Source: Prevotellaceae bacterium (GTDB lineage Bacteria > Bacteroidota > Bacteroidia > Bacteroidales > Bacteroidaceae). Taken from it: a DNA stretch of 61,962 bases. A model generated the notes under the pieces. It had not been told where the DNA came from and did no database searches. It was given only the letters and a program-made list of their open reading frames with translations. Below, piece by piece: positions 1 to 61,962 of the stretch (position 1 is its first letter; every line of letters starts with the position of its first letter). Where the stretch lies: NCBI GenBank assembly GCA_029219385.1, contig JAQXTH010000027.1, forward strand, positions 1 through 61,962. The letters run 5' to 3'. The position numbers were made by a program, and so were the translations under genes.

Positions 1-166
1 ATATGTTGTTTTGTGTCACCCCTCGGGGATTAATACATTATGCCGTGCCCCTCGGGGCTTAACAAATTGACACTCAACCCCGTAGGGGTTTAATAGATTA
101 GGGTGGGGGCTTGCCCCCACCGTAGAACCGACTACCCCACCCCCTCGCCCCGGTAGGGGGCGAATA
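1..166. repeat. GC-rich mini-hairpin block, copy A
   Basis: This 166-bp block is almost identical to 3734-3899, and its second half recurs at 8884-8992. It consists of consecutive short palindromes separated by AT-rich spacers: CCCCTCGGGG, GCCCCTCGGGGC, AACCCCGTAGGGGTTT, GTGGGGGCTTGCCCCCAC and a CGCCCC..GGGGGCG stem. No coding frame is credible in it. It touches the window edge, so it may extend further upstream. Its function is not known to me; it could be a REP/MITE-like element, an mRNA-stabilising array or a recombination hotspot. Confidence 0.85.
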
Positions 167-307
167 CAACATCTTCACGCCTTTGCGACACGGAATTGCC
201 TCGTAAGCACTATTTTGCACGAAAGAAATTTTTTATATAAGCTATTGACACGAAAAGTTGAATATCTGATAAAAATTCATTTTTATAGATCTTTGAAGCC
301 TTTAGAA

Positions 308-339
308 TTGATATGAGAAAAGGAAATAACTTAACTTTG
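308..339 (+). promoter_or_regulatory. Bacteroidetes-type promoter for the 987-aa secreted protein
   Basis: TAACTTTG (332-339) matches the -7 consensus TAnnTTTG. A TTG at 308-310 lies 21 bases upstream and could be a weak -33 element. The distance to the ATG at 369 gives a 5' UTR of about 20-25 bases. Confidence 0.55.
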
Positions 340-368
340 CACATATAAACATTATAAAATTTATCTCC

Positions 369-3332
369 ATGAAAAGACTTTTTCTCTTTCTTCTTGCCCT
401 TGTCGGACTATGTCTGCACGTTCCGACCACGGCAACAAACACAAGTGCCGGCGACGAAGTCGCCGTGACCCCTACTCTACCCGAGAGTGGAAAGTATTAT
501 TTTATTGTTTCGCAATACACGGCCCACCCAACCAAGAAGGCTGAAATTCGCTCTGTCTATATCGACCCATCTGTCGATGGAAGCAGACTTCGCAACCATG
601 AATACGACCCTGCGAACCCCTCCATGCAAGATTTGTTCTTGATTGAAAAAACAAGCGAGGGAATATACACCATGCAACACTACAACACCGGCAAATATGC
701 CGGAAGTGCAAGTAGTACCAACGGTTATTCTGCTTCGCCGGTAAATCTCTATGTTCAAGAAGGCTCATTTTCTTCGGGTGGCACTACGGTGAATGGATTT
801 TATATCTCAACTCTTGACCCCTCTGAGGCAAACAATAAATGTTGGAGCACATATACCGGCACCCTCAATTGGATAGATGCTCAATATGCATCAGGCTGGC
901 GCAGTCTTTATCAATTTGTAGAAGCTCCCGGTTCTTTTACAAATAAAATATCGGCAGCTGAAGGCATTGCCGCCCTTCAAGCAAAATACGACGAAATACT
1001 CGCCATATACAACAACATGACCTCTCCCACTTACTACGACGCTGCATTTACGGAAGAAATGCGCACCAACCTGCTTAACAAGCTCAACGAAGCAGCCGAG
1101 GCTATCAAAAATGCTCCATCGGGCGAGAACTCATACTACACAAACCTTGCCACCGAATTGCAAACAACCTACGAGGCTCATCCTTTTGTAGAGGGTGGAA
1201 AACAATTCTGGCCTTTAACAATCGACTCGATTGCCGACGGGCGTACTCTGATTATAGAAACGGCCTGCACCGGTTATCGCAACAAATTTGTCGTGGCCTA
1301 TCCCGACCGCAACAATAATACCTCTGTGATGATTAACGACGAGGGAAAAGAAAACGCCACAATATGGCAACTCGTGGCAACAGGTGAAAACGATGCTATT
1401 TATACCGACAAACCCACCTACTATCTGAAAGACAAGGCCTCGGGCAAATATTATGGCGCCACCTCGCTCACCTCAATAAATGAGGGTGACAAACGCATGG
1501 TAGACAACACAGATATGGCCTATCCGTTTTGTTTCCTCACCAAACAGGATATTATAGACAAAGAGGGAACTACGCCCAATCTATATGGCTGTGAAAACCC
1601 CGTCTTCATTCACCACTCCAACAGCGACGGCACGTGGTTTCGCCTCTCGCGCTTTGGTGGTTACACGCAAATGTATTACATCAGTTCCTCCTTTTATCCC
1701 AAAAACGCACAATGGTACACATGGCTTATCTACAGTGGAGAAAGTGACTTTAACATATCTTCAGAACTGTCGCAAACTCTCGAAGAAGTGGCAGGCATCA
1801 GCGCAGATTTTATCGGCACAGACCCCGGCTATTATCCCGAGGAAGTGTTGACACCTTTCTTAAACGCCAAAAATGCAGCCCTTGCCATCACTCCCGAAAA
1901 CTCACGCCAAGAGTATCGCGATGCCATTGACAATCTTAAAACCACTTATTCCGCCGCTGCTGTTGCAGAACCCAACGCCATAACCGACGGCTATTATTAT
2001 ATTCGCAGTGCATGGCAAAGCAAAAGCAGTCTAAACCTTGCCGCTTACGACATCAACAACGGAAGCAACAACCTTGGTTGGCACACCTTAGACCCCAACA
2101 GCCTCTACGACATCTTTGAAATAAAAAAGATTGAAGATGGCAAATATTCCGTGCAAAACCTCGGCAGCAAACTCTATGTAAACAAACAAGAGAACAACTA
2201 TGTTAGCATGAGCGAGACTCTGCCCACTGACTATTATCAAATCTTCACTTACAAGGAAAATGCCTGCTTCCAATGGAGAGACAATAGTTCCACCTTTACA
2301 TATTATATAAAGGAATTTGATAATAAAGGTGAGATTGGTCGCTACTACTCTCAAGCCGATGCATATGCCTTTGACCGCTGGCGTCTCAACAAAGTGTCTC
2401 AAGAGTTTGTTGAAGCACTTATCAACGGCATTTCGTTTAACCTCAACGAAGGTGAACTCGTTGCAACGGGCAACAACATCTCTATCGATAATATCACCAA
2501 TGCACTTAATGACAATCCTGCCACCACCGTTTTGGACCTCAGCAGTGCGACCATAAATTCGGAGATTACGGCAGAACAACTCAGCGCAACACTCAAAGGC
2601 AATCAGATTGTCGTTTTGCCAAACGGTTCGGCTCTCAGTGGCAAAAATCTTATCGCAAACGGCACCTGCAATAACCTCGTGTTGACCGACAAGGCTGAGT
2701 TCGCTCCCGGCACTTCGTTCACTGCCACCAACGCAACCTATCAGAAGTATGGTCTCGACGGTTCGGGCTGGTATAGCGTTGTGTTGCCCTATGACGTGAC
2801 AGTACCCTCAGGCATGAAGGTGCTCAACAATGCCGTGGTTTCAGAAAACACGATTAAATTCGACGCTGTGGCAGAGGGTGCCACCATCAGTGCCAACACC
2901 CCATTCCTCTATAAGACTGCCGACAACAGCGTGGCATTCAGCGCAACAGGTGCTACCATCGATGCCATCGCCGGCACAAGTGGAGACTTGAAAGGAACCT
3001 ACACCCTCATAGCCGCAGGCGACGCAACAGGCAAGTTGATCCTCAACTCCGACGGTTCGGCATTTGCCAGAGCAACCGCCCTCGCCTCCATTCCGGCATT
3101 CCGTGCATACCTTGAAGGCACCGGATTGAGCGGTTCAAACACATTTGCTATCGTGATTGACGACGAGTTGACCGGTGTAGCCGACGCAGCAACGCTCAAC
3201 GGACAGGGTTCACCCGTAGATGTCTACACCACCGACGGAACTCTCGTGCGCTCACAGGTTGACCCGCTCACCGCATTGCAGGGATTGCCCAAAGGCACAT
3301 ACATTGTTAATGGTAAAACGTATAAAAAATAA
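369..3332 (+). CDS. large secreted multidomain protein (cassette 1), unknown function
   Basis: The 987-residue protein has a signal peptide at about 1-22. Two segments, near residues 38-190 and 540-690, carry the motifs 'YYFIV/YYYIR', 'IEKTSEGIYTMQ/IKKIEDGKYSVQ' and 'GKYAG/SKLYV', suggesting beta-trefoil or lectin-like folds. Two helical stretches (about 196-270 and 480-540, with 'EEMRTNLLNKLNEAAEAI' and 'YRDAIDNLKTTYSAA') resemble FIVAR-like spacers. Near 790-950 is a beta-rich module ('WYSVVLPYDV', 'ANTPFLYKT'), followed by a tail 'LPKGTYIVNGKTYKK' shaped like a short type IX secretion sorting signal. I infer export to the surface or medium and possibly glycan or host binding; I see no catalytic motif. 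The mini-protein gene starts 10 bases after its stop, so the two are probably cotranscribed. It has the same position as the 1409-aa gene in cassette 2, though the two proteins are only loosely similar. Confidence 0.85.
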   Translation: MKRLFLFLLALVGLCLHVPTTATNTSAGDEVAVTPTLPESGKYYFIVSQYTAHPTKKAEIRSVYIDPSVDGSRLRNHEYDPANPSMQDLFLIEKTSEGIYTMQHYNTGKYAGSASSTNGYSASPVNLYVQEGSFSSGGTTVNGFYISTLDPSEANNKCWSTYTGTLNWIDAQYASGWRSLYQFVEAPGSFTNKISAAEGIAALQAKYDEILAIYNNMTSPTYYDAAFTEEMRTNLLNKLNEAAEAIKNAPSGENSYYTNLATELQTTYEAHPFVEGGKQFWPLTIDSIADGRTLIIETACTGYRNKFVVAYPDRNNNTSVMINDEGKENATIWQLVATGENDAIYTDKPTYYLKDKASGKYYGATSLTSINEGDKRMVDNTDMAYPFCFLTKQDIIDKEGTTPNLYGCENPVFIHHSNSDGTWFRLSRFGGYTQMYYISSSFYPKNAQWYTWLIYSGESDFNISSELSQTLEEVAGISADFIGTDPGYYPEEVLTPFLNAKNAALAITPENSRQEYRDAIDNLKTTYSAAAVAEPNAITDGYYYIRSAWQSKSSLNLAAYDINNGSNNLGWHTLDPNSLYDIFEIKKIEDGKYSVQNLGSKLYVNKQENNYVSMSETLPTDYYQIFTYKENACFQWRDNSSTFTYYIKEFDNKGEIGRYYSQADAYAFDRWRLNKVSQEFVEALINGISFNLNEGELVATGNNISIDNITNALNDNPATTVLDLSSATINSEITAEQLSATLKGNQIVVLPNGSALSGKNLIANGTCNNLVLTDKAEFAPGTSFTATNATYQKYGLDGSGWYSVVLPYDVTVPSGMKVLNNAVVSENTIKFDAVAEGATISANTPFLYKTADNSVAFSATGATIDAIAGTSGDLKGTYTLIAAGDATGKLILNSDGSAFARATALASIPAFRAYLEGTGLSGSNTFAIVIDDELTGVADAATLNGQGSPVDVYTTDGTLVRSQVDPLTALQGLPKGTYIVNGKTYKK

Positions 3333-3342
3333 CACACTAACT

Positions 3343-3525
3343 ATGAAGAAACAATATATTGCGCCTTGTTTTGAGGCTATCGAAATAAAACCCGCCCAAA
3401 TAATGGCGGCGAGCGTGTCAATTTCGGGCGAAACCGACAACGAAGCCCGCTCCAAACAGTTCTGGGGTTCCTCTATCTTCGATGAAAAAGAGGAAGAAGA
3501 GGATAACAACAACAGTTGGTATTAA
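3343..3525 (+). CDS. acidic 60-aa mini-protein ending in SWY (cassette 1)
   Basis: The 60-residue protein begins 'MKKQYIAPCFEAIEI', continues through a short hydrophobic stretch ('IMAASVSISG'), and ends with 'KQFWGSSIFDEKEEEED' and 'NNNSWY'. I chose the ATG at 3343 because the mini-protein in cassette 2 starts the same way (MKKxYI.P). The open frame extends upstream to 3220, but that part overlaps the 987-aa gene and has no counterpart. Short Bacteroidales proteins starting MKKxYxxP with acidic, Trp-containing tails are common in genomes but I know no function for them. It lies 10 bases downstream of the secreted-protein gene and just upstream of a strong terminator. Possible roles are a chaperone or partner of the secreted protein, a peptide precursor or a signal; none is shown. 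Confidence 0.8.
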   Translation: MKKQYIAPCFEAIEIKPAQIMAASVSISGETDNEARSKQFWGSSIFDEKEEEEDNNNSWY

Positions 3526-3703
3526 ACCCGATAAATAATCATCGGAACAAGGTTTAAAATCCTTTTCTCGATATAAAACCGAAATACCGGCCACAATTCA
3601 TTTCCTGAATTGTGGCCGGTTTTGTTTTGTCCGGGTTGGTGGTGGCCATGTCCATAGGGGCAAGCCCCTACACTATTCTATGTCGCCCCTTTCAGAGCTT
3701 AAC
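3523..3703 (+). repeat. cassette 3' block, copy 1 (terminator plus hairpin)
   Basis: From the mini-protein stop codon onward, about 180 bp match 8708-8890 with few changes. The block contains a small CCGAT..ATCGG stem, the rho-independent terminator and a TAGGGGCAAGCCCCTA palindrome. Conservation continuing past the stop codon shows that the duplication covered the 3' flank as well as the coding part. Confidence 0.85.
3586..3628 (+). terminator. rho-independent terminator, cassette 1
   Basis: A perfect 15-bp stem (3586-3600 with 3606-3620, loop TTTCC) is followed by TTTGTTTTG. It closes the 987-aa/mini-protein operon. Confidence 0.9.
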
Positions 3704-3733
3704 GTGTTCATTCTTGTTGTGTTGTTGTATTTA

Positions 3734-3899
3734 ATATGTTGTTTTGTGTCACCCCTCGGGGATTAATACATTATGCCGTGCCCCTCGGGGCTTAACAAAT
3801 TGACACTCAACCCCGTAGGGGTTTAATAGATTAGGGTGGGGGCTTGCCCCCACCTTAGAAGAGACTACCCCACCCCCTCGCCCCGGTAGGGGGCGAATA
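3734..3899. repeat. GC-rich mini-hairpin block, copy B
   Basis: This block has the same length (166 bp) as copy A and is nearly identical, with differences mainly around 3855-3862. It sits between the two cassettes. The stretch 3526-4045 otherwise holds the terminator, the conserved 3' block and an AT-rich promoter region for cassette 2. I see no other gene in it. Confidence 0.88.
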
Positions 3900-4008
3900 T
3901 TTTTTTTGCCGACAACCAAATATCGAAACAAATAATGAGCAATTTGGGATAAAATAACGAAAAAACAATTTTTCGATATAAAACAACATTATTTTAAATA
4001 AATTTTTA

Positions 4009-4016
4009 TATCTTTG
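4009..4016 (+). promoter_or_regulatory. -7 element for cassette 2
   Basis: TATCTTTG matches TAnnTTTG. No clear TTTG lies at the -33 position. Transcription from here would include the 32-codon leader frame at 4046-4144 before the large gene. Confidence 0.45.
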
Positions 4017-4045
4017 CATTTCACATCTAAACCTAAAATAGGAAT

Positions 4046-4144
4046 ATGAAACTCAGCAACCACACAACAGAATTTTTCAGCCTCGCGACAACAATATGCG
4101 TTGCCGCCACAGCATTCTTATCGACTGCGCAGGTGTGGTGTTGA
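4046..4144 (+). CDS. 32-aa signal-peptide-like leader ORF upstream of the 1409-aa gene
   Basis: This short frame (ATG at 4046, TGA ending at 4144) encodes a 32-residue peptide with a hydrophobic, alanine-rich core ('SLATTICVAATAFLSTAQ') resembling a complete signal peptide. It lies between a -7 promoter match and the 1409-aa start at 4189. It may be a translated leader peptide, the remnant of a lost secreted protein whose body was replaced by the present gene, or chance. Cassette 1 has no equivalent. Confidence 0.35.
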   Translation: MKLSNHTTEFFSLATTICVAATAFLSTAQVWC

Positions 4145-4188
4145 CATATATAATACTTCGCTGAACTTACAACTAAAAAATTATACAA

Positions 4189-7100
4189 ATGAAACTAACA
4201 CTTAAATTCTTATTCTCCACCCTATTACTATTGGTAATGGGCGCAACGGCAAAAGCAGCCGTGGGAGACGCACTGACAGCCGTCAGCGAGATTAGCAACA
4301 CAAAATGCTATACAATCTCGACCACACGCGGCAATTTGGTAATCAACACGGCAGGAACAGCAGCCGCATCAAGTCACAAAATCAACGGTACCGTTGTAAA
4401 TGATGATGCCAGCACCGACGAAGCCTATGGACAGTGGGCTTTGCTCACCTTTAACGGACAGAGTTATTATCTCTTTAACGTGGGTTTGAAGAAATTTCTC
4501 TGCGCCGACAACACGCTCAGCAACGACTACAAAACCGCTATCACGATAGAGGCTCACGGTAGTCAGTCGGGAAATTACAGATTCAAGTTGATTGGCAACT
4601 CAAACTGGTTGAACAACAACAACAACGGTGGTGTATATTTTGATTCACACAAGGGTGAAGACGACGGCAACAGGGTTCAAATCGCTGAAGCCGGTGATTT
4701 CGACCCCACATATTTCAACACAAAATATACTATCACTTACAATTATAAGATCAACGGAGAAACTGTATTCAGCGAACCTTTTATCACATATCTCGGCCAG
4801 ACCTTTCCCACACCGACCAAACCTTCGTATGTAGAAAACTCCACTCCCGGAGGAACTATAACTGCAAGTTGCAACGGCCAAACCTACGACATCGAATGCA
4901 CAACCTCTCTCCCCTTTAAATTTTATCCTGAAGGCACTGCATGGGGAAGCATATCGTATTGGAATTTCTTGAAACTCCATGGACTATATGCCTCCTACGA
5001 CCCTGACAATTATCCCAATTTCTGTCCAATTTCAAGCACAAACGAGGAAGCGAAAAAAGAAAACAACGCTTTTGCCTTTATCGGCGACCCATATAACGGT
5101 TTCCGCATTGTGAACCGCTATGCCGGCGAAAACTATACTCTCTCCAACACCAACAACCCTTGGGACGGCAACGAAGGTGGCAGCACATACGCCTTTATGA
5201 AAGAACGCAATTCGCTGACACTCGGCAGCGCACAAGGCAACGACGTGGAGAGATTTTTCGTGAGCAAAGTAAACGCCACAACATTTTATCTGCAAATTAA
5301 AACATACGACGGCGCACCAAAAGCATTTGTAGAGATGAACGACCGCAACAATGGCACAAACCATTTCTTATCCTATTGGACAGGTGGTAATGGCAGTGGC
5401 TCATACGTCACCATAGAAGAAACAGCGTTTGACCTCGTACAGACAACCATCACATGGAACATTCTCGACGACTCTGACAACATAGTCGCCACCGAGACAC
5501 TCGAGAACTGTGTGCAAGGCAACCAATATACCACCAAATATACAAAAAACATCGGTGCCACAATCGCAAACCCCACAGTGACCGCCGGTCTTGAAGACCA
5601 GACCATCAACACTCACTACACCTTGGATGGCAGCGTGATCAAGATCAGTCCCAACAAGGAGAATGTGACATGGTATAAGATGAAAATTGAGAAAAATTCG
5701 GGACTATATCCAACTTTCTACGGAAACGAAACTATCACAGACTCCGGCACAGAGCCAACAGAATTGAGCATGAGAAACTGTTTCGCTTTTGTTGGAACAC
5801 CGTTTGGTTTCAAACTCTATAATAAATTTGCAGGTCTCGACACTCCTTTTGGCACAGATATCAGCAATGGCCTCCTCTCAATAACAACAGACGAGAATGC
5901 CGCTACCTTGGTGGCAGAATATAGTCCCAACGATGGTTTCACTGACAAAGTGATGATTCGCAATGTGAGATTTGAAACAGCTTACTTCAACGACAATAGT
6001 GGCACATTAGGTTTTTGGAATTCCGGATATAACCGTAGCGATAAAGGTTCATTCTTTGAATTTACAGAAGTGTCAAACAGCGAATTAGATCAACTCGTAG
6101 TACTAAACTACAACTACAAAAACGGCGAAGATTTGTGGTACACTCAGAAAGTAGAGGCCTCTTTGGGTGCTTCTCTGCCCTCAGCAATGACAATGCCCTA
6201 TGGAGTGACCGCCTCTTCCACACCCTCGGGCACCGTCACTGCCGGCACAACAGATTATGACATTCCCGTGACCTATAACCAAGGAAATTCGGGCATGAAA
6301 TTCTTTAACAACATAGACGAAGTCGACACATGGTATAACTGGAGCAAAAGAAATGCATGGTTCAATCAAACAACCGCGTATGTATATTATATAAAAGATG
6401 CAGAATCTTATGACTTTAATAGTACAGCCGAACTTGACAACGCCTATTTGTGGGCAGCCATAGGCAATCCTTTCCAATTTAAGATTGTGAACCGCATGAC
6501 GGGCTTTGACTACTATCTCGACAACCCGAATATCGCAATCGGTGATGGCAATACCCCGACCATGAAACAAACTGCCGGTCAAGACTATTTTCTCTACGAC
6601 TGCACGGGCGGTGCATGGGGTGATTATTGTTTCCAAGTGTTGAACACAGGAACTAACACTGCACTAAACGGAAACGGAACACTTAACTATTGGGTTGCAA
6701 ACAACACCCTTGGTGACAATGGCTCGCAAATGAGATGGACGGCGGTCGACATGGCAGAAGTGCGCAAAAAGGCCGTGGTAAAGGAACTTGACGACCTCAT
6801 TCAGGGTCAGGTCTACACAATCACTGCCGGCGGAACACGCGGAGCATTTGTCTACACCGAAAACGGATTGAGTTCTACATTCAAACTAAGCATAGATGTA
6901 GACGAATCGTCAGATAACCAACGTTTCCTCTTTGTGGAAAAAGGTGGCACACATTATTTATATAGCATTGGAGCCGGTAAATTCATCAACATCACAGGAC
7001 GAGACGAAAACAACAACCGCGCAATTGCCATAGACGGCAGACCGGCCAACACTTCTTTGCAGTTGCTCAAAAGCAGAAACGGCGGCAGTCGAATAACCAA

Positions 7101-8418
7101 CCCGACGATTTTGTCAATTGACGGTCATCATGTGGGTATTTCGAACGGGTTCACTCCCGCTGTAATCACACACTACAATGATTTAACAGACGAAGGCAAT
7201 GCTCTTTGCATTAAGCCGGTATATGGTGTCACTATTGATGACATGGCACCGATAATGACCCTCTTTGCTAACTGGACAGGACTTGAAATTGCCATTGCCG
7301 ATGCAGAAACCCCCGAAGTAAATATGATTGGCACCGGTTTTGGCAAATACACCGCCGACGAAACATTCTACACGTCTCTTGAAAACGCAAAAGACTTGTT
7401 GGCAGCCACACCGCGCGTTGCAGATGAAACAACTGTTGACAATGCAATTGCCTCCATTGCCCTGAGCAACCTCAGCCTCAATATGCCGGCAAACGGCACA
7501 CTGCTCCACATCAAGGATGCCGACAATAACTATATGACTTGCAACAACACCTCGGGCAACCGCATTGCTTTTGACGCTACAAAAGATGTCAATACAATCT
7601 TCTGCTACACCGGCTCGGCTCTCGTGGCTTACACCACCGGATTTTACGCAAGCCGTTCGAGCAACTTCCCCTACCACATGACGGGAGTGACGACCGAAAG
7701 TGATGGCACACTGTATCACATACACGCCTCTCCGCTCACTCGCGGAAAATATCTCATCTCGTTTGGCGGAGACACACGCTTTATGTACAAAGGAGCAGAT
7801 GCAGGAGATTTCAACGGTGGTCCGACCACTGTAAACAACACGAACTATGAGTTCACCCTCGAAGAGACTGAAAGCATTCCCGTCTCAATCAGCGCAGCAG
7901 GCTTGGCAACACTCTATTCACCCATGGCACTCACCATTCCCGAAGGTGTAAAAGCATACGTGGGAGATTACAACAGCGAAAACTCAACAGTGGTGCTCAA
8001 TGCCCTCGAAGGAGTGATTCCTGCCAACACGGGCGTGATAATCGAGGGTGCGGAAGGTTCCTACGACTTCAACACCACGACAACCGCCACCACCGCCACA
8101 AGTTGTCTCACCGGTAGCGTGCCTGCCATTGCAACACCTGCGACCGGTGTCTACACCCTGCAGAAGGTCAACACAAAACTCGGTCTATATAAATATACCG
8201 GTGCCAACCTCGGTGCATTTAAGGCCTACTTCCAGACCTCGGGTGGCAGCAACGGCTTCAGTCTTATTGTGAACGACGACGACCTCACCGGTGTTGACAG
8301 CCTCACACCCAACACCTCTGCCGACAATATCTATCGTGACCTGCAAGGCAATATCGTGCTATATCCGCAGAAGAATCAAATCTATATTCTCAACGGCAAA
8401 AAGGTCTTGAAACAATAG
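4189..8418 (+). CDS. giant secreted repeat protein (cassette 2), unknown function
   Basis: The 1409-residue protein has a signal peptide at about 1-23. Three modules of roughly 220-240 residues start near 181, 419 and 637 ('ITYNYKINGE', 'ITWNILDDSD', 'LNYNYKNGED'). Each contains a signature near 295, 531 and 754: 'FIGDPYNGFRIVNRYAG', 'FVGTPFGFKLYNKFAG', 'AIGNPFQFKIVNRMTG'. A later part (about 860-1100) has beta-trefoil-like text ('FLFVEKGGTHYLYSIGAGK'). The C-terminal region (about 1225-1370) is a beta module with 'IPANTGVIIEGAEG', followed by a tail 'QIYILNGKKVLKQ' resembling a short T9SS-type sorting signal. I see no hydrolase motif; an adhesive or glycan-binding role is inference. The gap to its mini-protein gene is 103 bases, filled by a 69-bp hairpin element, against 10 bases in cassette 1. 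Confidence 0.85.
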   Translation: MKLTLKFLFSTLLLLVMGATAKAAVGDALTAVSEISNTKCYTISTTRGNLVINTAGTAAASSHKINGTVVNDDASTDEAYGQWALLTFNGQSYYLFNVGLKKFLCADNTLSNDYKTAITIEAHGSQSGNYRFKLIGNSNWLNNNNNGGVYFDSHKGEDDGNRVQIAEAGDFDPTYFNTKYTITYNYKINGETVFSEPFITYLGQTFPTPTKPSYVENSTPGGTITASCNGQTYDIECTTSLPFKFYPEGTAWGSISYWNFLKLHGLYASYDPDNYPNFCPISSTNEEAKKENNAFAFIGDPYNGFRIVNRYAGENYTLSNTNNPWDGNEGGSTYAFMKERNSLTLGSAQGNDVERFFVSKVNATTFYLQIKTYDGAPKAFVEMNDRNNGTNHFLSYWTGGNGSGSYVTIEETAFDLVQTTITWNILDDSDNIVATETLENCVQGNQYTTKYTKNIGATIANPTVTAGLEDQTINTHYTLDGSVIKISPNKENVTWYKMKIEKNSGLYPTFYGNETITDSGTEPTELSMRNCFAFVGTPFGFKLYNKFAGLDTPFGTDISNGLLSITTDENAATLVAEYSPNDGFTDKVMIRNVRFETAYFNDNSGTLGFWNSGYNRSDKGSFFEFTEVSNSELDQLVVLNYNYKNGEDLWYTQKVEASLGASLPSAMTMPYGVTASSTPSGTVTAGTTDYDIPVTYNQGNSGMKFFNNIDEVDTWYNWSKRNAWFNQTTAYVYYIKDAESYDFNSTAELDNAYLWAAIGNPFQFKIVNRMTGFDYYLDNPNIAIGDGNTPTMKQTAGQDYFLYDCTGGAWGDYCFQVLNTGTNTALNGNGTLNYWVANNTLGDNGSQMRWTAVDMAEVRKKAVVKELDDLIQGQVYTITAGGTRGAFVYTENGLSSTFKLSIDVDESSDNQRFLFVEKGGTHYLYSIGAGKFINITGRDENNNRAIAIDGRPANTSLQLLKSRNGGSRITNPTILSIDGHHVGISNGFTPAVITHYNDLTDEGNALCIKPVYGVTIDDMAPIMTLFANWTGLEIAIADAETPEVNMIGTGFGKYTADETFYTSLENAKDLLAATPRVADETTVDNAIASIALSNLSLNMPANGTLLHIKDADNNYMTCNNTSGNRIAFDATKDVNTIFCYTGSALVAYTTGFYASRSSNFPYHMTGVTTESDGTLYHIHASPLTRGKYLISFGGDTRFMYKGADAGDFNGGPTTVNNTNYEFTLEETESIPVSISAAGLATLYSPMALTIPEGVKAYVGDYNSENSTVVLNALEGVIPANTGVIIEGAEGSYDFNTTTTATTATSCLTGSVPAIATPATGVYTLQKVNTKLGLYKYTGANLGAFKAYFQTSGGSNGFSLIVNDDDLTGVDSLTPNTSADNIYRDLQGNIVLYPQKNQIYILNGKKVLKQ

Positions 8419-8437
8419 TATTAACATCACTAAAAGA

Positions 8438-8506
8438 ATGTTTTCGTTAAGCCAAATGAGCAGAGCCAAGCTTGCTTGTGCTATGCCATGGCGAGAAAAC
8501 GCAACT
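8438..8506. repeat. 69-bp hairpin element, copy 1 (inside cassette 2)
   Basis: This imperfect inverted repeat is centred on CCAAGCTTG, with outer arms GTTTTC/GAAAAC and an inner CCA/TGG pair. It is homologous to the tandem copies at 56875-56943 and 56951-57019. The inner arms differ from those copies (GCAGAGC versus GCAAAAGC), but the opposite arm changes as well, so pairing is largely preserved. It sits between the 1409-aa gene and its mini-protein gene. The short frame through it is not a credible gene. Confidence 0.8.
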
Positions 8507-8521
8507 AAAAGAACTAAAATT

Positions 8522-8710
8522 ATGAAAAAAACATATATCTGTCCGAAAATGGACATCGTGATGCTCCAAACCAAGGCCACATATTGCGTAGGTTCGCTCC
8601 ATGTGGGCGGAGAATCGGAGTCGGGAGCGGAACAGCTCTCAAAAAAATTCTGGGGCAATACTGCCTTTGACGAAGAAGAGGAAAGCGAAGAGAACTCTTC
8701 ATGGTATTAA
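8522..8710 (+). CDS. acidic 62-aa mini-protein ending in SWY (cassette 2)
   Basis: The 62-residue paralogue of the cassette 1 mini-protein begins 'MKKTYICPKMDIVML'. Its middle is Gly/Ser/Glu-rich, and it ends in 'KKFWGNTAFDEEEESEE' and 'NSSWY'. The two proteins share the MKKxYIxP start, a central region with no strong similarity, and the FWG(S/N)(S/T)xFDE - acidic run - (N)SWY end, so the C-terminus appears to be the constrained part. The start at 8522 removes the hairpin-derived extension that an upstream ATG at 8438 would add. There is one Cys in the first third (also in cassette 1) and a second at residue 22. Function is unknown. Confidence 0.8.
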   Translation: MKKTYICPKMDIVMLQTKATYCVGSLHVGGESESGAEQLSKKFWGNTAFDEEEESEENSSWY

Positions 8711-8890
8711 ACCCGATAAATAATCATCGGAACAAGGTTTAAAATCCTTTTCTCGATATAAACCGAAAAACCGGCCACAATTCATTTCCAGAATTGTGGT
8801 CGGTTTTGTTTTGTCCAGGTTGGTGGAGGTTGCCTTGTCCATAGGGGCAAGCCCCTATGCTGTTCTATGTCGCCACTTTCAGGGCTTAAC
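8708..8890 (+). repeat. cassette 3' block, copy 2
   Basis: This is the counterpart of 3523-3703: the same stop-proximal sequence, CCGAT..ATCGG mini-stem, terminator and TAGGGGCAAGCCCCTA palindrome, with scattered substitutions. Confidence 0.85.
8770..8812 (+). terminator. rho-independent terminator, cassette 2
   Basis: A 14-bp stem (8770-8783 with 8791-8804, one G-U wobble) is followed by TTTGTTTTG. It is homologous to the terminator at 3586-3628. Confidence 0.88.
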
Positions 8891-8992
8891 AAACTGGCAC
8901 TCAACCCCGTAGGGGTTTAATAGATTAGGGTGGGGGCTTGCCCCCACCGTAGAAGCTACTACCCTCCCCCCCGCCCCTGTAGGGGGCGAATA
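8884..8992. repeat. GC-rich mini-hairpin block, copy C (shortened)
   Basis: This corresponds to the second part of copies A and B (from GCTTAAC onward): AACCCCGTAGGGGTTT, GTGGGGGCTTGCCCCCAC and the final CGCCCC..GGGGGCG stem. The first two palindromes are missing. A further degenerate piece with 'GGTTGGTGGTGACC' and 'GTCCATAGGG' lies at about 9029-9080. The rest of 8993-9240 is AT-rich and I see no gene in it. Confidence 0.82.
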
Positions 8993-9248
8993 ACTTTTTG
9001 TCGACAACCAAATTATGGATATTGTTATATCGCCCTTTCAGTGCTTGGGTTGGTGGTGACCCTGTCCATAGGGACACCCCCCTGCCGTTAAAGGATAAAG
9101 AGAGTTAAAGAGAAAGCGTTTCTTGACAAAGTACACATTTTGTCGACCAAACATTACAAAACGACACATTAAAGCCTCTATTCACGTCATTTTGTCACGT
9201 TTTTCGTCTAAAAAACTTAAAAATGAAAGATTTTCGGGCTTTCGTATG

Positions 9249-9276
9249 TAATTTTGCAAAAAAAGCAGTACTTTTG
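9249..9276 (+). promoter_or_regulatory. two overlapping -7 elements upstream of dapF
   Basis: TAATTTTG (9249-9256) and TACTTTTG (9269-9276) both match TAnnTTTG. Neither has an obvious TTTG at -33. They lie upstream of the ATG at 9311 and argue against the longer TTG-started frame beginning at 9254. Confidence 0.45.
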
Positions 9277-9310
9277 TAATCGAAAACTAAACCAACAGAC
9301 CACGACAACA

Positions 9311-10150
9311 ATGTCAACAATAAAATTCACAAAAATGCACGGAGCAGGCAACGACTACATTTATGTCAACGCCATGAAATATCCACTCTCAAATCCGGAG
9401 CAACTCGCCATTTCGTGGAGCGACCGCCACAAAGGAATAGGTAGCGATGGACTGATAATGATAGATCGCTCGAAGATAGCCGACTTCAAAATGAGAATGT
9501 TTAATAATGATGGTAGCGAAGGCATTATGTGTGGAAACGGAGTGAGATGTATAGGCAAATATGTCTACGACCACCGACTAACGACCTCAACTACCGTGAC
9601 TTTAGAGACGTTGGGTGGCATAAAGATTCTGAAATTGTTTGTTGGTAGCAACAATCTGGTGGAAAAGGTCAGAGTTGACATGGGAAAGCCTATATTGGCC
9701 GACAAAAACCAATTGGCAAACAACAATGGCGCAATGAAAATGGGCATTGTGAGTGTAGGCGGAAAAGATTATACCGGCACATTTGTCTCGATGGGCAACC
9801 CTCACTTTGTGATTTTCACAGACAACATTGATGACATTGACCTTGCCAAAGAGGGTAGCAAATTAGAGAGACACCCCATGTTTCCGCAACGCTGCAACAT
9901 AGAATTTGCCGAGCAAAGACCGGGAAACGTGTTTCGCACCAGAGTGTGGGAACGTGGCACCGGCATCACACAAGCCTGTGGCACAGGAGCGTGTGCCACA
10001 GCCGTGGCCGCCATCGTAAACTCAAAGGCAAACGATCGCGCCACAATAGCCATGGACGGTGGTGACCTCGAAATTGAATGGAACGGAAACGACAACCTCT
10101 TCATGACCGGCCCTGCCGCAACAGTTTTTGAAGGCGAAATAGAAATCTAA
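9311..10150 (+). CDS. dapF: diaminopimelate epimerase
   Basis: DapF converts LL-diaminopimelate to meso-diaminopimelate, the direct precursor of lysine and the cross-linking residue of peptidoglycan. The 279-residue cytosolic protein starts 'MSTIKFTKMHGAGNDYIYV', the normal family N-terminus, which fixes the start at 9311. The two catalytic cysteines are visible: Cys74 in 'MCGNGVRC' and Cys223 in 'QACGTGAC'. Length is typical. dapL follows after 30 bases and supplies its substrate, so the pair forms the last two steps of the aminotransferase route. glnN completes a nitrogen-linked operon. Confidence 0.97.
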   Translation: MSTIKFTKMHGAGNDYIYVNAMKYPLSNPEQLAISWSDRHKGIGSDGLIMIDRSKIADFKMRMFNNDGSEGIMCGNGVRCIGKYVYDHRLTTSTTVTLETLGGIKILKLFVGSNNLVEKVRVDMGKPILADKNQLANNNGAMKMGIVSVGGKDYTGTFVSMGNPHFVIFTDNIDDIDLAKEGSKLERHPMFPQRCNIEFAEQRPGNVFRTRVWERGTGITQACGTGACATAVAAIVNSKANDRATIAMDGGDLEIEWNGNDNLFMTGPAATVFEGEIEI

Positions 10151-10180
10151 ACATTATATATATTTAGTCAAACACAGACT

Positions 10181-11413
10181 ATGACAAAAGTAAATGATAA
10201 TTTTCTGAAACTGCAAAAGAGTTATCTCTTTGTGGCCATTGCCCAAAAGGTGAAGGCATTCAAAGAGGCAAATCCCAGCGCCAAAGTGATAAGTCTTGGT
10301 ATTGGCGATGTGACGCAACCTCTCGCACCGGCTGTGATAGAAGCCATGCACAAAGCCGTGGACGAAATGACAGACACCAAGACCTTTCGCGGCTACGGAC
10401 CCGAACACGGCTACGCTTTTCTGCAAGATGCAATAATAGCCAACGACTTTAAACCGCGTGGCATAGAACTGACACGCGATGAAATATTTGTGAACGATGG
10501 TGCCAAAAGCGACACCGGCAACATAGGCGACATTTTGGGAAAAGACAACACAATCTGCGTGACCGACCCGATTTATCCCGTCTATATTGATTCAAACGTG
10601 ATGAGCGGACGTGCCGGCGAGATTGTCAACGGCCTATGGAGCAACGTGAGCTACATGCCATGCAACGCCGAAAACAACTTCACACCAGAAATTCCCGACC
10701 ACAAGACAGACATCATATATCTGTGTTACCCCAACAATCCCACCGGCACCGTGATAACACGCGAGCGACTTGCCGAATGGGTGGAATATGCCTTGAGACA
10801 TAATAGCATAATTATGTATGATGCCGCCTATGAGGCATACATACAAGATGAGACCATTCCCCACTCCATCTATGAAATTGAGGGGGCAAAGAAATGTGCC
10901 ATTGAGTTTCACAGTTATTCCAAGACGGCAGGCTTCACCGGCGTGAGATGTGGATATACCGTGGTGCCCAAAGAGCTTAAAGCCATTGCAGCCGATGGTA
11001 GCGAAGTGGAACTGAACGGTCTGTGGGAACGCAGACAAAGCACAAAATTCAACGGCACAAGTTATATCACCCAGCGCGGAGCAGAAGCGATCTACACGCC
11101 CGAAGGCAAGAAACAGGTGAAAGCAACCATTGACTACTATATGGCAAACGCCAAGACCATGCGGCAAACACTCACCGGCCTCGGCCTGAAAGTTTTTGGA
11201 GGAGAAAACGCACCCTACATCTGGTTTAAGACCCCCGGGGGGATGAGCAGTTGGGAAATGTTTGACAAAATGCTCAACGAAGCTCACCTTGTATGCACCC
11301 CCGGCGTAGGCTTCGGTCCGAGCGGCGAGGGATATATACGACTCACGGCCTTTGGACAGCACGAAGATTGTCTCGAAGCAATGGAACGAATAAAGAAAAT
11401 AATAAAATTATAA
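10181..11413 (+). CDS. dapL: LL-diaminopimelate aminotransferase
   Basis: This PLP-dependent class I/II aminotransferase makes LL-diaminopimelate directly from tetrahydrodipicolinate and glutamate, bypassing the succinyl and acetyl branches. The protein has 410 residues, the usual DapL length. The PLP lysine is Lys248 in 'SYSKTAGFTGVRCGY'. Other family marks are 'FRGYGPEHGY' and 'CYPNNPTGT'. It lies directly downstream of dapF and 18 bases upstream of glnN. The dapF-dapL-glnN grouping is what I expect from Bacteroidales. Confidence 0.96.
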   Translation: MTKVNDNFLKLQKSYLFVAIAQKVKAFKEANPSAKVISLGIGDVTQPLAPAVIEAMHKAVDEMTDTKTFRGYGPEHGYAFLQDAIIANDFKPRGIELTRDEIFVNDGAKSDTGNIGDILGKDNTICVTDPIYPVYIDSNVMSGRAGEIVNGLWSNVSYMPCNAENNFTPEIPDHKTDIIYLCYPNNPTGTVITRERLAEWVEYALRHNSIIMYDAAYEAYIQDETIPHSIYEIEGAKKCAIEFHSYSKTAGFTGVRCGYTVVPKELKAIAADGSEVELNGLWERRQSTKFNGTSYITQRGAEAIYTPEGKKQVKATIDYYMANAKTMRQTLTGLGLKVFGGENAPYIWFKTPGGMSSWEMFDKMLNEAHLVCTPGVGFGPSGEGYIRLTAFGQHEDCLEAMERIKKIIKL

Positions 11414-11431
11414 ACTATAACATCTACCATT

Positions 11432-13621
11432 ATGGCAAGACTAAGATTTAACGTAGTAGAAGAAGCCTTTAAGAAAAAGGCTGTGGAAGTGAAGACACCG
11501 ACAGAACGTCCTTCGGAATATTTTGGGAAATATGTCTTCAACAAAGAGAAAATGTTTAAGTATCTTCCGCTAAAGACCTACAACAAATTGTGTGACGCTA
11601 TAGAAAACGGCACACGCCTCGAACTCTCCGTGGCCGACGAAATAGCACAGGGCATGAAGAAATGGGCAGAGCAATTTGGCGTGACCCACATCACCCACTG
11701 GTTTCAACCGCTCACCGAGGGTACAGCCGAAAAACACGATGCCTTTATCGAACACGACTTTAAAGGCGGTATGATAGAAGAGTTTAGCGGCAAATCACTC
11801 ATACAGCAAGAACCCGATGCCTCAAGTTTCCCATCGGGCGGTATACGCTCCACTTTTGAGGCTCGCGGGTACAGCGCGTGGGATCCCGCCTCTCCGGTGT
11901 TTGTGATTGGCGACACACTGATGATACCCACCGTGTTTATCAGTTACACCGGCGAAGCCCTCGACTATAAGGCTCCTCTAAAAAAAGCCCTCGCCGCCGT
12001 AGACAAGGCTGCCACCGCCGTATGTAAGTATTTCGACGAAAATGTTACCAAGGTGACAGCCAACCTCGGTTGGGAACAAGAATACTTCCTCGTTGACGAA
12101 GGCCTCTATTCGGCTCGCCCCGACCTATTGCTCACAGGTCGCACACTCGCCGGACATGACTCGGCAAAAAACCAGCAAATGGAAGACCACTACTTTGGCG
12201 CAATACCCGAACGTGTGGCAGAGTTTATGAAAGACCTTGAAATTCAGGCTCTCGAACTCGGCATTCCCTGCAAGACACGCCACAACGAGGTTGCACCCAA
12301 CCAATTTGAGTTGGCTCCCATCTACGAAGAGTGTAACCTGGCCGTTGACCACAATATGCTCATCATGAGCCTCATGCGCAAGATTGCACGCAAGCACGGC
12401 TTCCGCTGCCTGCTTCACGAGAAACCTTTTGCCGGCATCAACGGCTCGGGCAAACACGCCAACTGGTCGCTCTCAACCAACACGGGAGTGGTGCTCCACG
12501 CCCTTGGCAAAACGCCCGAAGACAACCTGCGCTTCCTCACCTTTGCCGTAGAAACCCTTATGGCAGTCTATAAACACAACGGACTGCTCAAAGCCTCCAT
12601 CATGAGCGCAACCAACCAACACCGCCTCGGAGCAAACGAAGCACCCCCCGCAATTATCTCTTCATTCCTTGGCAAACAGATTTCAAGCGTGTTCGACAAG
12701 ATAGAGAACTCCACCACCGAAGAACTTATTGCCATAAAGGGGGCTGAGGCTCTGAGTCTCGACATTCCACAAATTCCCGACCTCAAAATCGACAATACCG
12801 ACCGCAACCGCACATCGCCATTTGCATTCACAGGCAACCGCTTTGAGTTCCGTGCCGTTGGCTCACAGGCAAACTGTGCCGAGGCAATGACCGTGCTCAA
12901 CACCGCTGTGGCCGAAGCCCTCACAAACTTCAAGTCACGCGTGGACGAACTCATAGCCGCCGGCAGCGACAAGGTGAGTGCAATCATCAAGGTGTTGCGC
13001 GAAGACATCAAGACCTGCAAACCGATACGCTTTGAGGGCAACGGCTATTCTGACGAATGGAAAGCCGAAGCTGCAAAACGCGGTCTCGACTGCGAAACTT
13101 CATGCCCCGTGATCTTCGACCGCTATCTCGACCCCGAAAGTATCAAGATGTTTGAAGACATGAAAGTGATGACCGAACTCGAACTGAAAGCCCGCAATGA
13201 AATTAAGTGGGACACTTTCACCAAGAAGATACAAATCGAGGCCCGCACTTTTGGTGATATGGCGATGAACCAGATTATACCCGTGGCTGCTAAATATCAG
13301 AGCACTTTGATTGACAACGTGAGCAAGGTTGCCTCGACATTCACAAAAGAAGAAGCCGACGAACTCAATGCCGACAACATGAGCATTATTCGCCAGATTT
13401 CTGCCCACACTCGCTTTATCATCGAAAATGTGGAAGCCATGATAGAGGCTCGCAAAGTGGCCAACAAAATCGAGAGCGAAAGAGAAAAAGCCGTGCAGTA
13501 TCACGACACCGTGCAGCCTTATCTCGACTCCATACGCTATCACGCTGACAAACTCGAACTGATTGTCGAAGACGAACTCTGGGTATTGCCCAAATATCGC
13601 GAATTGCTCTTCATACGCTAA
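11432..13621 (+). CDS. glnN: glutamine synthetase type III
   Basis: The enzyme ligates ammonia to glutamate using ATP. The 729-residue length and N-terminal 'MARLRFNVVEEAF' identify the type III (GlnN) class, which is much longer than type I. Visible motifs include 'GWEQEYFLVD' (metal-binding glutamates), 'NGSGKHANWS', and 'RHNEVAPNQFELAP', a family signature. It is the last gene of the dapF-dapL-glnN run and is followed by a strong terminator at 13637-13681. It is probably the main ammonia-assimilating enzyme, and its glutamine/glutamate output supports the aminotransferase next door; that link is inference. Confidence 0.97.
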   Translation: MARLRFNVVEEAFKKKAVEVKTPTERPSEYFGKYVFNKEKMFKYLPLKTYNKLCDAIENGTRLELSVADEIAQGMKKWAEQFGVTHITHWFQPLTEGTAEKHDAFIEHDFKGGMIEEFSGKSLIQQEPDASSFPSGGIRSTFEARGYSAWDPASPVFVIGDTLMIPTVFISYTGEALDYKAPLKKALAAVDKAATAVCKYFDENVTKVTANLGWEQEYFLVDEGLYSARPDLLLTGRTLAGHDSAKNQQMEDHYFGAIPERVAEFMKDLEIQALELGIPCKTRHNEVAPNQFELAPIYEECNLAVDHNMLIMSLMRKIARKHGFRCLLHEKPFAGINGSGKHANWSLSTNTGVVLHALGKTPEDNLRFLTFAVETLMAVYKHNGLLKASIMSATNQHRLGANEAPPAIISSFLGKQISSVFDKIENSTTEELIAIKGAEALSLDIPQIPDLKIDNTDRNRTSPFAFTGNRFEFRAVGSQANCAEAMTVLNTAVAEALTNFKSRVDELIAAGSDKVSAIIKVLREDIKTCKPIRFEGNGYSDEWKAEAAKRGLDCETSCPVIFDRYLDPESIKMFEDMKVMTELELKARNEIKWDTFTKKIQIEARTFGDMAMNQIIPVAAKYQSTLIDNVSKVASTFTKEEADELNADNMSIIRQISAHTRFIIENVEAMIEARKVANKIESEREKAVQYHDTVQPYLDSIRYHADKLELIVEDELWVLPKYRELLFIR

Positions 13622-13636
13622 TCGGTCTGTCTATAA

Positions 13637-13681
13637 ACACAAAATGCCCGAGCAGAAAATTCCTGCCCGGGCATTTTGTGT
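13637..13681. terminator. bidirectional terminator after glnN
   Basis: A 14-bp perfect stem (ACACAAAATGCCCG at 13637-13650 with 13668-13681) is A-rich on one side and T-rich on the other, so it can end glnN on the plus strand and the ATPase gene on the minus strand. Confidence 0.88.
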
Positions 13682-13691
13682 ATAAAGAAAG

Positions 13692-14840
13692 TCACTCTGT
13701 TATTATCTCATCTCTCCACAACTTGTGGAAAAAATCAGAGACATAGAGCAATTCTACCCCACTCACACAACGATTGATTTTATCACGCGAAACCATAATA
13801 CAACGAGCATGGGGAAACTCATCTTTAAAATCTTTAAAATTAGCAAGGTGACGATTGTGAATTTCATCAGCCGACTTGATTTCAATTCCAATTTCTGCTT
13901 CGCCTATCACTACATCTATTTCTTTGTTGGAATATGTATGCCAAAAACTCATCTGCTTTTCGCTATGGCGATAGCTCAGATATGCACGAATTTCCTGCAC
14001 AATCAAATGTTCGAAGGCATGTCCATATTCCACAGTGCCGGCAGAAAGAGAACGTCTGTTCATCAGATAATTATAAACACCGACATCAAAATAATAGAAT
14101 TTGGGGGCTGACGATACTTTGCGCTTTATTGTCTTGGTATAGGGCGGTAGCATATATCCAATCAATGTGTCGACCAAAATAGAGAAATATTCCTTCACCG
14201 TCTTGGCACTCACCCCACAATCTGACGCAATATTGGTGTAGTTTAAAATTTCACCACTCGACAACGCGGCAATGTTCATAAAACGATGAAACACCGAAAC
14301 ATTGCGCGTCAATGCCTCTTCCATTATCTCCTCTTTTAAATATACATCAATATAGCCCGACAACAGCCTACGAGGATTTGCGGCAAGATAATGAGGTGGC
14401 AACATGCCATAAAGCAAAGCTTTGTCTAAATCAAAATCTTTGATTTCTTCACTCACAAAAGGATAAAGATAGCAGGGAAAAGCACGACCTCCGAGCGTGT
14501 TGTATCCTTTGCGCTTCAACTTGCGCGCACTGCTGCCACACAACACAAATCGCAAGTCTTTTTGATGAATCAAACGATGAACTTCGTTAAGCAACTCGGG
14601 TATCTCAGAAATCTCGTCGATAACAACCACTGTTTTGGATGGTTTATCGCTCAACATTTCGTAAAGCAAGGATGTATTGCCAAGCAAGCGACGCTTCAAT
14701 TCACCATTGAGCAAATCCAAATAGACAGCCCCCTTAAAGGTATCTTCCAAAAGAGTGCTCTTGCCCGTTTGACGTGCTCCGAAAAGAAACACACTGCCGT
14801 CTAAAACATCTTGATAAATATCGTATATTCGTTGTATCAT
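13692..14840 (-). CDS. AAA ATPase with DUF4143 domain
   Basis: The 382-residue protein has an N-terminal AAA_14-like ATPase domain with Walker A 'GARQTGKS' (residues 21-28) and Walker B 'VVVIDE' (71-76). A winged-helix-like middle follows ('YTNIASDCGVSAKTVKEYFSIL'), then a C-terminal DUF4143 region ('FEHLIVQEIRAYL', 'NKEIDVVI') resembling a nuclease-like fold. Such proteins are abundant and strain-variable in Bacteroidetes. Their role is not settled; suggestions include mobile-element or defence-related ATPases. Its upstream region carries an unusual tandem repeat and palindrome (14871-14945). It is a single gene flanked by terminators. Confidence 0.88.
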   Translation of the reverse strand: MIQRIYDIYQDVLDGSVFLFGARQTGKSTLLEDTFKGAVYLDLLNGELKRRLLGNTSLLYEMLSDKPSKTVVVIDEISEIPELLNEVHRLIHQKDLRFVLCGSSARKLKRKGYNTLGGRAFPCYLYPFVSEEIKDFDLDKALLYGMLPPHYLAANPRRLLSGYIDVYLKEEIMEEALTRNVSVFHRFMNIAALSSGEILNYTNIASDCGVSAKTVKEYFSILVDTLIGYMLPPYTKTIKRKVSSAPKFYYFDVGVYNYLMNRRSLSAGTVEYGHAFEHLIVQEIRAYLSYRHSEKQMSFWHTYSNKEIDVVIGEAEIGIEIKSADEIHNRHLANFKDFKDEFPHARCIMVSRDKINRCVSGVELLYVSDFFHKLWRDEIITE

Positions 14841-14870
14841 ATTATAACAAAATTATCACTCAAATATCGG

Positions 14871-14945
14871 AAAATCGGGAGTGACACTTCGGATTTTCTT
14901 GAAAAATCGGGAGTAGCACTTCGGATTTTCTCGGAAAATCCGAAG
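14871..14945 (-). promoter_or_regulatory. iteron-like tandem repeat and palindrome upstream of the DUF4143 ATPase gene
   Basis: Two direct repeats of about 32 bp begin at 14871 and 14902 (core AATCGGGAGT..CACTTCGGATTTTC). The second runs into a perfect 12-bp palindrome, 14919-14930 with 14934-14945, around a TCG loop. It lies just upstream of the ATPase start codon (14840). It could be a binding site for the ATPase, which would give autoregulation, or an RNA hairpin in the 5' UTR. The remainder of 14946-15098 shows no gene. Confidence 0.7.
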
Positions 14946-15098
14946 CAAAGGTAATAATAAAGTTTTAATAAACAAGATTTTAAGCAATTTTTAATGAAAA
15001 CAAGGCTGTTTTGCATAATGACGACACTCTTTGGCCAAAAAACACACCGCAAATAGCCGCCAAAAAGCCACGCGAAAAACATTTAAATAATACTTGCG

Positions 15099-16049
15099 TC
15101 AGTCATTTCCATTGATAATAATATTATAGAGCACAACAACATCAGACGACGAAACACTGCCATCACCATCAACATCAGAAAAATATGCAGAAACAACATC
15201 ACCACCGGTGGAAATATGATTAAAAACCATAACAACATCAGAGGAATTGATAGTTTCATCTCCATTTGTGTCGCCCTTGTTGCGGTCTTGCGCCACATTG
15301 AGAAACTCCTTCCACCCGGCTGCCGATTTATATGCCTCAAGACTGCCGCGCGGCACAACGAGAAGAGCATTGTCGTAGACATCGCGAGTGAAAGCATTGT
15401 CGAGAGTAGCGGGAGTGGGGTTGCCACACACCACGAGTTTGATATTCCAACAAGCGTCAAAAGCCATGCTGCCGATATTTATCATGTCCTTGCCAAACGT
15501 CACAGTCTTGAGAGCGTCACAACTGTAAAAAGCCATCTGACCAATGGTGTGCATATCGGGCGGACAGTCAAAGCGCGTCAACTTTAAGCAACCGCGAAAA
15601 GCCCCCACACCGACTTCCTTTAGGTTGGCATCGGTGACAATCTCCTCTAAATCAGTGCACCAACGAAAAGCCGCGTCGCCTATCAATCTTAAATGGGGCG
15701 GACACTCAAAACGCTTCAACTTTGAACCCTCAAAAGCACTGCTCTCGATGAAATGAATGCCTTCAGACAATTCAATCGATTGAAGCGCACTATAAGAAAA
15801 TGCCTGAGAACCAATCTCTTCTACATAGTAATTGCAAATGCCGCGAGAAACATTATAGGGAATGGAAACAGTAGTCAATCCCGGCTCAAGCAACTTCTGC
15901 ACAATAGCATAATCCCTGAGCGACGACGACTTGATGCCATAACGTATGGGGCCGGAGTCAAAAAACGGAAGATTATCGTTTTGGGCAACACCACACAACG
16001 ACACCGCAAAAAACAACACAAAACAAATCTTGCGAAGAAACATTGACAT
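15099..16049 (-). CDS. secreted BspA-type leucine-rich-repeat protein with dockerin-like tail
   Basis: The 316-residue protein has a signal peptide at about 1-22 ('ICFVLFFAVSLCGVAQ'). Residues about 70-245 are LRR_5/BspA repeats ('IGSQAFSYSALQSIEL', 'IESSAFEGSKLKRFECP', 'IGDAAFRWCTDLEEI', 'VGVGAFRGCLKLTRFDCP', 'IGQMAFYSCDALKTVTF', 'IGSMAFDACWNIKLV'). The C-terminus has two calcium-loop segments, 'GDTNGDETINSSDVVMV' and 'DVDGDGSVSSSDVVVLY', matching the duplicated loop-helix of type I dockerins. BspA proteins are known as surface adhesins in Bacteroidetes. The dockerin-like end suggests docking to another surface protein, but no cohesin is visible in this window. A second ATG (16043) is possible. 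Confidence 0.88.
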   Translation of the reverse strand: MSMFLRKICFVLFFAVSLCGVAQNDNLPFFDSGPIRYGIKSSSLRDYAIVQKLLEPGLTTVSIPYNVSRGICNYYVEEIGSQAFSYSALQSIELSEGIHFIESSAFEGSKLKRFECPPHLRLIGDAAFRWCTDLEEIVTDANLKEVGVGAFRGCLKLTRFDCPPDMHTIGQMAFYSCDALKTVTFGKDMINIGSMAFDACWNIKLVVCGNPTPATLDNAFTRDVYDNALLVVPRGSLEAYKSAAGWKEFLNVAQDRNKGDTNGDETINSSDVVMVFNHISTGGDVVSAYFSDVDGDGSVSSSDVVVLYNIIINGND

Positions 16050-16069
16050 ATTGTGATATTTTTATAATG

Positions 16070-16077
16070 CAAATTTA
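16070..16077 (-). promoter_or_regulatory. -7 element for the BspA-like gene
   Basis: On the minus strand the sequence reads TAAATTTG, matching TAnnTTTG, about 20 bases upstream of the start codon. Confidence 0.45.
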
Positions 16078-16183
16078 ACAAAACTATTCGACAATATGCA
16101 ATGGCAATAAATATTTATTATTAAAAAGGAATTAAAGTCGTGTTAAAAAAGCCTACAACACCCATGCAAGCCGAAAAAAATCA

Positions 16184-16191
16184 TATATTTG
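16184..16191 (+). promoter_or_regulatory. -7 element for the HdeD-like gene
   Basis: TATATTTG matches TAnnTTTG, 19 bases upstream of the ATG at 16211. No clear -33 element is visible. Confidence 0.4.
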
Positions 16192-16210
16192 CAATCAAAA
16201 GTATTTTATC

Positions 16211-16885
16211 ATGACAAAAAAATTATATCGCTCAGTGACAATGCGCGCCCTCAGCACAATGCTTATCGGTGCCCTCATTATAGTTTTCCCAACCAACACC
16301 ACGCAGTATATGGTGATGACAATAGGAGTGTTGTTTGCTGTGCCGGGCTTATTGTCAATCATCTCATATTTGAGGCAACACAAGAAAATCACCGATACAA
16401 AAAATATTGGCAACAACACTGACAACAACAAAAAAACAAGTGCCAAAACCACTGCGATGTTTCCGCTGATAGGATTGGGCAGTGTGTTGTTTGGGCTGAT
16501 TTTGCTATTTTTCCCCGGTGTGTTTCAAAAAGCACTCTTCTATCTGCTCGGCTTGTTTTTGGTTGTGGCCGGCATTGCACAGATTTTCAGCCTGTTCAGA
16601 CTGTCGAAGGCCTATAAAATAAGTTTCGTGCCATTTATAATATCAATGCTCATCACTCTTGCCGGAGCAGGCGTGGCCTTCACCAACTATATTGACAGCA
16701 CCGACAAAAATGTGACAACTCCCGAGAGCACCGCCACTCCGCTTGCTGCCATTATTTTTGGAGTGGCAAGTATCGTGTATGGAATTGTGGAAATCATCTA
16801 CGCTCTGTATTTCCGCAATCCCGAACCGAAGGAAACAAAAATGAAACAGGCAATCGAACCTCATTTATCAAACACCGACCAATAA
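16211..16885 (+). CDS. HdeD/DUF308-family integral membrane protein
   Basis: The 224-residue protein has about six hydrophobic segments in paired hairpins (e.g. 'MLIGALIIVFPTNTTQYM', 'LFGLILLFFPGVFQ', 'ALFYLLGLFLVVAGI', 'AAIIFGVASIVYGIVEI'). The repeating Gly/Phe-Pro helix pattern is characteristic of HdeD, an acid-stress-associated inner-membrane protein in enterobacteria. A basic, Asn-rich loop separates the first and second halves, and the C-tail is charged. The molecular function of the family is unknown. The phosphatase gene follows after 37 bases, so the two may be cotranscribed. Confidence 0.8.
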   Translation: MTKKLYRSVTMRALSTMLIGALIIVFPTNTTQYMVMTIGVLFAVPGLLSIISYLRQHKKITDTKNIGNNTDNNKKTSAKTTAMFPLIGLGSVLFGLILLFFPGVFQKALFYLLGLFLVVAGIAQIFSLFRLSKAYKISFVPFIISMLITLAGAGVAFTNYIDSTDKNVTTPESTATPLAAIIFGVASIVYGIVEIIYALYFRNPEPKETKMKQAIEPHLSNTDQ

Positions 16886-16922
16886 TTTCTTTATCATTAA
16901 AACAAAAACACCACTCATAGCC

Positions 16923-17489
16923 ATGATTTGCCTCACACTGACACGCCACGGTCAAACCACCGAAAACCAAGAGGGCATTCTGCAAGGACAATCACCCGGC
17001 CACCTCAATCAAACAGGCATAGAACAGGCCCAACAACTTGCCACCAAACTTAAAGCAGAAGACTACGACCTGATTATATGTAGTGATTTAGAACGCACGA
17101 GACTCACCGCTGAAATCATAAACAAAAGACTTTGTTTGCCAATAGAATATACCCCACTGCTCAGAGAACGCGACTGGGGAGAATATACGGGGCTATATAT
17201 AAGAGATATAATCATGCCTCCCTCAAAATTTCCACCCTCGGTGGAAAATGCCACTCAATTGGGTGAGCGTGCAAAACACTTTCTCGAATTTCTTTTAGAA
17301 AAACATGACAACAAACGACTGCTCGCAGTGGGACACGGGTATTTCAACCGCTGCGTGCAGGCTTTTATCGAACAAAAATCTGTGCGCAAAACTCCCCGAT
17401 GGGAAAATACGGAACTGCGCATTTTCAACATCACCCCGAAAACAGTAACCCACAACGCACCCACAGATTTTATCGTAAGCGAGAATTAA
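16923..17489 (+). CDS. histidine phosphatase family protein (phosphoglycerate mutase-like)
   Basis: This 188-residue enzyme belongs to the branch of the histidine phosphatase superfamily that includes GpmB-like and CobC-like phosphatases. The catalytic 'RHG' (Arg8-His9-Gly10) is in 'LTLTRHGQTTENQ'. The second catalytic His is His138 in 'AVGHGYFNR'. 'CSDLERTRLTAEII' and 'LRERDWGEYTG' are family marks. The substrate cannot be told from sequence. There are no cobalamin genes nearby, so CobC/alpha-ribazole phosphatase is not supported. It starts 37 bases after the HdeD-like gene. Confidence 0.9.
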   Translation: MICLTLTRHGQTTENQEGILQGQSPGHLNQTGIEQAQQLATKLKAEDYDLIICSDLERTRLTAEIINKRLCLPIEYTPLLRERDWGEYTGLYIRDIIMPPSKFPPSVENATQLGERAKHFLEFLLEKHDNKRLLAVGHGYFNRCVQAFIEQKSVRKTPRWENTELRIFNITPKTVTHNAPTDFIVSEN

Positions 17490-17609
17490 ATCATCAAAAT
17501 ACGACAAAACGTAACCTAACGATTTATTTCCACCCGAATATTTTTAGTAACCATAAATATATCTATTATTATATCGGGGCAGATAAAGTGTGTTTTCATT
17601 ATTTTTGTG

Positions 17610-17617
17610 TAATTTTG
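17610..17617 (+). promoter_or_regulatory. -7 element upstream of the SGNH/MBOAT operon
   Basis: TAATTTTG matches TAnnTTTG, 26 bases before the ATG at 17644. It lies inside the longer open frame that begins at 17590 and so supports 17644 as the true start. Confidence 0.5.
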
Positions 17618-17643
17618 CGAGAATTTTGAAAAACAGCACTGAT

Positions 17644-19107
17644 ATGAAAGCCTGGAAAACCGTAATCTTTATTTTCGCAACCCTTATAGGACTTGCCCTG
17701 ATATGTTTGTTCTTCCCCAAAGACGGCATAAAAACAGGCGATGCAAATCTTGAGTTTCCCACTCTGACAGAGGCACTCACCCCCGCCCCACAACATGAAA
17801 CAAAACCCGATAAACCTGCCAGCAAGGCGGTAGATGAAAAAATTGAAGCCCTCCACAATGCAAAGCAAAAAGAGTTTGACAATTTTTGCCACAACTCGTC
17901 TACACGCATTTATATGCCGGCCAACAATGAAGCATATCTCGACCCTTTGTTTGAGGCTCTCGACAACGCACGCAACAAACCGGTGCGCATAATGCACTAT
18001 GGCGACTCACAACTTGAGTGTGACCGCATGACTTCGGCCATACGCGAACATTTTCAAACCTCATTTGGTGGCGGTGGCCAGGGCATGGTGCCTGCCGTGC
18101 AACCTATTGCTACCTTCACATTGGGGCAGACTGTCAGTCCGGCATTGAAAAGATTTTGTGCATTTGGCTCATCGGATTTTCGCGCCGGCCACCACCGCTA
18201 TGGCCCAATGGCAGCCATGTCGAGAGTTGACGGCAGCGCAACATTCACATTCACAAGCCGTGGAGAAAAGAAATTTCCCCACTGTCAGAAGTTTCAAAAA
18301 ATATCTGTTGTGATAAAAGGCAAAGCAAACATGACCCTCAAAACTTCAGACAGTGTATATACGCTCACGCCCAACATCGCAAACGACTCAACCCTGCGCA
18401 TCTACAGCACCACAACAGCCCGCCCCACCAACAAAGTTACACTCAACGTGAACGGCAACATGGATATTTACGGCATTTTGCTCGATGGCAAAAACGGTGT
18501 GGCAATGGATAATATTCCTATGCGCGGTTGCTCCGGCACAATATTCACCACTATTGACAGAAGCAGTATGGCACCATTTTTCAAGCAACAAAACGTAGGA
18601 CTGATAATCCTGCAATATGGTGGCAACTCCGTGCCGTATCTCAATGGAGAAAAAAGTATTTCACACTATAAGGAACAAATAAAAAGCCAAATACGCCTGT
18701 TCCGCCAAATGGCTCCCAATTCGCGCATACTGTTTATAGGTCCGGCCGATATGTCAACAAGGCGCGGTGGAGTGTTGCAAACATACCCTTGCCTTGAGCA
18801 AGTCATTTCTGCCCTTAGAGAAGCCGCCAACGAGGAGGGGGCTGCTTTTTGGGATATGTATAGCGCGATGGGTGGCCACAATTCCATGGTGGAATGGGTC
18901 AACGCTCGTCCGCAACTGGCCGGTGGTGACTATATTCATTTTACTCCACTTGGAGCCGAGAAGATGAGCCAAATGCTCTACGACACTTTGCTGCTCTATT
19001 ATAAATTCTACAGATTTCGCACGGGCAAAGACCCCATAGACATAATTGACACAAACAAATCAACCCACAACGACACGGCCACACAAAAATCGTCTGCACA
19101 ACAATGA
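17644..19107 (+). CDS. SGNH/GDSL-family hydrolase, membrane-anchored periplasmic
   Basis: The 487-residue protein has one N-terminal membrane segment (about 5-22, 'VIFIFATLIGLALICLFF'), a linker, and an SGNH domain. The nucleophile is Ser122 in 'MHYGDSQLE', and Asp429/His432 in 'DYIHFTPLGAEKM' complete the triad. The oxyanion block may be 'QYGGNSVP'. In Bacteroidetes such proteins often pair with MBOAT acyltransferases and act in O-acetylation or deacetylation of periplasmic or exported glycans; that role is inferred from the neighbours. The next SGNH gene begins 35 bases after its stop (or overlaps it if the earlier ATG at 19104 is used). The start at 17644 gives a proper N-terminal anchor. 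Confidence 0.88.
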   Translation: MKAWKTVIFIFATLIGLALICLFFPKDGIKTGDANLEFPTLTEALTPAPQHETKPDKPASKAVDEKIEALHNAKQKEFDNFCHNSSTRIYMPANNEAYLDPLFEALDNARNKPVRIMHYGDSQLECDRMTSAIREHFQTSFGGGGQGMVPAVQPIATFTLGQTVSPALKRFCAFGSSDFRAGHHRYGPMAAMSRVDGSATFTFTSRGEKKFPHCQKFQKISVVIKGKANMTLKTSDSVYTLTPNIANDSTLRIYSTTTARPTNKVTLNVNGNMDIYGILLDGKNGVAMDNIPMRGCSGTIFTTIDRSSMAPFFKQQNVGLIILQYGGNSVPYLNGEKSISHYKEQIKSQIRLFRQMAPNSRILFIGPADMSTRRGGVLQTYPCLEQVISALREAANEEGAAFWDMYSAMGGHNSMVEWVNARPQLAGGDYIHFTPLGAEKMSQMLYDTLLLYYKFYRFRTGKDPIDIIDTNKSTHNDTATQKSSAQQ

Positions 19108-19142
19108 TTTGCAACAGACAAATATACCCTCACAGTTATATC

Positions 19143-20420
19143 ATGATCAAACATATCACTCTATTGCTTATTGCAGTGGCAACCTTATTTGGGTTTCCTC
19201 AAAAAAATGTTGCACAACGTTATCATCTCGTCAGACGATACATCACAAACGACACGTTGTGTGTGAAAATCGATTCGGCTCGTCTTTTCTTTCCTACCAA
19301 CCATGAGGGGTTTGAAGTTTTCTATAAAAAACTCGACCGTCAACTGAGACACGCCTCAAATCGCATCAACATACTCCACATAGGGGGTAGTCATGTGCAG
19401 GCCGGCACACTCACAAACCGCCTGCGCACCAATCTTTCAAACATCACAGACTCGCTCAACTCTTTCTACACCAAAGCGGCCGACAGAGGCATTATATTTC
19501 CCTTTGCCACAATGAAAACCAACTGCCCCACAGACTACACCACTTCAACAACGGGACAATGGAGCGCAAGTCGTTGCATTTCGGCCACCCCCGATGCCGT
19601 GTTGGGCCTCAGCGGAGCAGCTATAATTACCACAGACAGCAACGCCACCTTGTCTGTGAAAATCCATGACGAAGCCTATGCTTTTGAGCAAATAAGGGTG
19701 TTGGGATATTCCACCTCAAAAGGCACTCACCCCTTGGTCATTGTAGGCAATGACACAATCTATCCGTCGCTGCGTGACCGTCAAAGCGGATTTTTGTTTC
19801 ACCTGCCCTCACCAACCACTTTTTGTCGGATAGCTTTCAGCAACGTGGGAGAATACAGTCCATTTGTGGTGCGCGGTCTCATACCAATCAGCAAGCGAAA
19901 CGGCATAACCTACAACGAGTCGGGAATAAACGGTGCTTCGGTTCCCTCTTGGTTGGGGTGCAAAGCTATGAAAGAGGAATTGTCGCTCCTGCCGCCAGAC
20001 CTCGTGATTTTCGGTATCGGAATAAATGATGCCGCTACAAGCTATGATGGTTTCAGCCCCGAGCAATTCAAAGACAACTACCGAATGTTGATAGAGCGAA
20101 TACTGACCATAAACCCCAAGGCTGCACTACTCTTCATTACCAACAACGACTGCAACCAGACTATGAGAATACGTCGCCCCAATCTCAACACCCCACGAGT
20201 GGAAGAGGCTTTCAAAGAATTGGCTGCCGAATATAATGGTTGCGTTTTTAACCTATACCAAACAATGGGCGGACAAGGGTCGGCCGCCAACTGGGTGAGC
20301 CAAGGACTAATGCAAAGCGACCGGGTGCATTTCACCAACGAAGGTTACAATCTTATCGGCGACCTAATCTACAACGCAATAATAAACGATTTTACCGACT
20401 ATCAACGACACAAACACTAA
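19143..20420 (+). CDS. second SGNH-type hydrolase, secreted, GGSH variant
   Basis: The 425-residue protein has a signal peptide at about 1-23 ('HITLLLIAVATLFGFPQ'). The catalytic block reads 'HIGGSHVQAG' where most relatives have GDSH, so the residue before the nucleophile Ser83 is Gly rather than Asp. The Asp393/His396 pair in 'DRVHFTNEGYNL' and the Asn block 'GIGINDA' are intact, so activity is likely retained. A start at 19104, overlapping the upstream stop as ATGA, is possible and would suggest translational coupling, but 19143 gives the better signal peptide. It is sandwiched between an SGNH hydrolase and an MBOAT protein, suggesting one acyl-transfer machine. Confidence 0.87.
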   Translation: MIKHITLLLIAVATLFGFPQKNVAQRYHLVRRYITNDTLCVKIDSARLFFPTNHEGFEVFYKKLDRQLRHASNRINILHIGGSHVQAGTLTNRLRTNLSNITDSLNSFYTKAADRGIIFPFATMKTNCPTDYTTSTTGQWSASRCISATPDAVLGLSGAAIITTDSNATLSVKIHDEAYAFEQIRVLGYSTSKGTHPLVIVGNDTIYPSLRDRQSGFLFHLPSPTTFCRIAFSNVGEYSPFVVRGLIPISKRNGITYNESGINGASVPSWLGCKAMKEELSLLPPDLVIFGIGINDAATSYDGFSPEQFKDNYRMLIERILTINPKAALLFITNNDCNQTMRIRRPNLNTPRVEEAFKELAAEYNGCVFNLYQTMGGQGSAANWVSQGLMQSDRVHFTNEGYNLIGDLIYNAIINDFTDYQRHKH

Positions 20421-20447
20421 CCAAGAAACCACACAATCCACACAAAC

Positions 20448-22328
20448 ATGGAGACAAGCACAAACATTTTTACACTGCTTTGGCAATATATCTTGAGCGT
20501 ATTTTCTTTTAATCCCGACAGTCCGCTGCTTTTCACCCAATTTCAATTTTGGGCATTCTTTGCTTTGGTGTTCACTTTTTTTGCCTTGTTTAAAAGCAAA
20601 CCACTCATGCGCAACACCTATCTGTTGTTTGTGAGCCTGCTTTTCTACTACAAGACCAGCGGATTGTTTGTAGGGCTACTGATATTTGTCACATTGTCAG
20701 ACTTTTTCATAGCAAAGGGCATAAGCCGGGCTAAAGACAAGGGGCGATTGCTGAAGTCAAGGTTGCTTTTGTGTCTTAGCATAATGATAGACCTCTCCAT
20801 ACTGTGTTATTTCAAATATGCCTATTTCTTTGCCGATTTTGTCAACAATATTATCGGCACCAACATAGAAGTGACCAACGTGATGGCAAGTTTCGGAAAC
20901 ACACTAACCGGCACAAATTTCTTTTGTGTGGACAACATTATTTTGCCCGTGGGTATCTCATTTTACACCTTTCAGATTATTTCCTACACTTGCGATGTAT
21001 ATAAAGGACTCGTGAAACCAGTGAGAAACATTTTTGATTTTGGTTTTTATGTAAGTTTCTTTCCACAACTCGTGGCCGGCCCCATCGTGAAAGCAAGCGA
21101 CTTTATTCCACAACTGTATCGCAAATACAATCTCAGCCGAATGCAATTTGGCATTGCGGTGTTTTGGATTATCAACGGTTTGCTAAAAAAGATTATCCTG
21201 AGCGACTATCTTGCAGTGAATTTCATCGACCGTGTGTTTGACAACCCTCATCTCTTCACTGGATTTGAAAACCTCGCAGCCTTGTTTCTCTACTCCCTGC
21301 AAGTATATGCCGACTTTTCGGGCTACACCGATATAGCCATAGGTCTGTCGTTGCTCATGGGCTTCCACCTGCCCGCCAACTTTAACTCGCCCTATAAGGC
21401 ACCCAACTGCTCAAATTTCTGGAAACGCTGGCACATATCACTTTCGCGCTGGTTGCAAACATATCTATATATTCCGCTCGGAGGAAACAGAAACACCACA
21501 TTCGGCACATATTTTTGGATTGTGTTTATGACCACAGCCGCCCTCGTGTTGTGTGGCAACGGCTGGATTGCACTCGGTGTAGCAGTTATTGCCTCAATGG
21601 TTGCTTTTACCGCTTTACGCTATCCTGAAAAACGAAAGAAAATATATGCCAACCTCAACAGCATGATTACCATGTTGCTGGGTGGTCTGTGGCATGGAGC
21701 AAGCCTCAACTTCATCATTTGGGGAGGACTGAACGGTGTCGGCATGGTGGTGTTTAAGTTTTGGCGTGATATGTCAACACTTGTCAGGGCGCTGGTGTCT
21801 ACACTGACGCTTGAACTACTCACCATTATCGACATACTTATCGGTGGTCCGCTCTGTAACATACTAATAGTATTCATGCTCTTTATAACTGTGGGAGCAT
21901 GGATAAGATATATATATTCACTCACCGGTGCAACAAAAAAATTCGGCTGGCTTGAACATGGCTGGAGTGTCTTAATAACCTTTGTGTTCATAACATTCAC
22001 CCGATTATTTTTCCGAAGTGGTTCTAACCTCGACCCTGCAGTGGCAAACGACACGGCATGGTCGATTGCCAGCCGCATGGTAAATAGTATAGGCGGACAA
22101 TGGAACACAAATATTCTGCCCATTCTCTCAGCCTATCACAATGTGTTTCTGCTCTTTGTGGCAGGCATGATTATCCACTGGCTGCCCTCACGATTAAAAC
22201 GCCGTTACCGCATTATGTTTGCCAAACTGCCCTTGGCAGTGATTTGTCTGTGCGTGATTTTGGCCGTATTCTTCGTTTACCAATTCGTTACGGCAGAATT
22301 GCAACCATTCATCTATTTCCAATTCTGA
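20448..22328 (+). CDS. MBOAT-family O-acyltransferase (AlgI/DltB-like)
   Basis: The 626-residue polytopic membrane protein has the MBOAT signature: 'FWKRWHISLSRWLQ' (His329) and 'GGLWHGASLNF' (His416, the putative catalytic His), plus 'YADFSGYTDIAIG'. Members move an acyl group, usually acetyl, across the membrane for transfer to an exported polymer, as AlgI does for alginate or DltB for D-alanine. The acceptor here is unknown. It is the third gene of the SGNH-SGNH-MBOAT run; the SGNH partners probably complete transfer on the periplasmic side. The protein is longer than AlgI (~500 aa), with extra C-terminal hydrophobic segments. Confidence 0.93.
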   Translation: METSTNIFTLLWQYILSVFSFNPDSPLLFTQFQFWAFFALVFTFFALFKSKPLMRNTYLLFVSLLFYYKTSGLFVGLLIFVTLSDFFIAKGISRAKDKGRLLKSRLLLCLSIMIDLSILCYFKYAYFFADFVNNIIGTNIEVTNVMASFGNTLTGTNFFCVDNIILPVGISFYTFQIISYTCDVYKGLVKPVRNIFDFGFYVSFFPQLVAGPIVKASDFIPQLYRKYNLSRMQFGIAVFWIINGLLKKIILSDYLAVNFIDRVFDNPHLFTGFENLAALFLYSLQVYADFSGYTDIAIGLSLLMGFHLPANFNSPYKAPNCSNFWKRWHISLSRWLQTYLYIPLGGNRNTTFGTYFWIVFMTTAALVLCGNGWIALGVAVIASMVAFTALRYPEKRKKIYANLNSMITMLLGGLWHGASLNFIIWGGLNGVGMVVFKFWRDMSTLVRALVSTLTLELLTIIDILIGGPLCNILIVFMLFITVGAWIRYIYSLTGATKKFGWLEHGWSVLITFVFITFTRLFFRSGSNLDPAVANDTAWSIASRMVNSIGGQWNTNILPILSAYHNVFLLFVAGMIIHWLPSRLKRRYRIMFAKLPLAVICLCVILAVFFVYQFVTAELQPFIYFQF

Positions 22329-22332
22329 CAAA

Positions 22333-22530
22333 ATGACCGCACCCGACATAAAATCCTCCACAAAAGAAGAACGACTATCTTTCGTGAGAAACGAATGGCG
22401 ATGTCTTCATAATTGTGAGATTTGTGGGAAATGCCACATTCTGAAAGGACGCAACGAGGAGAGCCTCTATGCCGACTATATCAATGGGAACATGTCTTAT
22501 TCGGATATAACACTGCAAATTAGGAAATAA
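22333..22530 (+). CDS. four-cysteine mini-protein linked to the MBOAT gene
   Basis: The 65-residue protein has Cys24, Cys28, Cys31 and Cys34 in the pattern C-x3-C-x2-C-x2-C ('RCLHNCEICGKCHILKG'), with His26 and His35 close by. This could be a small metal site (zinc or Fe-S). The C-terminal half, 'LYADYINGNMSYSDIT', looks folded. It has no signal peptide, so it is cytosolic. It starts four bases after the MBOAT stop, which indicates cotranscription and probably translational coupling. I recall similar small Bacteroidales proteins but no assigned function. Confidence 0.75.
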   Translation: MTAPDIKSSTKEERLSFVRNEWRCLHNCEICGKCHILKGRNEESLYADYINGNMSYSDITLQIRK

Positions 22531-22557
22531 GTCAAAATTGGTCACCATATGCAAAAT

Positions 22558-22603
22558 AAAGGGTTGTGCAAACGTATATCACAACGTTATACACAACCCT
22601 TTA
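22558..22603. terminator. bidirectional terminator between the MBOAT operon and the Rpn gene
   Basis: An 11-bp stem, AAAGGGTTGTG (22558-22568) with its complement at 22592-22602, is extended by an inner AACG/CGTT pair. A-rich and T-rich flanks suit both converging genes. Confidence 0.8.
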
Positions 22604-22647
22604 TAGTATCTCTGAGAAAATTAAAAATCTGATTGGTAACAAAATAC

Positions 22648-23508
22648 TTACAACGCAGAAATTTCAGCCTCTGTCATTCCAGTAATTTCTGATATGTCGG
22701 ATATTGGATATCCCTTTTGCTTCATCTTCAAGGCATGAATTAAACGCTCCTGCTCCATGCCTTTCTCCATGCCTTTCTCCATGCCTTCTTTCATGCCCTT
22801 TTCAATGGCAAATTCCATGACACAAAGAGTATCACGATATTTCTTGATACCCTCATCATACTTCATGCGCTCTTCTTTGGAAAGAGCACTGATGTCGGCT
22901 ATTTGGGCAAGTTTTTGAAACACAGAACTCTGTGCCTCAAATGGTAATCTGTTTAATGCTTCCATATTCTTAAGTACATAAATCCAACGTTCAAAACCGC
23001 TATCACATTCATCTACCGCCTTGGTGAAAAACGGCAACTGTAAATATATCATACGCATGTCGCGAGAGAAGACCTCTTTTGTTGACATATTCATCAATGC
23101 CACATCTGTGCGAAACGTATTTCCTATCTCATCATTACTAAAATTGAGGAAAGCCACCAAATATACTGCATTTATCTGATACTGCCACTGTGCACCTCTT
23201 TCTCCCTGCCGCGCTATTGCCTCCGAAATATAATATATGCTTCGTTTCTTAAAATATCCCTGTTCCTTATTCTGCATTTCAACAATAATATGCTCATTGT
23301 CATCGGTGGTGCAATATATATCATATATCAACGAACGATCATCAGCATACATGGCAGGTTGTTCCTTGTCAAGAAAAGTAATCTCTGTGATTGTCTTTTC
23401 CCCCACAAGAAGATTGTTTAGGAAATCCAGCAAAAGCGGTTTAGAAAACTCCTGCCCGAAGATGCGCTTGAAACCTACATCTGTGAAAGGATTGATGAAC
23501 TTTGCCAT
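22648..23508 (-). CDS. Rpn-family PD-(D/E)XK nuclease / putative transposase-like protein
   Basis: The 286-residue protein starts 'MAKFINPFTDVGFKRIFGQE', the hallmark of the Rpn/PDDEXK-type family. The nuclease core is visible as 'DIYCTTDDNEHIIVEMQNKEQ' (Asp..Glu-x-Gln in place of Glu-x-Lys, which is common in this family). The C-terminal part has a repeated 'EKGM' segment (about residues 237-252) and a short helical end 'ISDISEITGMTEAEISAL'. Rpn proteins have been linked to recA-independent recombination and DNA damage, and some act as toxins or phage-defence factors. No terminal repeats suggest an actual transposon here. Confidence 0.9.
   Translation of the reverse strand: MAKFINPFTDVGFKRIFGQEFSKPLLLDFLNNLLVGEKTITEITFLDKEQPAMYADDRSLIYDIYCTTDDNEHIIVEMQNKEQGYFKKRSIYYISEAIARQGERGAQWQYQINAVYLVAFLNFSNDEIGNTFRTDVALMNMSTKEVFSRDMRMIYLQLPFFTKAVDECDSGFERWIYVLKNMEALNRLPFEAQSSVFQKLAQIADISALSKEERMKYDEGIKKYRDTLCVMEFAIEKGMKEGMEKGMEKGMEQERLIHALKMKQKGYPISDISEITGMTEAEISAL
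22753..22800. repeat. 12-bp tandem repeat inside the Rpn gene
   Basis: There are four consecutive 12-bp units (CTCCATGCCTTT twice, CTCCATGCCTTC, then a divergent TTTCATGCCCTT). They encode repeats of Glu-Lys-Gly-Met or close variants. As the unit is 12 bp, copy-number change keeps the frame and would only alter the length of the linker. Confidence 0.9.
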
Positions 23509-23540
23509 AACTGTAAGGATTACACAATGAAATTACAATG

Positions 23541-23548
23541 CAAAAATA
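23541..23548 (-). promoter_or_regulatory. -7 element for the Rpn gene
   Basis: On the minus strand the sequence reads TATTTTTG, matching TAnnTTTG, about 33 bases upstream of the start codon at 23508. Confidence 0.4.
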
Positions 23549-23692
23549 CATCATTTAAATATCTCCTCCAAAAAAATTAAAGACAAAACAATTGCTCCTC
23601 TGAGAAAAATAATACAAAACGCGGACATCACATTGCTACTAAAAGAACAAAATCATAACCTTTCGGAACAACTGTTTACCATATATATACTC

Positions 23693-23700
23693 TACCTTTG
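23693..23700 (+). promoter_or_regulatory. -7 element for the outer-membrane protein gene
   Basis: TACCTTTG matches TAnnTTTG. The 5' UTR to the ATG at 23826 would be about 120 bases. The rest of 23509-23825 is AT-rich and I see nothing else in it. Confidence 0.5.
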
Positions 23701-23825
23701 CAAGATAATAGAAAACGCGTACGCCTCATAAATACAACTAAACACAATATATACAAGTTTACACATTCCTCTCAACTGTACAAAAACAACACAGAAATAA
23801 TAATCCTAAAATTATAATAACTTAC

Positions 23826-24650
23826 ATGAAAAAAAACTTTATTTCTATTATACTACTTTTCTCGACACTATTTATAAACGCACAAATCATTTCACTCAAC
23901 ACTACTAAGACCAAAATAGAAATAGAAGGTGAGGCACGTGGTGGCAAACATCACGAAGAAAATGCTGACGGACATGGATATGCTCGTTTCTACGCCAAGC
24001 ACAATTTTCTATTTACAAAAACATCGCGCATAGGCATAGAAGGAAGATATGAAGCAAACAACGGTGATAACCATTATTTAAGATTTGAAGGCAACATTGC
24101 GCATACCTTCAAGATAAAAGCACGTCCTCTCTATGTGGCTTGCAGCCTCTATGGAGAGGCTTCAACATACGCAGTAGAGAGGTTTGACGGCCACATCATC
24201 GGTATTTATACATACAATATGAACAACCGGCAACAACAAGGTGTCGGAGTGACCATATTGCTTAACAATCCATCGGGAGTTCCTATGGTGCCGATGTTTG
24301 TGTTCAATAAACAATTCAACCAACAATGGAGCCTCAACTTTATGACTTATCTTACAACACTAAACTATGATATAAACAAAAAAATCCGCTTGTCAGGCGG
24401 ATACAATATGTTTACCGAAAACAACTGGATTGGTAACAAAAATCAACGATACTATGCCAGCCGTTCTTATTTCTCACCTCAATTGTCTTTGCAATGGAAA
24501 GCAACACGGCAACTCATCATTTCGACTCAAGCAGGCTATCGAATTCCCATGAGTTGCAAACTATATACAAAAAGTGGTTCACGCAAAATCGGAGAGCTTG
24601 AGAAAGTCTATTCTCCGTTCTGCTCTGTGAGAGCGACTCTACATTTATAA
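23826..24650 (+). CDS. probable outer-membrane beta-barrel protein, unknown family
   Basis: The 274-residue protein has a signal peptide at about 1-19 ('FISIILLFSTLFINAQ') followed by alternating amphipathic strands, e.g. 'RIGIEGRYEANN', 'YLRFEGNIAHTF', 'QQGVGVTILLNN', 'QLSLQWKATRQLIIS'. It ends 'CSVRATLHL', a hydrophobic C-terminus compatible with a barrel. The region 'GKHHEENADGHGYARFYAKH' is His-rich. I do not recognise the family. It stands alone, converging on mfd with a 22-base gap. Its lower similarity to known core genes and its place beside an Rpn gene suggest accessory status. Confidence 0.7.
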   Translation: MKKNFISIILLFSTLFINAQIISLNTTKTKIEIEGEARGGKHHEENADGHGYARFYAKHNFLFTKTSRIGIEGRYEANNGDNHYLRFEGNIAHTFKIKARPLYVACSLYGEASTYAVERFDGHIIGIYTYNMNNRQQQGVGVTILLNNPSGVPMVPMFVFNKQFNQQWSLNFMTYLTTLNYDINKKIRLSGGYNMFTENNWIGNKNQRYYASRSYFSPQLSLQWKATRQLIISTQAGYRIPMSCKLYTKSGSRKIGELEKVYSPFCSVRATLHL

Positions 24651-24672
24651 AACTATCCCAATAAAAAAGAAA

Positions 24673-27600
24673 TTAAACCTTTTGAACCGCTATTTCTTTA
24701 AGCACGTCTACAACCTCTTTTATTCCTGCCACACCAGTAACCGTCATGCGACGCTTTAAATTAGCCTCTGACAAACGAGATGTTTCAAAATGTTTTGTCA
24801 TATACATAATGGAACGGCCAAACGTATCACTCTTATAAAAAGCACTACTTAGATTAGAAACAAAATAAAGCGTCAGAACATTGTTTCTTATCACCATACG
24901 CTCAACACCAAGACTGCGGCCAAGCCTGCGAGCAACCGGAACAGATAACAAGCCCTCGACCTGCGGAGGCAACAGACCGAAACGGTCTTCCAATTTTGCA
25001 CGATAGTCCTTTATTTGCTCATCGGAAACAAGACCATCTATCTCTCGATAACAAATCACCCTCTCGCTATTGCCCGGAATGTATTCCTGTGGAAGATAAA
25101 GTGGCAAATCGCTGTCAATACTGCAATCTTCTACAAACAACTCGCCTTGAAGATTATCTGTTTTGGAAATCTCCTCTTCATACAGATCGGCAAACTCGTC
25201 GGTTTTTAATTCGTGTACCGCCTCAGAAAGGATTTTTTGATATGTCTCATAACCTAAGTCGGCAATAAAACCACTCTGCTCGGCCCCCAACAGATTGCCA
25301 GCACCTCGTATGTCAAGATCTTGCATTGCTATGCGAATTCCACTGCCCAAATCGCTGAAATTCTCTATTGCCTCAATACGACGGCGACTCTCATCTGACA
25401 AAGCCGCGAGCGGAGGGGTAAGCAGATAGCAAAAAGCCTTGCGATTTCCGCGCCCCACCCTGCCTCGCATTTGGTGGAGGTCGCTAAGACCGAAATTTTG
25501 GGCATTGTCAATGATAATAGTGTTGGCATTGGCAATATCAACACCATTCTCCACAATGGTAGTAGAGAGCAACACATCATATTCATAATTTATAAAGTCA
25601 AACAACGTCTTTTCAAGTTGTTCGGGCGACATACGGCCATGTCCCACAGCAATACGCGCATCAGGAACATATTGATGTATCAAGGCCTCAATATGAGGTA
25701 ATTGTGAAATCTTATTACAGACAAAGAAAACCTGTCCGCCACGACTCATCTCAAAATTTATGGCATCAGCGATTATCTCATGACCGAAAATATGCTGTTC
25801 CGTTCTTATGGGAAAACGATTTGAGGGTGGCGTAGACAATACAGAAAGATCGCGCGCCCCCATGAGAGAAAACTGCAACGTGCGAGGAATGGGAGTAGCC
25901 GTGAGAGTGAGCGTGTCTACATTCACCTTCAATTGGCGTAACTTTTCCTTCGTCGACACTCCGAATTTCTGCTCCTCATCTATAATGAGCAATCCAAGAT
26001 CTTTAAAAACAACTGATTTACCCAAGAGTTTATGAGTGCCTATCAAAATCTCTATTTTTCCATCCTTGAGGCGTTCGCAAATTTCCTTAACTTTCTTTGG
26101 AGAACGCGAGCGAGACAAATATTCCACCTCTACGGGAAAATCCTTGAGACGTTCCTTAAAAGTATGATAATGTTGATAGGCCAAAACCGTTGTTGGTACA
26201 AGAACGGCTACCTGTTTACCATCAACAGCGGCCTTAAAAGCGGCACGAACGGCAAGTTCCGTCTTGCCAAACCCGACATCGCCACACACCAAACGATCCA
26301 TCGGACGACTGCTCTCCATATCAGCTTTGATTTGTCGGGTAACAGCAAGTTGATCGGGGGTGTCTTCATAGACAAACGAAGCCTCTAACTCATGCTGCAT
26401 ATATGAGTCAGGACTATAGGCAAAACCTTGTTGCCTACGTCGCTCGGCATAGAGTTTTATAAGATCGCGAGCAATATCCTTGATTTTCTTCTTGGTGCGT
26501 TCTTTCATCTGATTCCATGCACCCGTACCCAACCGACTGAGACGTGGCATTTCACCCTCCTCAGAGCGATATTTGCTCACCTTGCCAAGAGAATGAACCG
26601 AAACATATACAATGTCACCTTTTTGATAAAGCAATTTCATCATCTCTTGCTCCACGCCACCTTTCTCAACGTTTACCAAACCAACAAATTGGCCTATTCC
26701 GTGGTCTACATGAGTAACATAGTCACCCGGCTCGAAACGATTAAGTTCACGCAACGAGAGAGCCACTTTACCATTGCTCACAATAGCACTCTTGAAACGA
26801 TAATTATGAAAACGGTCGAAAATCTGATGATCGGTGAAAAAACATGTTGATATGGTTTCGTCAATAAAACCCGCATGAATGGTTTTATCAACAGCAATAA
26901 AAGACAATGAAGCATCTATTTGTGATAAAATATCCCTCAAACGCTCATGTTGCTTGGGATTGTCGGCAAAAATATGAATTTTGAATTTGCGTTGAGAATA
27001 TTGATTTAAAACATCACAAATCAAATCGAAATTCTTATGAAACAACGGTTGTGGTGTTGTAGAAAATTTTACTACGGCACCTTTGCTTTTGCTTGGCCGC
27101 ACAGATAACACAACAGAAGGAAATCTCATTGCCCCACGCTCAAATTCCACAGCATTGAGCAACAATTTGGCGGCACAAAGTTCCACTTCATCTACAGCCT
27201 CTTCACCATGCACCGCGCGTCGTTCTATCAATGCCTGACTGCTAAATCCCTGTTCGTATATCTTGCCAACAGCCTCGCAGACAAAAGCCGGATTTTTCTG
27301 TATCAACACAGTAGTATCGGGCAACGTATCAAGAAACGAAACACGACTGTCGATCGAAGCTGCCACAAAAGGCACAAGCCTTGCACTCTTTAATCGCTCT
27401 TGCGACAACTGTGTCTGCACATCAAAAGTACGTATACTGTCTACCTCGTCACCAAAAAAATCTATGCGATAAGGAAGTTCTGAAGAATATGAAAAAACGT
27501 CAACAATACTGCCGCGAATGGCAAATTCACCCGGTTCAAAAACATAGTCAACATGACGAAAACCAAGTTCAAATAATCTTCGTTCAATGCAAGAAAATTC

Positions 27601-28071
27601 ATATTCCATTCCAACCTCTACCTCCATAAAAGAACCACGAAGTGTCTCTTGAGTAACAACCTTGACTGCCAGTGCCTCAGGGTATGTCACAATAATAGCA
27701 CTCTTTTCTGTTCCCTCGCTACCAATGGTTGCTAAACGACTCAACACATCGGTGCGCAAAATCTCATTTGCCGGATCTATAGAAGCATACTTAACCCCTC
27801 GCTTATAAGGAGAAGGGAAAAACATCACATCGGTCTCTCCATAAAGTGCCTGCAAGTCACCAAAGAAATAAGCAGCCTCATCTTCATCGTTAAGAATAGC
27901 AACAAACAAGCGGCCTTGCGCTGACAACTCTCTTACTGCTCCAATATAGGCCGCAGCAGCAGACCCCTGTAATCCTTCTACAAAAAGAGTCTCGCCCGCA
28001 GTCAAGGTTTCAACCTTACATTTCAAAGCCTTTACCACCGAATGACGGCACAAAAGAGTCTTGACCTCCAT
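24673..28071 (-). CDS. mfd: transcription-repair coupling factor
   Basis: Mfd recognises RNA polymerase stalled at DNA damage, displaces it and recruits UvrA. The 1132-residue length is normal. In order: an N-terminal UvrB-like region (about 1-330), the polymerase-interacting CarD-like domain ('FEPGDYVTHVDHGIGQF', about 440-520), the ATPase motor with Walker A 'CGDVGFGKTELA' (Lys603) and 'LLIIDEEQKFGV', 'TLTATPIPRTL', the second RecA domain with 'LLSTTIVENGVDIANANT' and 'QMRGRVGRG', and the C-terminal TRCF domain. It is the last gene of a long minus-strand series but separated from secG by 128 bases. Confidence 0.98.
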   Translation of the reverse strand: MEVKTLLCRHSVVKALKCKVETLTAGETLFVEGLQGSAAAAYIGAVRELSAQGRLFVAILNDEDEAAYFFGDLQALYGETDVMFFPSPYKRGVKYASIDPANEILRTDVLSRLATIGSEGTEKSAIIVTYPEALAVKVVTQETLRGSFMEVEVGMEYEFSCIERRLFELGFRHVDYVFEPGEFAIRGSIVDVFSYSSELPYRIDFFGDEVDSIRTFDVQTQLSQERLKSARLVPFVAASIDSRVSFLDTLPDTTVLIQKNPAFVCEAVGKIYEQGFSSQALIERRAVHGEEAVDEVELCAAKLLLNAVEFERGAMRFPSVVLSVRPSKSKGAVVKFSTTPQPLFHKNFDLICDVLNQYSQRKFKIHIFADNPKQHERLRDILSQIDASLSFIAVDKTIHAGFIDETISTCFFTDHQIFDRFHNYRFKSAIVSNGKVALSLRELNRFEPGDYVTHVDHGIGQFVGLVNVEKGGVEQEMMKLLYQKGDIVYVSVHSLGKVSKYRSEEGEMPRLSRLGTGAWNQMKERTKKKIKDIARDLIKLYAERRRQQGFAYSPDSYMQHELEASFVYEDTPDQLAVTRQIKADMESSRPMDRLVCGDVGFGKTELAVRAAFKAAVDGKQVAVLVPTTVLAYQHYHTFKERLKDFPVEVEYLSRSRSPKKVKEICERLKDGKIEILIGTHKLLGKSVVFKDLGLLIIDEEQKFGVSTKEKLRQLKVNVDTLTLTATPIPRTLQFSLMGARDLSVLSTPPSNRFPIRTEQHIFGHEIIADAINFEMSRGGQVFFVCNKISQLPHIEALIHQYVPDARIAVGHGRMSPEQLEKTLFDFINYEYDVLLSTTIVENGVDIANANTIIIDNAQNFGLSDLHQMRGRVGRGNRKAFCYLLTPPLAALSDESRRRIEAIENFSDLGSGIRIAMQDLDIRGAGNLLGAEQSGFIADLGYETYQKILSEAVHELKTDEFADLYEEEISKTDNLQGELFVEDCSIDSDLPLYLPQEYIPGNSERVICYREIDGLVSDEQIKDYRAKLEDRFGLLPPQVEGLLSVPVARRLGRSLGVERMVIRNNVLTLYFVSNLSSAFYKSDTFGRSIMYMTKHFETSRLSEANLKRRMTVTGVAGIKEVVDVLKEIAVQKV

Positions 28072-28135
28072 CGACTTTCACTTAGACAAATTAAAACGTC
28101 GTATTATGAATAACAAACCTATACATTTATAAACA

Positions 28136-28165
28136 GCAAAAGACCACCGCTATAAATCGGTGATC
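28136..28165 (-). terminator. probable terminator downstream of secG
   Basis: The stem GACCACCG (28142-28149) with CGGTGATC (28158-28165) is followed on the minus strand by a TCTTTTG run. Two positions are mismatched, so the stem is moderate. Confidence 0.55.
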
Positions 28166-28199
28166 TAATGACGTATGAAAAGAATTAATGACTTTCAAA

Positions 28200-28583
28200 T
28201 TATTGCTTGGCAGGTGTTTCTGCCTCTGTGGGAGTCTGCGCTGCTGCAGGTGTGGCTGTCTGAGGTGTTGCCGTCTGTGTTGCGTTGGCAGAAGGATTGG
28301 GAACTGCAGGAACCGCTGTCTGTATCGGTGCTCCCTCTACAACCGAAGACTGAATCGTTTCTTTCGGACTGAGATAAGCTGCAGCAACACTCAACACCAC
28401 CATTGCAATGGCAAGGCCCCATGTCGCTTTTTCTACAAATTCGGTGGTTTTGCGCACACCGCCCAAACTATTGGCGCCCGAAAAACCGGCTGCAAGGCCA
28501 CCGCCCTTAGATTCTTGAATTAGAACAATGAGGCACATCAAAACGGCCGCGAGAACAATAAGTACGATAACAATACTATACAT
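28200..28583 (-). CDS. secG: preprotein translocase subunit SecG
   Basis: SecG is the small auxiliary subunit of the SecYEG channel. The 127-residue protein has two membrane helices (about 3-22 and 53-72) around the conserved cytoplasmic loop 'LIQESKGGGLAAGFSG'. Beyond the second helix it carries an unusual tail of about 50 residues rich in Ala, Thr, Pro and Gln ('QTAVPAVPNPSANATQTA'), which most SecG lack. It is the last gene of a close-packed operon (sigma-54 activator, lptE, TPR-like, secG). Confidence 0.95.
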   Translation of the reverse strand: MYSIVIVLIVLAAVLMCLIVLIQESKGGGLAAGFSGANSLGGVRKTTEFVEKATWGLAIAMVVLSVAAAYLSPKETIQSSVVEGAPIQTAVPAVPNPSANATQTATPQTATPAAAQTPTEAETPAKQ

Positions 28584-28585
28584 TT

Positions 28586-29356
28586 CTATTTGTTTTTATT
28601 TCTGTTTATTCTTACTAAAATTTTTAAATATCTTATTTGGTCTGCAAAGTAAACACTTTTTTTTGGATTATCAGCATTCAACGCCTCAATAATTTCAAGA
28701 GCCTGCTCATATTTCTGCTGTTTTATATACAAACCGGCCATTGTCTCGGTGAAATAATCCTTGTCTGTGACATTAAAAGAACTTTCTGAGAAATCATCTG
28801 CAGGATAGTCTTCGGACGACTCCTCGTTAAGTTGACGATTGATAGTCTCTATGGTAAACTCATTTTCGCGGTCAAAATCAGCCTCTGCCTCAGCCTTCGG
28901 ATTTTGGAGTGTGTCAACACTTTCACCATAGTCGGGCAACTGCTCCAAGTAGACAGAATAGTCACAACCCGGCTCAACCGTTTCACCGCTCGAAACTCCC
29001 CCACGAGGCATATCGGCCACACCCTTTAAAAAATTATCAATCAACTTGAGAGTTTTGTCACCTTTCCCAACATGAGAATCCACATCGTTGAACTTTGTCT
29101 CGGGAATAGTATAATTAAGACCCTCAACCATGTCGAACAATACAGAACGGTCGGCCACCATAACCGCGGATTTTTTTAATTGATTGCCAAAATCAAGATC
29201 GTGAACCTTATATAGATTTTGCAATAAGAGCAAATGGAGAGTCTGATAATAAGGATACTGTTCGAGAGCTTCCCTAATAGCAGAGACTGTGCTGCGATCC
29301 ATACGCTCCGGGTGGCGTATGAGTTCTATGGCCGAACTGAATTGTTGTGTTATCAT
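28586..29356 (-). CDS. TPR-like helical protein of unknown function
   Basis: The 256-residue cytosolic protein is probably all-helical. The N-terminal part ('TVSAIREALEQYPYYQTLHLLLLQNLYKV') matches a conserved Bacteroidetes pattern found next to lptE and secG. The C-terminal part ('YFTETMAGLYIKQQKYEQALEIIEAL') is a TPR-like repeat. The middle is acidic. The ATG at 29356 was chosen over a GTG at 29395 that overlaps lptE. Its conserved place between lptE and secG suggests a role in envelope assembly, but nothing in the sequence shows it. Confidence 0.8.
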   Translation of the reverse strand: MITQQFSSAIELIRHPERMDRSTVSAIREALEQYPYYQTLHLLLLQNLYKVHDLDFGNQLKKSAVMVADRSVLFDMVEGLNYTIPETKFNDVDSHVGKGDKTLKLIDNFLKGVADMPRGGVSSGETVEPGCDYSVYLEQLPDYGESVDTLQNPKAEAEADFDRENEFTIETINRQLNEESSEDYPADDFSESSFNVTDKDYFTETMAGLYIKQQKYEQALEIIEALNADNPKKSVYFADQIRYLKILVRINRNKNK

Positions 29357-29391
29357 ATCCGTAATATAAAAATAATGTAAAAATGCGCATA

Positions 29392-29913
29392 TCACCAGTT
29401 GGCAACCGTGGCATTAAATATCTGATCTACTATATCTTTAATCATCTGCGTGACAAGTTCCTCTTGCACGGCATTGAGTTGTTGTGATGAGTCATACTCA
29501 GCTGTAGCCGTAAACGAGCGTTCAAAATCGTCTGCATGTTTCTTGTTATTAACAAAACGCACATTGACCGTCATTTTCAATTGCGTCTGAGACGAATAGC
29601 CATCGGCCGAAACAGCCTTGTTAAACTGACTATATTCTATTATCTCACCGGCAAGTTGTATGTCACCATTGCGTTTCACCTGGGTAAGTTTTGTCTGTCG
29701 TGCATAAATATCTGATAGTTCATTATTAAACATCGAGTGCATCGGAGCCCAAACGTATGCCGAACGCAAAGGAAAATCAGAAATCTCTATTGTTTTAGTC
29801 GTTGCATAGTCAATTGATGCGCCATTGAGTTTATAACTCACAGTGCAACCTACAAGGAGAAGCGTGAGCGCAACCCCCACAAGCGAATGCAACAAACTCT
29901 TTCTATTTAACAT
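29392..29913 (-). CDS. lptE: LptE-like LPS assembly lipoprotein
   Basis: The 173-residue lipoprotein has a clear lipobox, 'VALTLLLVGCTVSYKL', that would place it in the outer membrane. 'YKLNGASIDYATTKTIEI', 'NNELSDIYARQTKLTQV' and the alternating C-terminal pattern fit the Bacteroidetes LptE family, the plug of the LptD translocon for lipopolysaccharide export. I chose the second Met (29913); the first (29925) would lengthen the overlap with the upstream gene to 23 bases. Either way it overlaps the sigma-54 activator gene, which implies cotranscription and coupled translation. Confidence 0.85.
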   Translation of the reverse strand: MLNRKSLLHSLVGVALTLLLVGCTVSYKLNGASIDYATTKTIEISDFPLRSAYVWAPMHSMFNNELSDIYARQTKLTQVKRNGDIQLAGEIIEYSQFNKAVSADGYSSQTQLKMTVNVRFVNNKKHADDFERSFTATAEYDSSQQLNAVQEELVTQMIKDIVDQIFNATVANW

Positions 29914-31087
29914 CTTCAAGACCATATTCTTTTATTTTTCTGTATAACGTGCGTTCTGCAATGCCCAACTCTTCAGCAACCTTGCGCCGCGACCCTCCGT
30001 TGCGCTTGAGCGAAGAGACAAGTGCCTCTTTCTCTATCTCCTCCATAGTCTCAACACTTTCAATATATTCGGCCACCTCATCAGCAGGCAAAGAATTGGC
30101 AACCGGCAACAAAGGCAATGTTGATGGAATATGAATATCAACGTCGGCAGAAGCAGGGTCAACCATTTTGCGCAATTCCACTATTTCTGACTTCAAACGA
30201 CGACACTGGGTTGACAACTGGGCGAGCCACTGATATATTACTGTACGCTCTGTCTCAAAAGACTTATAATCATCATTAAAAGACAACATCGTTACCTTCT
30301 CCTCGGGCAACACGGACTTAAGCCTTTCTAATGAAACAACACCGTCGGGGGTAGTCACTGTGAGACTCTCCACAAGATTACGCAATTGGCGAATATTGCC
30401 GGGCCAATGATATTTCATGGCAAAAGCCATAGCCTCTTCGTCAAACAAAATGGGGTCGGCATTATTATATTTGTCGCTCATGTCAAGAGCAAACTTCTTA
30501 ATTAACAACCTTATATCATCGCCACGGTCTCTGAGTGGCGGAATGCTAATACTCACACCATTGAGACGATAAAACAAATCTTCCCTAAACTTGCCCTCGC
30601 TCATGGCTTTAAGCAAATTCACATTGGTAGCAGCAACTATACGCACATCGGTCTTAAAAACCTTATCAGAACCAACGGGAATATATTCGCCACTCTCCAA
30701 CACACGCAGCAACAAAGCCTGGGTCTCTTTGGGCAACTCACCTATTTCATCGAGAAACAATGTGCCGCCGTTGCATGTGGCAAAATATCCTTCACGATCA
30801 CTATCGGCACCAGTATATGCCCCTCGCACATGACCAAACAACTCTGAATTTATCGTGCCCGGGGGAATTGACCCACAATTTATGGCCATCAACCGTTTGT
30901 TTTTACGAGGACTATGGTCGTGGATAATGCGCGAAAAAACATCCTTGCCCACTCCATTCTCGCCTAAAATCACCATTGACAAATCGGTAGGTGCCACACG
31001 CAAAGCCATCAGCAAAGCCTCGTCTAATGCTCTGCACTTGCCAATAATATTATATTTCCTTTTTACTGCCTGTAAATCTGTTCCCAT
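29903..31087 (-). CDS. sigma-54-dependent transcriptional activator lacking a sensor domain
   Basis: The 394-residue enhancer-binding protein starts almost directly with its AAA+ domain: Walker A 'GENGVGKD' (42-49), sigma-54 contact loop 'GAYTGA' (89-94, a Tyr variant of GAFTGA), Walker B 'LFLDEI' (110-115). A coiled linker with 'LSTQCRRLKSEIVELRKM' follows, then a Fis-type helix-turn-helix at about 367-390 ('RRKVAEELGIAERTLYRKI'). No receiver, PAS or GAF domain is present, so control must come from expression level or a partner. It heads the lptE-TPR-secG operon and overlaps lptE, which suggests a link to envelope biogenesis; the targets are unknown. Confidence 0.93.
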   Translation of the reverse strand: MGTDLQAVKRKYNIIGKCRALDEALLMALRVAPTDLSMVILGENGVGKDVFSRIIHDHSPRKNKRLMAINCGSIPPGTINSELFGHVRGAYTGADSDREGYFATCNGGTLFLDEIGELPKETQALLLRVLESGEYIPVGSDKVFKTDVRIVAATNVNLLKAMSEGKFREDLFYRLNGVSISIPPLRDRGDDIRLLIKKFALDMSDKYNNADPILFDEEAMAFAMKYHWPGNIRQLRNLVESLTVTTPDGVVSLERLKSVLPEEKVTMLSFNDDYKSFETERTVIYQWLAQLSTQCRRLKSEIVELRKMVDPASADVDIHIPSTLPLLPVANSLPADEVAEYIESVETMEEIEKEALVSSLKRNGGSRRKVAEELGIAERTLYRKIKEYGLEDVK

Positions 31088-31135
31088 ATTTTTGAATGTA
31101 TTTAGACGGCACTTGATGATTATTTATAATTATTG

Positions 31136-33730
31136 TCAGAACGTGAGTTCAAGTTTCACTCGCCAACCCCATTTCTTTGCATCGGGCAAATAAAGATAGT
31201 TGAGGCGTCTCACTGCCTGTATCTGCAAAATCTTGAATATGTTATAAACTCCGGCATAGAGTTCCACATAAGGTTTATTATTTTCCATGATATGCGAGGA
31301 ATACTTATAAGAGCCATTGGGCATAAAATGTCCGGGAAAATAATAGAGGTGACTATCGTTGGGGTTGAGAAAAGGATTGTTCTTATCGGTCAGAGTGCCC
31401 CACAGAGTATTACAACCTACCACTTCGCGCCATTTCAATTTTTTCAACAGGGGAATACGATTGAAAATCTTGCCGTTAAGATCCCAATGCACCATGAGCG
31501 AGGCATAACGGTCATTAAGAAACTCCATATTGTTGACCATACAAAACATACGTTTGTGAACAATAAATGATTGGTTGGCTGCCGGCATTATAAGCAGGGG
31601 ATAAGGCACCTTGTCCCACTGTGCTCCGGCTGCAAAATAGAAATCTAACCTTCCCCATGCCGAAGGCATCCAAAAACGCTTGTAAATGGTAGCCTCTGTA
31701 AGATTATAAGTATGTTCGCCTCCAAGAGTCTTGAGACCAACAGTATGGCTGAGCGAAAAAATTGGTGCCTCATTGTTCAGCAAAATGCGCCGTTGCTTAG
31801 TATTAACATATTTGGCACCGGGGGTAAATGTCAGACCCACACGTACATCTGTAGTATGAAAATAGCGTATATGGGCGGATTTGTCATACGATGGGCCAAA
31901 CGACCCATTGAGTGGTTGGTAGAACATTGCCCCCACACCTTCGTCTCGCTCCTTCTGGAAACGAGCATCAAACTGAAGACCATTAGCCCACTCACAACGA
32001 TACCTCATACCCACTTTGTTATAGTACATCATGTGGTCTATGGTGGTCACTTTAAAGGAAGTAAATACATTATCCTTATCGGTGGGCAGAAACTTATCTG
32101 ACGGAGACATCACATCACTCTGAAACATAGCCGAAAGATTATTCATCGGAAACTCTGTGGGCTGATATATGCGCTTATTAAACGCATAAGTCAATTCACC
32201 CATTCCTTTCACACGATTATCCTTAAAACCATATGCCACATACCCCTTGGCAAAGAGATGGGGATTGAGGTGAGCGGTAGTCTGCCCCGAAGCTCTCAAA
32301 CGAAAACCATCTATAAAATTATGACTAAATATCGTGTTGATCGGACCTATGTCGACAAGCGAAGGTTTATGGGGGTCACCCGAAGTCTCAACATAGTTTT
32401 CCACAAAAGCCTTAAGAATAAACAAGAATATATTAAAATTCTTCATGCTCTCAAACTCTCTGACCATATCGCCCATTTTAGCCTCTGCGTCGGTCAGGGA
32501 GTCTGTGCGCATAGTTTGCCAGAAATCATTGTCTTGAAGCGAAGCATTAGGCTCAGTATATTCCGAACCTCCATAGCGAAACTCTTTGTCAGGCAAAGGC
32601 TCAATGCTAAAATCAGAATAATCGTTAGTGAGCTGAACCTGCATACGGGCCATATCCATGATTGCCGAAATCTGAACTGTCATCTTGTTTGACGAGAGCA
32701 CTTGGTCGCCCGAAGGAAGAGTAATGAATTCTTGATTTACATTAAGTTGCTCCACAAAATTTACGTCAGAACTATGGGGAATAAGCAACTTGGATTGGCG
32801 CACTCTATAAGTAGAGTCTGCCATAATAAAAAGACTTCCCGAGAAACCGAAATCTTGCGGATTGTTTGGCACAAAAGTCACTTCTATACACTTGTCGTTG
32901 CCAACATAGACCGTATCCTGAATAAAATATCGGTAAAAACTGATCGCATTTTTAGTGGAGATGGGACTGATAAACTGATGTTGCAACAAGCGTATGTTGT
33001 CTTCATAGATATTTACATCAGTGAAACAATCGGCCAAAATACTGTTGAGTATCTCACCCGAAGCAAAAAATTTGTTGAGACCTTCTTCACGCTTACCTGT
33101 AATGATTGTTTTCTCTGATTCAGGATTTTTGCGCCAAATCTGACGTTGTGTAGTCTCTTGAAACGTAATGGGCAAAATACGCTTGCCTGTTTCGGGACAT
33201 ACTTCAACATGGTTTTCAAGGAAAGGCATTTTCTTGAAAACACCTTCATTGAGAGTTTTCTTTGAAACATCATTAAAAGAAAACGTCAATTTTTTATACA
33301 TCTTGTAACTGAAATACGCATGACGATGTAGATCCGTAGTCTTTTTTGCAGCTATCACTTTCTTCATCAATTCGACCGCAGGATTGTTTTTGCGCGAATA
33401 TTTCTTTTTGCGCCCCTTCACAACAGTCTCTTTCAAGGTTAGTTGCACCTCAACCAATTTCACGTTGATAGAGCGAGTGTCAAAGGTCACGACGAAGGTC
33501 TGACGCTCATAACCAAAAAAGTGAACCACCAAAGTCTTGCCAACAATGGCAGGAAGTGTGTAGTTTCCGTCAGCGTCGGTGTTTACACCCACCGGCATAC
33601 CTTCATAATAAACGTTGGCATAGGCGATTGGTTCACCTGTGCGCGAGTCGGTCACCCTGCCGCGTATATTTTGAGCCGCGATTTCAATCGAAACCACAAC
33701 AAACACAATTATCAATAAAATCTTACGCAT
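31136..33730 (-). CDS. outer-membrane protein with carboxypeptidase-like domain and DUF5686
   Basis: The 864-residue protein has a signal peptide at about 1-20 ('ILLIIVFVVVSIEIAAQ'), then a CarboxypepD_reg-like beta-sandwich (about 21-105, 'IRGRVTDSRTGEPIAYANVYYEGMP' in part), as in TonB-dependent and related proteins. A long DUF5686 region follows, ending in strands typical of an outer-membrane barrel ('KWGWRVKLELTF'). The start at 33730 gives the signal peptide directly; an upstream ATG at 33829 would add 33 unlikely residues. It is not a SusC protein and has no SusD partner. The family function is unknown to me. Confidence 0.87.
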   Translation of the reverse strand: MRKILLIIVFVVVSIEIAAQNIRGRVTDSRTGEPIAYANVYYEGMPVGVNTDADGNYTLPAIVGKTLVVHFFGYERQTFVVTFDTRSINVKLVEVQLTLKETVVKGRKKKYSRKNNPAVELMKKVIAAKKTTDLHRHAYFSYKMYKKLTFSFNDVSKKTLNEGVFKKMPFLENHVEVCPETGKRILPITFQETTQRQIWRKNPESEKTIITGKREEGLNKFFASGEILNSILADCFTDVNIYEDNIRLLQHQFISPISTKNAISFYRYFIQDTVYVGNDKCIEVTFVPNNPQDFGFSGSLFIMADSTYRVRQSKLLIPHSSDVNFVEQLNVNQEFITLPSGDQVLSSNKMTVQISAIMDMARMQVQLTNDYSDFSIEPLPDKEFRYGGSEYTEPNASLQDNDFWQTMRTDSLTDAEAKMGDMVREFESMKNFNIFLFILKAFVENYVETSGDPHKPSLVDIGPINTIFSHNFIDGFRLRASGQTTAHLNPHLFAKGYVAYGFKDNRVKGMGELTYAFNKRIYQPTEFPMNNLSAMFQSDVMSPSDKFLPTDKDNVFTSFKVTTIDHMMYYNKVGMRYRCEWANGLQFDARFQKERDEGVGAMFYQPLNGSFGPSYDKSAHIRYFHTTDVRVGLTFTPGAKYVNTKQRRILLNNEAPIFSLSHTVGLKTLGGEHTYNLTEATIYKRFWMPSAWGRLDFYFAAGAQWDKVPYPLLIMPAANQSFIVHKRMFCMVNNMEFLNDRYASLMVHWDLNGKIFNRIPLLKKLKWREVVGCNTLWGTLTDKNNPFLNPNDSHLYYFPGHFMPNGSYKYSSHIMENNKPYVELYAGVYNIFKILQIQAVRRLNYLYLPDAKKWGWRVKLELTF

Positions 33731-33853
33731 ACACGTCTGTATCTCTATGTTTTTGAAACAAAATGAGAGTACCAATCCAAGCGTTGGCGTACTAAAAATA
33801 TCAGTGTTTAGCGACATAGCAAGGAACAAGACACAATCTCACATTTTAAAATG

Positions 33854-33861
33854 CAAAGATA
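33854..33861 (-). promoter_or_regulatory. -7 element for the DUF5686 gene
   Basis: On the minus strand the sequence reads TATCTTTG, matching TAnnTTTG. It would give a 5' UTR of about 120 bases to the start at 33730. The rest of 33731-34055 holds the lpxA terminator and no gene. Confidence 0.45.
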
Positions 33862-33990
33862 ACGCTTTTGTTTCAAAATCTGTGTTAAAAACACATAAAG
33901 ATACATCGTTATGCCACACCGAAATTACTTTTACTATGACTACGACAACAACAGTGACAAGCAACGTTTCTTTAATAACAACATGAAACA

Positions 33991-34027
33991 AAAAAAGGTG
34001 TGACAGACAAAAGTCCGACACACCCTT
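33991..34027 (-). terminator. terminator of the lpxA-like gene
   Basis: GGTGTG (33997-34002) pairs with CACACC (34019-34024), extended by an inner GAC/GTC pair. On the minus strand the stem is followed by a run of at least six T. Confidence 0.75.
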
Positions 34028-34055
34028 AATAACAATGAAATATACACTATATAAA

Positions 34056-34832
34056 TCAAATTTCTTTACCGATAAGTCCGAGTTTTGAAGTCATAAGGAA
34101 AGATATAATATCTTCAATTTCCGGAGAACTGACAACCTGCGACTTCACTTGATGGATACCGTCTTCAAGCGAAGTCTTGCCGTTGAATATAAGTCGATAT
34201 GCATTGGCTATGCGCAACTGTATCTTTTCTTCTATACCGGCGTTGGTAAGAATGGTCGAGTTTACACCACCATACTCTATCGGGTTGTGGGTAGCAATAG
34301 CAAACGGTGGAACATCGCGGCTAAAGCGGCAACCGCTCTTAACCATTGCACAACGACCAACACGTGCGCCAGGATTAGCAATAACATTTGAGGTAAGAAT
34401 AGCATCATCATGTATCTCCACACAACCGGCAATCTTTGTGCCATAACCAATTACGGTATCATTGAATATGTGTGCGTCGTGAGAAATGTGCACACCTTCC
34501 ATTATACAATTGCCATTGCCGATAATAGTTTGCCCCCCACAATGAGTAGCGCGATTCACTACCACATTTTCGCGTATTATGTTATTGTCACCAATAACAA
34601 GCGAAGTTGTCTCACCACAATATTCAAAATCTTGTGGTAACGCTCCGAGTACAGTGCCTTGGAATACTTTATTGTTTTTTCCCAAAGTGGTGCCGGCCAT
34701 AATGCTGACATAGGGATAAATCACGCAACCATCACCAATCACGGTATTTGCCTCTATATAGGCAAAAGGATATATCTTGACATCGGCTCCGATTTTTGCC
34801 GAAGAATCTACAAAAGCTTGTGGACTGATCAT
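34056..34832 (-). CDS. lpxA: LpxA-like UDP-GlcNAc O-acyltransferase, possible paralogue
   Basis: The 258-residue protein has a left-handed beta-helix of hexapeptide repeats ('IGADVKIYPFAYIEANTVIGDG') and a helical C-terminal domain, as in LpxA, which adds 3-hydroxyacyl to UDP-GlcNAc in the first step of lipid A synthesis. 'ALPQDFEYCGETTSLVIGD' and 'MEGVHISHDA' (His115, His118, the latter matching the catalytic His of E. coli LpxA) are present. Later sections differ from the usual form: 'NVIANPGARVGRC' stands where 'MHQFCHVG'-like text is usual. It is also not next to lpxC/fabZ. It may therefore be a second, specialised acyltransferase. It lies just downstream of the RND efflux operon. Confidence 0.8.
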   Translation of the reverse strand: MISPQAFVDSSAKIGADVKIYPFAYIEANTVIGDGCVIYPYVSIMAGTTLGKNNKVFQGTVLGALPQDFEYCGETTSLVIGDNNIIRENVVVNRATHCGGQTIIGNGNCIMEGVHISHDAHIFNDTVIGYGTKIAGCVEIHDDAILTSNVIANPGARVGRCAMVKSGCRFSRDVPPFAIATHNPIEYGGVNSTILTNAGIEEKIQLRIANAYRLIFNGKTSLEDGIHQVKSQVVSSPEIEDIISFLMTSKLGLIGKEI

Positions 34833-34871
34833 TTTATGACTATTTAATGTTATAAAATTATATTCTGATTA

Positions 34872-36251
34872 CTAATCCCTGCCTCCGCCGAGTGCATAAT
34901 AGAGGTTTACGACGGCCTGCATTTTATTGAAATCATCTGCTACCTTTTGCAGACGGCTTGCGAGTAACCCCTGCTGTGCAGTAACAACTTCAAGATATGT
35001 TGCACCGTTGGTCATAAGGGCAGTTACAGCATCAACGTTTGCCTGCAACGTCTCAGTGCGCTCTGCCTCTATTTCAGAAAGTTTAGCCGATGTCTCATAC
35101 AGTTTGAGAGCATTGCTCACCTCACTACCGGCATTAAGGATAGATTGTTGCCATGCGAGATATGCCTGTTCCTGCTGCGCTTTAGCCACCTTTAGACCGG
35201 CCACAAGCCTGCCATGTTGGAATATAGGCTGAGTAAGCGAACCTACTGCAGAAGCAAGTAATTTACCCGGATTTACAATACCCGAACCCGATGAATTGGT
35301 CCATGCTGCCGAACCGGTAATAGTAATGCCGGGATAAAAAGCAGCGCGAGCGTTTGCTGTGTTGTAGAAACAATTGGCAAGAGCCATCTCCTTAGCATGA
35401 ACATCTGGTCGATTTGCCAAAACCTGTATTCCTACACCAACGCGCAAATTTTCAGGCAATTTCTGTCCGTCAAAAGTACCGCGGTCAATATGAGCAGGTG
35501 CTTGAGCGAGCAACAAACTAAGCGAATTTTCAACCTCGCGAATTTGACGCTCTATTTCGGGAATAGAAGCCTTAACCGACAAATAATTTGCCTTTGATGA
35601 CAAAACAGATGTCTCATTATAGCCGTAATACTTTTTCATATCCTGCATGGTTTGCCAAGTCCGGAAAGAAAGTTGTTCTGTCTCTTTTGTGATGCGCAAC
35701 TGCTCGTCGAGCATCAAAAGCGTATAATAACAATTGGCCACATTCGCGATAATAGATGTACGCACAGCTCTCTGATAATCGCGTGCTTGAATGAGAGTTG
35801 CTTGTTGTGCACGTTTAACAGTTAAGAGATTGCCAAAAAGATCAAGACTCCACGATGCCTGAATAGGCAACGAATACGTCTGAGTGGCCTTTGAATGATC
35901 CCACGATGATAATGCGCCATTTGGAGCAAAGACAAACGATGGGAAAAAGGCCAGTTTTGCAGAAATAAGTGTAGCTTCAACCTGCTTCACAGATAAAGCC
36001 GCTGTGAGCAAATCACTATTGTTTTCAAGCGCACTATCGATAAGTGCCTGCAATTTGGTATCGGTGAAAACCTCGCGCCACGGTGTAGAACCAAGCGTAG
36101 TGGTGTCGGCCGAAACAAGGGTATCAAGGTCGTTGGCGACATCACGATACAATCCTTTTGTGTTGACCGTGGGACGGTCATATTTATTATACACGCCGCA
36201 ACTGCTCAACAGCATTACAGACATCATTATTATATATACTGTATTTTTCAT
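34872..36251 (-). CDS. TolC/OprM-type outer-membrane efflux lipoprotein
   Basis: The 459-residue outer-membrane channel has a lipobox, 'VMLLSSCGVYNKYDRP', and two OEP repeats with characteristic helical text ('LIDSALENNSDLLTAALSVKQVEATL', 'GGGRD' end). It completes a tripartite RND pump with the two genes upstream. The ATG at 36251 was chosen over an upstream GTG at 36263 that overlaps the pump stop codon; the ATG places the lipobox at residues about 14-19. Confidence 0.93.
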   Translation of the reverse strand: MKNTVYIIMMSVMLLSSCGVYNKYDRPTVNTKGLYRDVANDLDTLVSADTTTLGSTPWREVFTDTKLQALIDSALENNSDLLTAALSVKQVEATLISAKLAFFPSFVFAPNGALSSWDHSKATQTYSLPIQASWSLDLFGNLLTVKRAQQATLIQARDYQRAVRTSIIANVANCYYTLLMLDEQLRITKETEQLSFRTWQTMQDMKKYYGYNETSVLSSKANYLSVKASIPEIERQIREVENSLSLLLAQAPAHIDRGTFDGQKLPENLRVGVGIQVLANRPDVHAKEMALANCFYNTANARAAFYPGITITGSAAWTNSSGSGIVNPGKLLASAVGSLTQPIFQHGRLVAGLKVAKAQQEQAYLAWQQSILNAGSEVSNALKLYETSAKLSEIEAERTETLQANVDAVTALMTNGATYLEVVTAQQGLLASRLQKVADDFNKMQAVVNLYYALGGGRD

Positions 36252-36262
36252 ATAACTATACA

Positions 36263-39200
36263 CTATTTTTTTGTTTTAACCGGATTGGTATATTGCTTAA
36301 GCTCGGTGTCATTTTCACCACTCACAAGACCGATAAACTTCATCGGAGTAACTTTTTCCTGCAACCACTGGAAGATTACAAACAGACTCGGCACTACGAG
36401 CACCTGCAAAATCATACCGATAAGCATACCGCCCACGGCAGCGGCACCAAGCGTAGAGTTACCGTTTGCACCAACACCCGATGCAAACATCAATGGCAGA
36501 AGACCGATAATCATGGCCAATGATGTCATCAAGATAGGACGCAGACGTGCCGAGGCACCCAAAATGGCCGACCACTTAATAGCCATACCTGTCTCACGAC
36601 GCTCAAGAGCAAACTGAACAATAAGAATTGCATTCTTTGCCAACAAGCCCACAAGCATAATCAAGGCAATCTGGGTATAAATGTCGTTTGAATGGCCGAA
36701 GATGTTGGTAAATAAGAACGCTCCGCCCAAACCAAACGGTATTGACAACACCACCGACAATGGCAAGATATAACTCTCATATTGGGCACTAAGGATAAGG
36801 TAGATAAACACGAAGCAGAGCAAGAAAATAAGCGTGGTATTATTAGACGACTCGCTCTCCGAACGTGTCAGACCCGAATACTCATAGCTATATCCGGTTT
36901 CAAGTGACTGGTCAGCAACCTCCTGCACAGCCTTCATGGCATCACCGGTAGAGAAGCCTTCATTAGGAGCCACGTTGACATTGATTGAAGTAAAGAGATT
37001 GAAACGGTCAATGTTTGACGGACCATACACTTTCTTCAAAGTAATAAAACTTGAAACTGGAGCCATCTCACCGTTCACACGCACATATATCGACTTGAGC
37101 GAATTTTCATCAATACGTGTCTCGGGAAGTCCTTGAACATATACACGATAAAGCTTGCCGTAGGCATTGAAGTTTGAAGAGTACATACCACCGAAATATC
37201 CCTGCATAACAGAGAGGATTTCCTTTGGACTCGTGCCGGCACGAATTGCCTTGTCTGCATCAACAGAAATCTGATATTGTGGATAAGCCGAGTTGAACGA
37301 AGTCATTGCATACTGTATTTCAGGGCGCTGGTTAAGAGCCATAAGGAACTTATTGGTAATGGCCGAAAATTTGTCTACCGAACCACCCGTCTTGTCCTGC
37401 ATTGATAGAGTAAGACCATTAGAGGCTCCATAGCCCGAAATCATTGGTGGTTGGAAAGCCATAACCCTGGCGTCTTTCAACACTGAAGATTGAGCAAAAA
37501 TTTTCTTAACTGTCTCAGTCGATGACATTGAAGCATCTTTGCGCTCTTCAAAAGGTTTAAGTTTTATAATAAAAGTTCCTTGGTTTGAGCCTTGTCCCGC
37601 AATAAAGTTATAACCCACAATTTGAATAGTTGTCTTGATCGCAGGATTGCTCTCAAACATTTTCTGCATTGTCTCCATCAATTGCATAGTTTTTTCCTTA
37701 CCCGTACCGGGAGCCAAAGACACTGTAGCAAACACAACACCGGTATCCTCGTCAGGAATAAGACCCGTGCGAGTGTTCTGCATCAACAGTCCAAGAGCTA
37801 TAATAGAAATCACTACAATAGCCACAGAAACAGTCTTGGCCTTAATAAAAAACTCTATCAATTTGCGGTAACGACCAAGCATCTTATCATAGGCCGTATT
37901 AAAAGCCAAATGAAATTTGTCGATTGTGGTCATTTTCTTATTGGGGTCGTGAGCCTTTAGGAAAATAGCACACAGTGCAGGACTGAGCGTAAGCGCATTG
38001 ACAGCCGAAATAATAATTGATACGGCCATCGTGATACCAAACTCACGATAGAAAGTACCGGAAGTACCACCCACGAAACTAACGGGAATAAACACAGATG
38101 ACATCACAAGCGTAATTGAAATGATGGCTCCAGAAATCTCGTTCATGGCATCAACACTTGCTGTACGTGCCGACTTGTAGCCTTGGTCAAGTTTTGCATG
38201 AACAGCCTCGACCACCACAATGGCATCGTCGACCACAATGGCAATAGCAAGCACCAAAGCCGAGAGCGTCAGCAAGTTGATACTAAACCCAAACATATTA
38301 AGGAAGAAGAACGTACCGATCAACGACACAGGCACAGCTATACATGGAATTATGGTCGAGCGGAAATCCTGGAGAAAAACATAAACCACCAATATCACAA
38401 GTATGAATGCGATAATAAGTGTTTCAATAACCTCATGAATAGAAGCATAAAGGAAGTCAGTTACGTCCATACCATAGACAACCTCCATACCCGGAGGAAA
38501 AGACTTGGAAAGTTTTTCCATTTCAGCCTTTACATCCTTTACGATCTCGTTGGCATTACTACCCGACATCTGCGTAACCATGTTGGTCACAGCCGGCTTT
38601 CCATTTACAAGGTTATTTACTATATACATTTGTGCGCCAAGTTCAACCTTAGCAACATCTTTGAGTTTTAGAGTAGTCCCGTCTTGATTCGAATATATTA
38701 CAAGGTTCTCAAACTCTGTGGCTGTTTTCAGACGACCTGTGTATCGCAAAACATATTCAAATTGAGCATTATAGTTTTCTCCCAACTTGCCGGGTGCAGC
38801 CTCAATATTCTGTGTGGCCAAAACCGAAGATATGTCTGACGGCACAAGTTTGTGTTCCTTCATCTTAACGGGGTCGAGCCATATACGCATAGAGTAGGTC
38901 TTGGCACCAAATCCGTCACACGAGCCCACACCCTTCACACGCTGGATAACCGGAGCAATGTTGATGGCGTTATAGTTGGTGAGGAAGTCCTCGCTATACT
39001 GTCCCTTGTCTGAGGTGAGAGCGTAGATAAGCACCTGAGAAGTCTGACGCTTCTGTGTCATCACACCGACACTCACGACCTCGGCAGGCAGAAGGTTTTG
39101 AGCCTGTGCCACACGGTTCTGCACGTTTACGGCAGCCATATCGGCATCTGTTCCTTGCTTAAAATAAACTGTGATGTTTGCACTACCGTCGTTGGTGGCA

Positions 39201-39445
39201 GAAGAGGTCATGTAGGTCATGTTTTCCACACCGTTGATACTCTCTTCGAGCGGGGCAATCACAGAGTTCAACACGGTCTGGGCATCTGCACCGGTATATG
39301 TTGCACGCACCTGAATGGTAGGTGGCGCAATATTTGGATATTGTTCTATAGGCATGGCAATCAAACCGATAATACCCAATATCACTATCAATACGGATAT
39401 CACAGTCGAGAGCACCGGCCTTTTTATAAAGGTTTCGAGTTTCAT
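36263..39445 (-). CDS. RND multidrug efflux transporter (HAE1/AcrB type)
   Basis: The 1060-residue inner-membrane pump has two large periplasmic loops and twelve helices. It starts 'MKLETFIKRPVLSTVISVLIV'. The proton-relay aspartates are in 'LAIAIVVDDAIVVVEAVH', and the second half carries 'LVGLLAKNAILIVQFA' and 'GLLPLMFASGVGANG'. These mark the hydrophobe/amphiphile efflux-1 family rather than heavy-metal efflux (which has a different proton-relay sequence). Substrates cannot be told, but bile salts and drugs are typical for gut Bacteroidales. It sits 106 bases after the adaptor gene and 11 before the channel gene. Confidence 0.96.
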   Translation of the reverse strand: MKLETFIKRPVLSTVISVLIVILGIIGLIAMPIEQYPNIAPPTIQVRATYTGADAQTVLNSVIAPLEESINGVENMTYMTSSATNDGSANITVYFKQGTDADMAAVNVQNRVAQAQNLLPAEVVSVGVMTQKRQTSQVLIYALTSDKGQYSEDFLTNYNAINIAPVIQRVKGVGSCDGFGAKTYSMRIWLDPVKMKEHKLVPSDISSVLATQNIEAAPGKLGENYNAQFEYVLRYTGRLKTATEFENLVIYSNQDGTTLKLKDVAKVELGAQMYIVNNLVNGKPAVTNMVTQMSGSNANEIVKDVKAEMEKLSKSFPPGMEVVYGMDVTDFLYASIHEVIETLIIAFILVILVVYVFLQDFRSTIIPCIAVPVSLIGTFFFLNMFGFSINLLTLSALVLAIAIVVDDAIVVVEAVHAKLDQGYKSARTASVDAMNEISGAIISITLVMSSVFIPVSFVGGTSGTFYREFGITMAVSIIISAVNALTLSPALCAIFLKAHDPNKKMTTIDKFHLAFNTAYDKMLGRYRKLIEFFIKAKTVSVAIVVISIIALGLLMQNTRTGLIPDEDTGVVFATVSLAPGTGKEKTMQLMETMQKMFESNPAIKTTIQIVGYNFIAGQGSNQGTFIIKLKPFEERKDASMSSTETVKKIFAQSSVLKDARVMAFQPPMISGYGASNGLTLSMQDKTGGSVDKFSAITNKFLMALNQRPEIQYAMTSFNSAYPQYQISVDADKAIRAGTSPKEILSVMQGYFGGMYSSNFNAYGKLYRVYVQGLPETRIDENSLKSIYVRVNGEMAPVSSFITLKKVYGPSNIDRFNLFTSINVNVAPNEGFSTGDAMKAVQEVADQSLETGYSYEYSGLTRSESESSNNTTLIFLLCFVFIYLILSAQYESYILPLSVVLSIPFGLGGAFLFTNIFGHSNDIYTQIALIMLVGLLAKNAILIVQFALERRETGMAIKWSAILGASARLRPILMTSLAMIIGLLPLMFASGVGANGNSTLGAAAVGGMLIGMILQVLVVPSLFVIFQWLQEKVTPMKFIGLVSGENDTELKQYTNPVKTKK

Positions 39446-39551
39446 CTGTATATTTGTTTTAAAATCTCTATTTGAATAATTAGTTTCTCTTTGTCGACAA
39501 GCAAAGAAACGCGAGACTACGCCCTACTTTCGTCCTGTCAACATGCAACAT

Positions 39552-40796
39552 TTACTTCTTCTTAGAAAGATCGGCAGCACCCATTTGAATGGCTTGTTGC
39601 ACCTTTTGAGCAGCTTGCTCTTCGGTAATAGGCGTAATTTCCATTCCATCGGTAAGAGCAGAGATTCCTTGCGCTACACCCTGCACCACAATGCGGTCAC
39701 CTGCTTTAAGTCCTGCTGTCACAATATAATTCTGACTATCGTTGACATCGGCCACTTGTATAGAAGTAAAGGTCACTTTATTATCCTGACCAACAACATA
39801 TACATATTTCTGATCTTGAAGTTCAACAGTTGCACTTTGAGGTATCACAACAACATCTTTTGCTGTATAGGGAAGCAACACTGTGGCAGTTCCACCGGTC
39901 TTGAGCAAACGGTCGGGGTTGGCGAAATCGGCACGAAGAGAAACAGAACCGGTTGTTTGATCAATTACACCACTGATTGTGGTAATCTTTCCGTTTTTCT
40001 CATAAACAGTTCCATCTGCCAGTTTGAGTTGCACTTCAGGAAATGAAGCAAGAATTGCTTTGCTGTCACCCGTGGTGCGAGTCATCTCAAGCAATTGTTT
40101 CTCTGTGACAGAGAAATAAACATACATCGTTTCAATATTAGAAACTGTAGTAAGAGGTTCTGCACTCGAACTGCTCACCAATGCCCCCACACGATAAGGA
40201 ATCGAGCCAACAACACCATTGGCAGGACTTTTCACATAGCAATACGACAGATTTTGACGAGCAGACACCAAAGCGGCATTTGCCGAAGCAAGACTTGCCT
40301 TGGCTGTGGCAACGGCAGCTTCGGCCTGAGCAAGACTGTTTTGAGCTGTCTGAAATTCATAATCGCCAATAATCTTTTTGTTGAGCAATTCTTTCTTGTT
40401 GCTGTATGTGAGTTTTGCTGTAGCAAGACCAGCATTTGCCTGATTTACGGCAGCCTTTGCCTGATTTACGGCAGCTTCTGACTGATTAACCGCCTCACGA
40501 TATGTCACGTCATCTATCACAAAAAGAGTCTGACCTGTTTTGACAGATGCGCCCTCATCTACGCATACCTTAATTATATTTCCGGCCACGCGCGGACGGA
40601 TTTCAATGTCTTGCTTACCCTTAATCGTTGCAGGATAGTTGTAATTTAGTTCAGGGCTTGACACAGCAATTGTCCTGACTGCATACTCGTTAGAAGCCTG
40701 CTGCTTGGCTTGCTCGCCCTTACAGCCGGTCAATGTCGACACACAAATTGCTACAACAAAAGCAATTCCGATTTTCGTTAGTTTTCTGTAATTCAT
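39552..40796 (-). CDS. RND efflux periplasmic adaptor lipoprotein (AcrA type)
   Basis: The 414-residue membrane-fusion protein has lipobox 'CVSTLTGCKGEQ', a lipoyl domain ('EIRPRVAGNIIKVCVDEGASVKTGQTLFVID' in part), a long alpha-hairpin with near-identical alanine-rich repeats ('AAVNQAKAAVNQANAG', 'QAEAAVATAKASLASANAAL'), and a beta-barrel domain. It bridges the pump and the outer-membrane channel. It is the first gene of the operon, behind a -7 promoter match at 40837-40844. No TetR or AraC regulator is adjacent. Confidence 0.95.
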   Translation of the reverse strand: MNYRKLTKIGIAFVVAICVSTLTGCKGEQAKQQASNEYAVRTIAVSSPELNYNYPATIKGKQDIEIRPRVAGNIIKVCVDEGASVKTGQTLFVIDDVTYREAVNQSEAAVNQAKAAVNQANAGLATAKLTYSNKKELLNKKIIGDYEFQTAQNSLAQAEAAVATAKASLASANAALVSARQNLSYCYVKSPANGVVGSIPYRVGALVSSSSAEPLTTVSNIETMYVYFSVTEKQLLEMTRTTGDSKAILASFPEVQLKLADGTVYEKNGKITTISGVIDQTTGSVSLRADFANPDRLLKTGGTATVLLPYTAKDVVVIPQSATVELQDQKYVYVVGQDNKVTFTSIQVADVNDSQNYIVTAGLKAGDRIVVQGVAQGISALTDGMEITPITEEQAAQKVQQAIQMGAADLSKKK

Positions 40797-40836
40797 AAAA
40801 TATAATTTTGTTATAGATTTATCCTAATTAACGCTG

Positions 40837-40844
40837 CAAAATTA
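40837..40844 (-). promoter_or_regulatory. -7 element for the RND efflux operon
   Basis: On the minus strand the sequence reads TAATTTTG (TAnnTTTG), about 40 bases upstream of the adaptor start. The rest of the 364-base stretch 40797-41160 is AT-rich with T-runs, and I see no gene or regulator in it. Confidence 0.5.
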
Positions 40845-41160
40845 AGAAGAAAACAGAATAGAAAATAGTTCAGAAACGATTTTGTTTTGTTCTGTTTGTC
40901 CTATATTCACATTATTTAAGAGTGCATAACATAATGTTTCAAAAGAAAGGTAAAATCCACATTCCAAAACACAAATATACAATGCATCCTCTTATCCAAT
41001 AAAACAATGATAAGACTTATAATTAGTTTCTTAAACCGCAATAATATTTTCTCGCAAACATCAAATAGTCGACAAAACCAAATCCCGACAACTAAACATT
41101 TGTACTCGTTATACCCTTTGCCACATAAAATAAAAAACCACCAGTTGTCCGTCGGCCACC

Positions 41161-41973
41161 CTACTCTTTATTTCCAGTCAAAACACTCTTGAAGTGTCGT
41201 ATCACAGCAGACGAACGTGCACGAACCACCTCATAAGTTTTATAGATATATCTCAAACACAAAATAAAGAAATTAGAATAAACCTTATTGACCTTCAAAG
41301 CCTTTTGGTGGTCTTTCATAATTTGCTGATGACTTCTCAAACCGGAATTAGACAGTCCTCCCGTGCGCATTGTAACAAAATCCTTGGCAATAAATTTTGC
41401 TTTTACTTTATTGACAAACAAAAAGCGCAGCAACAACTCAAAATCAGAGGCTATGCGATATTCCGTATCGAAAATTCCATATTTCTCATACACCCACCGC
41501 TTGCAATAAAACGAGGGATGAGCCGGCATAAACCCCAACCTCATAAGCGAAGGTCTAAAATGCTTGGAAGAGTAAAACCTTACCATCTTTTGCGGATTGC
41601 CGGCATTCACATAATGCACATTTCCGTATGTTGCATCAACATCTTCTTTCTCAAGAGTATCTACAATCGTCTGCAGACAATCGGTCGAAGTATAATAATC
41701 ATCCGAATTAAGAAAACCGATAACATCACCCGTAGCCATACAAATACCTTTATTCATGGCATCGTAAACACCATTGTCACGCTCGCTAATCCAGCGCATC
41801 CTACCACAAAACTTCGGTTCATACCTTTTTATAATTTCAACGGTATTGTCCCTACTTCCCCCATCGACAACAATATATTCTATATTCTTGAATGTCTGCG
41901 AGAGAATACTTTTAAATGTATCCTCTACAGTAGCACCGCTATTAAATGTAGATGTTATAATTGTTATCTTCAT
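41161..41973 (-). CDS. family 2 glycosyltransferase
   Basis: The 270-residue GT-A enzyme starts 'MKITIITSTFNSGATVEDTFKSIL'. It has 'IEYIVVDGGSRDNTVEII' (nucleotide binding) and 'GFLNSDDYY' (the DxD-like metal site is 'SDD'), as in WcaA-type transferases for capsule, O-antigen or exopolysaccharide. The C-terminal helices include basic segments. The sugar cannot be told. It lies 23 bases downstream of a WecA-like gene that makes the lipid-linked first sugar, so the two may act in one glycan pathway. No flippase or polymerase is visible. Confidence 0.9.
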   Translation of the reverse strand: MKITIITSTFNSGATVEDTFKSILSQTFKNIEYIVVDGGSRDNTVEIIKRYEPKFCGRMRWISERDNGVYDAMNKGICMATGDVIGFLNSDDYYTSTDCLQTIVDTLEKEDVDATYGNVHYVNAGNPQKMVRFYSSKHFRPSLMRLGFMPAHPSFYCKRWVYEKYGIFDTEYRIASDFELLLRFLFVNKVKAKFIAKDFVTMRTGGLSNSGLRSHQQIMKDHQKALKVNKVYSNFFILCLRYIYKTYEVVRARSSAVIRHFKSVLTGNKE

Positions 41974-41996
41974 CAGTGAGTGTTCTTTTTGTAGTT

Positions 41997-43124
41997 TTAT
42001 CTGCCTTTAAATCTCTTAATGCGACCATTCAGATACGTCTGTATCATACACCACACCGCAACATCAAAAAACAAGATTATATTCATCTTCACCGTTGCTG
42101 ACACACCAATCTCACTTTCCATGAAAACAATATTGGAGACAACAAAAAAGAGGTTTATAATCGTTATGGCTATCAATGTCGTTGTGTGATTATAACCTAA
42201 AGACAAAAATTTATGGTGTATGTGGGTTTGGTCGGCAACAAAAGGATTACTTCCCCTCAACATTCGCGAGACCATTACTCTGACTGCATCAAAACACGGT
42301 ATTATAACCAAACAAAACGAAAACACAAGCATCTTGGCCACCATATCGACCGATTCGCCACCCTTCTGCTTCGACATATATATCAATAAAAAAGCAATAA
42401 TCAAACCCATAGTCTGACTACCGCCATCTCCCATAAATATCTTTGTATGCTTTTCCACCTTACCAAATTTATTAAAACAGAAAAACACTATTAACGATGA
42501 TGCTAAAACAAATGAAAGCATCGACATCAACAACTGATTTGTAACAAAAAAACTTACACCCATCACAAGGGTGACAACAATTCCCAATGACGATGCAAGT
42601 CCATCAATACCATCAATAAGGTTAAACGCATTTACCATATACATCACAAGCAGCACACTGAAAATCTTGCAAAACCACGGATTTGCCTCTTCTACACCAA
42701 GCAGCCCGCCAAAATTGTTTATCCACACCCCACCAACAAAAACCATCAACACGGCACTGATCAACTGACTTAAAAATTTATACTTATAATTCAACGTAAG
42801 CAAGTCATCCAATATGCCTACCAAAAAAATCAATATTACCGAGCACATCAATCCCCCGTAACCTACCATATCTTCCGGGCCATCTATCATTATGCAGTCA
42901 TAGTTATCGGGCTTAACCATAACAAGAGACAATGCTATTGTGATCATCACTGCCAAAACAAAAGCCCCACCACCAAGACGCGGAATAACACCCTTGTGTA
43001 CAGTACGCTCATTCTCAAAGTCAAATAACCTTTTTTTATACGACAAACGTATAAAAAAAGGTATCATCAACGCTGTGAGAACCGTGCTTACAATAATTGG
43101 TATTATGACTGTTGACAGATTCAT
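41997..43124 (-). CDS. WecA/MraY-family undecaprenyl-phosphate sugar-1-phosphate transferase
   Basis: The 375-residue protein has about eleven membrane helices. Family motifs are 'VHKGVIPRLGGGAF', 'GILDDLLTLN' (Mg-binding aspartates), 'FNLIDGIDGLA', 'FMGDGGSQTMG' and 'DQTHIHHKFL' (His cluster of the WecA branch). WecA moves GlcNAc-1-phosphate from UDP-GlcNAc onto undecaprenyl phosphate, starting O-antigen or capsule synthesis. The His cluster favours WecA over MraY. It has a well-matched promoter at 43290-43320 with a long (~160 base) leader. Confidence 0.93.
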   Translation of the reverse strand: MNLSTVIIPIIVSTVLTALMIPFFIRLSYKKRLFDFENERTVHKGVIPRLGGGAFVLAVMITIALSLVMVKPDNYDCIMIDGPEDMVGYGGLMCSVILIFLVGILDDLLTLNYKYKFLSQLISAVLMVFVGGVWINNFGGLLGVEEANPWFCKIFSVLLVMYMVNAFNLIDGIDGLASSLGIVVTLVMGVSFFVTNQLLMSMLSFVLASSLIVFFCFNKFGKVEKHTKIFMGDGGSQTMGLIIAFLLIYMSKQKGGESVDMVAKMLVFSFCLVIIPCFDAVRVMVSRMLRGSNPFVADQTHIHHKFLSLGYNHTTTLIAITIINLFFVVSNIVFMESEIGVSATVKMNIILFFDVAVWCMIQTYLNGRIKRFKGR

Positions 43125-43289
43125 TATCGTTTGTTATACTAATAATAACTAACAACGGGGTTATTTATTGTTTAGAAAACTAAAAAAATATTTCTATTCT
43201 TATATCGTCTTTTTTGTTTAGCGAGCGCTATTTTCCAAACGCCACACCTATCTTCCGGAACATATAGAATGCACCGGTCAAATTGAGCG

Positions 43290-43320
43290 CAAAATTACGA
43301 AAAAATAACCATACCACAAA
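43290..43320 (-). promoter_or_regulatory. full Bacteroidetes promoter for the WecA-like gene
   Basis: On the minus strand TTTG (43317-43320) and TAATTTTG (43290-43297) are spaced by 19 bases, the consensus arrangement. It is divergent from the ffh promoter in the 374-base gap 43125-43498. I see no small gene in that gap. Confidence 0.75.
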
Positions 43321-43400
43321 GCATTGATACGAAAAGCTATAGTTTAACAAAGCAAAACACTCCCTCGCAACCACATCATAAATAATAGGCCATAGAATAT

Positions 43401-43431
43401 TTTGTCGTTTATCAAAAATAAAGTACTTTTG
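43401..43431 (+). promoter_or_regulatory. full Bacteroidetes promoter for ffh
   Basis: TTTG (43401-43404) and TACTTTTG (43424-43431) are spaced by 19 bases. The 5' UTR to the ATG at 43499 is about 60 bases. Confidence 0.8.
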
Positions 43432-43498
43432 CATTCATATATTCACTTTATATATAAAGCATATAATAATACATAGAAGCATATAACACATAAATATC

Positions 43499-44839
43499 AT
43501 GTTTGAAAATTTAAGCGAAAAACTCGAAAGGTCATTTAAAGTACTAAAAGGACAAGGCCGCATTACAGAGATCAACGTGGCCGAAACAATCAAAGAAATA
43601 AGAAAAGCTCTGTCGGATGCCGATGTAAACTATAAAATTGCAAAACAGTTTACCGACAGCGTAAAGCAAAAGGCTTTAGGCCAAAACGTACTCACATCCG
43701 TAAAACCTGGTGAGTTGCTTATCAAGATTGTTCACGATGAGTTAATCACCCTCATGGGTACGACCACATCGCAATTAGAACTCAACTCCCGACCCTCTGT
43801 AATTCTCATGGCAGGTCTTCAAGGTTCTGGAAAGACAACTTTCTCAGGAAAAATTGCCAATTGGCAAAAAACAAAATTTGGCAAAAGGCCTCTACTCGTT
43901 GCCTGTGATGTGTATCGCCCCGCTGCAATAAACCAATTGCAAGTGGTCGGTGAGCAAATCGGAGTAGATGTCTACACCGAAGAAGGCAACAACAATCCCG
44001 TAGAAATAGCCAAAAATGCCATTCGCAAAGCAAAACAAGAAAATTATAACATCGTGATCGTCGATACAGCCGGCCGCTTGGCAATCGACGAGCAGATGAT
44101 GAACGAAATAAGCGAAATCAAAAAAGCCATCAATCCCGATGAGACACTCTTTGTCGTTGACTCCATGACAGGACAAGATGCCGTAAACACTGCCCGCGAA
44201 TTTAACGAACGCCTTGACTATACCGGAATCGTAATGACAAAACTCGACGGTGACACGCGCGGTGGTGCTGCGGTCAGCATTAGAAGCGTAGTCGGGAAGC
44301 CCATCAAATTTATCGGCACGGGCGAAAAAATGGAAGCCCTCGACCTCTTCCACCCCGACCGCATGGCCGACCGCATTCTTGGCATGGGTGATGTTGTCTC
44401 GCTCGTCGAACGCGCCCAACAAGTCTACGATGAAAAAGAAGCACGCAAACTCAGCAAGAAAATTGCCCAAAACAAATTTGACTTCAACGATTTTCTTACC
44501 CAAATCAACCAAATCAAAAAAATGGGCAACATCAAAGACCTTGCTTCAATGATCCCGGGTGTTGGAAAAGCTCTCAAAGATGTTGACATTGACAACAATG
44601 CTTTCAAGCAAATCGAAGCAATCATTGGTTCTATGACACCATTTGAAAGAGCAAACCCCGACAGAATTAACTCAAGCCGACGCGCCCGAATAGCACGTGG
44701 CTCGGGCAACTCTCTGCAGGATGTCAATAAAATTCTAAAACAATTTGACCAAACGCGCAAGATGATGAAAATGGTCAACTCTCCGGGCTTCGGAAACAAA
44801 CTAAAAAACATGCGCGGTCTTCCCAAAATGGGCAAATAA
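43499..44839 (+). CDS. ffh: signal recognition particle protein Ffh
   Basis: Ffh is the SRP GTPase that binds 4.5S RNA and delivers nascent inner-membrane proteins to FtsY. The 446-residue protein has an N domain (1-90), a G domain with P-loop 'GLQGSGKTTFSGK' and 'IVDTAGRLAIDE', 'TKLDGDTRGGAA', and a methionine-rich M domain ('MMKMVNSPGFGNKLKNM'). Length and motifs are normal. Its own promoter and lack of a visible terminator leave open some read-through to the fucosidase gene 39 bases away. Confidence 0.98.
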   Translation: MFENLSEKLERSFKVLKGQGRITEINVAETIKEIRKALSDADVNYKIAKQFTDSVKQKALGQNVLTSVKPGELLIKIVHDELITLMGTTTSQLELNSRPSVILMAGLQGSGKTTFSGKIANWQKTKFGKRPLLVACDVYRPAAINQLQVVGEQIGVDVYTEEGNNNPVEIAKNAIRKAKQENYNIVIVDTAGRLAIDEQMMNEISEIKKAINPDETLFVVDSMTGQDAVNTAREFNERLDYTGIVMTKLDGDTRGGAAVSIRSVVGKPIKFIGTGEKMEALDLFHPDRMADRILGMGDVVSLVERAQQVYDEKEARKLSKKIAQNKFDFNDFLTQINQIKKMGNIKDLASMIPGVGKALKDVDIDNNAFKQIEAIIGSMTPFERANPDRINSSRRARIARGSGNSLQDVNKILKQFDQTRKMMKMVNSPGFGNKLKNMRGLPKMGK

Positions 44840-44878
44840 AAATTTCAGCCTAATAATCTGATTATATTTAATACCGAC

Positions 44879-46177
44879 ATGAAAAATGTTCTCAACATTA
44901 TTCTGCCATTTTTGTTGCTTACACCACTTGCAACAAAGGCACAATACACGCCCCACCCCTCCAACATCGAGGCTCGCCGACAATTTGAAGAAAGTCGCTT
45001 CGGAATTTTCATCCATTGGGGACTTTATGCCATGCTCGGCCAGGGTGAGTGGGCAATGACCACACAAGGCATTGACAACAAAGAATACGCAAAACTCGCC
45101 AACGCTTTCTACCCCCACGACTTCAACGCACAAGAATGGATAGAGGCTATCAAAAACTCGGGCGCACGATATATCACATTCACCAGTCGCCACCACGACG
45201 GTTTCTCCATGTGGAACACGAAACAATCCGACTACAATATTATCAACACGCCCTACGGCAAAGACATTATAAAACAACTTGCCCAAGCCTGCCATGACAA
45301 CGGTATCAAACTACACCTCTATTATAGCCACATCGACTGGACTCGAGATGACTATCCCGCCGGTCGCGTTGGCAAAAACACCGGTAAAGACCCCGCCAAG
45401 GCAAACTGGCCATCATACTACCAATTTATGAACAACCAACTCACCGAGTTGCTCACCAACTATGGTCCGATTGGCTGTATTTGGTTTGACGGTGTATGGG
45501 ATCACGACCAAGACACCCCTGCCTTCAACTGGCAACTTGAAGAACAATACCAACTTATCCACAAACTGCAACCGGCATGTCTCATAGGCAACAACCACCA
45601 TAAAACTCCATATCAAGGCGAAGACATACAAATGTTTGAGCGCGACCTCCCCGGCGAAAACAAAGCCGGACTATCCGGACAAGCCATCAGCCACCTGCCT
45701 CTCGAAACCTGCGAAACAATGAACGGAATGTGGGGCTACCGCATATACGACAAAAACTACAAAAGCGTCAGCCAACTCGTTCAACTCCTCGTTCGCAGTG
45801 CAGGAAAGGGAGCCAACCTGCTTCTCAACATAGGCCCTCAGCCCGATGGCAAACTACCTCAGGCTTCTCTTGACCGCCTTAAAGGCATGGGTGAATGGCT
45901 CGCAAAAAACGGCGAAACCATCTATGCCACACAGGCAGGACCTTATAGCAACAAAAACTATGTCAGCACACAACGCGACAATAAAATATGGTTGCACATT
46001 CTAAACGATTCTATAAACAACCTCACCCTTGCCACTGCAAACAAAATAAAATCCATTTGCGACTATCAGACAAAACAACCTATTGAGTTCAAAAAAGCCA
46101 AAGACTCTATCACCATTGGCAACTTCACTCCCGACAACAAAACTGACTACATTATCGAAATAACCGTAAAAAAATAA
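44879..46177 (+). CDS. GH29 alpha-L-fucosidase
   Basis: The secreted or periplasmic 432-residue enzyme has a signal peptide at about 1-21 ('[16 protein letters not shown]'). GH29 marks are '[12 protein letters not shown]', '[13 protein letters not shown]' and the nucleophile Asp204 in '[12 protein letters not shown]'. GH29 enzymes release terminal L-fucose from host mucin and milk-type glycans. The protein lacks the long C-terminal beta domains of some relatives. folD starts 7 bases after its stop and a second GH29 gene follows, so fucose release is doubled at this locus. Confidence 0.95.
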
Positions 46178-46184
46178 TTCCCTC

Positions 46185-47063
46185 ATGACTATTATCGACG
46201 GAAAACAAACTGCAGCAGAAATAAAAATCGACATTGCCCACCAAGTCGAACAACTCATCAAAGCCGGTGGCAAACAACCCCATCTTGCAGCCATACTCGT
46301 GGGTCACGACGGAGGCAGCGAAACCTATGTTGCCAACAAGGTGAAAGCTTGCAAAGAATGTGGTTTCAAATCTACACTGCTGCGCTTTGAAGACACCATA
46401 ACAGAACAAGAATTGCTCGACGAAGTTGAAAAACTAAATCTCAACCCCGACGTTGATGGTTTTATTGTGCAACTGCCCCTGCCCAAACATATTGATGAGC
46501 AGAAAATAATCGAAGCCATCGACTATCGCAAAGACGTCGATGGTTTCCACCCTATAAATGTAGGGCGTCTCGCCATAGGCCTGCCGTGTTTCATTTCCGC
46601 CACCCCGAGAGGCATTATCGAACTGTTGCGCCACTACAACATACCGACATCAGGAAAAAAATGCGTAATACTCGGCCGCTCCAACATTGTCGGCAAACCA
46701 ATGGCACAACTCATGATGCAGAAAAACTATGGCGATGCCACCGTGACAATATGCCACAGCCACAGCCAAAACCTCAAAGAAGAATGCCGCCGGGCAGATA
46801 TTATCATAGCAGCCATCGGCCAACCCGAATTTGTCACCGCCGACATGGTCAAACCGGGAGCTGTTGTTATTGATGTAGGCACCACTCGTGTTCCCGACAA
46901 CTCGCGCCCCAAAGGATTTCGCCTTTCCGGTGATGTTAAGTTTGACGAAGTGTCACCGCTTTGTTCCCATATCACTCCGGTGCCGGGCGGAGTTGGCCCC
47001 ATGACAATATGTTCTCTAATGATAAACACCCTGCTTGCCGGACAAAAAAAGATCTACAATTAG
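46185..47063 (+). CDS. folD: methylenetetrahydrofolate dehydrogenase/cyclohydrolase
   Basis: This bifunctional enzyme interconverts 5,10-methylene-THF, methenyl-THF and 10-formyl-THF with NADP. The 292-residue cytosolic protein has '[16 protein letters not shown]' (active-site Lys), '[13 protein letters not shown]', '[17 protein letters not shown]' and '[16 protein letters not shown]'. It is a housekeeping enzyme lying between two fucosidase genes with gaps of 7 and 42 bases, an unusual partner; the grouping may reflect the ffh-folD neighbourhood into which fucosidases were inserted (inference). Confidence 0.97.
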
Positions 47064-47105
47064 CACCCCCTCACCAATCCAAAGAAAAACAACACCCTCC
47101 ACACC

Positions 47106-48617
47106 ATGAGACCATCAAGATTTTTCGCTCTGCTTACAATTGTCGCTACTCCGCTTGTGTCACACGCACAATTAGAAATCAAACAACAACAGTTGCCAAA
47201 CCCCGACAATCAACCCCTGCCCTGCCACCCCGTGCCCTCCGAGCGTCAACTCCTGTGGAACGAAACAGAGTTCTACGCCTTCTTCCACTACGGAATGAAC
47301 ACATTCACCGGTTTGGAATGGGGCAACGGAAATGAAGACGAAACAATCTATGCCCCCACACAAAAGCCCGACCCCGAACAATGGCTCTCAGCCGTCAAAG
47401 CAGCAGGCATGAAAGGTGGAATTGCAGTTGTGAAACATCATGATGGTTTCTGCCTGTGGCCCACCGCCACCACCACCCACAACATCACATTGGCAGGCAA
47501 CGACAATGGTCGCGAAACCAACATACCACAACTATTTGCCGATGCCGCCCGAAAACTTGACATGAAGTACGGTTTCTACATCTCGCCCTGGGATCGCAAC
47601 TCTGCATACTATGGCGAAGACAACTATGTGGTAGACGTTTTTCTGAAACAATGCGAAGAACTCGCCCAATATGGTGACGACCAATTTGAGATGTGGTTTG
47701 ACGGAGCCAACGGAGGAAGCGGATACTACGGAGGCAAAAACACCACAGTCACCATTGATGCAAGCTACTACTACGACATACCCAACCTGCGCGACCGCAT
47801 TCACAAAATTGCCCCCAACTGCGTGATGTGGGGTGTGGGCGGTGAAGCTCGCTGGATTGGCAACGAAGCAGGCTGGGCCGGCGAGACCAATTGGGCCATG
47901 ATGGACCCCACCGTAGAAACCAACGCCGTGAGACAAACCGGCCAGGAAAATTCATGGCTTTGGCACCCTGGCGAGAGCGATGCCAAGGCAACCACCTCCG
48001 GCTGGTTTTGGCACAATGGAGAGGGAATACTGGAGTTGGAACGCCTCTTCCAAATGTATCTTGAAACAGTGGGCCGCAACGCTACCCTTATTCTCAACTG
48101 CCCACCCGACAAAAGTGGTCATCTTCCCTCCGTCACGGTCAAACGCCTCAAACAATTTGGCGACCTCTGCAACTCACGCTTTGCCGCCGACCTCGCAAAA
48201 ACAGCCACTATCGAAGTGAGCGAAACGCGCCAACCCGGTGCAAATCGCAATTACTCTGCCACAAATCTTGTTGATGGCGACAAGGAAACCTATTGGGCGA
48301 CCAACGATGCCACCACCTCGGCTACAATCACTTTCAGTTGGACCGAACCCCAAACCGTGCGCTATCTGCTTATGCAAGAATACATACGCCTCGGACAACG
48401 AATAAAAGACTGGAAAGTAGAATACACCTCCGACGGCACTTCGTGGCTGCCACTTGCCCCGGGCATTCAAACCACAACAGTGGGCTATAAACGCATTTTG
48501 CCTCTCAACGGCAGCACCTCGGCTTCATACGGAGATGGCTACCAAGCCCGCTCCCTGCGCATCACAATCAACGACAGTCGCGCCTGCCCATTGATTTCCA
48601 ACATCTCAATCTTTTAA
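47106..48617 (+). CDS. GH29 alpha-L-fucosidase with C-terminal F5/8-type domain
   Basis: The 503-residue secreted protein has a signal peptide at about 1-22 ('FFALLTIVATPLVSHAQ'). The catalytic domain has 'FYAFFHYGMNTFTGLEWG', 'VVKHHDGFCLWP' and nucleophile Asp199 in 'EMWFDGANGG', with a Trp-rich substrate region ('NEAGWAGETNWAMMDP'). It matches the GH29-B-like branch, often specific for alpha-1,3/1,4-fucose on Lewis-type glycans. The C-terminal ~140 residues ('YSATNLVDGDKETYWATND', 'VRYLLMQEYIRLGQRI') form a discoidin/CBM32-like sugar-binding domain. It differs enough from the 44879 enzyme to suggest a complementary linkage range. Confidence 0.93.
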   Translation: MRPSRFFALLTIVATPLVSHAQLEIKQQQLPNPDNQPLPCHPVPSERQLLWNETEFYAFFHYGMNTFTGLEWGNGNEDETIYAPTQKPDPEQWLSAVKAAGMKGGIAVVKHHDGFCLWPTATTTHNITLAGNDNGRETNIPQLFADAARKLDMKYGFYISPWDRNSAYYGEDNYVVDVFLKQCEELAQYGDDQFEMWFDGANGGSGYYGGKNTTVTIDASYYYDIPNLRDRIHKIAPNCVMWGVGGEARWIGNEAGWAGETNWAMMDPTVETNAVRQTGQENSWLWHPGESDAKATTSGWFWHNGEGILELERLFQMYLETVGRNATLILNCPPDKSGHLPSVTVKRLKQFGDLCNSRFAADLAKTATIEVSETRQPGANRNYSATNLVDGDKETYWATNDATTSATITFSWTEPQTVRYLLMQEYIRLGQRIKDWKVEYTSDGTSWLPLAPGIQTTTVGYKRILPLNGSTSASYGDGYQARSLRITINDSRACPLISNISIF

Positions 48618-48653
48618 ATTCTTATCAATAACAACCACAAAACACCCTCCACT

Positions 48654-51080
48654 ATGAAAAAAATCATCTTTTGCGCTTTGGCATTGATAGGAATAAACTC
48701 AAGTGCACAAACCATAACTTTCGACACCGACGACTATCAATCAATCGGAGTCTACGACACATGGGAGCAAAGCCCGTTCCGCACAGGCAAACTCACGGGC
48801 AACGCGCAAATCCTTAAAAACCACCTTAACCAAGTAGACAACGTGTTGGGCGAAGCACCTAACCCCTCTGAAAATATCGTCGGGCTGCAACGCAGCCGTT
48901 TTGGCAGCAACACTTTTGGCGTGAGTATCACGCTCAAAGAACCCTTCAGACTGACCAAGACTGCCCGCTACCTCCATGTGCTGATCTACAAGCCCATTGA
49001 GAGCCGTGTCTTGGTCTGTGGTCTTGGCAAGCGCACCGAGTCGGCATGGAGTTGGCAAGACGGCACCTGCGAGCAATTCAAAGTTGCCACCCCCGGCAAA
49101 GTGGCCGCCAACACATGGGTTGACGTAGTTGTGCCAATCAATGGTTTCAGTTATTCCGAAGCCGACAAAACAGGCATAGACATTTCCACCCTCATAATCT
49201 GTCCCGACCTGCGCACACCACGTTTTGACGAAGAAGACTTTGCCTGCTACATTGACCAAATCGAAATCAACGACTCTCCACAACCGCGTTTCACCACCGA
49301 GATGTATGCCATCAGTTTCGACCGCGAACAAATCAATACACGCACCAACCGCCACCTCGACAACGTTAGTTTAAATAATATTATAACAAACCAACTCCCC
49401 TCTACATTCTACAACAACCTCACATCTTTGGTCTTCAGTGCCACACCGGGCGAAAGTGTCAAACCCGGATTCGTCTATACCGGCGATTGGATGTCGGGCT
49501 ACGTCTACGTTGACTGGGGCAACGATGGTAAATTCAACTTCGATATTCTAAACAACGGATTTCCCGCGTCGGGCGGTGACATTGTGAGCTACAATGTCTA
49601 TAATCCTTATCTCGCTACAGGCCAAGGCTACAACGCCTGGACAAAAAGCAACGGAGTCACCACAACAAACGGAAACACGATAGGCAGTGCCATGCCAAAC
49701 TTCACCGTTCCCGCCAACACCCCCTACGGCTTCTATCGTATGCGCTACAAAGTCGACTGGAACAGCATTGACCCCGCCGGCAACACTGCATCAAACAACC
49801 TTATCACCAACAACGGCGGAGGCATAACCGATGTGACACTCGACGTCCACTCCGACAAAATAAAAGTGAGCGAAGGCTCGCTCAACGGACAAATTCTCAC
49901 TGCCGACGGACAAACACTCGACAACTTAGAAGTGCCCTACGGCCAACCCTTCACCGTCAAAATAGATCCCTACCCCGGTTTCAGCCACAACGGTGTGGTG
50001 ATACGCTCGGGCTACAACACAGCCTCCGACCAACAGTTTGTCAACGAAAATCCCCAATATATCATCTACAAATTCTCCTACGACGATTTCGACGACAACA
50101 ACCTGCTCACCATTCCTCTCTATTGCATGAAAGGTGGAGAAGTGTTGATTGAAGGCCAATTTATCGAAGCTCTTAAAACGCCCTACACCATTCGCATAGA
50201 AGGTGCAAGCGGCGACACCGGTGGCGTAATCTTCAAAGGCGTAACCTACACAGCCGGCAGCAAAATAAGCGTAGACCACACAATCAACCCCGCTCTGCTC
50301 ACTGCCGTAAAAATTGATGGCCACAATGCTGACATAGTGATAAAAGACATGGAAATAATCGTGACCTACACCCGAGGTCTCATGCGAGGCGACACCATTA
50401 CCAACCTCTCCCAACTATCCAACGACAAAGCCTATTTCATCACCTCTCTCACAGGTGAGGGAGCTCTGGTCTACAATCCATCTATATCCACCACATACGT
50501 CAGCATCAAGGCCAGCAACGGTTGCGTGCAAGGCTACCCCACCGACAACACCGCCAAACTTGCCTATATATCTCCGCTCGATACCACCAATCTCTGCGAC
50601 AGTTGGCAAATTCTAAAAAAAAACACCGACTACTATCTCTACAATCCGGGTGGAAAAGCATTTGTGACACTCCAAAACCGCGACTACATCTTCACCTCTA
50701 CCGAAACTCCGCTTAAACTAATACGCACCAACAGTGCCTACGAAACTACCACGGTCAACTCCAAAAACATTTCGCTCAAAAACTCTTTCAGCATACTCGG
50801 CAAAAACGGCGACAACAACCACTACGCGTGCATTTGCACCAACACCACCCCAATGGCCGTGCGCAATTGGACATTCAACGACCACGGCTCAGTCTTTTAT
50901 ATCATCGAAAACCCCAACGTTCAAGTAACCGACATCTTTGAAGACCCCGATGCCGTTTCAAGCATAGAAACAAAACCCTGCTCGCAAGACAACACCATAC
51001 ACGACCTTTCGGGCAGACGTGTCTATTCACAACCTGATAAAGGCATATATATCATCAACAGAGAAAAAGTTGCCAAATAG
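48654..51080 (+). CDS. large secreted surface protein with sugar-binding-like modules
   Basis: The 808-residue protein has a signal peptide at about 1-19. It has an N-terminal carbohydrate-binding-like beta-sandwich (about 20-215, 'YLHVLIYKPIESRV', 'DEEDFACYIDQIEI'), then a GEVED-like beta region (about 225-385, 'GYVYVDWGNDGKFNFDI', 'YGFYRMRYKVDW'), and a trefoil-like region (about 600-760, 'YYLYNPGGKAFVTL') resembling parts of the two giant proteins at the window start. The tail 'DKGIYIINREKVAK' is T9SS-signal-like. It lies 36 bases after the second GH29 gene and is probably its partner, binding glycans rather than cutting them. No catalytic motif is seen. Confidence 0.82.
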   Translation: MKKIIFCALALIGINSSAQTITFDTDDYQSIGVYDTWEQSPFRTGKLTGNAQILKNHLNQVDNVLGEAPNPSENIVGLQRSRFGSNTFGVSITLKEPFRLTKTARYLHVLIYKPIESRVLVCGLGKRTESAWSWQDGTCEQFKVATPGKVAANTWVDVVVPINGFSYSEADKTGIDISTLIICPDLRTPRFDEEDFACYIDQIEINDSPQPRFTTEMYAISFDREQINTRTNRHLDNVSLNNIITNQLPSTFYNNLTSLVFSATPGESVKPGFVYTGDWMSGYVYVDWGNDGKFNFDILNNGFPASGGDIVSYNVYNPYLATGQGYNAWTKSNGVTTTNGNTIGSAMPNFTVPANTPYGFYRMRYKVDWNSIDPAGNTASNNLITNNGGGITDVTLDVHSDKIKVSEGSLNGQILTADGQTLDNLEVPYGQPFTVKIDPYPGFSHNGVVIRSGYNTASDQQFVNENPQYIIYKFSYDDFDDNNLLTIPLYCMKGGEVLIEGQFIEALKTPYTIRIEGASGDTGGVIFKGVTYTAGSKISVDHTINPALLTAVKIDGHNADIVIKDMEIIVTYTRGLMRGDTITNLSQLSNDKAYFITSLTGEGALVYNPSISTTYVSIKASNGCVQGYPTDNTAKLAYISPLDTTNLCDSWQILKKNTDYYLYNPGGKAFVTLQNRDYIFTSTETPLKLIRTNSAYETTTVNSKNISLKNSFSILGKNGDNNHYACICTNTTPMAVRNWTFNDHGSVFYIIENPNVQVTDIFEDPDAVSSIETKPCSQDNTIHDLSGRRVYSQPDKGIYIINREKVAK

Positions 51081-51140
51081 ACTTCTGCATTTGCCACAAC
51101 ACAAAAATTGAATGACAAGCAGCATTATTTCCCATAAAAA

Positions 51141-51172
51141 TTTGGTCATCACAAACAAAACCGTTACTTTTG
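51141..51172 (+). promoter_or_regulatory. full promoter for tRNA-His
   Basis: TTTG (51141-51144) and TACTTTTG (51165-51172) are separated by 20 bases. A small GCCTTT/AAAGGC hairpin follows in the leader (51194-51209). Confidence 0.75.
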
Positions 51173-51232
51173 CACCGCAATTATAAAGACACAGCCTTTG
51201 GTGAAAGGCAAAAAAATCTTTATAATAATGAT

Positions 51233-51310
51233 GGTGACTATAGTTCAGTTGGTTAGAGCGTCAGATTGTGGTTCTGAATGTCGTGGGTTCGAATCCCACT
51301 AGTCACCCCA
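51233..51310 (+). tRNA. tRNA-His (GTG anticodon)
   Basis: A cloverleaf can be drawn: an 8-bp acceptor stem including the extra G(-1):C73 pair that marks tRNA-His, a D arm, an anticodon stem TCAGA/TCTGA with loop TTGTGGT (anticodon GTG), and a T arm with GTTCGAAT. The CCA end is encoded (51308-51310). It has its own promoter and terminator. Confidence 0.97.
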
Positions 51311-51324
51311 ACAAACAAGTTTGT

Positions 51325-51356
51325 CCCGTAAGCAGTTTGCTTACGGGATTTTTTTT
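51325..51356 (+). terminator. rho-independent terminator after tRNA-His
   Basis: A 10-bp perfect stem CCCGTAAGCA/TGCTTACGGG with a GTT loop (51325-51347) is followed by A and a run of eight T. Confidence 0.93.
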
Positions 51357-51447
51357 ACCCATCACGACCGACTTTTGCTACACAATTCTATAGTTTCCCT
51401 CCAATTCCCGTCTCAATACTCTCCACGACAATCACCGACAAAAGAAA

Positions 51448-53799
51448 TCACCAATCACCATTAGTCATGGAATAGGGTTTGGCCTCGAATTGCAAGCCAC
51501 GCTTGCGGTTGGGTTTGTCGCTCATCTCAAACTCAATTGTCTTGGCATTGCAGAGTTGCGCATGGGTGATATACAATTTGTCGTATGGGCGACCATCTAT
51601 GCGCAAAGACTTCACATAACGCCGACTATCGTCCACCCCTTTCGCCAATATCTCCACACTGTGGCCCCCGGGCAATTCCACACACACATAAGGCAAATAA
51701 GGTGCTCCGATTACATATTGCGCGCTGCCGGGACAAACGGGATAAAATCCCATTGCAGAAAAAATATACCATGCCGACATCTGACCGCAGTCGTCATTGC
51801 CACCCAATCCGCGTATATCATTGCGATACATGCGATTCATTATTGTGCGCACCCATTGTTGAGTCTTCCATGGCTCAGAAGTCCACGCATATAAATAAGG
51901 AATATGATGGCTCGGTTCGTTGCCATGCACATAACCTCCCACCAAACAGTCGGCCGTTATGTCTTCGTTGTCGGCATAATATTTTTCAGGAAGATCCATA
52001 GAGAACAGTTGGTCAAGACGCTCTCGGAAAACCTTCTCGCCGCCCATTGCCCTCATCATGCCAAAAACATCGTGGGGAACATGAAAAGAGAAATTCCACG
52101 AGTTGCCTTCAATAAAGCCCTCATTGTAGGTCTGATAGGGGTCCATGCCCTCTTTGAAACGACCGTCCCCATATCGCGGACAAGCAAATCCTCTTTGGGG
52201 CTCATAAACATTTCGGTAATAAAGAGCACGCCTGCAAAACTCCTTTGCCACACTGTCAAAACCAGCGGCTTTGGCAGTGGCATAGACAGCCCAATCATCA
52301 TAGGAATACTCCAAAGTGTTAGAGGCCGCCGTAGCATCGCGATCGTATGTTGCATATCCCTTTAACTTATAATCCTCAACTCCTGTCATGAGCGGAGAAT
52401 TAGCCGTGGCGACCATTGCCCTCAATGCCACATTGCGGTCAATCTCTGCTCCCTTTGCCAAAGCGTCGGCCAAGACGCTGACGGCATGATAGCCCGTCAT
52501 ACACCACCCCTCATTGGCCATAAGGCTCCACACAGGCAGAATATGGTGCACACTCTGCTGCCAATGAGCCAACATCGACTTTGCCATATCGGTGTTGCGA
52601 TCGGGTTTCAGAAACGACAGCAAGGGGTGAAGGGCGCGATAAGTGTCCCACAACGAAAAGATTGTATAATTCTCAAAACCCTCAGCAACATGAATATTAC
52701 CATCTATACCTCGATAACGGTGATCAACGTCCATATAAACACTCGGGTTAATCATTGTGTGATAAAGCGAAGTATAGAGCATTGCCTTTTGGTCGTCGGT
52801 GCCCTCGCATTTTATCACTCCGAGTTCCTTGTCCCACATCTGCTTGGTGTCTTCACACAAACGGCTGAAACTCTTGCCCCCTGCCTCGGCCTCAAGATTG
52901 CGCAAGGCACCCTCGGTGCTTACAGCCGAGAGAGCCACCTTGAGTGTCAATTCTTGCGTCTCAGTGTTGTCAAAATTAAAATATGCCACAATGTTGCGCC
53001 CTGCCATTTCGGGGAAGTTATGATATATATCAAATTTGCGCCAAAACCCGCTATATTTAGGTTGTTGGCGATCACGATAACCATAACTCTTGAGTGGTTT
53101 GCTCAGAGCAATGGCAAAGTAGGTATAGTTGCAACGTGCCCACCCATTAGTTATGCGATAGCCGGTGAGGAGGGTATCGTTTTCCACGCGCAGCGAAGCC
53201 CAGAGAGTTTTGCCGTCGTAATTATAAATGCCGTGGGCAAGATCAAGAATAAAACGAGCGTCAGCACCCTTGGGAAAAGTATAGCGGTGTATGCCCACTC
53301 GCGGAGTTGCCGTGAGTTGTGCCCTTATGCCATAATCATCGAGAACCACCTCATAATATCCTGCCGAGGCTTTCTCTTTAGCGTGTGAAAAGCGCGAGCG
53401 ATAACCCCCGTCGGGATTGTCGGCCGTGCCGGGATTGAGAGAGAGTTCACCCGTTTGTGGCTGAATAAGCAGGTCGCCAAGATCGGAATGGCCCGTGCCA
53501 CTGAGATGAATATGACTGAAACCCACAATGGTAGGGTCTTCATAACGATAGCCGGCACAATATCCATAGACTCCGGCCTGATAGCGACCATCGACATTGT
53601 GAGGAATGGTGTCGGTGTCCGGACTTAGTTGAACTATGCCAAAAGGCGCACAAGCTCCCGGAAAAGTGTGCCCCATGCCCGAAGTACCTATCAAAGGGTT
53701 TACCCAATCCGACAAACGCGATTCAGACATTTGTCCCCTCACCACACACACACATATACAACACGCCAAAACGACCGACAAACCTTTTTTAAAATCCAT
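51448..53799 (-). CDS. GH92 alpha-mannosidase
   Basis: The 783-residue secreted enzyme has a signal peptide at about 1-22 ('GLSVVLACCICVCVVRGQ'). GH92 marks are 'DWVNPLIGTSGMGHTFPGA' near the N-terminus, 'EGNSWNFSFHVPHDV' in part, and 'GNDDCGQMSAWYIFSAMGFYP'. These are Ca2+-dependent exo-alpha-mannosidases of N-glycan breakdown. The start at 53799 was chosen because the 64 residues gained from the upstream ATG at 53991 are not a signal peptide or a known domain. Together with the two GH29 enzymes it points to host glycoprotein foraging, but no SusC/SusD pair is present here. Confidence 0.96.
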   Translation of the reverse strand: MDFKKGLSVVLACCICVCVVRGQMSESRLSDWVNPLIGTSGMGHTFPGACAPFGIVQLSPDTDTIPHNVDGRYQAGVYGYCAGYRYEDPTIVGFSHIHLSGTGHSDLGDLLIQPQTGELSLNPGTADNPDGGYRSRFSHAKEKASAGYYEVVLDDYGIRAQLTATPRVGIHRYTFPKGADARFILDLAHGIYNYDGKTLWASLRVENDTLLTGYRITNGWARCNYTYFAIALSKPLKSYGYRDRQQPKYSGFWRKFDIYHNFPEMAGRNIVAYFNFDNTETQELTLKVALSAVSTEGALRNLEAEAGGKSFSRLCEDTKQMWDKELGVIKCEGTDDQKAMLYTSLYHTMINPSVYMDVDHRYRGIDGNIHVAEGFENYTIFSLWDTYRALHPLLSFLKPDRNTDMAKSMLAHWQQSVHHILPVWSLMANEGWCMTGYHAVSVLADALAKGAEIDRNVALRAMVATANSPLMTGVEDYKLKGYATYDRDATAASNTLEYSYDDWAVYATAKAAGFDSVAKEFCRRALYYRNVYEPQRGFACPRYGDGRFKEGMDPYQTYNEGFIEGNSWNFSFHVPHDVFGMMRAMGGEKVFRERLDQLFSMDLPEKYYADNEDITADCLVGGYVHGNEPSHHIPYLYAWTSEPWKTQQWVRTIMNRMYRNDIRGLGGNDDCGQMSAWYIFSAMGFYPVCPGSAQYVIGAPYLPYVCVELPGGHSVEILAKGVDDSRRYVKSLRIDGRPYDKLYITHAQLCNAKTIEFEMSDKPNRKRGLQFEAKPYSMTNGDW

Positions 53800-53865
53800 A
53801 TCAATATATCTGCAAATTAAAACATAAAGCAAAACGGCTGCCAGAAAACAAACAACCATCATCGG

Positions 53866-53873
53866 CAAATTTA
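53866..53873 (-). promoter_or_regulatory. -7 element for the GH92 gene
   Basis: On the minus strand the sequence reads TAAATTTG, matching TAnnTTTG, giving a 5' UTR of about 60 bases. No well-placed -33 is visible. Confidence 0.45.
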
Positions 53874-53934
53874 AAAATAATTCCCAAAACACTGTTAAAA
53901 CAACATATAATTTCCACATTTCCCCACTGCACAA

Positions 53935-53966
53935 CTTGGCCGATAAACAAGAAAAGACTACTTTTG
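53935..53966 (+). promoter_or_regulatory. promoter for the nitroreductase gene
   Basis: TTGG (53935-53938) is a near match to -33. It is followed after 20 bases by TACTTTTG (53959-53966). The ATG is 30 bases further on. Confidence 0.65.
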
Positions 53967-53996
53967 CCCACAACAAACTCAAAACCACCATATATT

Positions 53997-54509
53997 ATGA
54001 CATTCAAAGACCTTTCAGCGTTGCGCAGTTCCGTGCGCAGTTTCACAAGCGAAGAAGTTGACGCCCAACAACTCGACTACATACTCGAATGTGCACGTCT
54101 TGCCCCTTCGGCCGTCAACAAACAACCCTGGCATTTCTATGTAGTCACCTCGCCCGAGGGCAAAGCTGCCCTTCGCAAATGTTACGACCGCGAATGGTTT
54201 GCCGAAGCACCGGTCTACATCGTGTGTTGCGTTTGCCACGACCAAGAGTGGGTGCGCAGTTGCGACAACAAGCCCCATGGCAACATCGATATCGCCATTG
54301 CTACCGAACATATCTGTCTCGCTGCCGCAGAGCAGGGACTTGGCTCGTGCTGGGTGTGCAACTTCGATGTCGCCCTTTGCAAACAACTGCTCAACCTGCC
54401 CGACAACCAAGAACCCTCCGTTATTGTGCCGATAGGCCACGCTTCACCACAAGGAGCCACTCGGCCCAAACAACGCAAAGCCGCTCAAGACATCATAAGC
54501 AAACTATAA
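53997..54509 (+). CDS. nitroreductase family protein
   Basis: The 170-residue flavin enzyme starts 'MTFKDLSALRSSVRSFTSEEV' and has 'ARLAPSAVNKQPWHFYVV' (FMN-phosphate binding) and 'DIAIATEHICLAAAEQGLGSC' in part, typical of small NfsA/NfsB-like oxidoreductases using NAD(P)H. A Cys-rich patch ('VYIVCCVC', 'GSCWVCNFD') is unusual. The natural substrate is unknown; members reduce quinones, flavins or nitro compounds. The start at 53997 fits the family N-terminus and the promoter at 53935-53966. It is monocistronic, ended by a strong terminator. Confidence 0.92.
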   Translation: MTFKDLSALRSSVRSFTSEEVDAQQLDYILECARLAPSAVNKQPWHFYVVTSPEGKAALRKCYDREWFAEAPVYIVCCVCHDQEWVRSCDNKPHGNIDIAIATEHICLAAAEQGLGSCWVCNFDVALCKQLLNLPDNQEPSVIVPIGHASPQGATRPKQRKAAQDIISKL

Positions 54510-54539
54510 GAAGCAATCTCAACATCGCTTAAGTATAAA

Positions 54540-54588
54540 ACCGAGGCGAGAGGAAGACAAAATCCCCCTCTCGCCTCGGTTACTTTTT
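54540..54588. terminator. bidirectional terminator between nitroreductase and argD
   Basis: A 13-bp perfect stem ACCGAGGCGAGAG/CTCTCGCCTCGGT (54540-54552 with 54568-54580) is followed by TACTTTTTT. Confidence 0.88.
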
Positions 54589-54649
54589 TCTGACTTTTTT
54601 TGTCGATTTGTTCTGTGATTAGCATTCCGGCTCTAAACCTCGTCGAAAT

Positions 54650-55786
54650 TTAAACCTGCGAGAGCACCGTCTTGAGTTTCTCCATAAACTCGTCGGCCTC
54701 AGCCTTGCCAAACGTGAGAGGCGGAAGCAGGCGCAAGGTGTTTGTGCCCGAACAACCGGTAAACACTTTTTGCTCTTTCACAAGTCGTGTGCGCACCTCC
54801 TTGTAAGGAATATCAAGTTCGATACCAATCATCAGACCGCGTCCGCGCACTTCTGCAACATGGGGCAGTTTTGCATCTGAAAGTGCCTTGATAAGATATT
54901 CGCCTACCTTGCGAGCGTTCTCAACAAGGTTTTCTTTTTCAAAAATATCAAGCACTGCCAACGCAGCGGCACACGCCAGATGATTGCCACCAAAGGTGGT
55001 GCCAAGTTGTCCGTAGACGGGTTTAAACTTGGGAGAAATAAGCAAGGCAGACATGGGGAAACCATTTGCTATGCCTTTTGCCACCGTGATGAGGTCAGGC
55101 TTCACGTCAAGATATTGGTGAGCAAAAAATTTACCACTTCTGCCATAGCCACACTGAATTTCGTCGCAAATCAAAACGGTGTTGTATTTGTCGCACAGTC
55201 GACGCAACCCCTGCACAAACTCACGGGTTGCCAGTCTTATACCACCCACTCCCTGAATACACTCTATAATAACGGCACAAACATCGCCTTTTTCAATCTC
55301 CCTTTGCCATGCCTCGAGGTCGTTGAGTGGCAGGTAGGTGACGTGATGATTGGCATTGATAGGCGCAATGATTTTAGGATTGGCCGTAGCTTCAACAGCG
55401 AGCGAAGTGCGACCATGAAAGGCTTTTTCGAGCGACAATACCCTTGTGCGTCCGTTATGAAATGAGGCAAGTTTGAGGGCGTTTTCGTTGGCCTCGGCAC
55501 CCGAGTTGATAAGAAACAACCGATAGTCGTCGTAGCCCGAGATACGCCCCAAACGCGAGGCCAATTCTTTTTGCAAGGGGTTGATGACCGAGTTGCTATA
55601 GAAGCCCAATTTGTTGACTTGGCGAGTGACTGCCTCTACGTAATGAGGGTGGCAGTGCCCCACGCTGATTACGGCATGGCCACCATATAAATCAAGATAT
55701 TCGTTGCCATCGATGTCCCACACACGGCAACCCTTGCCGTGATCTATTGCTATATCAAAAAGCGGATAAACGTCAAACAGTGTCAT
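54650..55786 (-). CDS. argD: acetylornithine (or succinylornithine) aminotransferase
   Basis: This PLP enzyme transfers the amino group of glutamate to N-acyl-glutamate semialdehyde to form N-acylornithine in arginine synthesis. The 378-residue protein has 'LDLYGGHAVISVGHCHP', 'ICDEIQCGYGRSGKFFAHQ' and PLP lysine Lys237 in 'VAKGIANGFP'. It is the last gene of the arg operon, 49 bases after argC. Bacteroides fragilis is known to use succinylated intermediates, so the acyl group here may be succinyl; the sequence alone does not decide it. Confidence 0.95.
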   Translation of the reverse strand: MTLFDVYPLFDIAIDHGKGCRVWDIDGNEYLDLYGGHAVISVGHCHPHYVEAVTRQVNKLGFYSNSVINPLQKELASRLGRISGYDDYRLFLINSGAEANENALKLASFHNGRTRVLSLEKAFHGRTSLAVEATANPKIIAPINANHHVTYLPLNDLEAWQREIEKGDVCAVIIECIQGVGGIRLATREFVQGLRRLCDKYNTVLICDEIQCGYGRSGKFFAHQYLDVKPDLITVAKGIANGFPMSALLISPKFKPVYGQLGTTFGGNHLACAAALAVLDIFEKENLVENARKVGEYLIKALSDAKLPHVAEVRGRGLMIGIELDIPYKEVRTRLVKEQKVFTGCSGTNTLRLLPPLTFGKAEADEFMEKLKTVLSQV

Positions 55787-55835
55787 GTTATTGAATATAT
55801 ATAATATTGCAAGTTAATATGTCGTCAAACAGTCA

Positions 55836-56801
55836 TCAGAAAGCCGATGCCTTGAGATTCAATCCCGTTGTCTCGGGCAAACCAAACATGAGGTTCATGT
55901 TTTGCACAGCCTGGCCAACAGCACCTTTCAGCAAATTGTCTATGCACGAAATCATGAGCAGTTGGTCGTCGTGTTTCTCGACATAGACAACGGCCTTGTT
56001 GGTGTTGACCACCTGCTTCATATCGGGACTTTTGGTCACAAAGTGTGTAAACGCAGCATCGGCATAAAAGTCGTCATAAATTTGGCGAGCTTCTTGTTCT
56101 GAAGAGCGACATGTAGCATAGGCCGTAACAAATATACCACGCGCAAAACAGCCTCTTTGGGGTATGAACAAAAGGCGACCCTCGTATGAGGGGTGAAGTT
56201 CTTCTACCGTCTGTCTTATCTCGAGCAGGTGTTGATGGGTAAATGTTTTATAGACCGAGACATTGTCGTTGCGCCATGAGAAATGAGTTGTGGCACCGGG
56301 TTTTTGTCCCGCCCCCGTGCTACCGGTAATTCCATTGATATGAATGTCGCCCTCAATAATACCGCTTTTCAAAGCCGGCAAAAGAGCCAACTGTATGGCG
56401 GTGGCAAAACAACCGGGATTGGCAACACGCGAAGCCGTCGAAATAATGTCACGATGAGTCTCGGGCAGGCCGTAGACGAAATCATGATTCCCGACTATTC
56501 TGAAGTCTTGGGCGAGGTCGATTATTTTCACTTTGGAGTTAATATCGTGTTCTGCCAAAAACGCCTCGCTCTTTCCATGACCAAAACAGAAAAAAACGAC
56601 ATCTGCCTTGTCAAACGGCATTTCGGAGGTAAATTCCAAATCCGTATCGCCGAGCAGTCCTTCGTGAACATCCGCTACCCTGTTGCCGGCATTGCTGCCA
56701 CTATTGGCAAACACTATCTGCGCCTCGGGATGATTTGTGAGAAGCCTTATCAATTCACCACCGGTATATCCGGCCGCACCCATTATACCTACTTTTATCA
56801 T
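55836..56801 (-). CDS. argC: N-acetyl-gamma-glutamyl-phosphate reductase
   Basis: ArgC reduces N-acyl-glutamyl phosphate with NADPH to the semialdehyde. The 321-residue protein begins 'MIKVGIMGAAGYTGGELIRLL' (Rossmann motif) and has the catalytic Cys131 in 'VANPGCFATAIQLALL'. The length is normal. It lies between a tandem hairpin element (56875-57019) and argD. Confidence 0.97.
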   Translation of the reverse strand: MIKVGIMGAAGYTGGELIRLLTNHPEAQIVFANSGSNAGNRVADVHEGLLGDTDLEFTSEMPFDKADVVFFCFGHGKSEAFLAEHDINSKVKIIDLAQDFRIVGNHDFVYGLPETHRDIISTASRVANPGCFATAIQLALLPALKSGIIEGDIHINGITGSTGAGQKPGATTHFSWRNDNVSVYKTFTHQHLLEIRQTVEELHPSYEGRLLFIPQRGCFARGIFVTAYATCRSSEQEARQIYDDFYADAAFTHFVTKSPDMKQVVNTNKAVVYVEKHDDQLLMISCIDNLLKGAVGQAVQNMNLMFGLPETTGLNLKASAF

Positions 56802-56874
56802 AGTCTATGCATTAGAAATCTTTTGATGTTTAAATTTAGAGTTTTTTGTGTCGGAACAAGAAGCCGCCCTATCG

Positions 56875-57019
56875 ACGTTTTCGCTAAACCATCCGAGCAA
56901 AAGCAAGCTTGCTTGGGTTTTGCCATGGCGAGAAAACGCAACTGTTAAGAACGTTTTCGTTAAACCATCCGAGCAAAAGCAAGCTTGCTTGGGTTTTGCC
57001 ATGGCGAGAAAACGCAACT
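56875..57019. repeat. tandem pair of the 69-bp hairpin element
   Basis: Two nearly identical copies (56875-56943 and 56951-57019) are separated by GTTAAGA. Each is an imperfect inverted repeat centred on AAGCAAGCTTGCTT, with paired arms GTTTTC/GAAAAC, CCAT/ATGG and GCAAAA/TTTTGC. The pair fills the gap between the PspC-like gene and argC in the minus-strand operon. A related copy is at 8438-8506. Short frames through it are not credible genes. Confidence 0.9.
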
Positions 57020-57022
57020 TTT

Positions 57023-57211
57023 CTAAGAACGCTGTCGCGGAGCGAGCAACCAAAGCAAAAGATATATCCACAGCCCGACACCATAGGCGAGTATCAGAAA
57101 AAACGCAGCAAGCCTGACCAAAAGCGAATCTATGCCAATATATTCGGCCAACCCACCACAAACTCCTCCAATTTTCCTGTCGTTACTTGACAAATAGAAT
57201 TTATTATTCAT
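57023..57211 (-). CDS. PspC-domain mini-protein
   Basis: The 62-residue protein, 'MNNKFYLSSNDRKIGGVCGG' onward, has the PspC core 'IGGVCGGLAEYIG' and one membrane segment ('AAFFLILAYGVGLWIYLLLWLL'). It is a stand-alone PspC of the size common in Bacteroidetes. PspC proteins act in the envelope stress response of enterobacteria; the role of isolated ones is unclear. The ATG at 57211 was chosen over a GTG at 57247. Its stop codon lies four bases from the hairpin element. Its presence inside an arginine operon is unexpected. Confidence 0.85.
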   Translation of the reverse strand: MNNKFYLSSNDRKIGGVCGGLAEYIGIDSLLVRLAAFFLILAYGVGLWIYLLLWLLAPRQRS

Positions 57212-57269
57212 TTTTCTAAAAATCAGGTCTCTTGTTTCGTTGTTCACTCAACCGTAAGGGCAGCCGGAT

Positions 57270-58469
57270 TTATCTCTGCTCGTCAGGGTGAGCCAGATAG
57301 TAGGCTCGCAAAGCAGTTGACGACACTTTTATAAAGCCTTTAGCATCTTCCGAACTCCAAGCTTTTGCTGTCTCTCCATACTCGCCAAGTTTGTTTTTCA
57401 CAAGGTCGTTGGGAGAATCGACCCCGACGGTCTCAAACGAAAGTGGACGCAGGCGAAGTGTCACCTCGCCCGTCACATTGCGCTGCGACGATGTGAGCAT
57501 AGCCTCAATGTCGGGCATCACCGGCTCAAGATATTGGCTCTCGTGGAGGAACATTCCATACCAGTTGCTGACTTGGTCTTTCCAATATTGCTGCCATTTA
57601 GAGAGTGTGAATTTCTCCAAAAAACGATGGGCACCAATAATCAGCATAGGAGCAGCAGCCTCAAATCCCACACGACCCTTAATGCCAATGATTGTGTCGC
57701 CCACATGGCAGTCGCGACCTATGCCAAAAGCTGCACCTATTTTCTCAACAGCCTGTATAGCCTCAATTTTGTCGTCGTAGCGTTGGCCGTTGACAGTAAC
57801 GAGTTCTCCTTTTTCAAAACCAAGTTTCAACAACTCGGGTTCTTGTTTTTCGGGGTGTTTGAGATATGCGCTCTCAGGCAATCCCTGCGTGCTGTCGAGT
57901 ATTTCACCGCCACAAATGCTTGTGCCCCATATCCCCACGTTATAGGAATACTTGAGTTTGGTGAAATCGGCACTGAAACCATTGGCGTTAAGATAGTCCA
58001 CTTCTTCTTGGCGGCTGAGATTTTTGTCACGAGTGAGAGTGATAATCTCCACCCCGGGCGACATCACAAGAAAAGTCATGTCAAATCGAATTTGATCGTT
58101 GCCCGCTCCGGTCGAACCATGGGCAATGGCATCGGCTCCGATCTCGTTGGCATAGCGCGCAATGGCCAATGCTTGGAAAATACGCTCAGAACTAACCGAA
58201 ATAGGATAGCAGTTGTTGCGCAACACGTTTCCGAAAATCATATATTTCAGCGACTTGGCATAATATTCTTGTGTCACGTCGAGGGTAACATATTTTTTAG
58301 CTCCGAGTTTATAGGCATTTTCCTCATTGGTTTTGAGTTGTTGCTCACTGAAACCGCCTGTGTTGGCACACGCGGCATAAACTTCATAACCTTTTTCTTT
58401 GGCGAGATACATCACGGTGTAACTTGTGTCAAGTCCGCCGCTAAAAGCCACTACAACTTTTTTTGCCAT
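57270..58469 (-). CDS. argG: argininosuccinate synthase
   Basis: ArgG joins citrulline and aspartate with ATP to form argininosuccinate. The 399-residue protein has the ATP pyrophosphatase loop 'FSGGLDTS' (residues 9-16), 'GSTGAGNDQIRFD' and 'YSYNVGIWGTSICGG'. It belongs to the arg operon, 58-92 bases from its neighbours. argH is not in the window. Confidence 0.97.
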   Translation of the reverse strand: MAKKVVVAFSGGLDTSYTVMYLAKEKGYEVYAACANTGGFSEQQLKTNEENAYKLGAKKYVTLDVTQEYYAKSLKYMIFGNVLRNNCYPISVSSERIFQALAIARYANEIGADAIAHGSTGAGNDQIRFDMTFLVMSPGVEIITLTRDKNLSRQEEVDYLNANGFSADFTKLKYSYNVGIWGTSICGGEILDSTQGLPESAYLKHPEKQEPELLKLGFEKGELVTVNGQRYDDKIEAIQAVEKIGAAFGIGRDCHVGDTIIGIKGRVGFEAAAPMLIIGAHRFLEKFTLSKWQQYWKDQVSNWYGMFLHESQYLEPVMPDIEAMLTSSQRNVTGEVTLRLRPLSFETVGVDSPNDLVKNKLGEYGETAKAWSSEDAKGFIKVSSTALRAYYLAHPDEQR

Positions 58470-58561
58470 GTTATTTTATTGTTTTAAAATTGTTTTATGG
58501 TTGTTTATATAACAAAGGGGGTTGCCCCCCTATCATATCGCTTCTCTCCCGAGTGGGAATA

Positions 58562-59254
58562 TCATCTCAGGTTTTTGCGTGCCGCCTCTTGAGCCATGGC
58601 CACAATGTCGGCAGGCAGTTCTACCGGAAGCGGTTCGCCCACATGGTCGGCAGGGTCATAGAGCATGGCCGTACATACACAATATTTGCGCCCCGTGCGT
58701 GCCAACACGTCACAATTGACACAGCGAGGTTGTTCAGGAGTGCCACAGCCGGCCCAATATGCGTCATCTTGGGTGAGTTGAGCAAATGTAACCGGCACAT
58801 AGCCAAGCATTGTGTTGATGCGCATCACGGCAATCTGACTGGTAAGTCCAAACAACTTGGCGTTTGGCCAGCGCAAGCGACTGAGAGTGAAAGCCACTTT
58901 CTTAATGCGCGTAGCGAGATGATGACCGCGATATTTTGGAACTACAATCAAGCCCGAATTGGCCACATAGTGTTTATCTTCCCAACTCTCAATATAGCAA
59001 AAACCGGCAAACTCGTCATTTTTGTCAAGGGCTATTATGGCTTTACGTTCCGCCATTTTTGTGGCAAGATATTCATGGGTACGCGAAGCAATACCCGAGC
59101 CTCTCACCTTTGCAGATTCGGTAATGGTTTCTAATATTGTGTCGACATACTTTTCATGAGAAGCATCGGCCACAATCACCCTGATGCCATCATCGGGTTC
59201 TTTACTAAAACTGCTTTCCGTCAGAGTATTTTCCGTTGGTTCAGTCTTCATCAT
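58562..59254 (-). CDS. GNAT acyltransferase, probable first enzyme of arginine synthesis
   Basis: The 230-residue protein has a GNAT fold in the first ~150 residues: 'RVIVADASHEKYVDTILETI', 'NSGLIVVPKYRGHHLATRIKKVAF' (acyl-CoA loop V-P-K-Y-R-G-H-H) and 'KLFGLTSQIAVMRINTMLGY'. The C-terminal part is Cys-rich ('CVNCDVLARTGRKYCVC'), suggesting a metal site, which is uncommon in GNATs. Its position between argR and argG indicates a glutamate N-acyltransferase (acetyl or succinyl), replacing the classical argA. The start overlaps argR by 14 bases, implying translational coupling. The substrate is inference. Confidence 0.85.
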   Translation of the reverse strand: MMKTEPTENTLTESSFSKEPDDGIRVIVADASHEKYVDTILETITESAKVRGSGIASRTHEYLATKMAERKAIIALDKNDEFAGFCYIESWEDKHYVANSGLIVVPKYRGHHLATRIKKVAFTLSRLRWPNAKLFGLTSQIAVMRINTMLGYVPVTFAQLTQDDAYWAGCGTPEQPRCVNCDVLARTGRKYCVCTAMLYDPADHVGEPLPVELPADIVAMAQEAARKNLR

Positions 59255-59702
59255 AACTTGGCAATATTTGTTTCAAGGCATCGATTATGACAGTTTTTCC
59301 AACCCCTTCTCTCAATACAACAAGAATAGTATCATCTCCTGCCACAGTTCCCACAATCTCATTAATATTAAGATTATCTATTTCAGATGCCAAACTGTTG
59401 GCATAGGCTGTAACTGTTTTAATGACAGCGAGGTTTCCCGAAAAGTCAACGCTTTTAAATCCATAAGGCACAGCCCGGCGTTGAATTTCCGCCTCATTGG
59501 TTTCGGGCAAGACATAAGCATAGCCACCATCCTCGGTGCAAACCTTAGAAACCTTCAAAGTACGAAGATCACGCGACAATGTCGGTTGAGCCAATTTAAA
59601 GCCCTGTTCTCTGAGAGCATTCAACACCTCTTCCTGACTTTCAAATCTATTTGCCTGCAAAAGACTGCGGAGCATTTCCAATCGAGTTCTTTTTATTGCC
59701 AT
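59241..59702 (-). CDS. argR: arginine repressor
   Basis: ArgR is an arginine-sensing hexameric repressor. The 153-residue protein has an N-terminal winged helix (about 8-60, 'EVLNALREQGFKLAQPTLSRDLRTL') and the C-terminal trimerisation core with the arginine-binding 'GTVAGDDTILVVLREG'. It is the first gene of the minus-strand operon and overlaps the GNAT gene, so it probably regulates its own operon. Confidence 0.96.
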   Translation of the reverse strand: MAIKRTRLEMLRSLLQANRFESQEEVLNALREQGFKLAQPTLSRDLRTLKVSKVCTEDGGYAYVLPETNEAEIQRRAVPYGFKSVDFSGNLAVIKTVTAYANSLASEIDNLNINEIVGTVAGDDTILVVLREGVGKTVIIDALKQILPSYDED

Positions 59703-59732
59703 ATTTGCTGCTTTTGTTATTTATTCCAAATG

Positions 59733-59740
59733 CAAAGTTA
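59733..59740 (-). promoter_or_regulatory. -7 element for the arg operon
   Basis: On the minus strand the sequence reads TAACTTTG (TAnnTTTG), about 30 bases upstream of argR. A CGCA..TGCG inverted pair at 59761-59776 nearby could be part of an operator, but I cannot confirm an ARG box. Confidence 0.5.
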
Positions 59741-59926
59741 GTAATAAAATTTCATCTACTCGCATAAACTTGTGCGAAAACAAGTCTTAAAAATACATAA
59801 AACCTAAAAATCCGACTTTTTGCACACTTCACTAAACAAAATGAACATTCGCAAAAAACATTGTTTTTGTCCATTCAAACGCAAATTGCCACTTTTTCAA
59901 CAATTTACCGCCACAAACAAAATCTA

Positions 59927-61030
59927 CTACAATTTGGAGTGTATCTCACCGCTGCCCAAACATATCTTGCGACTGTCATCAAAGGGCAGATATACAACGG
60001 CAAATTGCCCGGGGGCCACACCGCGAATGTTGCGCTCGCTCCTTATCACATATCGCCCGAGACGTTCGGAATATGAAAAATGTCCCGACTCAAACTCCGG
60101 TGAATGGCGTATCTTGAAATATATCGGAGTGTCGTTGGGCACAAAATTTAGATTTTCGGTGGCAATGGTATGAAAATCACTAAGAGAAAACTCTGTGGCA
60201 TTACACTGTTGCCCGGGACTCTCGATGTCGCGAGTAACAAACACGATGTTGTTGTCAATATCCTTGCCTACCACAAACCACGGCCCTCCGCCCAAACGAA
60301 GTCCTTTTCGCTGACCGAGAGTATAAAACCAATATCCGCGATGACTGCCCAACACTGTGCCGGTCTCCCACTCCACTATCTCACCCTCCTTGGTGCCAAG
60401 ATAGTGCTCGAGCAACGAATTATAGGTTGTGTTGCCCAAAAAACAAATGCCCTGACTGTCTTTGCGGTGTGCAGGAGCCAATCCCCACTTCTCAGCAATG
60501 GAGCGTACCTCGTTTTTCTGCAACCTCCCGATAGGAAAATGAAGGGTCGCAAGTTGTTGTGGTGTAATCTGACATAGAAAATCGGTCTGATCTTTCACGG
60601 GGTCGGGACTTGTGGCCAGATATTTCACCCCATCTTTCACAAGCGTTGAAGCATAGTGGCCCGTAACGGTCATGTCAAAATCACGTCCCACCTTGTCATA
60701 GAAACAACCAAACTTTATCAAACTGTTGCACATCACGTCAGGATTGGGCGTAAGTCCGCGCCTCACGCGGTCTGTGAGATATTCTATCACATTGTCCCAA
60801 TAATCTTTGTGAAGATCGACAGTTTCTACTTTGAGTCCGTATTGGCGTGCAAGCATGTTGACCATTTCAAGGTCTTCTTCCATTGTGCACGAAAACTCAC
60901 TTTCTTCCTTTGCACCTATAATAATATAAAACAAAGTGGGTTTATAGCCCTCTTCACACATCAAATGGGTTGCAACCGCACTATCTACTCCACCCGAGGC
61001 AAGAACGGCAATGTTTTTATCTTTCATCAT
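59927..61030 (-). CDS. mnmA: tRNA-specific 2-thiouridylase MnmA
   Basis: MnmA adds sulfur to U34 of tRNA-Lys, -Glu and -Gln, using ATP. The 367-residue cytosolic protein has the PP-loop 'ASGGVDSAVA' (residues 11-20) and the two catalytic cysteines, Cys101 ('NPDVMCNSLIKF') and Cys196 ('QGICFLGN'). The start at 61030 gives the normal N-terminus; the longer frame to 61225 is in the upstream gene. It overlaps the permease gene by 14 bases. Confidence 0.95.
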   Translation of the reverse strand: MMKDKNIAVLASGGVDSAVATHLMCEEGYKPTLFYIIIGAKEESEFSCTMEEDLEMVNMLARQYGLKVETVDLHKDYWDNVIEYLTDRVRRGLTPNPDVMCNSLIKFGCFYDKVGRDFDMTVTGHYASTLVKDGVKYLATSPDPVKDQTDFLCQITPQQLATLHFPIGRLQKNEVRSIAEKWGLAPAHRKDSQGICFLGNTTYNSLLEHYLGTKEGEIVEWETGTVLGSHRGYWFYTLGQRKGLRLGGGPWFVVGKDIDNNIVFVTRDIESPGQQCNATEFSLSDFHTIATENLNFVPNDTPIYFKIRHSPEFESGHFSYSERLGRYVIRSERNIRGVAPGQFAVVYLPFDDSRKICLGSGEIHSKL

Positions 61031-61962
61031 GCTTTTGTTTACTATTTTTAAAAGGCTGTGAATTACCGCGTTGCGAAAGCAAAGAGATGTCATATCCCAT
61101 TTGCGAAACTGCCTCGACAATCTTTTCTGTCTCAACAGACAATCCTCTGACAACAAGTGTGGCTTCTGAAACATTTGCCTCTGCAAAAAGACCCGGGTCA
61201 ACACTCTTGGCTGCACTCTCCACATTAGCCTTGCAATGGCTGCAAGTCATGTTTTTCACCTTAAACACAGCAATGATCTCTGCAGGTGCACACCCTGCTT
61301 CGTCAAAAGACTTGTGGCAACCACATATCTTGTTGGAAACAAACGACCATACAACAAGCGCAGCCATAATCACTCCGCAAACAATCGGCACCAAACCAAT
61401 TCCATCGCCCACAACACATTCGCCACATACACCGCGCGAAGCCACTGCAAACCAATCAGTCGGAAGCAGATAAGAAATAACCACACCACCAATCAACGCA
61501 CCACTTATAATAGTCGACAAATATACGAGCAATGCCCTTTGCCCCAACGTCTTTCGCAAAATGGTAATGGTAGCAGCGTTGGTTGCCGGTCCTGCCATAA
61601 GAAAAACAAACGCGGCTCCCGGATCCACTCCGACAGCCACCAATCCCGCAGCCACCGGAATGCTGCCCGTGGCACAAACATACATCGGCACTGCCACAAC
61701 AATAATCAACAACATCTGCAAAATGGGCGACAGGTTCATTGTCTCCATAAAATCATGAGGCACCAAAGTGGTTATCAACGCTGCCACCAAAAGACCTATT
61801 ACCAACCACTTGGAAATATCACCCAAAAAGTCTATGAAACCATATCTCAACGCCTCTACAAGTTTGCGCCAAAAACCACTTGGAGAGACTTCGGCAGACA
61901 TATCGTCGTCGACCACGGTCTTATTTTCATTGTCTTCCTGCTTGTCTACCACGCCTTCTATC
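61017..61962 (-). CDS. metal-efflux permease with C-terminal HMA domain (partial, 5' end outside window)
   Basis: The frame stays open to the window edge, so the N-terminal part is missing. A GTG at 61952 would give 311 residues but is not needed. Four or more membrane segments are visible ('WLVIGLLVAALITTLV', 'LLIIVVAVPMYVCATGSIPVAAGLVAVGV', cut short here), with 'MAGPATNAATITIL', typical of the ArsP/DUF318 permease family (SO_0444-like). The C-terminus is a heavy-metal-associated domain with 'MTCSHCKANVESAAK'. This suggests Cu, Zn or arsenic-type export; the metal is inference. Confidence 0.85.
   Translation of the reverse strand, partial: IEGVVDKQEDNENKTVVDDDMSAEVSPSGFWRKLVEALRYGFIDFLGDISKWLVIGLLVAALITTLVPHDFMETMNLSPILQMLLIIVVAVPMYVCATGSIPVAAGLVAVGVDPGAAFVFLMAGPATNAATITILRKTLGQRALLVYLSTIISGALIGGVVISYLLPTDWFAVASRGVCGECVVGDGIGLVPIVCGVIMAALVVWSFVSNKICGCHKSFDEAGCAPAEIIAVFKVKNMTCSHCKANVESAAKSVDPGLFAEANVSEATLVVRGLSVETEKIVEAVSQMGYDISLLSQRGNSQPFKNSKQKHDER

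Follow-up and report, generated by a model that had tools for sequence, protein, structure and literature searches.

Small YxxP proteins encoded behind large secreted proteins in Prevotellaceae as candidate RRE-dependent peptide precursors

What is the small protein that twice follows a large secreted protein at the left end of a Prevotellaceae contig, and what ties it to its larger neighbour? The window analysed here is the entire contig C27 (61,962 bases, position 1 being the contig end) of a draft genome of 2.18 Mb in 62 contigs that is 88% complete. An earlier, sequence-only reading took its first 9 kb to be an expandable array of surface-protein cassettes. Comparison with relatives points elsewhere: the small proteins (hereafter minis) are probably RRE-dependent precursors of ribosomally made, post-translationally modified peptides (RiPPs), similar to the linear polyphosphorylated peptides (LPPs) of Bacillota. 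Each is encoded next to a surface protein, and maturation would take place in trans.

Two units and a dispersed repeat

The plus strand carries two consecutive units of like order, as that reading had described, each consisting of a secreted protein (here a giant), a mini-gene, a terminator and a hairpin block (Table 1). The description of giants that are barely alike beside conserved minis and 3' flanks also holds. The sole significant alignment between the giants covers their last ~195 residues (27% identity, E = 6e-6), and self-BLASTP found no internal repeats in them at E 1e-3. The minis are 44% identical, both terminate in SWY, and the other three minis of the genome are 33-44% identical to mini 1, for which a longer frame from 3220 merely gains an upstream ATG. 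A strict mini pattern has exactly two matches in the whole window, namely these two genes, and none in the reversed window. Searches of the window minis, tails and giants against Pfam and NCBIfam gave nothing above any cut-off. Downstream of the units lie genes that we take, from their translations by eye, to be dapF, an LL-DAP aminotransferase-like gene and a GSIII-like glutamine synthetase; the last is followed by a long inverted repeat (13627-13691; 32-nt arms, 84% complementary, 1 base between).

Table 1. Features of the two units in the window
Feature	Position	Strand	Description or basis
Hairpin block, copy A	1..166	.	At contig end; repeat pair with copy B
Giant 1, large secreted protein, 987 aa	369..3332	+	Signal-peptide-like N-terminus by eye
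Giant 1 tail	C27:3045-3329		...VYTTDGTLV...LPKGTYIVNGKTYKK; tail profile match, 76.4 bits
Mini-gene 1, 60 aa	3343..3525	+	Leader MKKQYIAPCFEAIEIKPAQIMAAS; acidic end ...SWY; 10 nt after giant 1
3' flank, unit 1	about 3521-3690 (3526 after stop)	+	Alignment; common to both units
Terminator-like hairpin + T run (intrinsic type), unit 1	3586..3624	+	Inverted repeat I1
Hairpin block, copy B	3734..3899	.	98% identical to 1-166
Giant 2, large secreted protein, 1409 aa	4189..8418	+	Tail ...NIYRDLQGNIVLYPQKNQIYILNGKKVLKQ; tail profile match, 92.7 bits
Mini-gene 2, 62 aa	8522..8710	+	Leader MKKTYICPKMDIVMLQTKATYCVGS; acidic end ...SWY; 103 nt after giant 2
3' flank, unit 2	8706-8881		Alignment
Terminator-like hairpin (intrinsic type), unit 2	8770..8808	+	Sequence
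Hairpin block, copy C (shorter)	8879..8992	.	92% identical to window 52-166

The 3' flanks have a history of their own. In 30-column blocks counted from the mini stop codon, identity is 30, 29, 28 and 28, then 25 and 23 of 30, and the mini coding blocks of the same alignment reach 13 to 20 of 30. Because identity jumps so sharply at the stop codon, the flank including the terminator appears to have been copied recently and the genes not. Two motifs of the flank were confined, among the 367 loci fetched by then, to loci covering the place of unit 1 or the copy in unit 2.

The hairpin block has 29 matches in the source genome (E <= 0.001), spread over 19 contigs; it is a dispersed repeat and therefore does not mark the cassette, which rules it out as a cassette-specific marker. 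Three of the matches touch contig ends (C27, C48 and C54), as expected if the assembly breaks at the repeat, and Rfam assigned no family to positions 1-9400 at gathering score. The sequence-only reading had expected a third unit upstream of position 1; since the block is dispersed and position 1 is the contig end, such a unit cannot be inferred.

Minis and tail-bearing secreted proteins in the genus and family

We built a first mini profile from the four minis of the source genome and searched 19 genomes of the genus (E <= 0.1), which yielded 87 minis, those four included, in 11 genomes. The upstream partner was defined as the longest reading frame ending nearby upstream of each mini. Gaps between the two were <=0 nt in 8 cases, 1-30 nt in 56, 31-60 nt in 7, 61-150 nt in 7 and >150 nt in 9 (n = 87). 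Most upstream proteins share a C-terminal tail, either YD-x-x-GR...KG-x-YI-x-NGKK or a longer variant ending NIVK-x-SNGKTQKI, and a tail profile made from 25 of them matched all 19 genomes, with 6 to 57 matches per genome (150 matches listed). For 75 of the 87 minis, a listed tail match (of the 150) lies on the same strand no more than 300 nt upstream, which supports the earlier idea of the mini as a general partner of large secreted proteins; the count is partly circular because the profile came from such proteins. With independent patterns for both partners, 57 of 74 were paired, in loci themselves picked for minis, and the strict mini pattern matched three times in the reversed DNA of loci chosen for minis.

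Viewed from the other side, 72 of the 150 listed tails have a mini from the first profile. We inspected the sequence downstream of 40 of the remaining 78 and in eight saw a divergent mini that had escaped the profile; no mini was recognised (ATG starts only) behind the other 32, four of which have <=206 nt of sequence left. A tail protein can therefore do without a mini, as these 32 of the 40 inspected unpaired tails have no recognised one. The apparent absence of minis from eight genus genomes was partly an artefact of sensitivity, divergent minis being seen downstream of tails in G001, G006 and G012. A wider mini profile, built from 86 minis, found none in four genus genomes (G003, G010, G011 and G017), and, when run on 301 genomes of the family, matched in 213 of them and in 22 of 30 genera; most of the relatives with a name are Prevotellaceae from rumen and gut. 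Among 20 loci from other genera, 16 have by eye a mini lying between 4 nt inside and 77 nt behind a protein of the tail type.

Tandem units, another element of the sequence-only reading, recur in relatives, for example on contig C1 of G002. There, five minis and four large tail proteins lie on one strand within about 12 kb (L113, G002 C1:1-18559). Two different minis in series behind one large protein were observed in L110, L111 and L113 (G007 C78, G008 C148 and G002 C1, respectively).

Mini and partner similarity were compared by Mantel tests. Over 69 pairs, leader similarity correlated with tail similarity (r = 0.18, 0/1000 permutations), as did that of the variable core (r = 0.16, 0/1000); correlations with the body of the large protein were r = 0.07 for both leader (93/1000) and core (98/1000). 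In 50 non-redundant pairs, leader-tail correlation was r = 0.16 (8/2000), core-tail correlation was r = 0.06 (311/2000), and no covariation was found between core and body (r = -0.03, 1369/2000 permutations as high). A variable mini end that does not track the giant's body fits the earlier suggestion that the mini serves whichever giant is there.

The tails resemble by eye the type A sorting domain of the type IX secretion system (T9SS; TIGR04183 and PF18962; signals after PMC10202324, as far as that source was available) in their end, YD-x-x-GR...G-x-YI-x-x-GK, and the T9SS translocon component SprA is present in the source genome (2611 bits). They differ from it in staying under the curated cut-offs (best E = 0.065 in the window, for giant 1 against TIGR04183, and 0.019 in a relative), for which reason we term them T9SS-type and not T9SS signals. 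Ten tails from other loci gave nothing above Pfam or NCBIfam cut-offs. Against the PDB, the best match of the tail profile was the C-terminus of the endo-arabinanase 4kca (E = 3.5e-8), followed by 7jvi (E = 0.0014), and no T9SS sorting domain was named among the matches. An AlphaFold model of the giant 1 tail had a mean pLDDT of 52, the last ~40 residues alone being confident. SprA was detected in 16 of the 19 genus genomes and in 232 of the 301 family genomes (229 above cut-off). Both mini and SprA occurred in 195 genomes, mini only in 18, SprA only in 37 and neither in 51, kinship being ignored; one exception, G028, is 100% complete and has 19 minis and no SprA match.

The leader motif and the RRE machinery

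The sequence-only reading had left unseen the likely nature of the mini as an RRE-dependent peptide precursor. No match better than E 0.017 was obtained for 86 minis against Pfam and NCBIfam, and the mini profile had a single PDB match (E = 0.61), taken as chance. Weak lasso_cyano matches in 4 of the 86 (best E = 0.017), not evidence in themselves, led to the motif YxxP, which occurs in 84 of the 86 aligned minis; 81, including both window minis, have YxxPx[LIVFAMC]. In the 84 YxxP minis a hydrophobic residue is found at Y+5 in 96%, at Y+8 in 92% and at Y+10 in 99%, and in 72 a Ser falls between Y+17 and Y+20, most often at +19 (49%). The 86 minis average a charge of +1.9 in the first 24 residues and of -7.0 in the remainder, the acidic variable end.

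The motif YxxPx[L/V/I/F/A] is the one bound by discrete lasso RREs according to the available part of PMC13381572, and YxxP is given as the lasso recognition motif in that of PMC12710340. The former source also gives the LPP leader consensus as YxxPxVLxHQxIxFETxxS; LPPs are cleaved after T-1 and phosphorylated on core Ser 3, which by our count is Y+18, so that the Ser peak of the minis lies one residue later than in LPPs. The accessible text of a survey of Bacteroidales RiPPs (PMC10352776) describes GG-motif precursors and has no "YxxP". In literature judged at the level of summaries, we found neither these minis described nor T9SS connected with RiPPs. We class them as LPP-like rather than as proven LPP members.

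A search for the RRE family (PqqD, PF05402) gave one strong stand-alone RRE over cut-off in 12 of the 19 genus genomes, the source genome included. The source-genome protein (G000:C49), a discrete RRE, scores 62 bits against a cut-off of 23.4, and among PDB sequences it matches only two lasso RREs at E <= 0.01 (TbiB1 and a lasso PqqD chaperone; 5v1u, E = 0.007, and 9x90, E = 0.008). Beside it in L276 lies a signal-peptidase-I-like (SpI-like) protease gene (9755-10228) that clears one cut-off only, that of PF00717 (24.9 bits over 23.3), and stays below that of TIGR02228 despite E = 1e-8. The neighbourhood also contains an HprK-like kinase gene (10228-11106; TIGR04352, E = 1e-5), below every curated HprK cut-off, and a HAD phosphatase gene follows. 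This gene set recalls the LPP core set listed in the consulted portion of PMC13381572, namely SpI, discrete RRE, HprK-like kinase, NTP transferase and MsbA-like transporter. The 19-kb stretch around the source genome's RRE showed neither a recognisable NTP transferase or MsbA-like gene nor a convincing mini (pattern and eye). An ABC exporter adjoins the RRE in G014 (family scan) and, by resemblance, in G001 and G006; an NTP_transf_5 gene is likewise near the RRE in G014 (family scan).

Across the 19 genomes, minis and RRE occurred together in 11, minis only in four, RRE only in one and neither in three (P = 0.12, not significant). G015 (86% complete) has 21 minis and no RRE match, and G011 has an RRE and no minis.

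Physical linkage was sought by scanning an RRE alignment over named genomes, where at least 573 places matched; of the best 80, which were kept, 58 are by title Bacteroidota, 15 Bacillota and 7 Fibrobacter. Paraprevotella clara is one of the species with the RRE. Pattern scans covered all 80 and 23 were read gene by gene. Genes said below to be in the place of a kinase, SpI or exporter are so named from position and look, family scans supporting NTP_transf_5 in L315, L353 and G013 and the exporter in L353. The order large protein, mini, RRE region was found in five of the best 80 loci. Two encode tail proteins: L293 (Prevotellaceae UBA2744) encodes a 1124-aa protein with tail, a 44-aa mini, the RRE and a gene in the kinase place, and L340, one and the same stretch as G014, has a tail protein cut by the contig end, a 34-aa mini, NTP_transf_5, a 286-aa gene in the kinase place, an SpI-like gene, the RRE and the ABC exporter. 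The other three are from Bacillota. In L315 (Eubacterium barkeri), a 2798-aa secreted protein with InlB-type repeats precedes a 36-aa mini, the RRE, genes in the SpI, kinase and exporter places and NTP_transf_5. In L353 (Clostridiaceae), a 732-aa secreted protein with InlB-type repeats is followed 15 nt on by a 35-aa mini and then by a gene in the kinase place, the RRE, an S24-like protease just below cut-off, the ABC exporter and NTP_transf_5. In L344 (a Bacillota MAG), a 1570-aa protein precedes a YxxP mini whose length is 29-35 aa according to the start codon chosen, and the RRE lies 2 kb on. A single contig of G013 also joins a tail protein, a 43-aa mini and, further down, NTP_transf_5.

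By eye, the large proteins of L315, L344 and L353 are without a T9SS-type tail; because of this the mini is not tied to T9SS and appears to accompany large secreted proteins in general. The strict YxxP pattern, with 9 matches in the 1.34 Mb of the 80 RRE loci (six judged true) against one in reversed DNA, misses these three loci; a looser one returned mostly noise. A large secreted-looking protein (732 to >3000 aa) was seen near the RRE region in the Bacillota loci L315, L332, L344, L353, L356 and L360. The Fibrobacter locus L339, outside Bacteroidota, contains a tail of the same type, two YxxP minis and an RRE.

A proposed pathway, its competitors and known systems

If the minis are RRE-dependent precursors, the pathway might run as follows. 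Secreted protein and mini would be made from one mRNA, given gaps of 10 and 103 nt and a terminator behind the mini, and the discrete RRE of the genome would bind the Y-x-x-P-x-hydrophobic leader, as motif and gene content suggest. By analogy with LppS, the SpI-like protease beside the RRE may remove the leader near residues 20-24, where the HprK-like kinase may phosphorylate a Ser by analogy with LppK. The acidic variable peptide would then be exported, an MsbA-like exporter being next to the RRE in relatives, and, more speculatively, would work together with the large protein, or upon it, at the cell surface; anchor, tag and matrix partner are conceivable roles. Several to many dispersed precursors would be served in trans by a single machinery, unlike in Bacillota clusters. 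Against this stand the separation of the source genome's minis from its RRE, the non-significant association of minis with RREs across genomes (with G015 and G011 as discordant cases), a kinase below every cut-off and a protease that clears a single one, linkage in only five of the 80 RRE loci, the 32 inspected tail proteins that have no recognised mini, and the lack of core-body covariation; the RRE operon might serve other peptides.

The mini could instead be an unmodified cytoplasmic partner, a secretion chaperone or pilot, of the large T9SS-type cargo encoded directly upstream. Several observations would suit such a role: the mini closely follows the 3' end of its partner (71 of 87 gaps <=60 nt), minis correlate with SprA in the 301 genomes, kinship ignored, and leader similarity weakly tracks tail similarity in the non-redundant pairs. 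We consider it unlikely, as the Bacillota loci have the pair without T9SS-type tails (by eye), G028 has many minis and no SprA match, 32 of 40 inspected unpaired tail proteins lack a recognised mini, and the leader motif is that of RRE substrates. A further reading, which seems rather improbable to us, makes the mini a signalling or antagonistic peptide of RiPP-like kind, with the large protein as a mere operon neighbour. It would agree with a conserved leader and variable end, with the lack of core-body correlation, and with the patchy distribution of LPPs, typical of conflict genes, noted in the part of PMC13381572 at hand; a large tail-bearing protein upstream of 75 of 87 minis, and again a large secreted protein upstream in Bacillota, are hard to explain by chance.

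An expandable cassette array with surface variation through recombination at flanking repeats, as the sequence-only reading proposed, is in our judgement very improbable. The 98% identical 166-bp repeats on both sides of unit 1, the tandem units of relatives and the recently copied 3' flanks speak for it, but the repeat is dispersed, the giants are unrelated apart from the tail and the other minis of the genome are only distantly similar to mini 1. Surface variation by cassettes is thus not supported, the giants appearing to be old, different proteins with a common tail between which only the 3' flank was copied recently.

Under the precursor reading, which we prefer, the recurring pairing suggests that the cell produces a surface protein and its modified peptide as a partnered pair. 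A tentative extension, possible but doubtful, is that gut bacteria of the Prevotella type use one mRNA, at several to many loci per genome, to produce a large surface protein together with a modified peptide dedicated to it, with one RRE, protease and kinase set acting in trans, and that the peptide is attached to, anchors or switches the protein. If true, secreted proteins would be tagged or fixed by a general mechanism that Bacillota share, and LPP-type peptides would gain a first biological role, a role called unknown by their discoverers in the available text of PMC13381572. The minis are a large protein family with little resemblance to Pfam or NCBIfam entries, widespread in the family genomes. 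Should they be RiPP precursors, a very large set of such precursors has gone unrecognised in these bacteria, and the role of LPP peptides becomes testable, with the surface protein encoded next door as the partner.

Among known systems, lasso peptides share the leader motif (discrete B1/RRE, YxxPx[LVIFA] leader), and the RRE resembles TbiB1 and lasso PqqD chaperones, but neither a lasso cyclase nor a B2 peptidase is among the 10 neighbourhood proteins scanned. The LPP RiPPs of Bacillota, as presented in the accessible portion of PMC13381572 (precursors of 35-200 aa), are alike in the YxxP leader, the conserved Ser near Y+18, the variable end, and the discrete RRE with SpI-like peptidase; a putative HprK-like kinase lies nearby, and NTP transferase and MsbA-like exporter genes join the set in relatives. 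That text calls LPPs restricted to Bacillota, contains no word beginning "bacteroid", and places their clusters often in capsule loci; the present minis, unlike these, number several per genome and are scattered, each one following the gene of a large secreted protein, and the machinery lies in another part of the genome.
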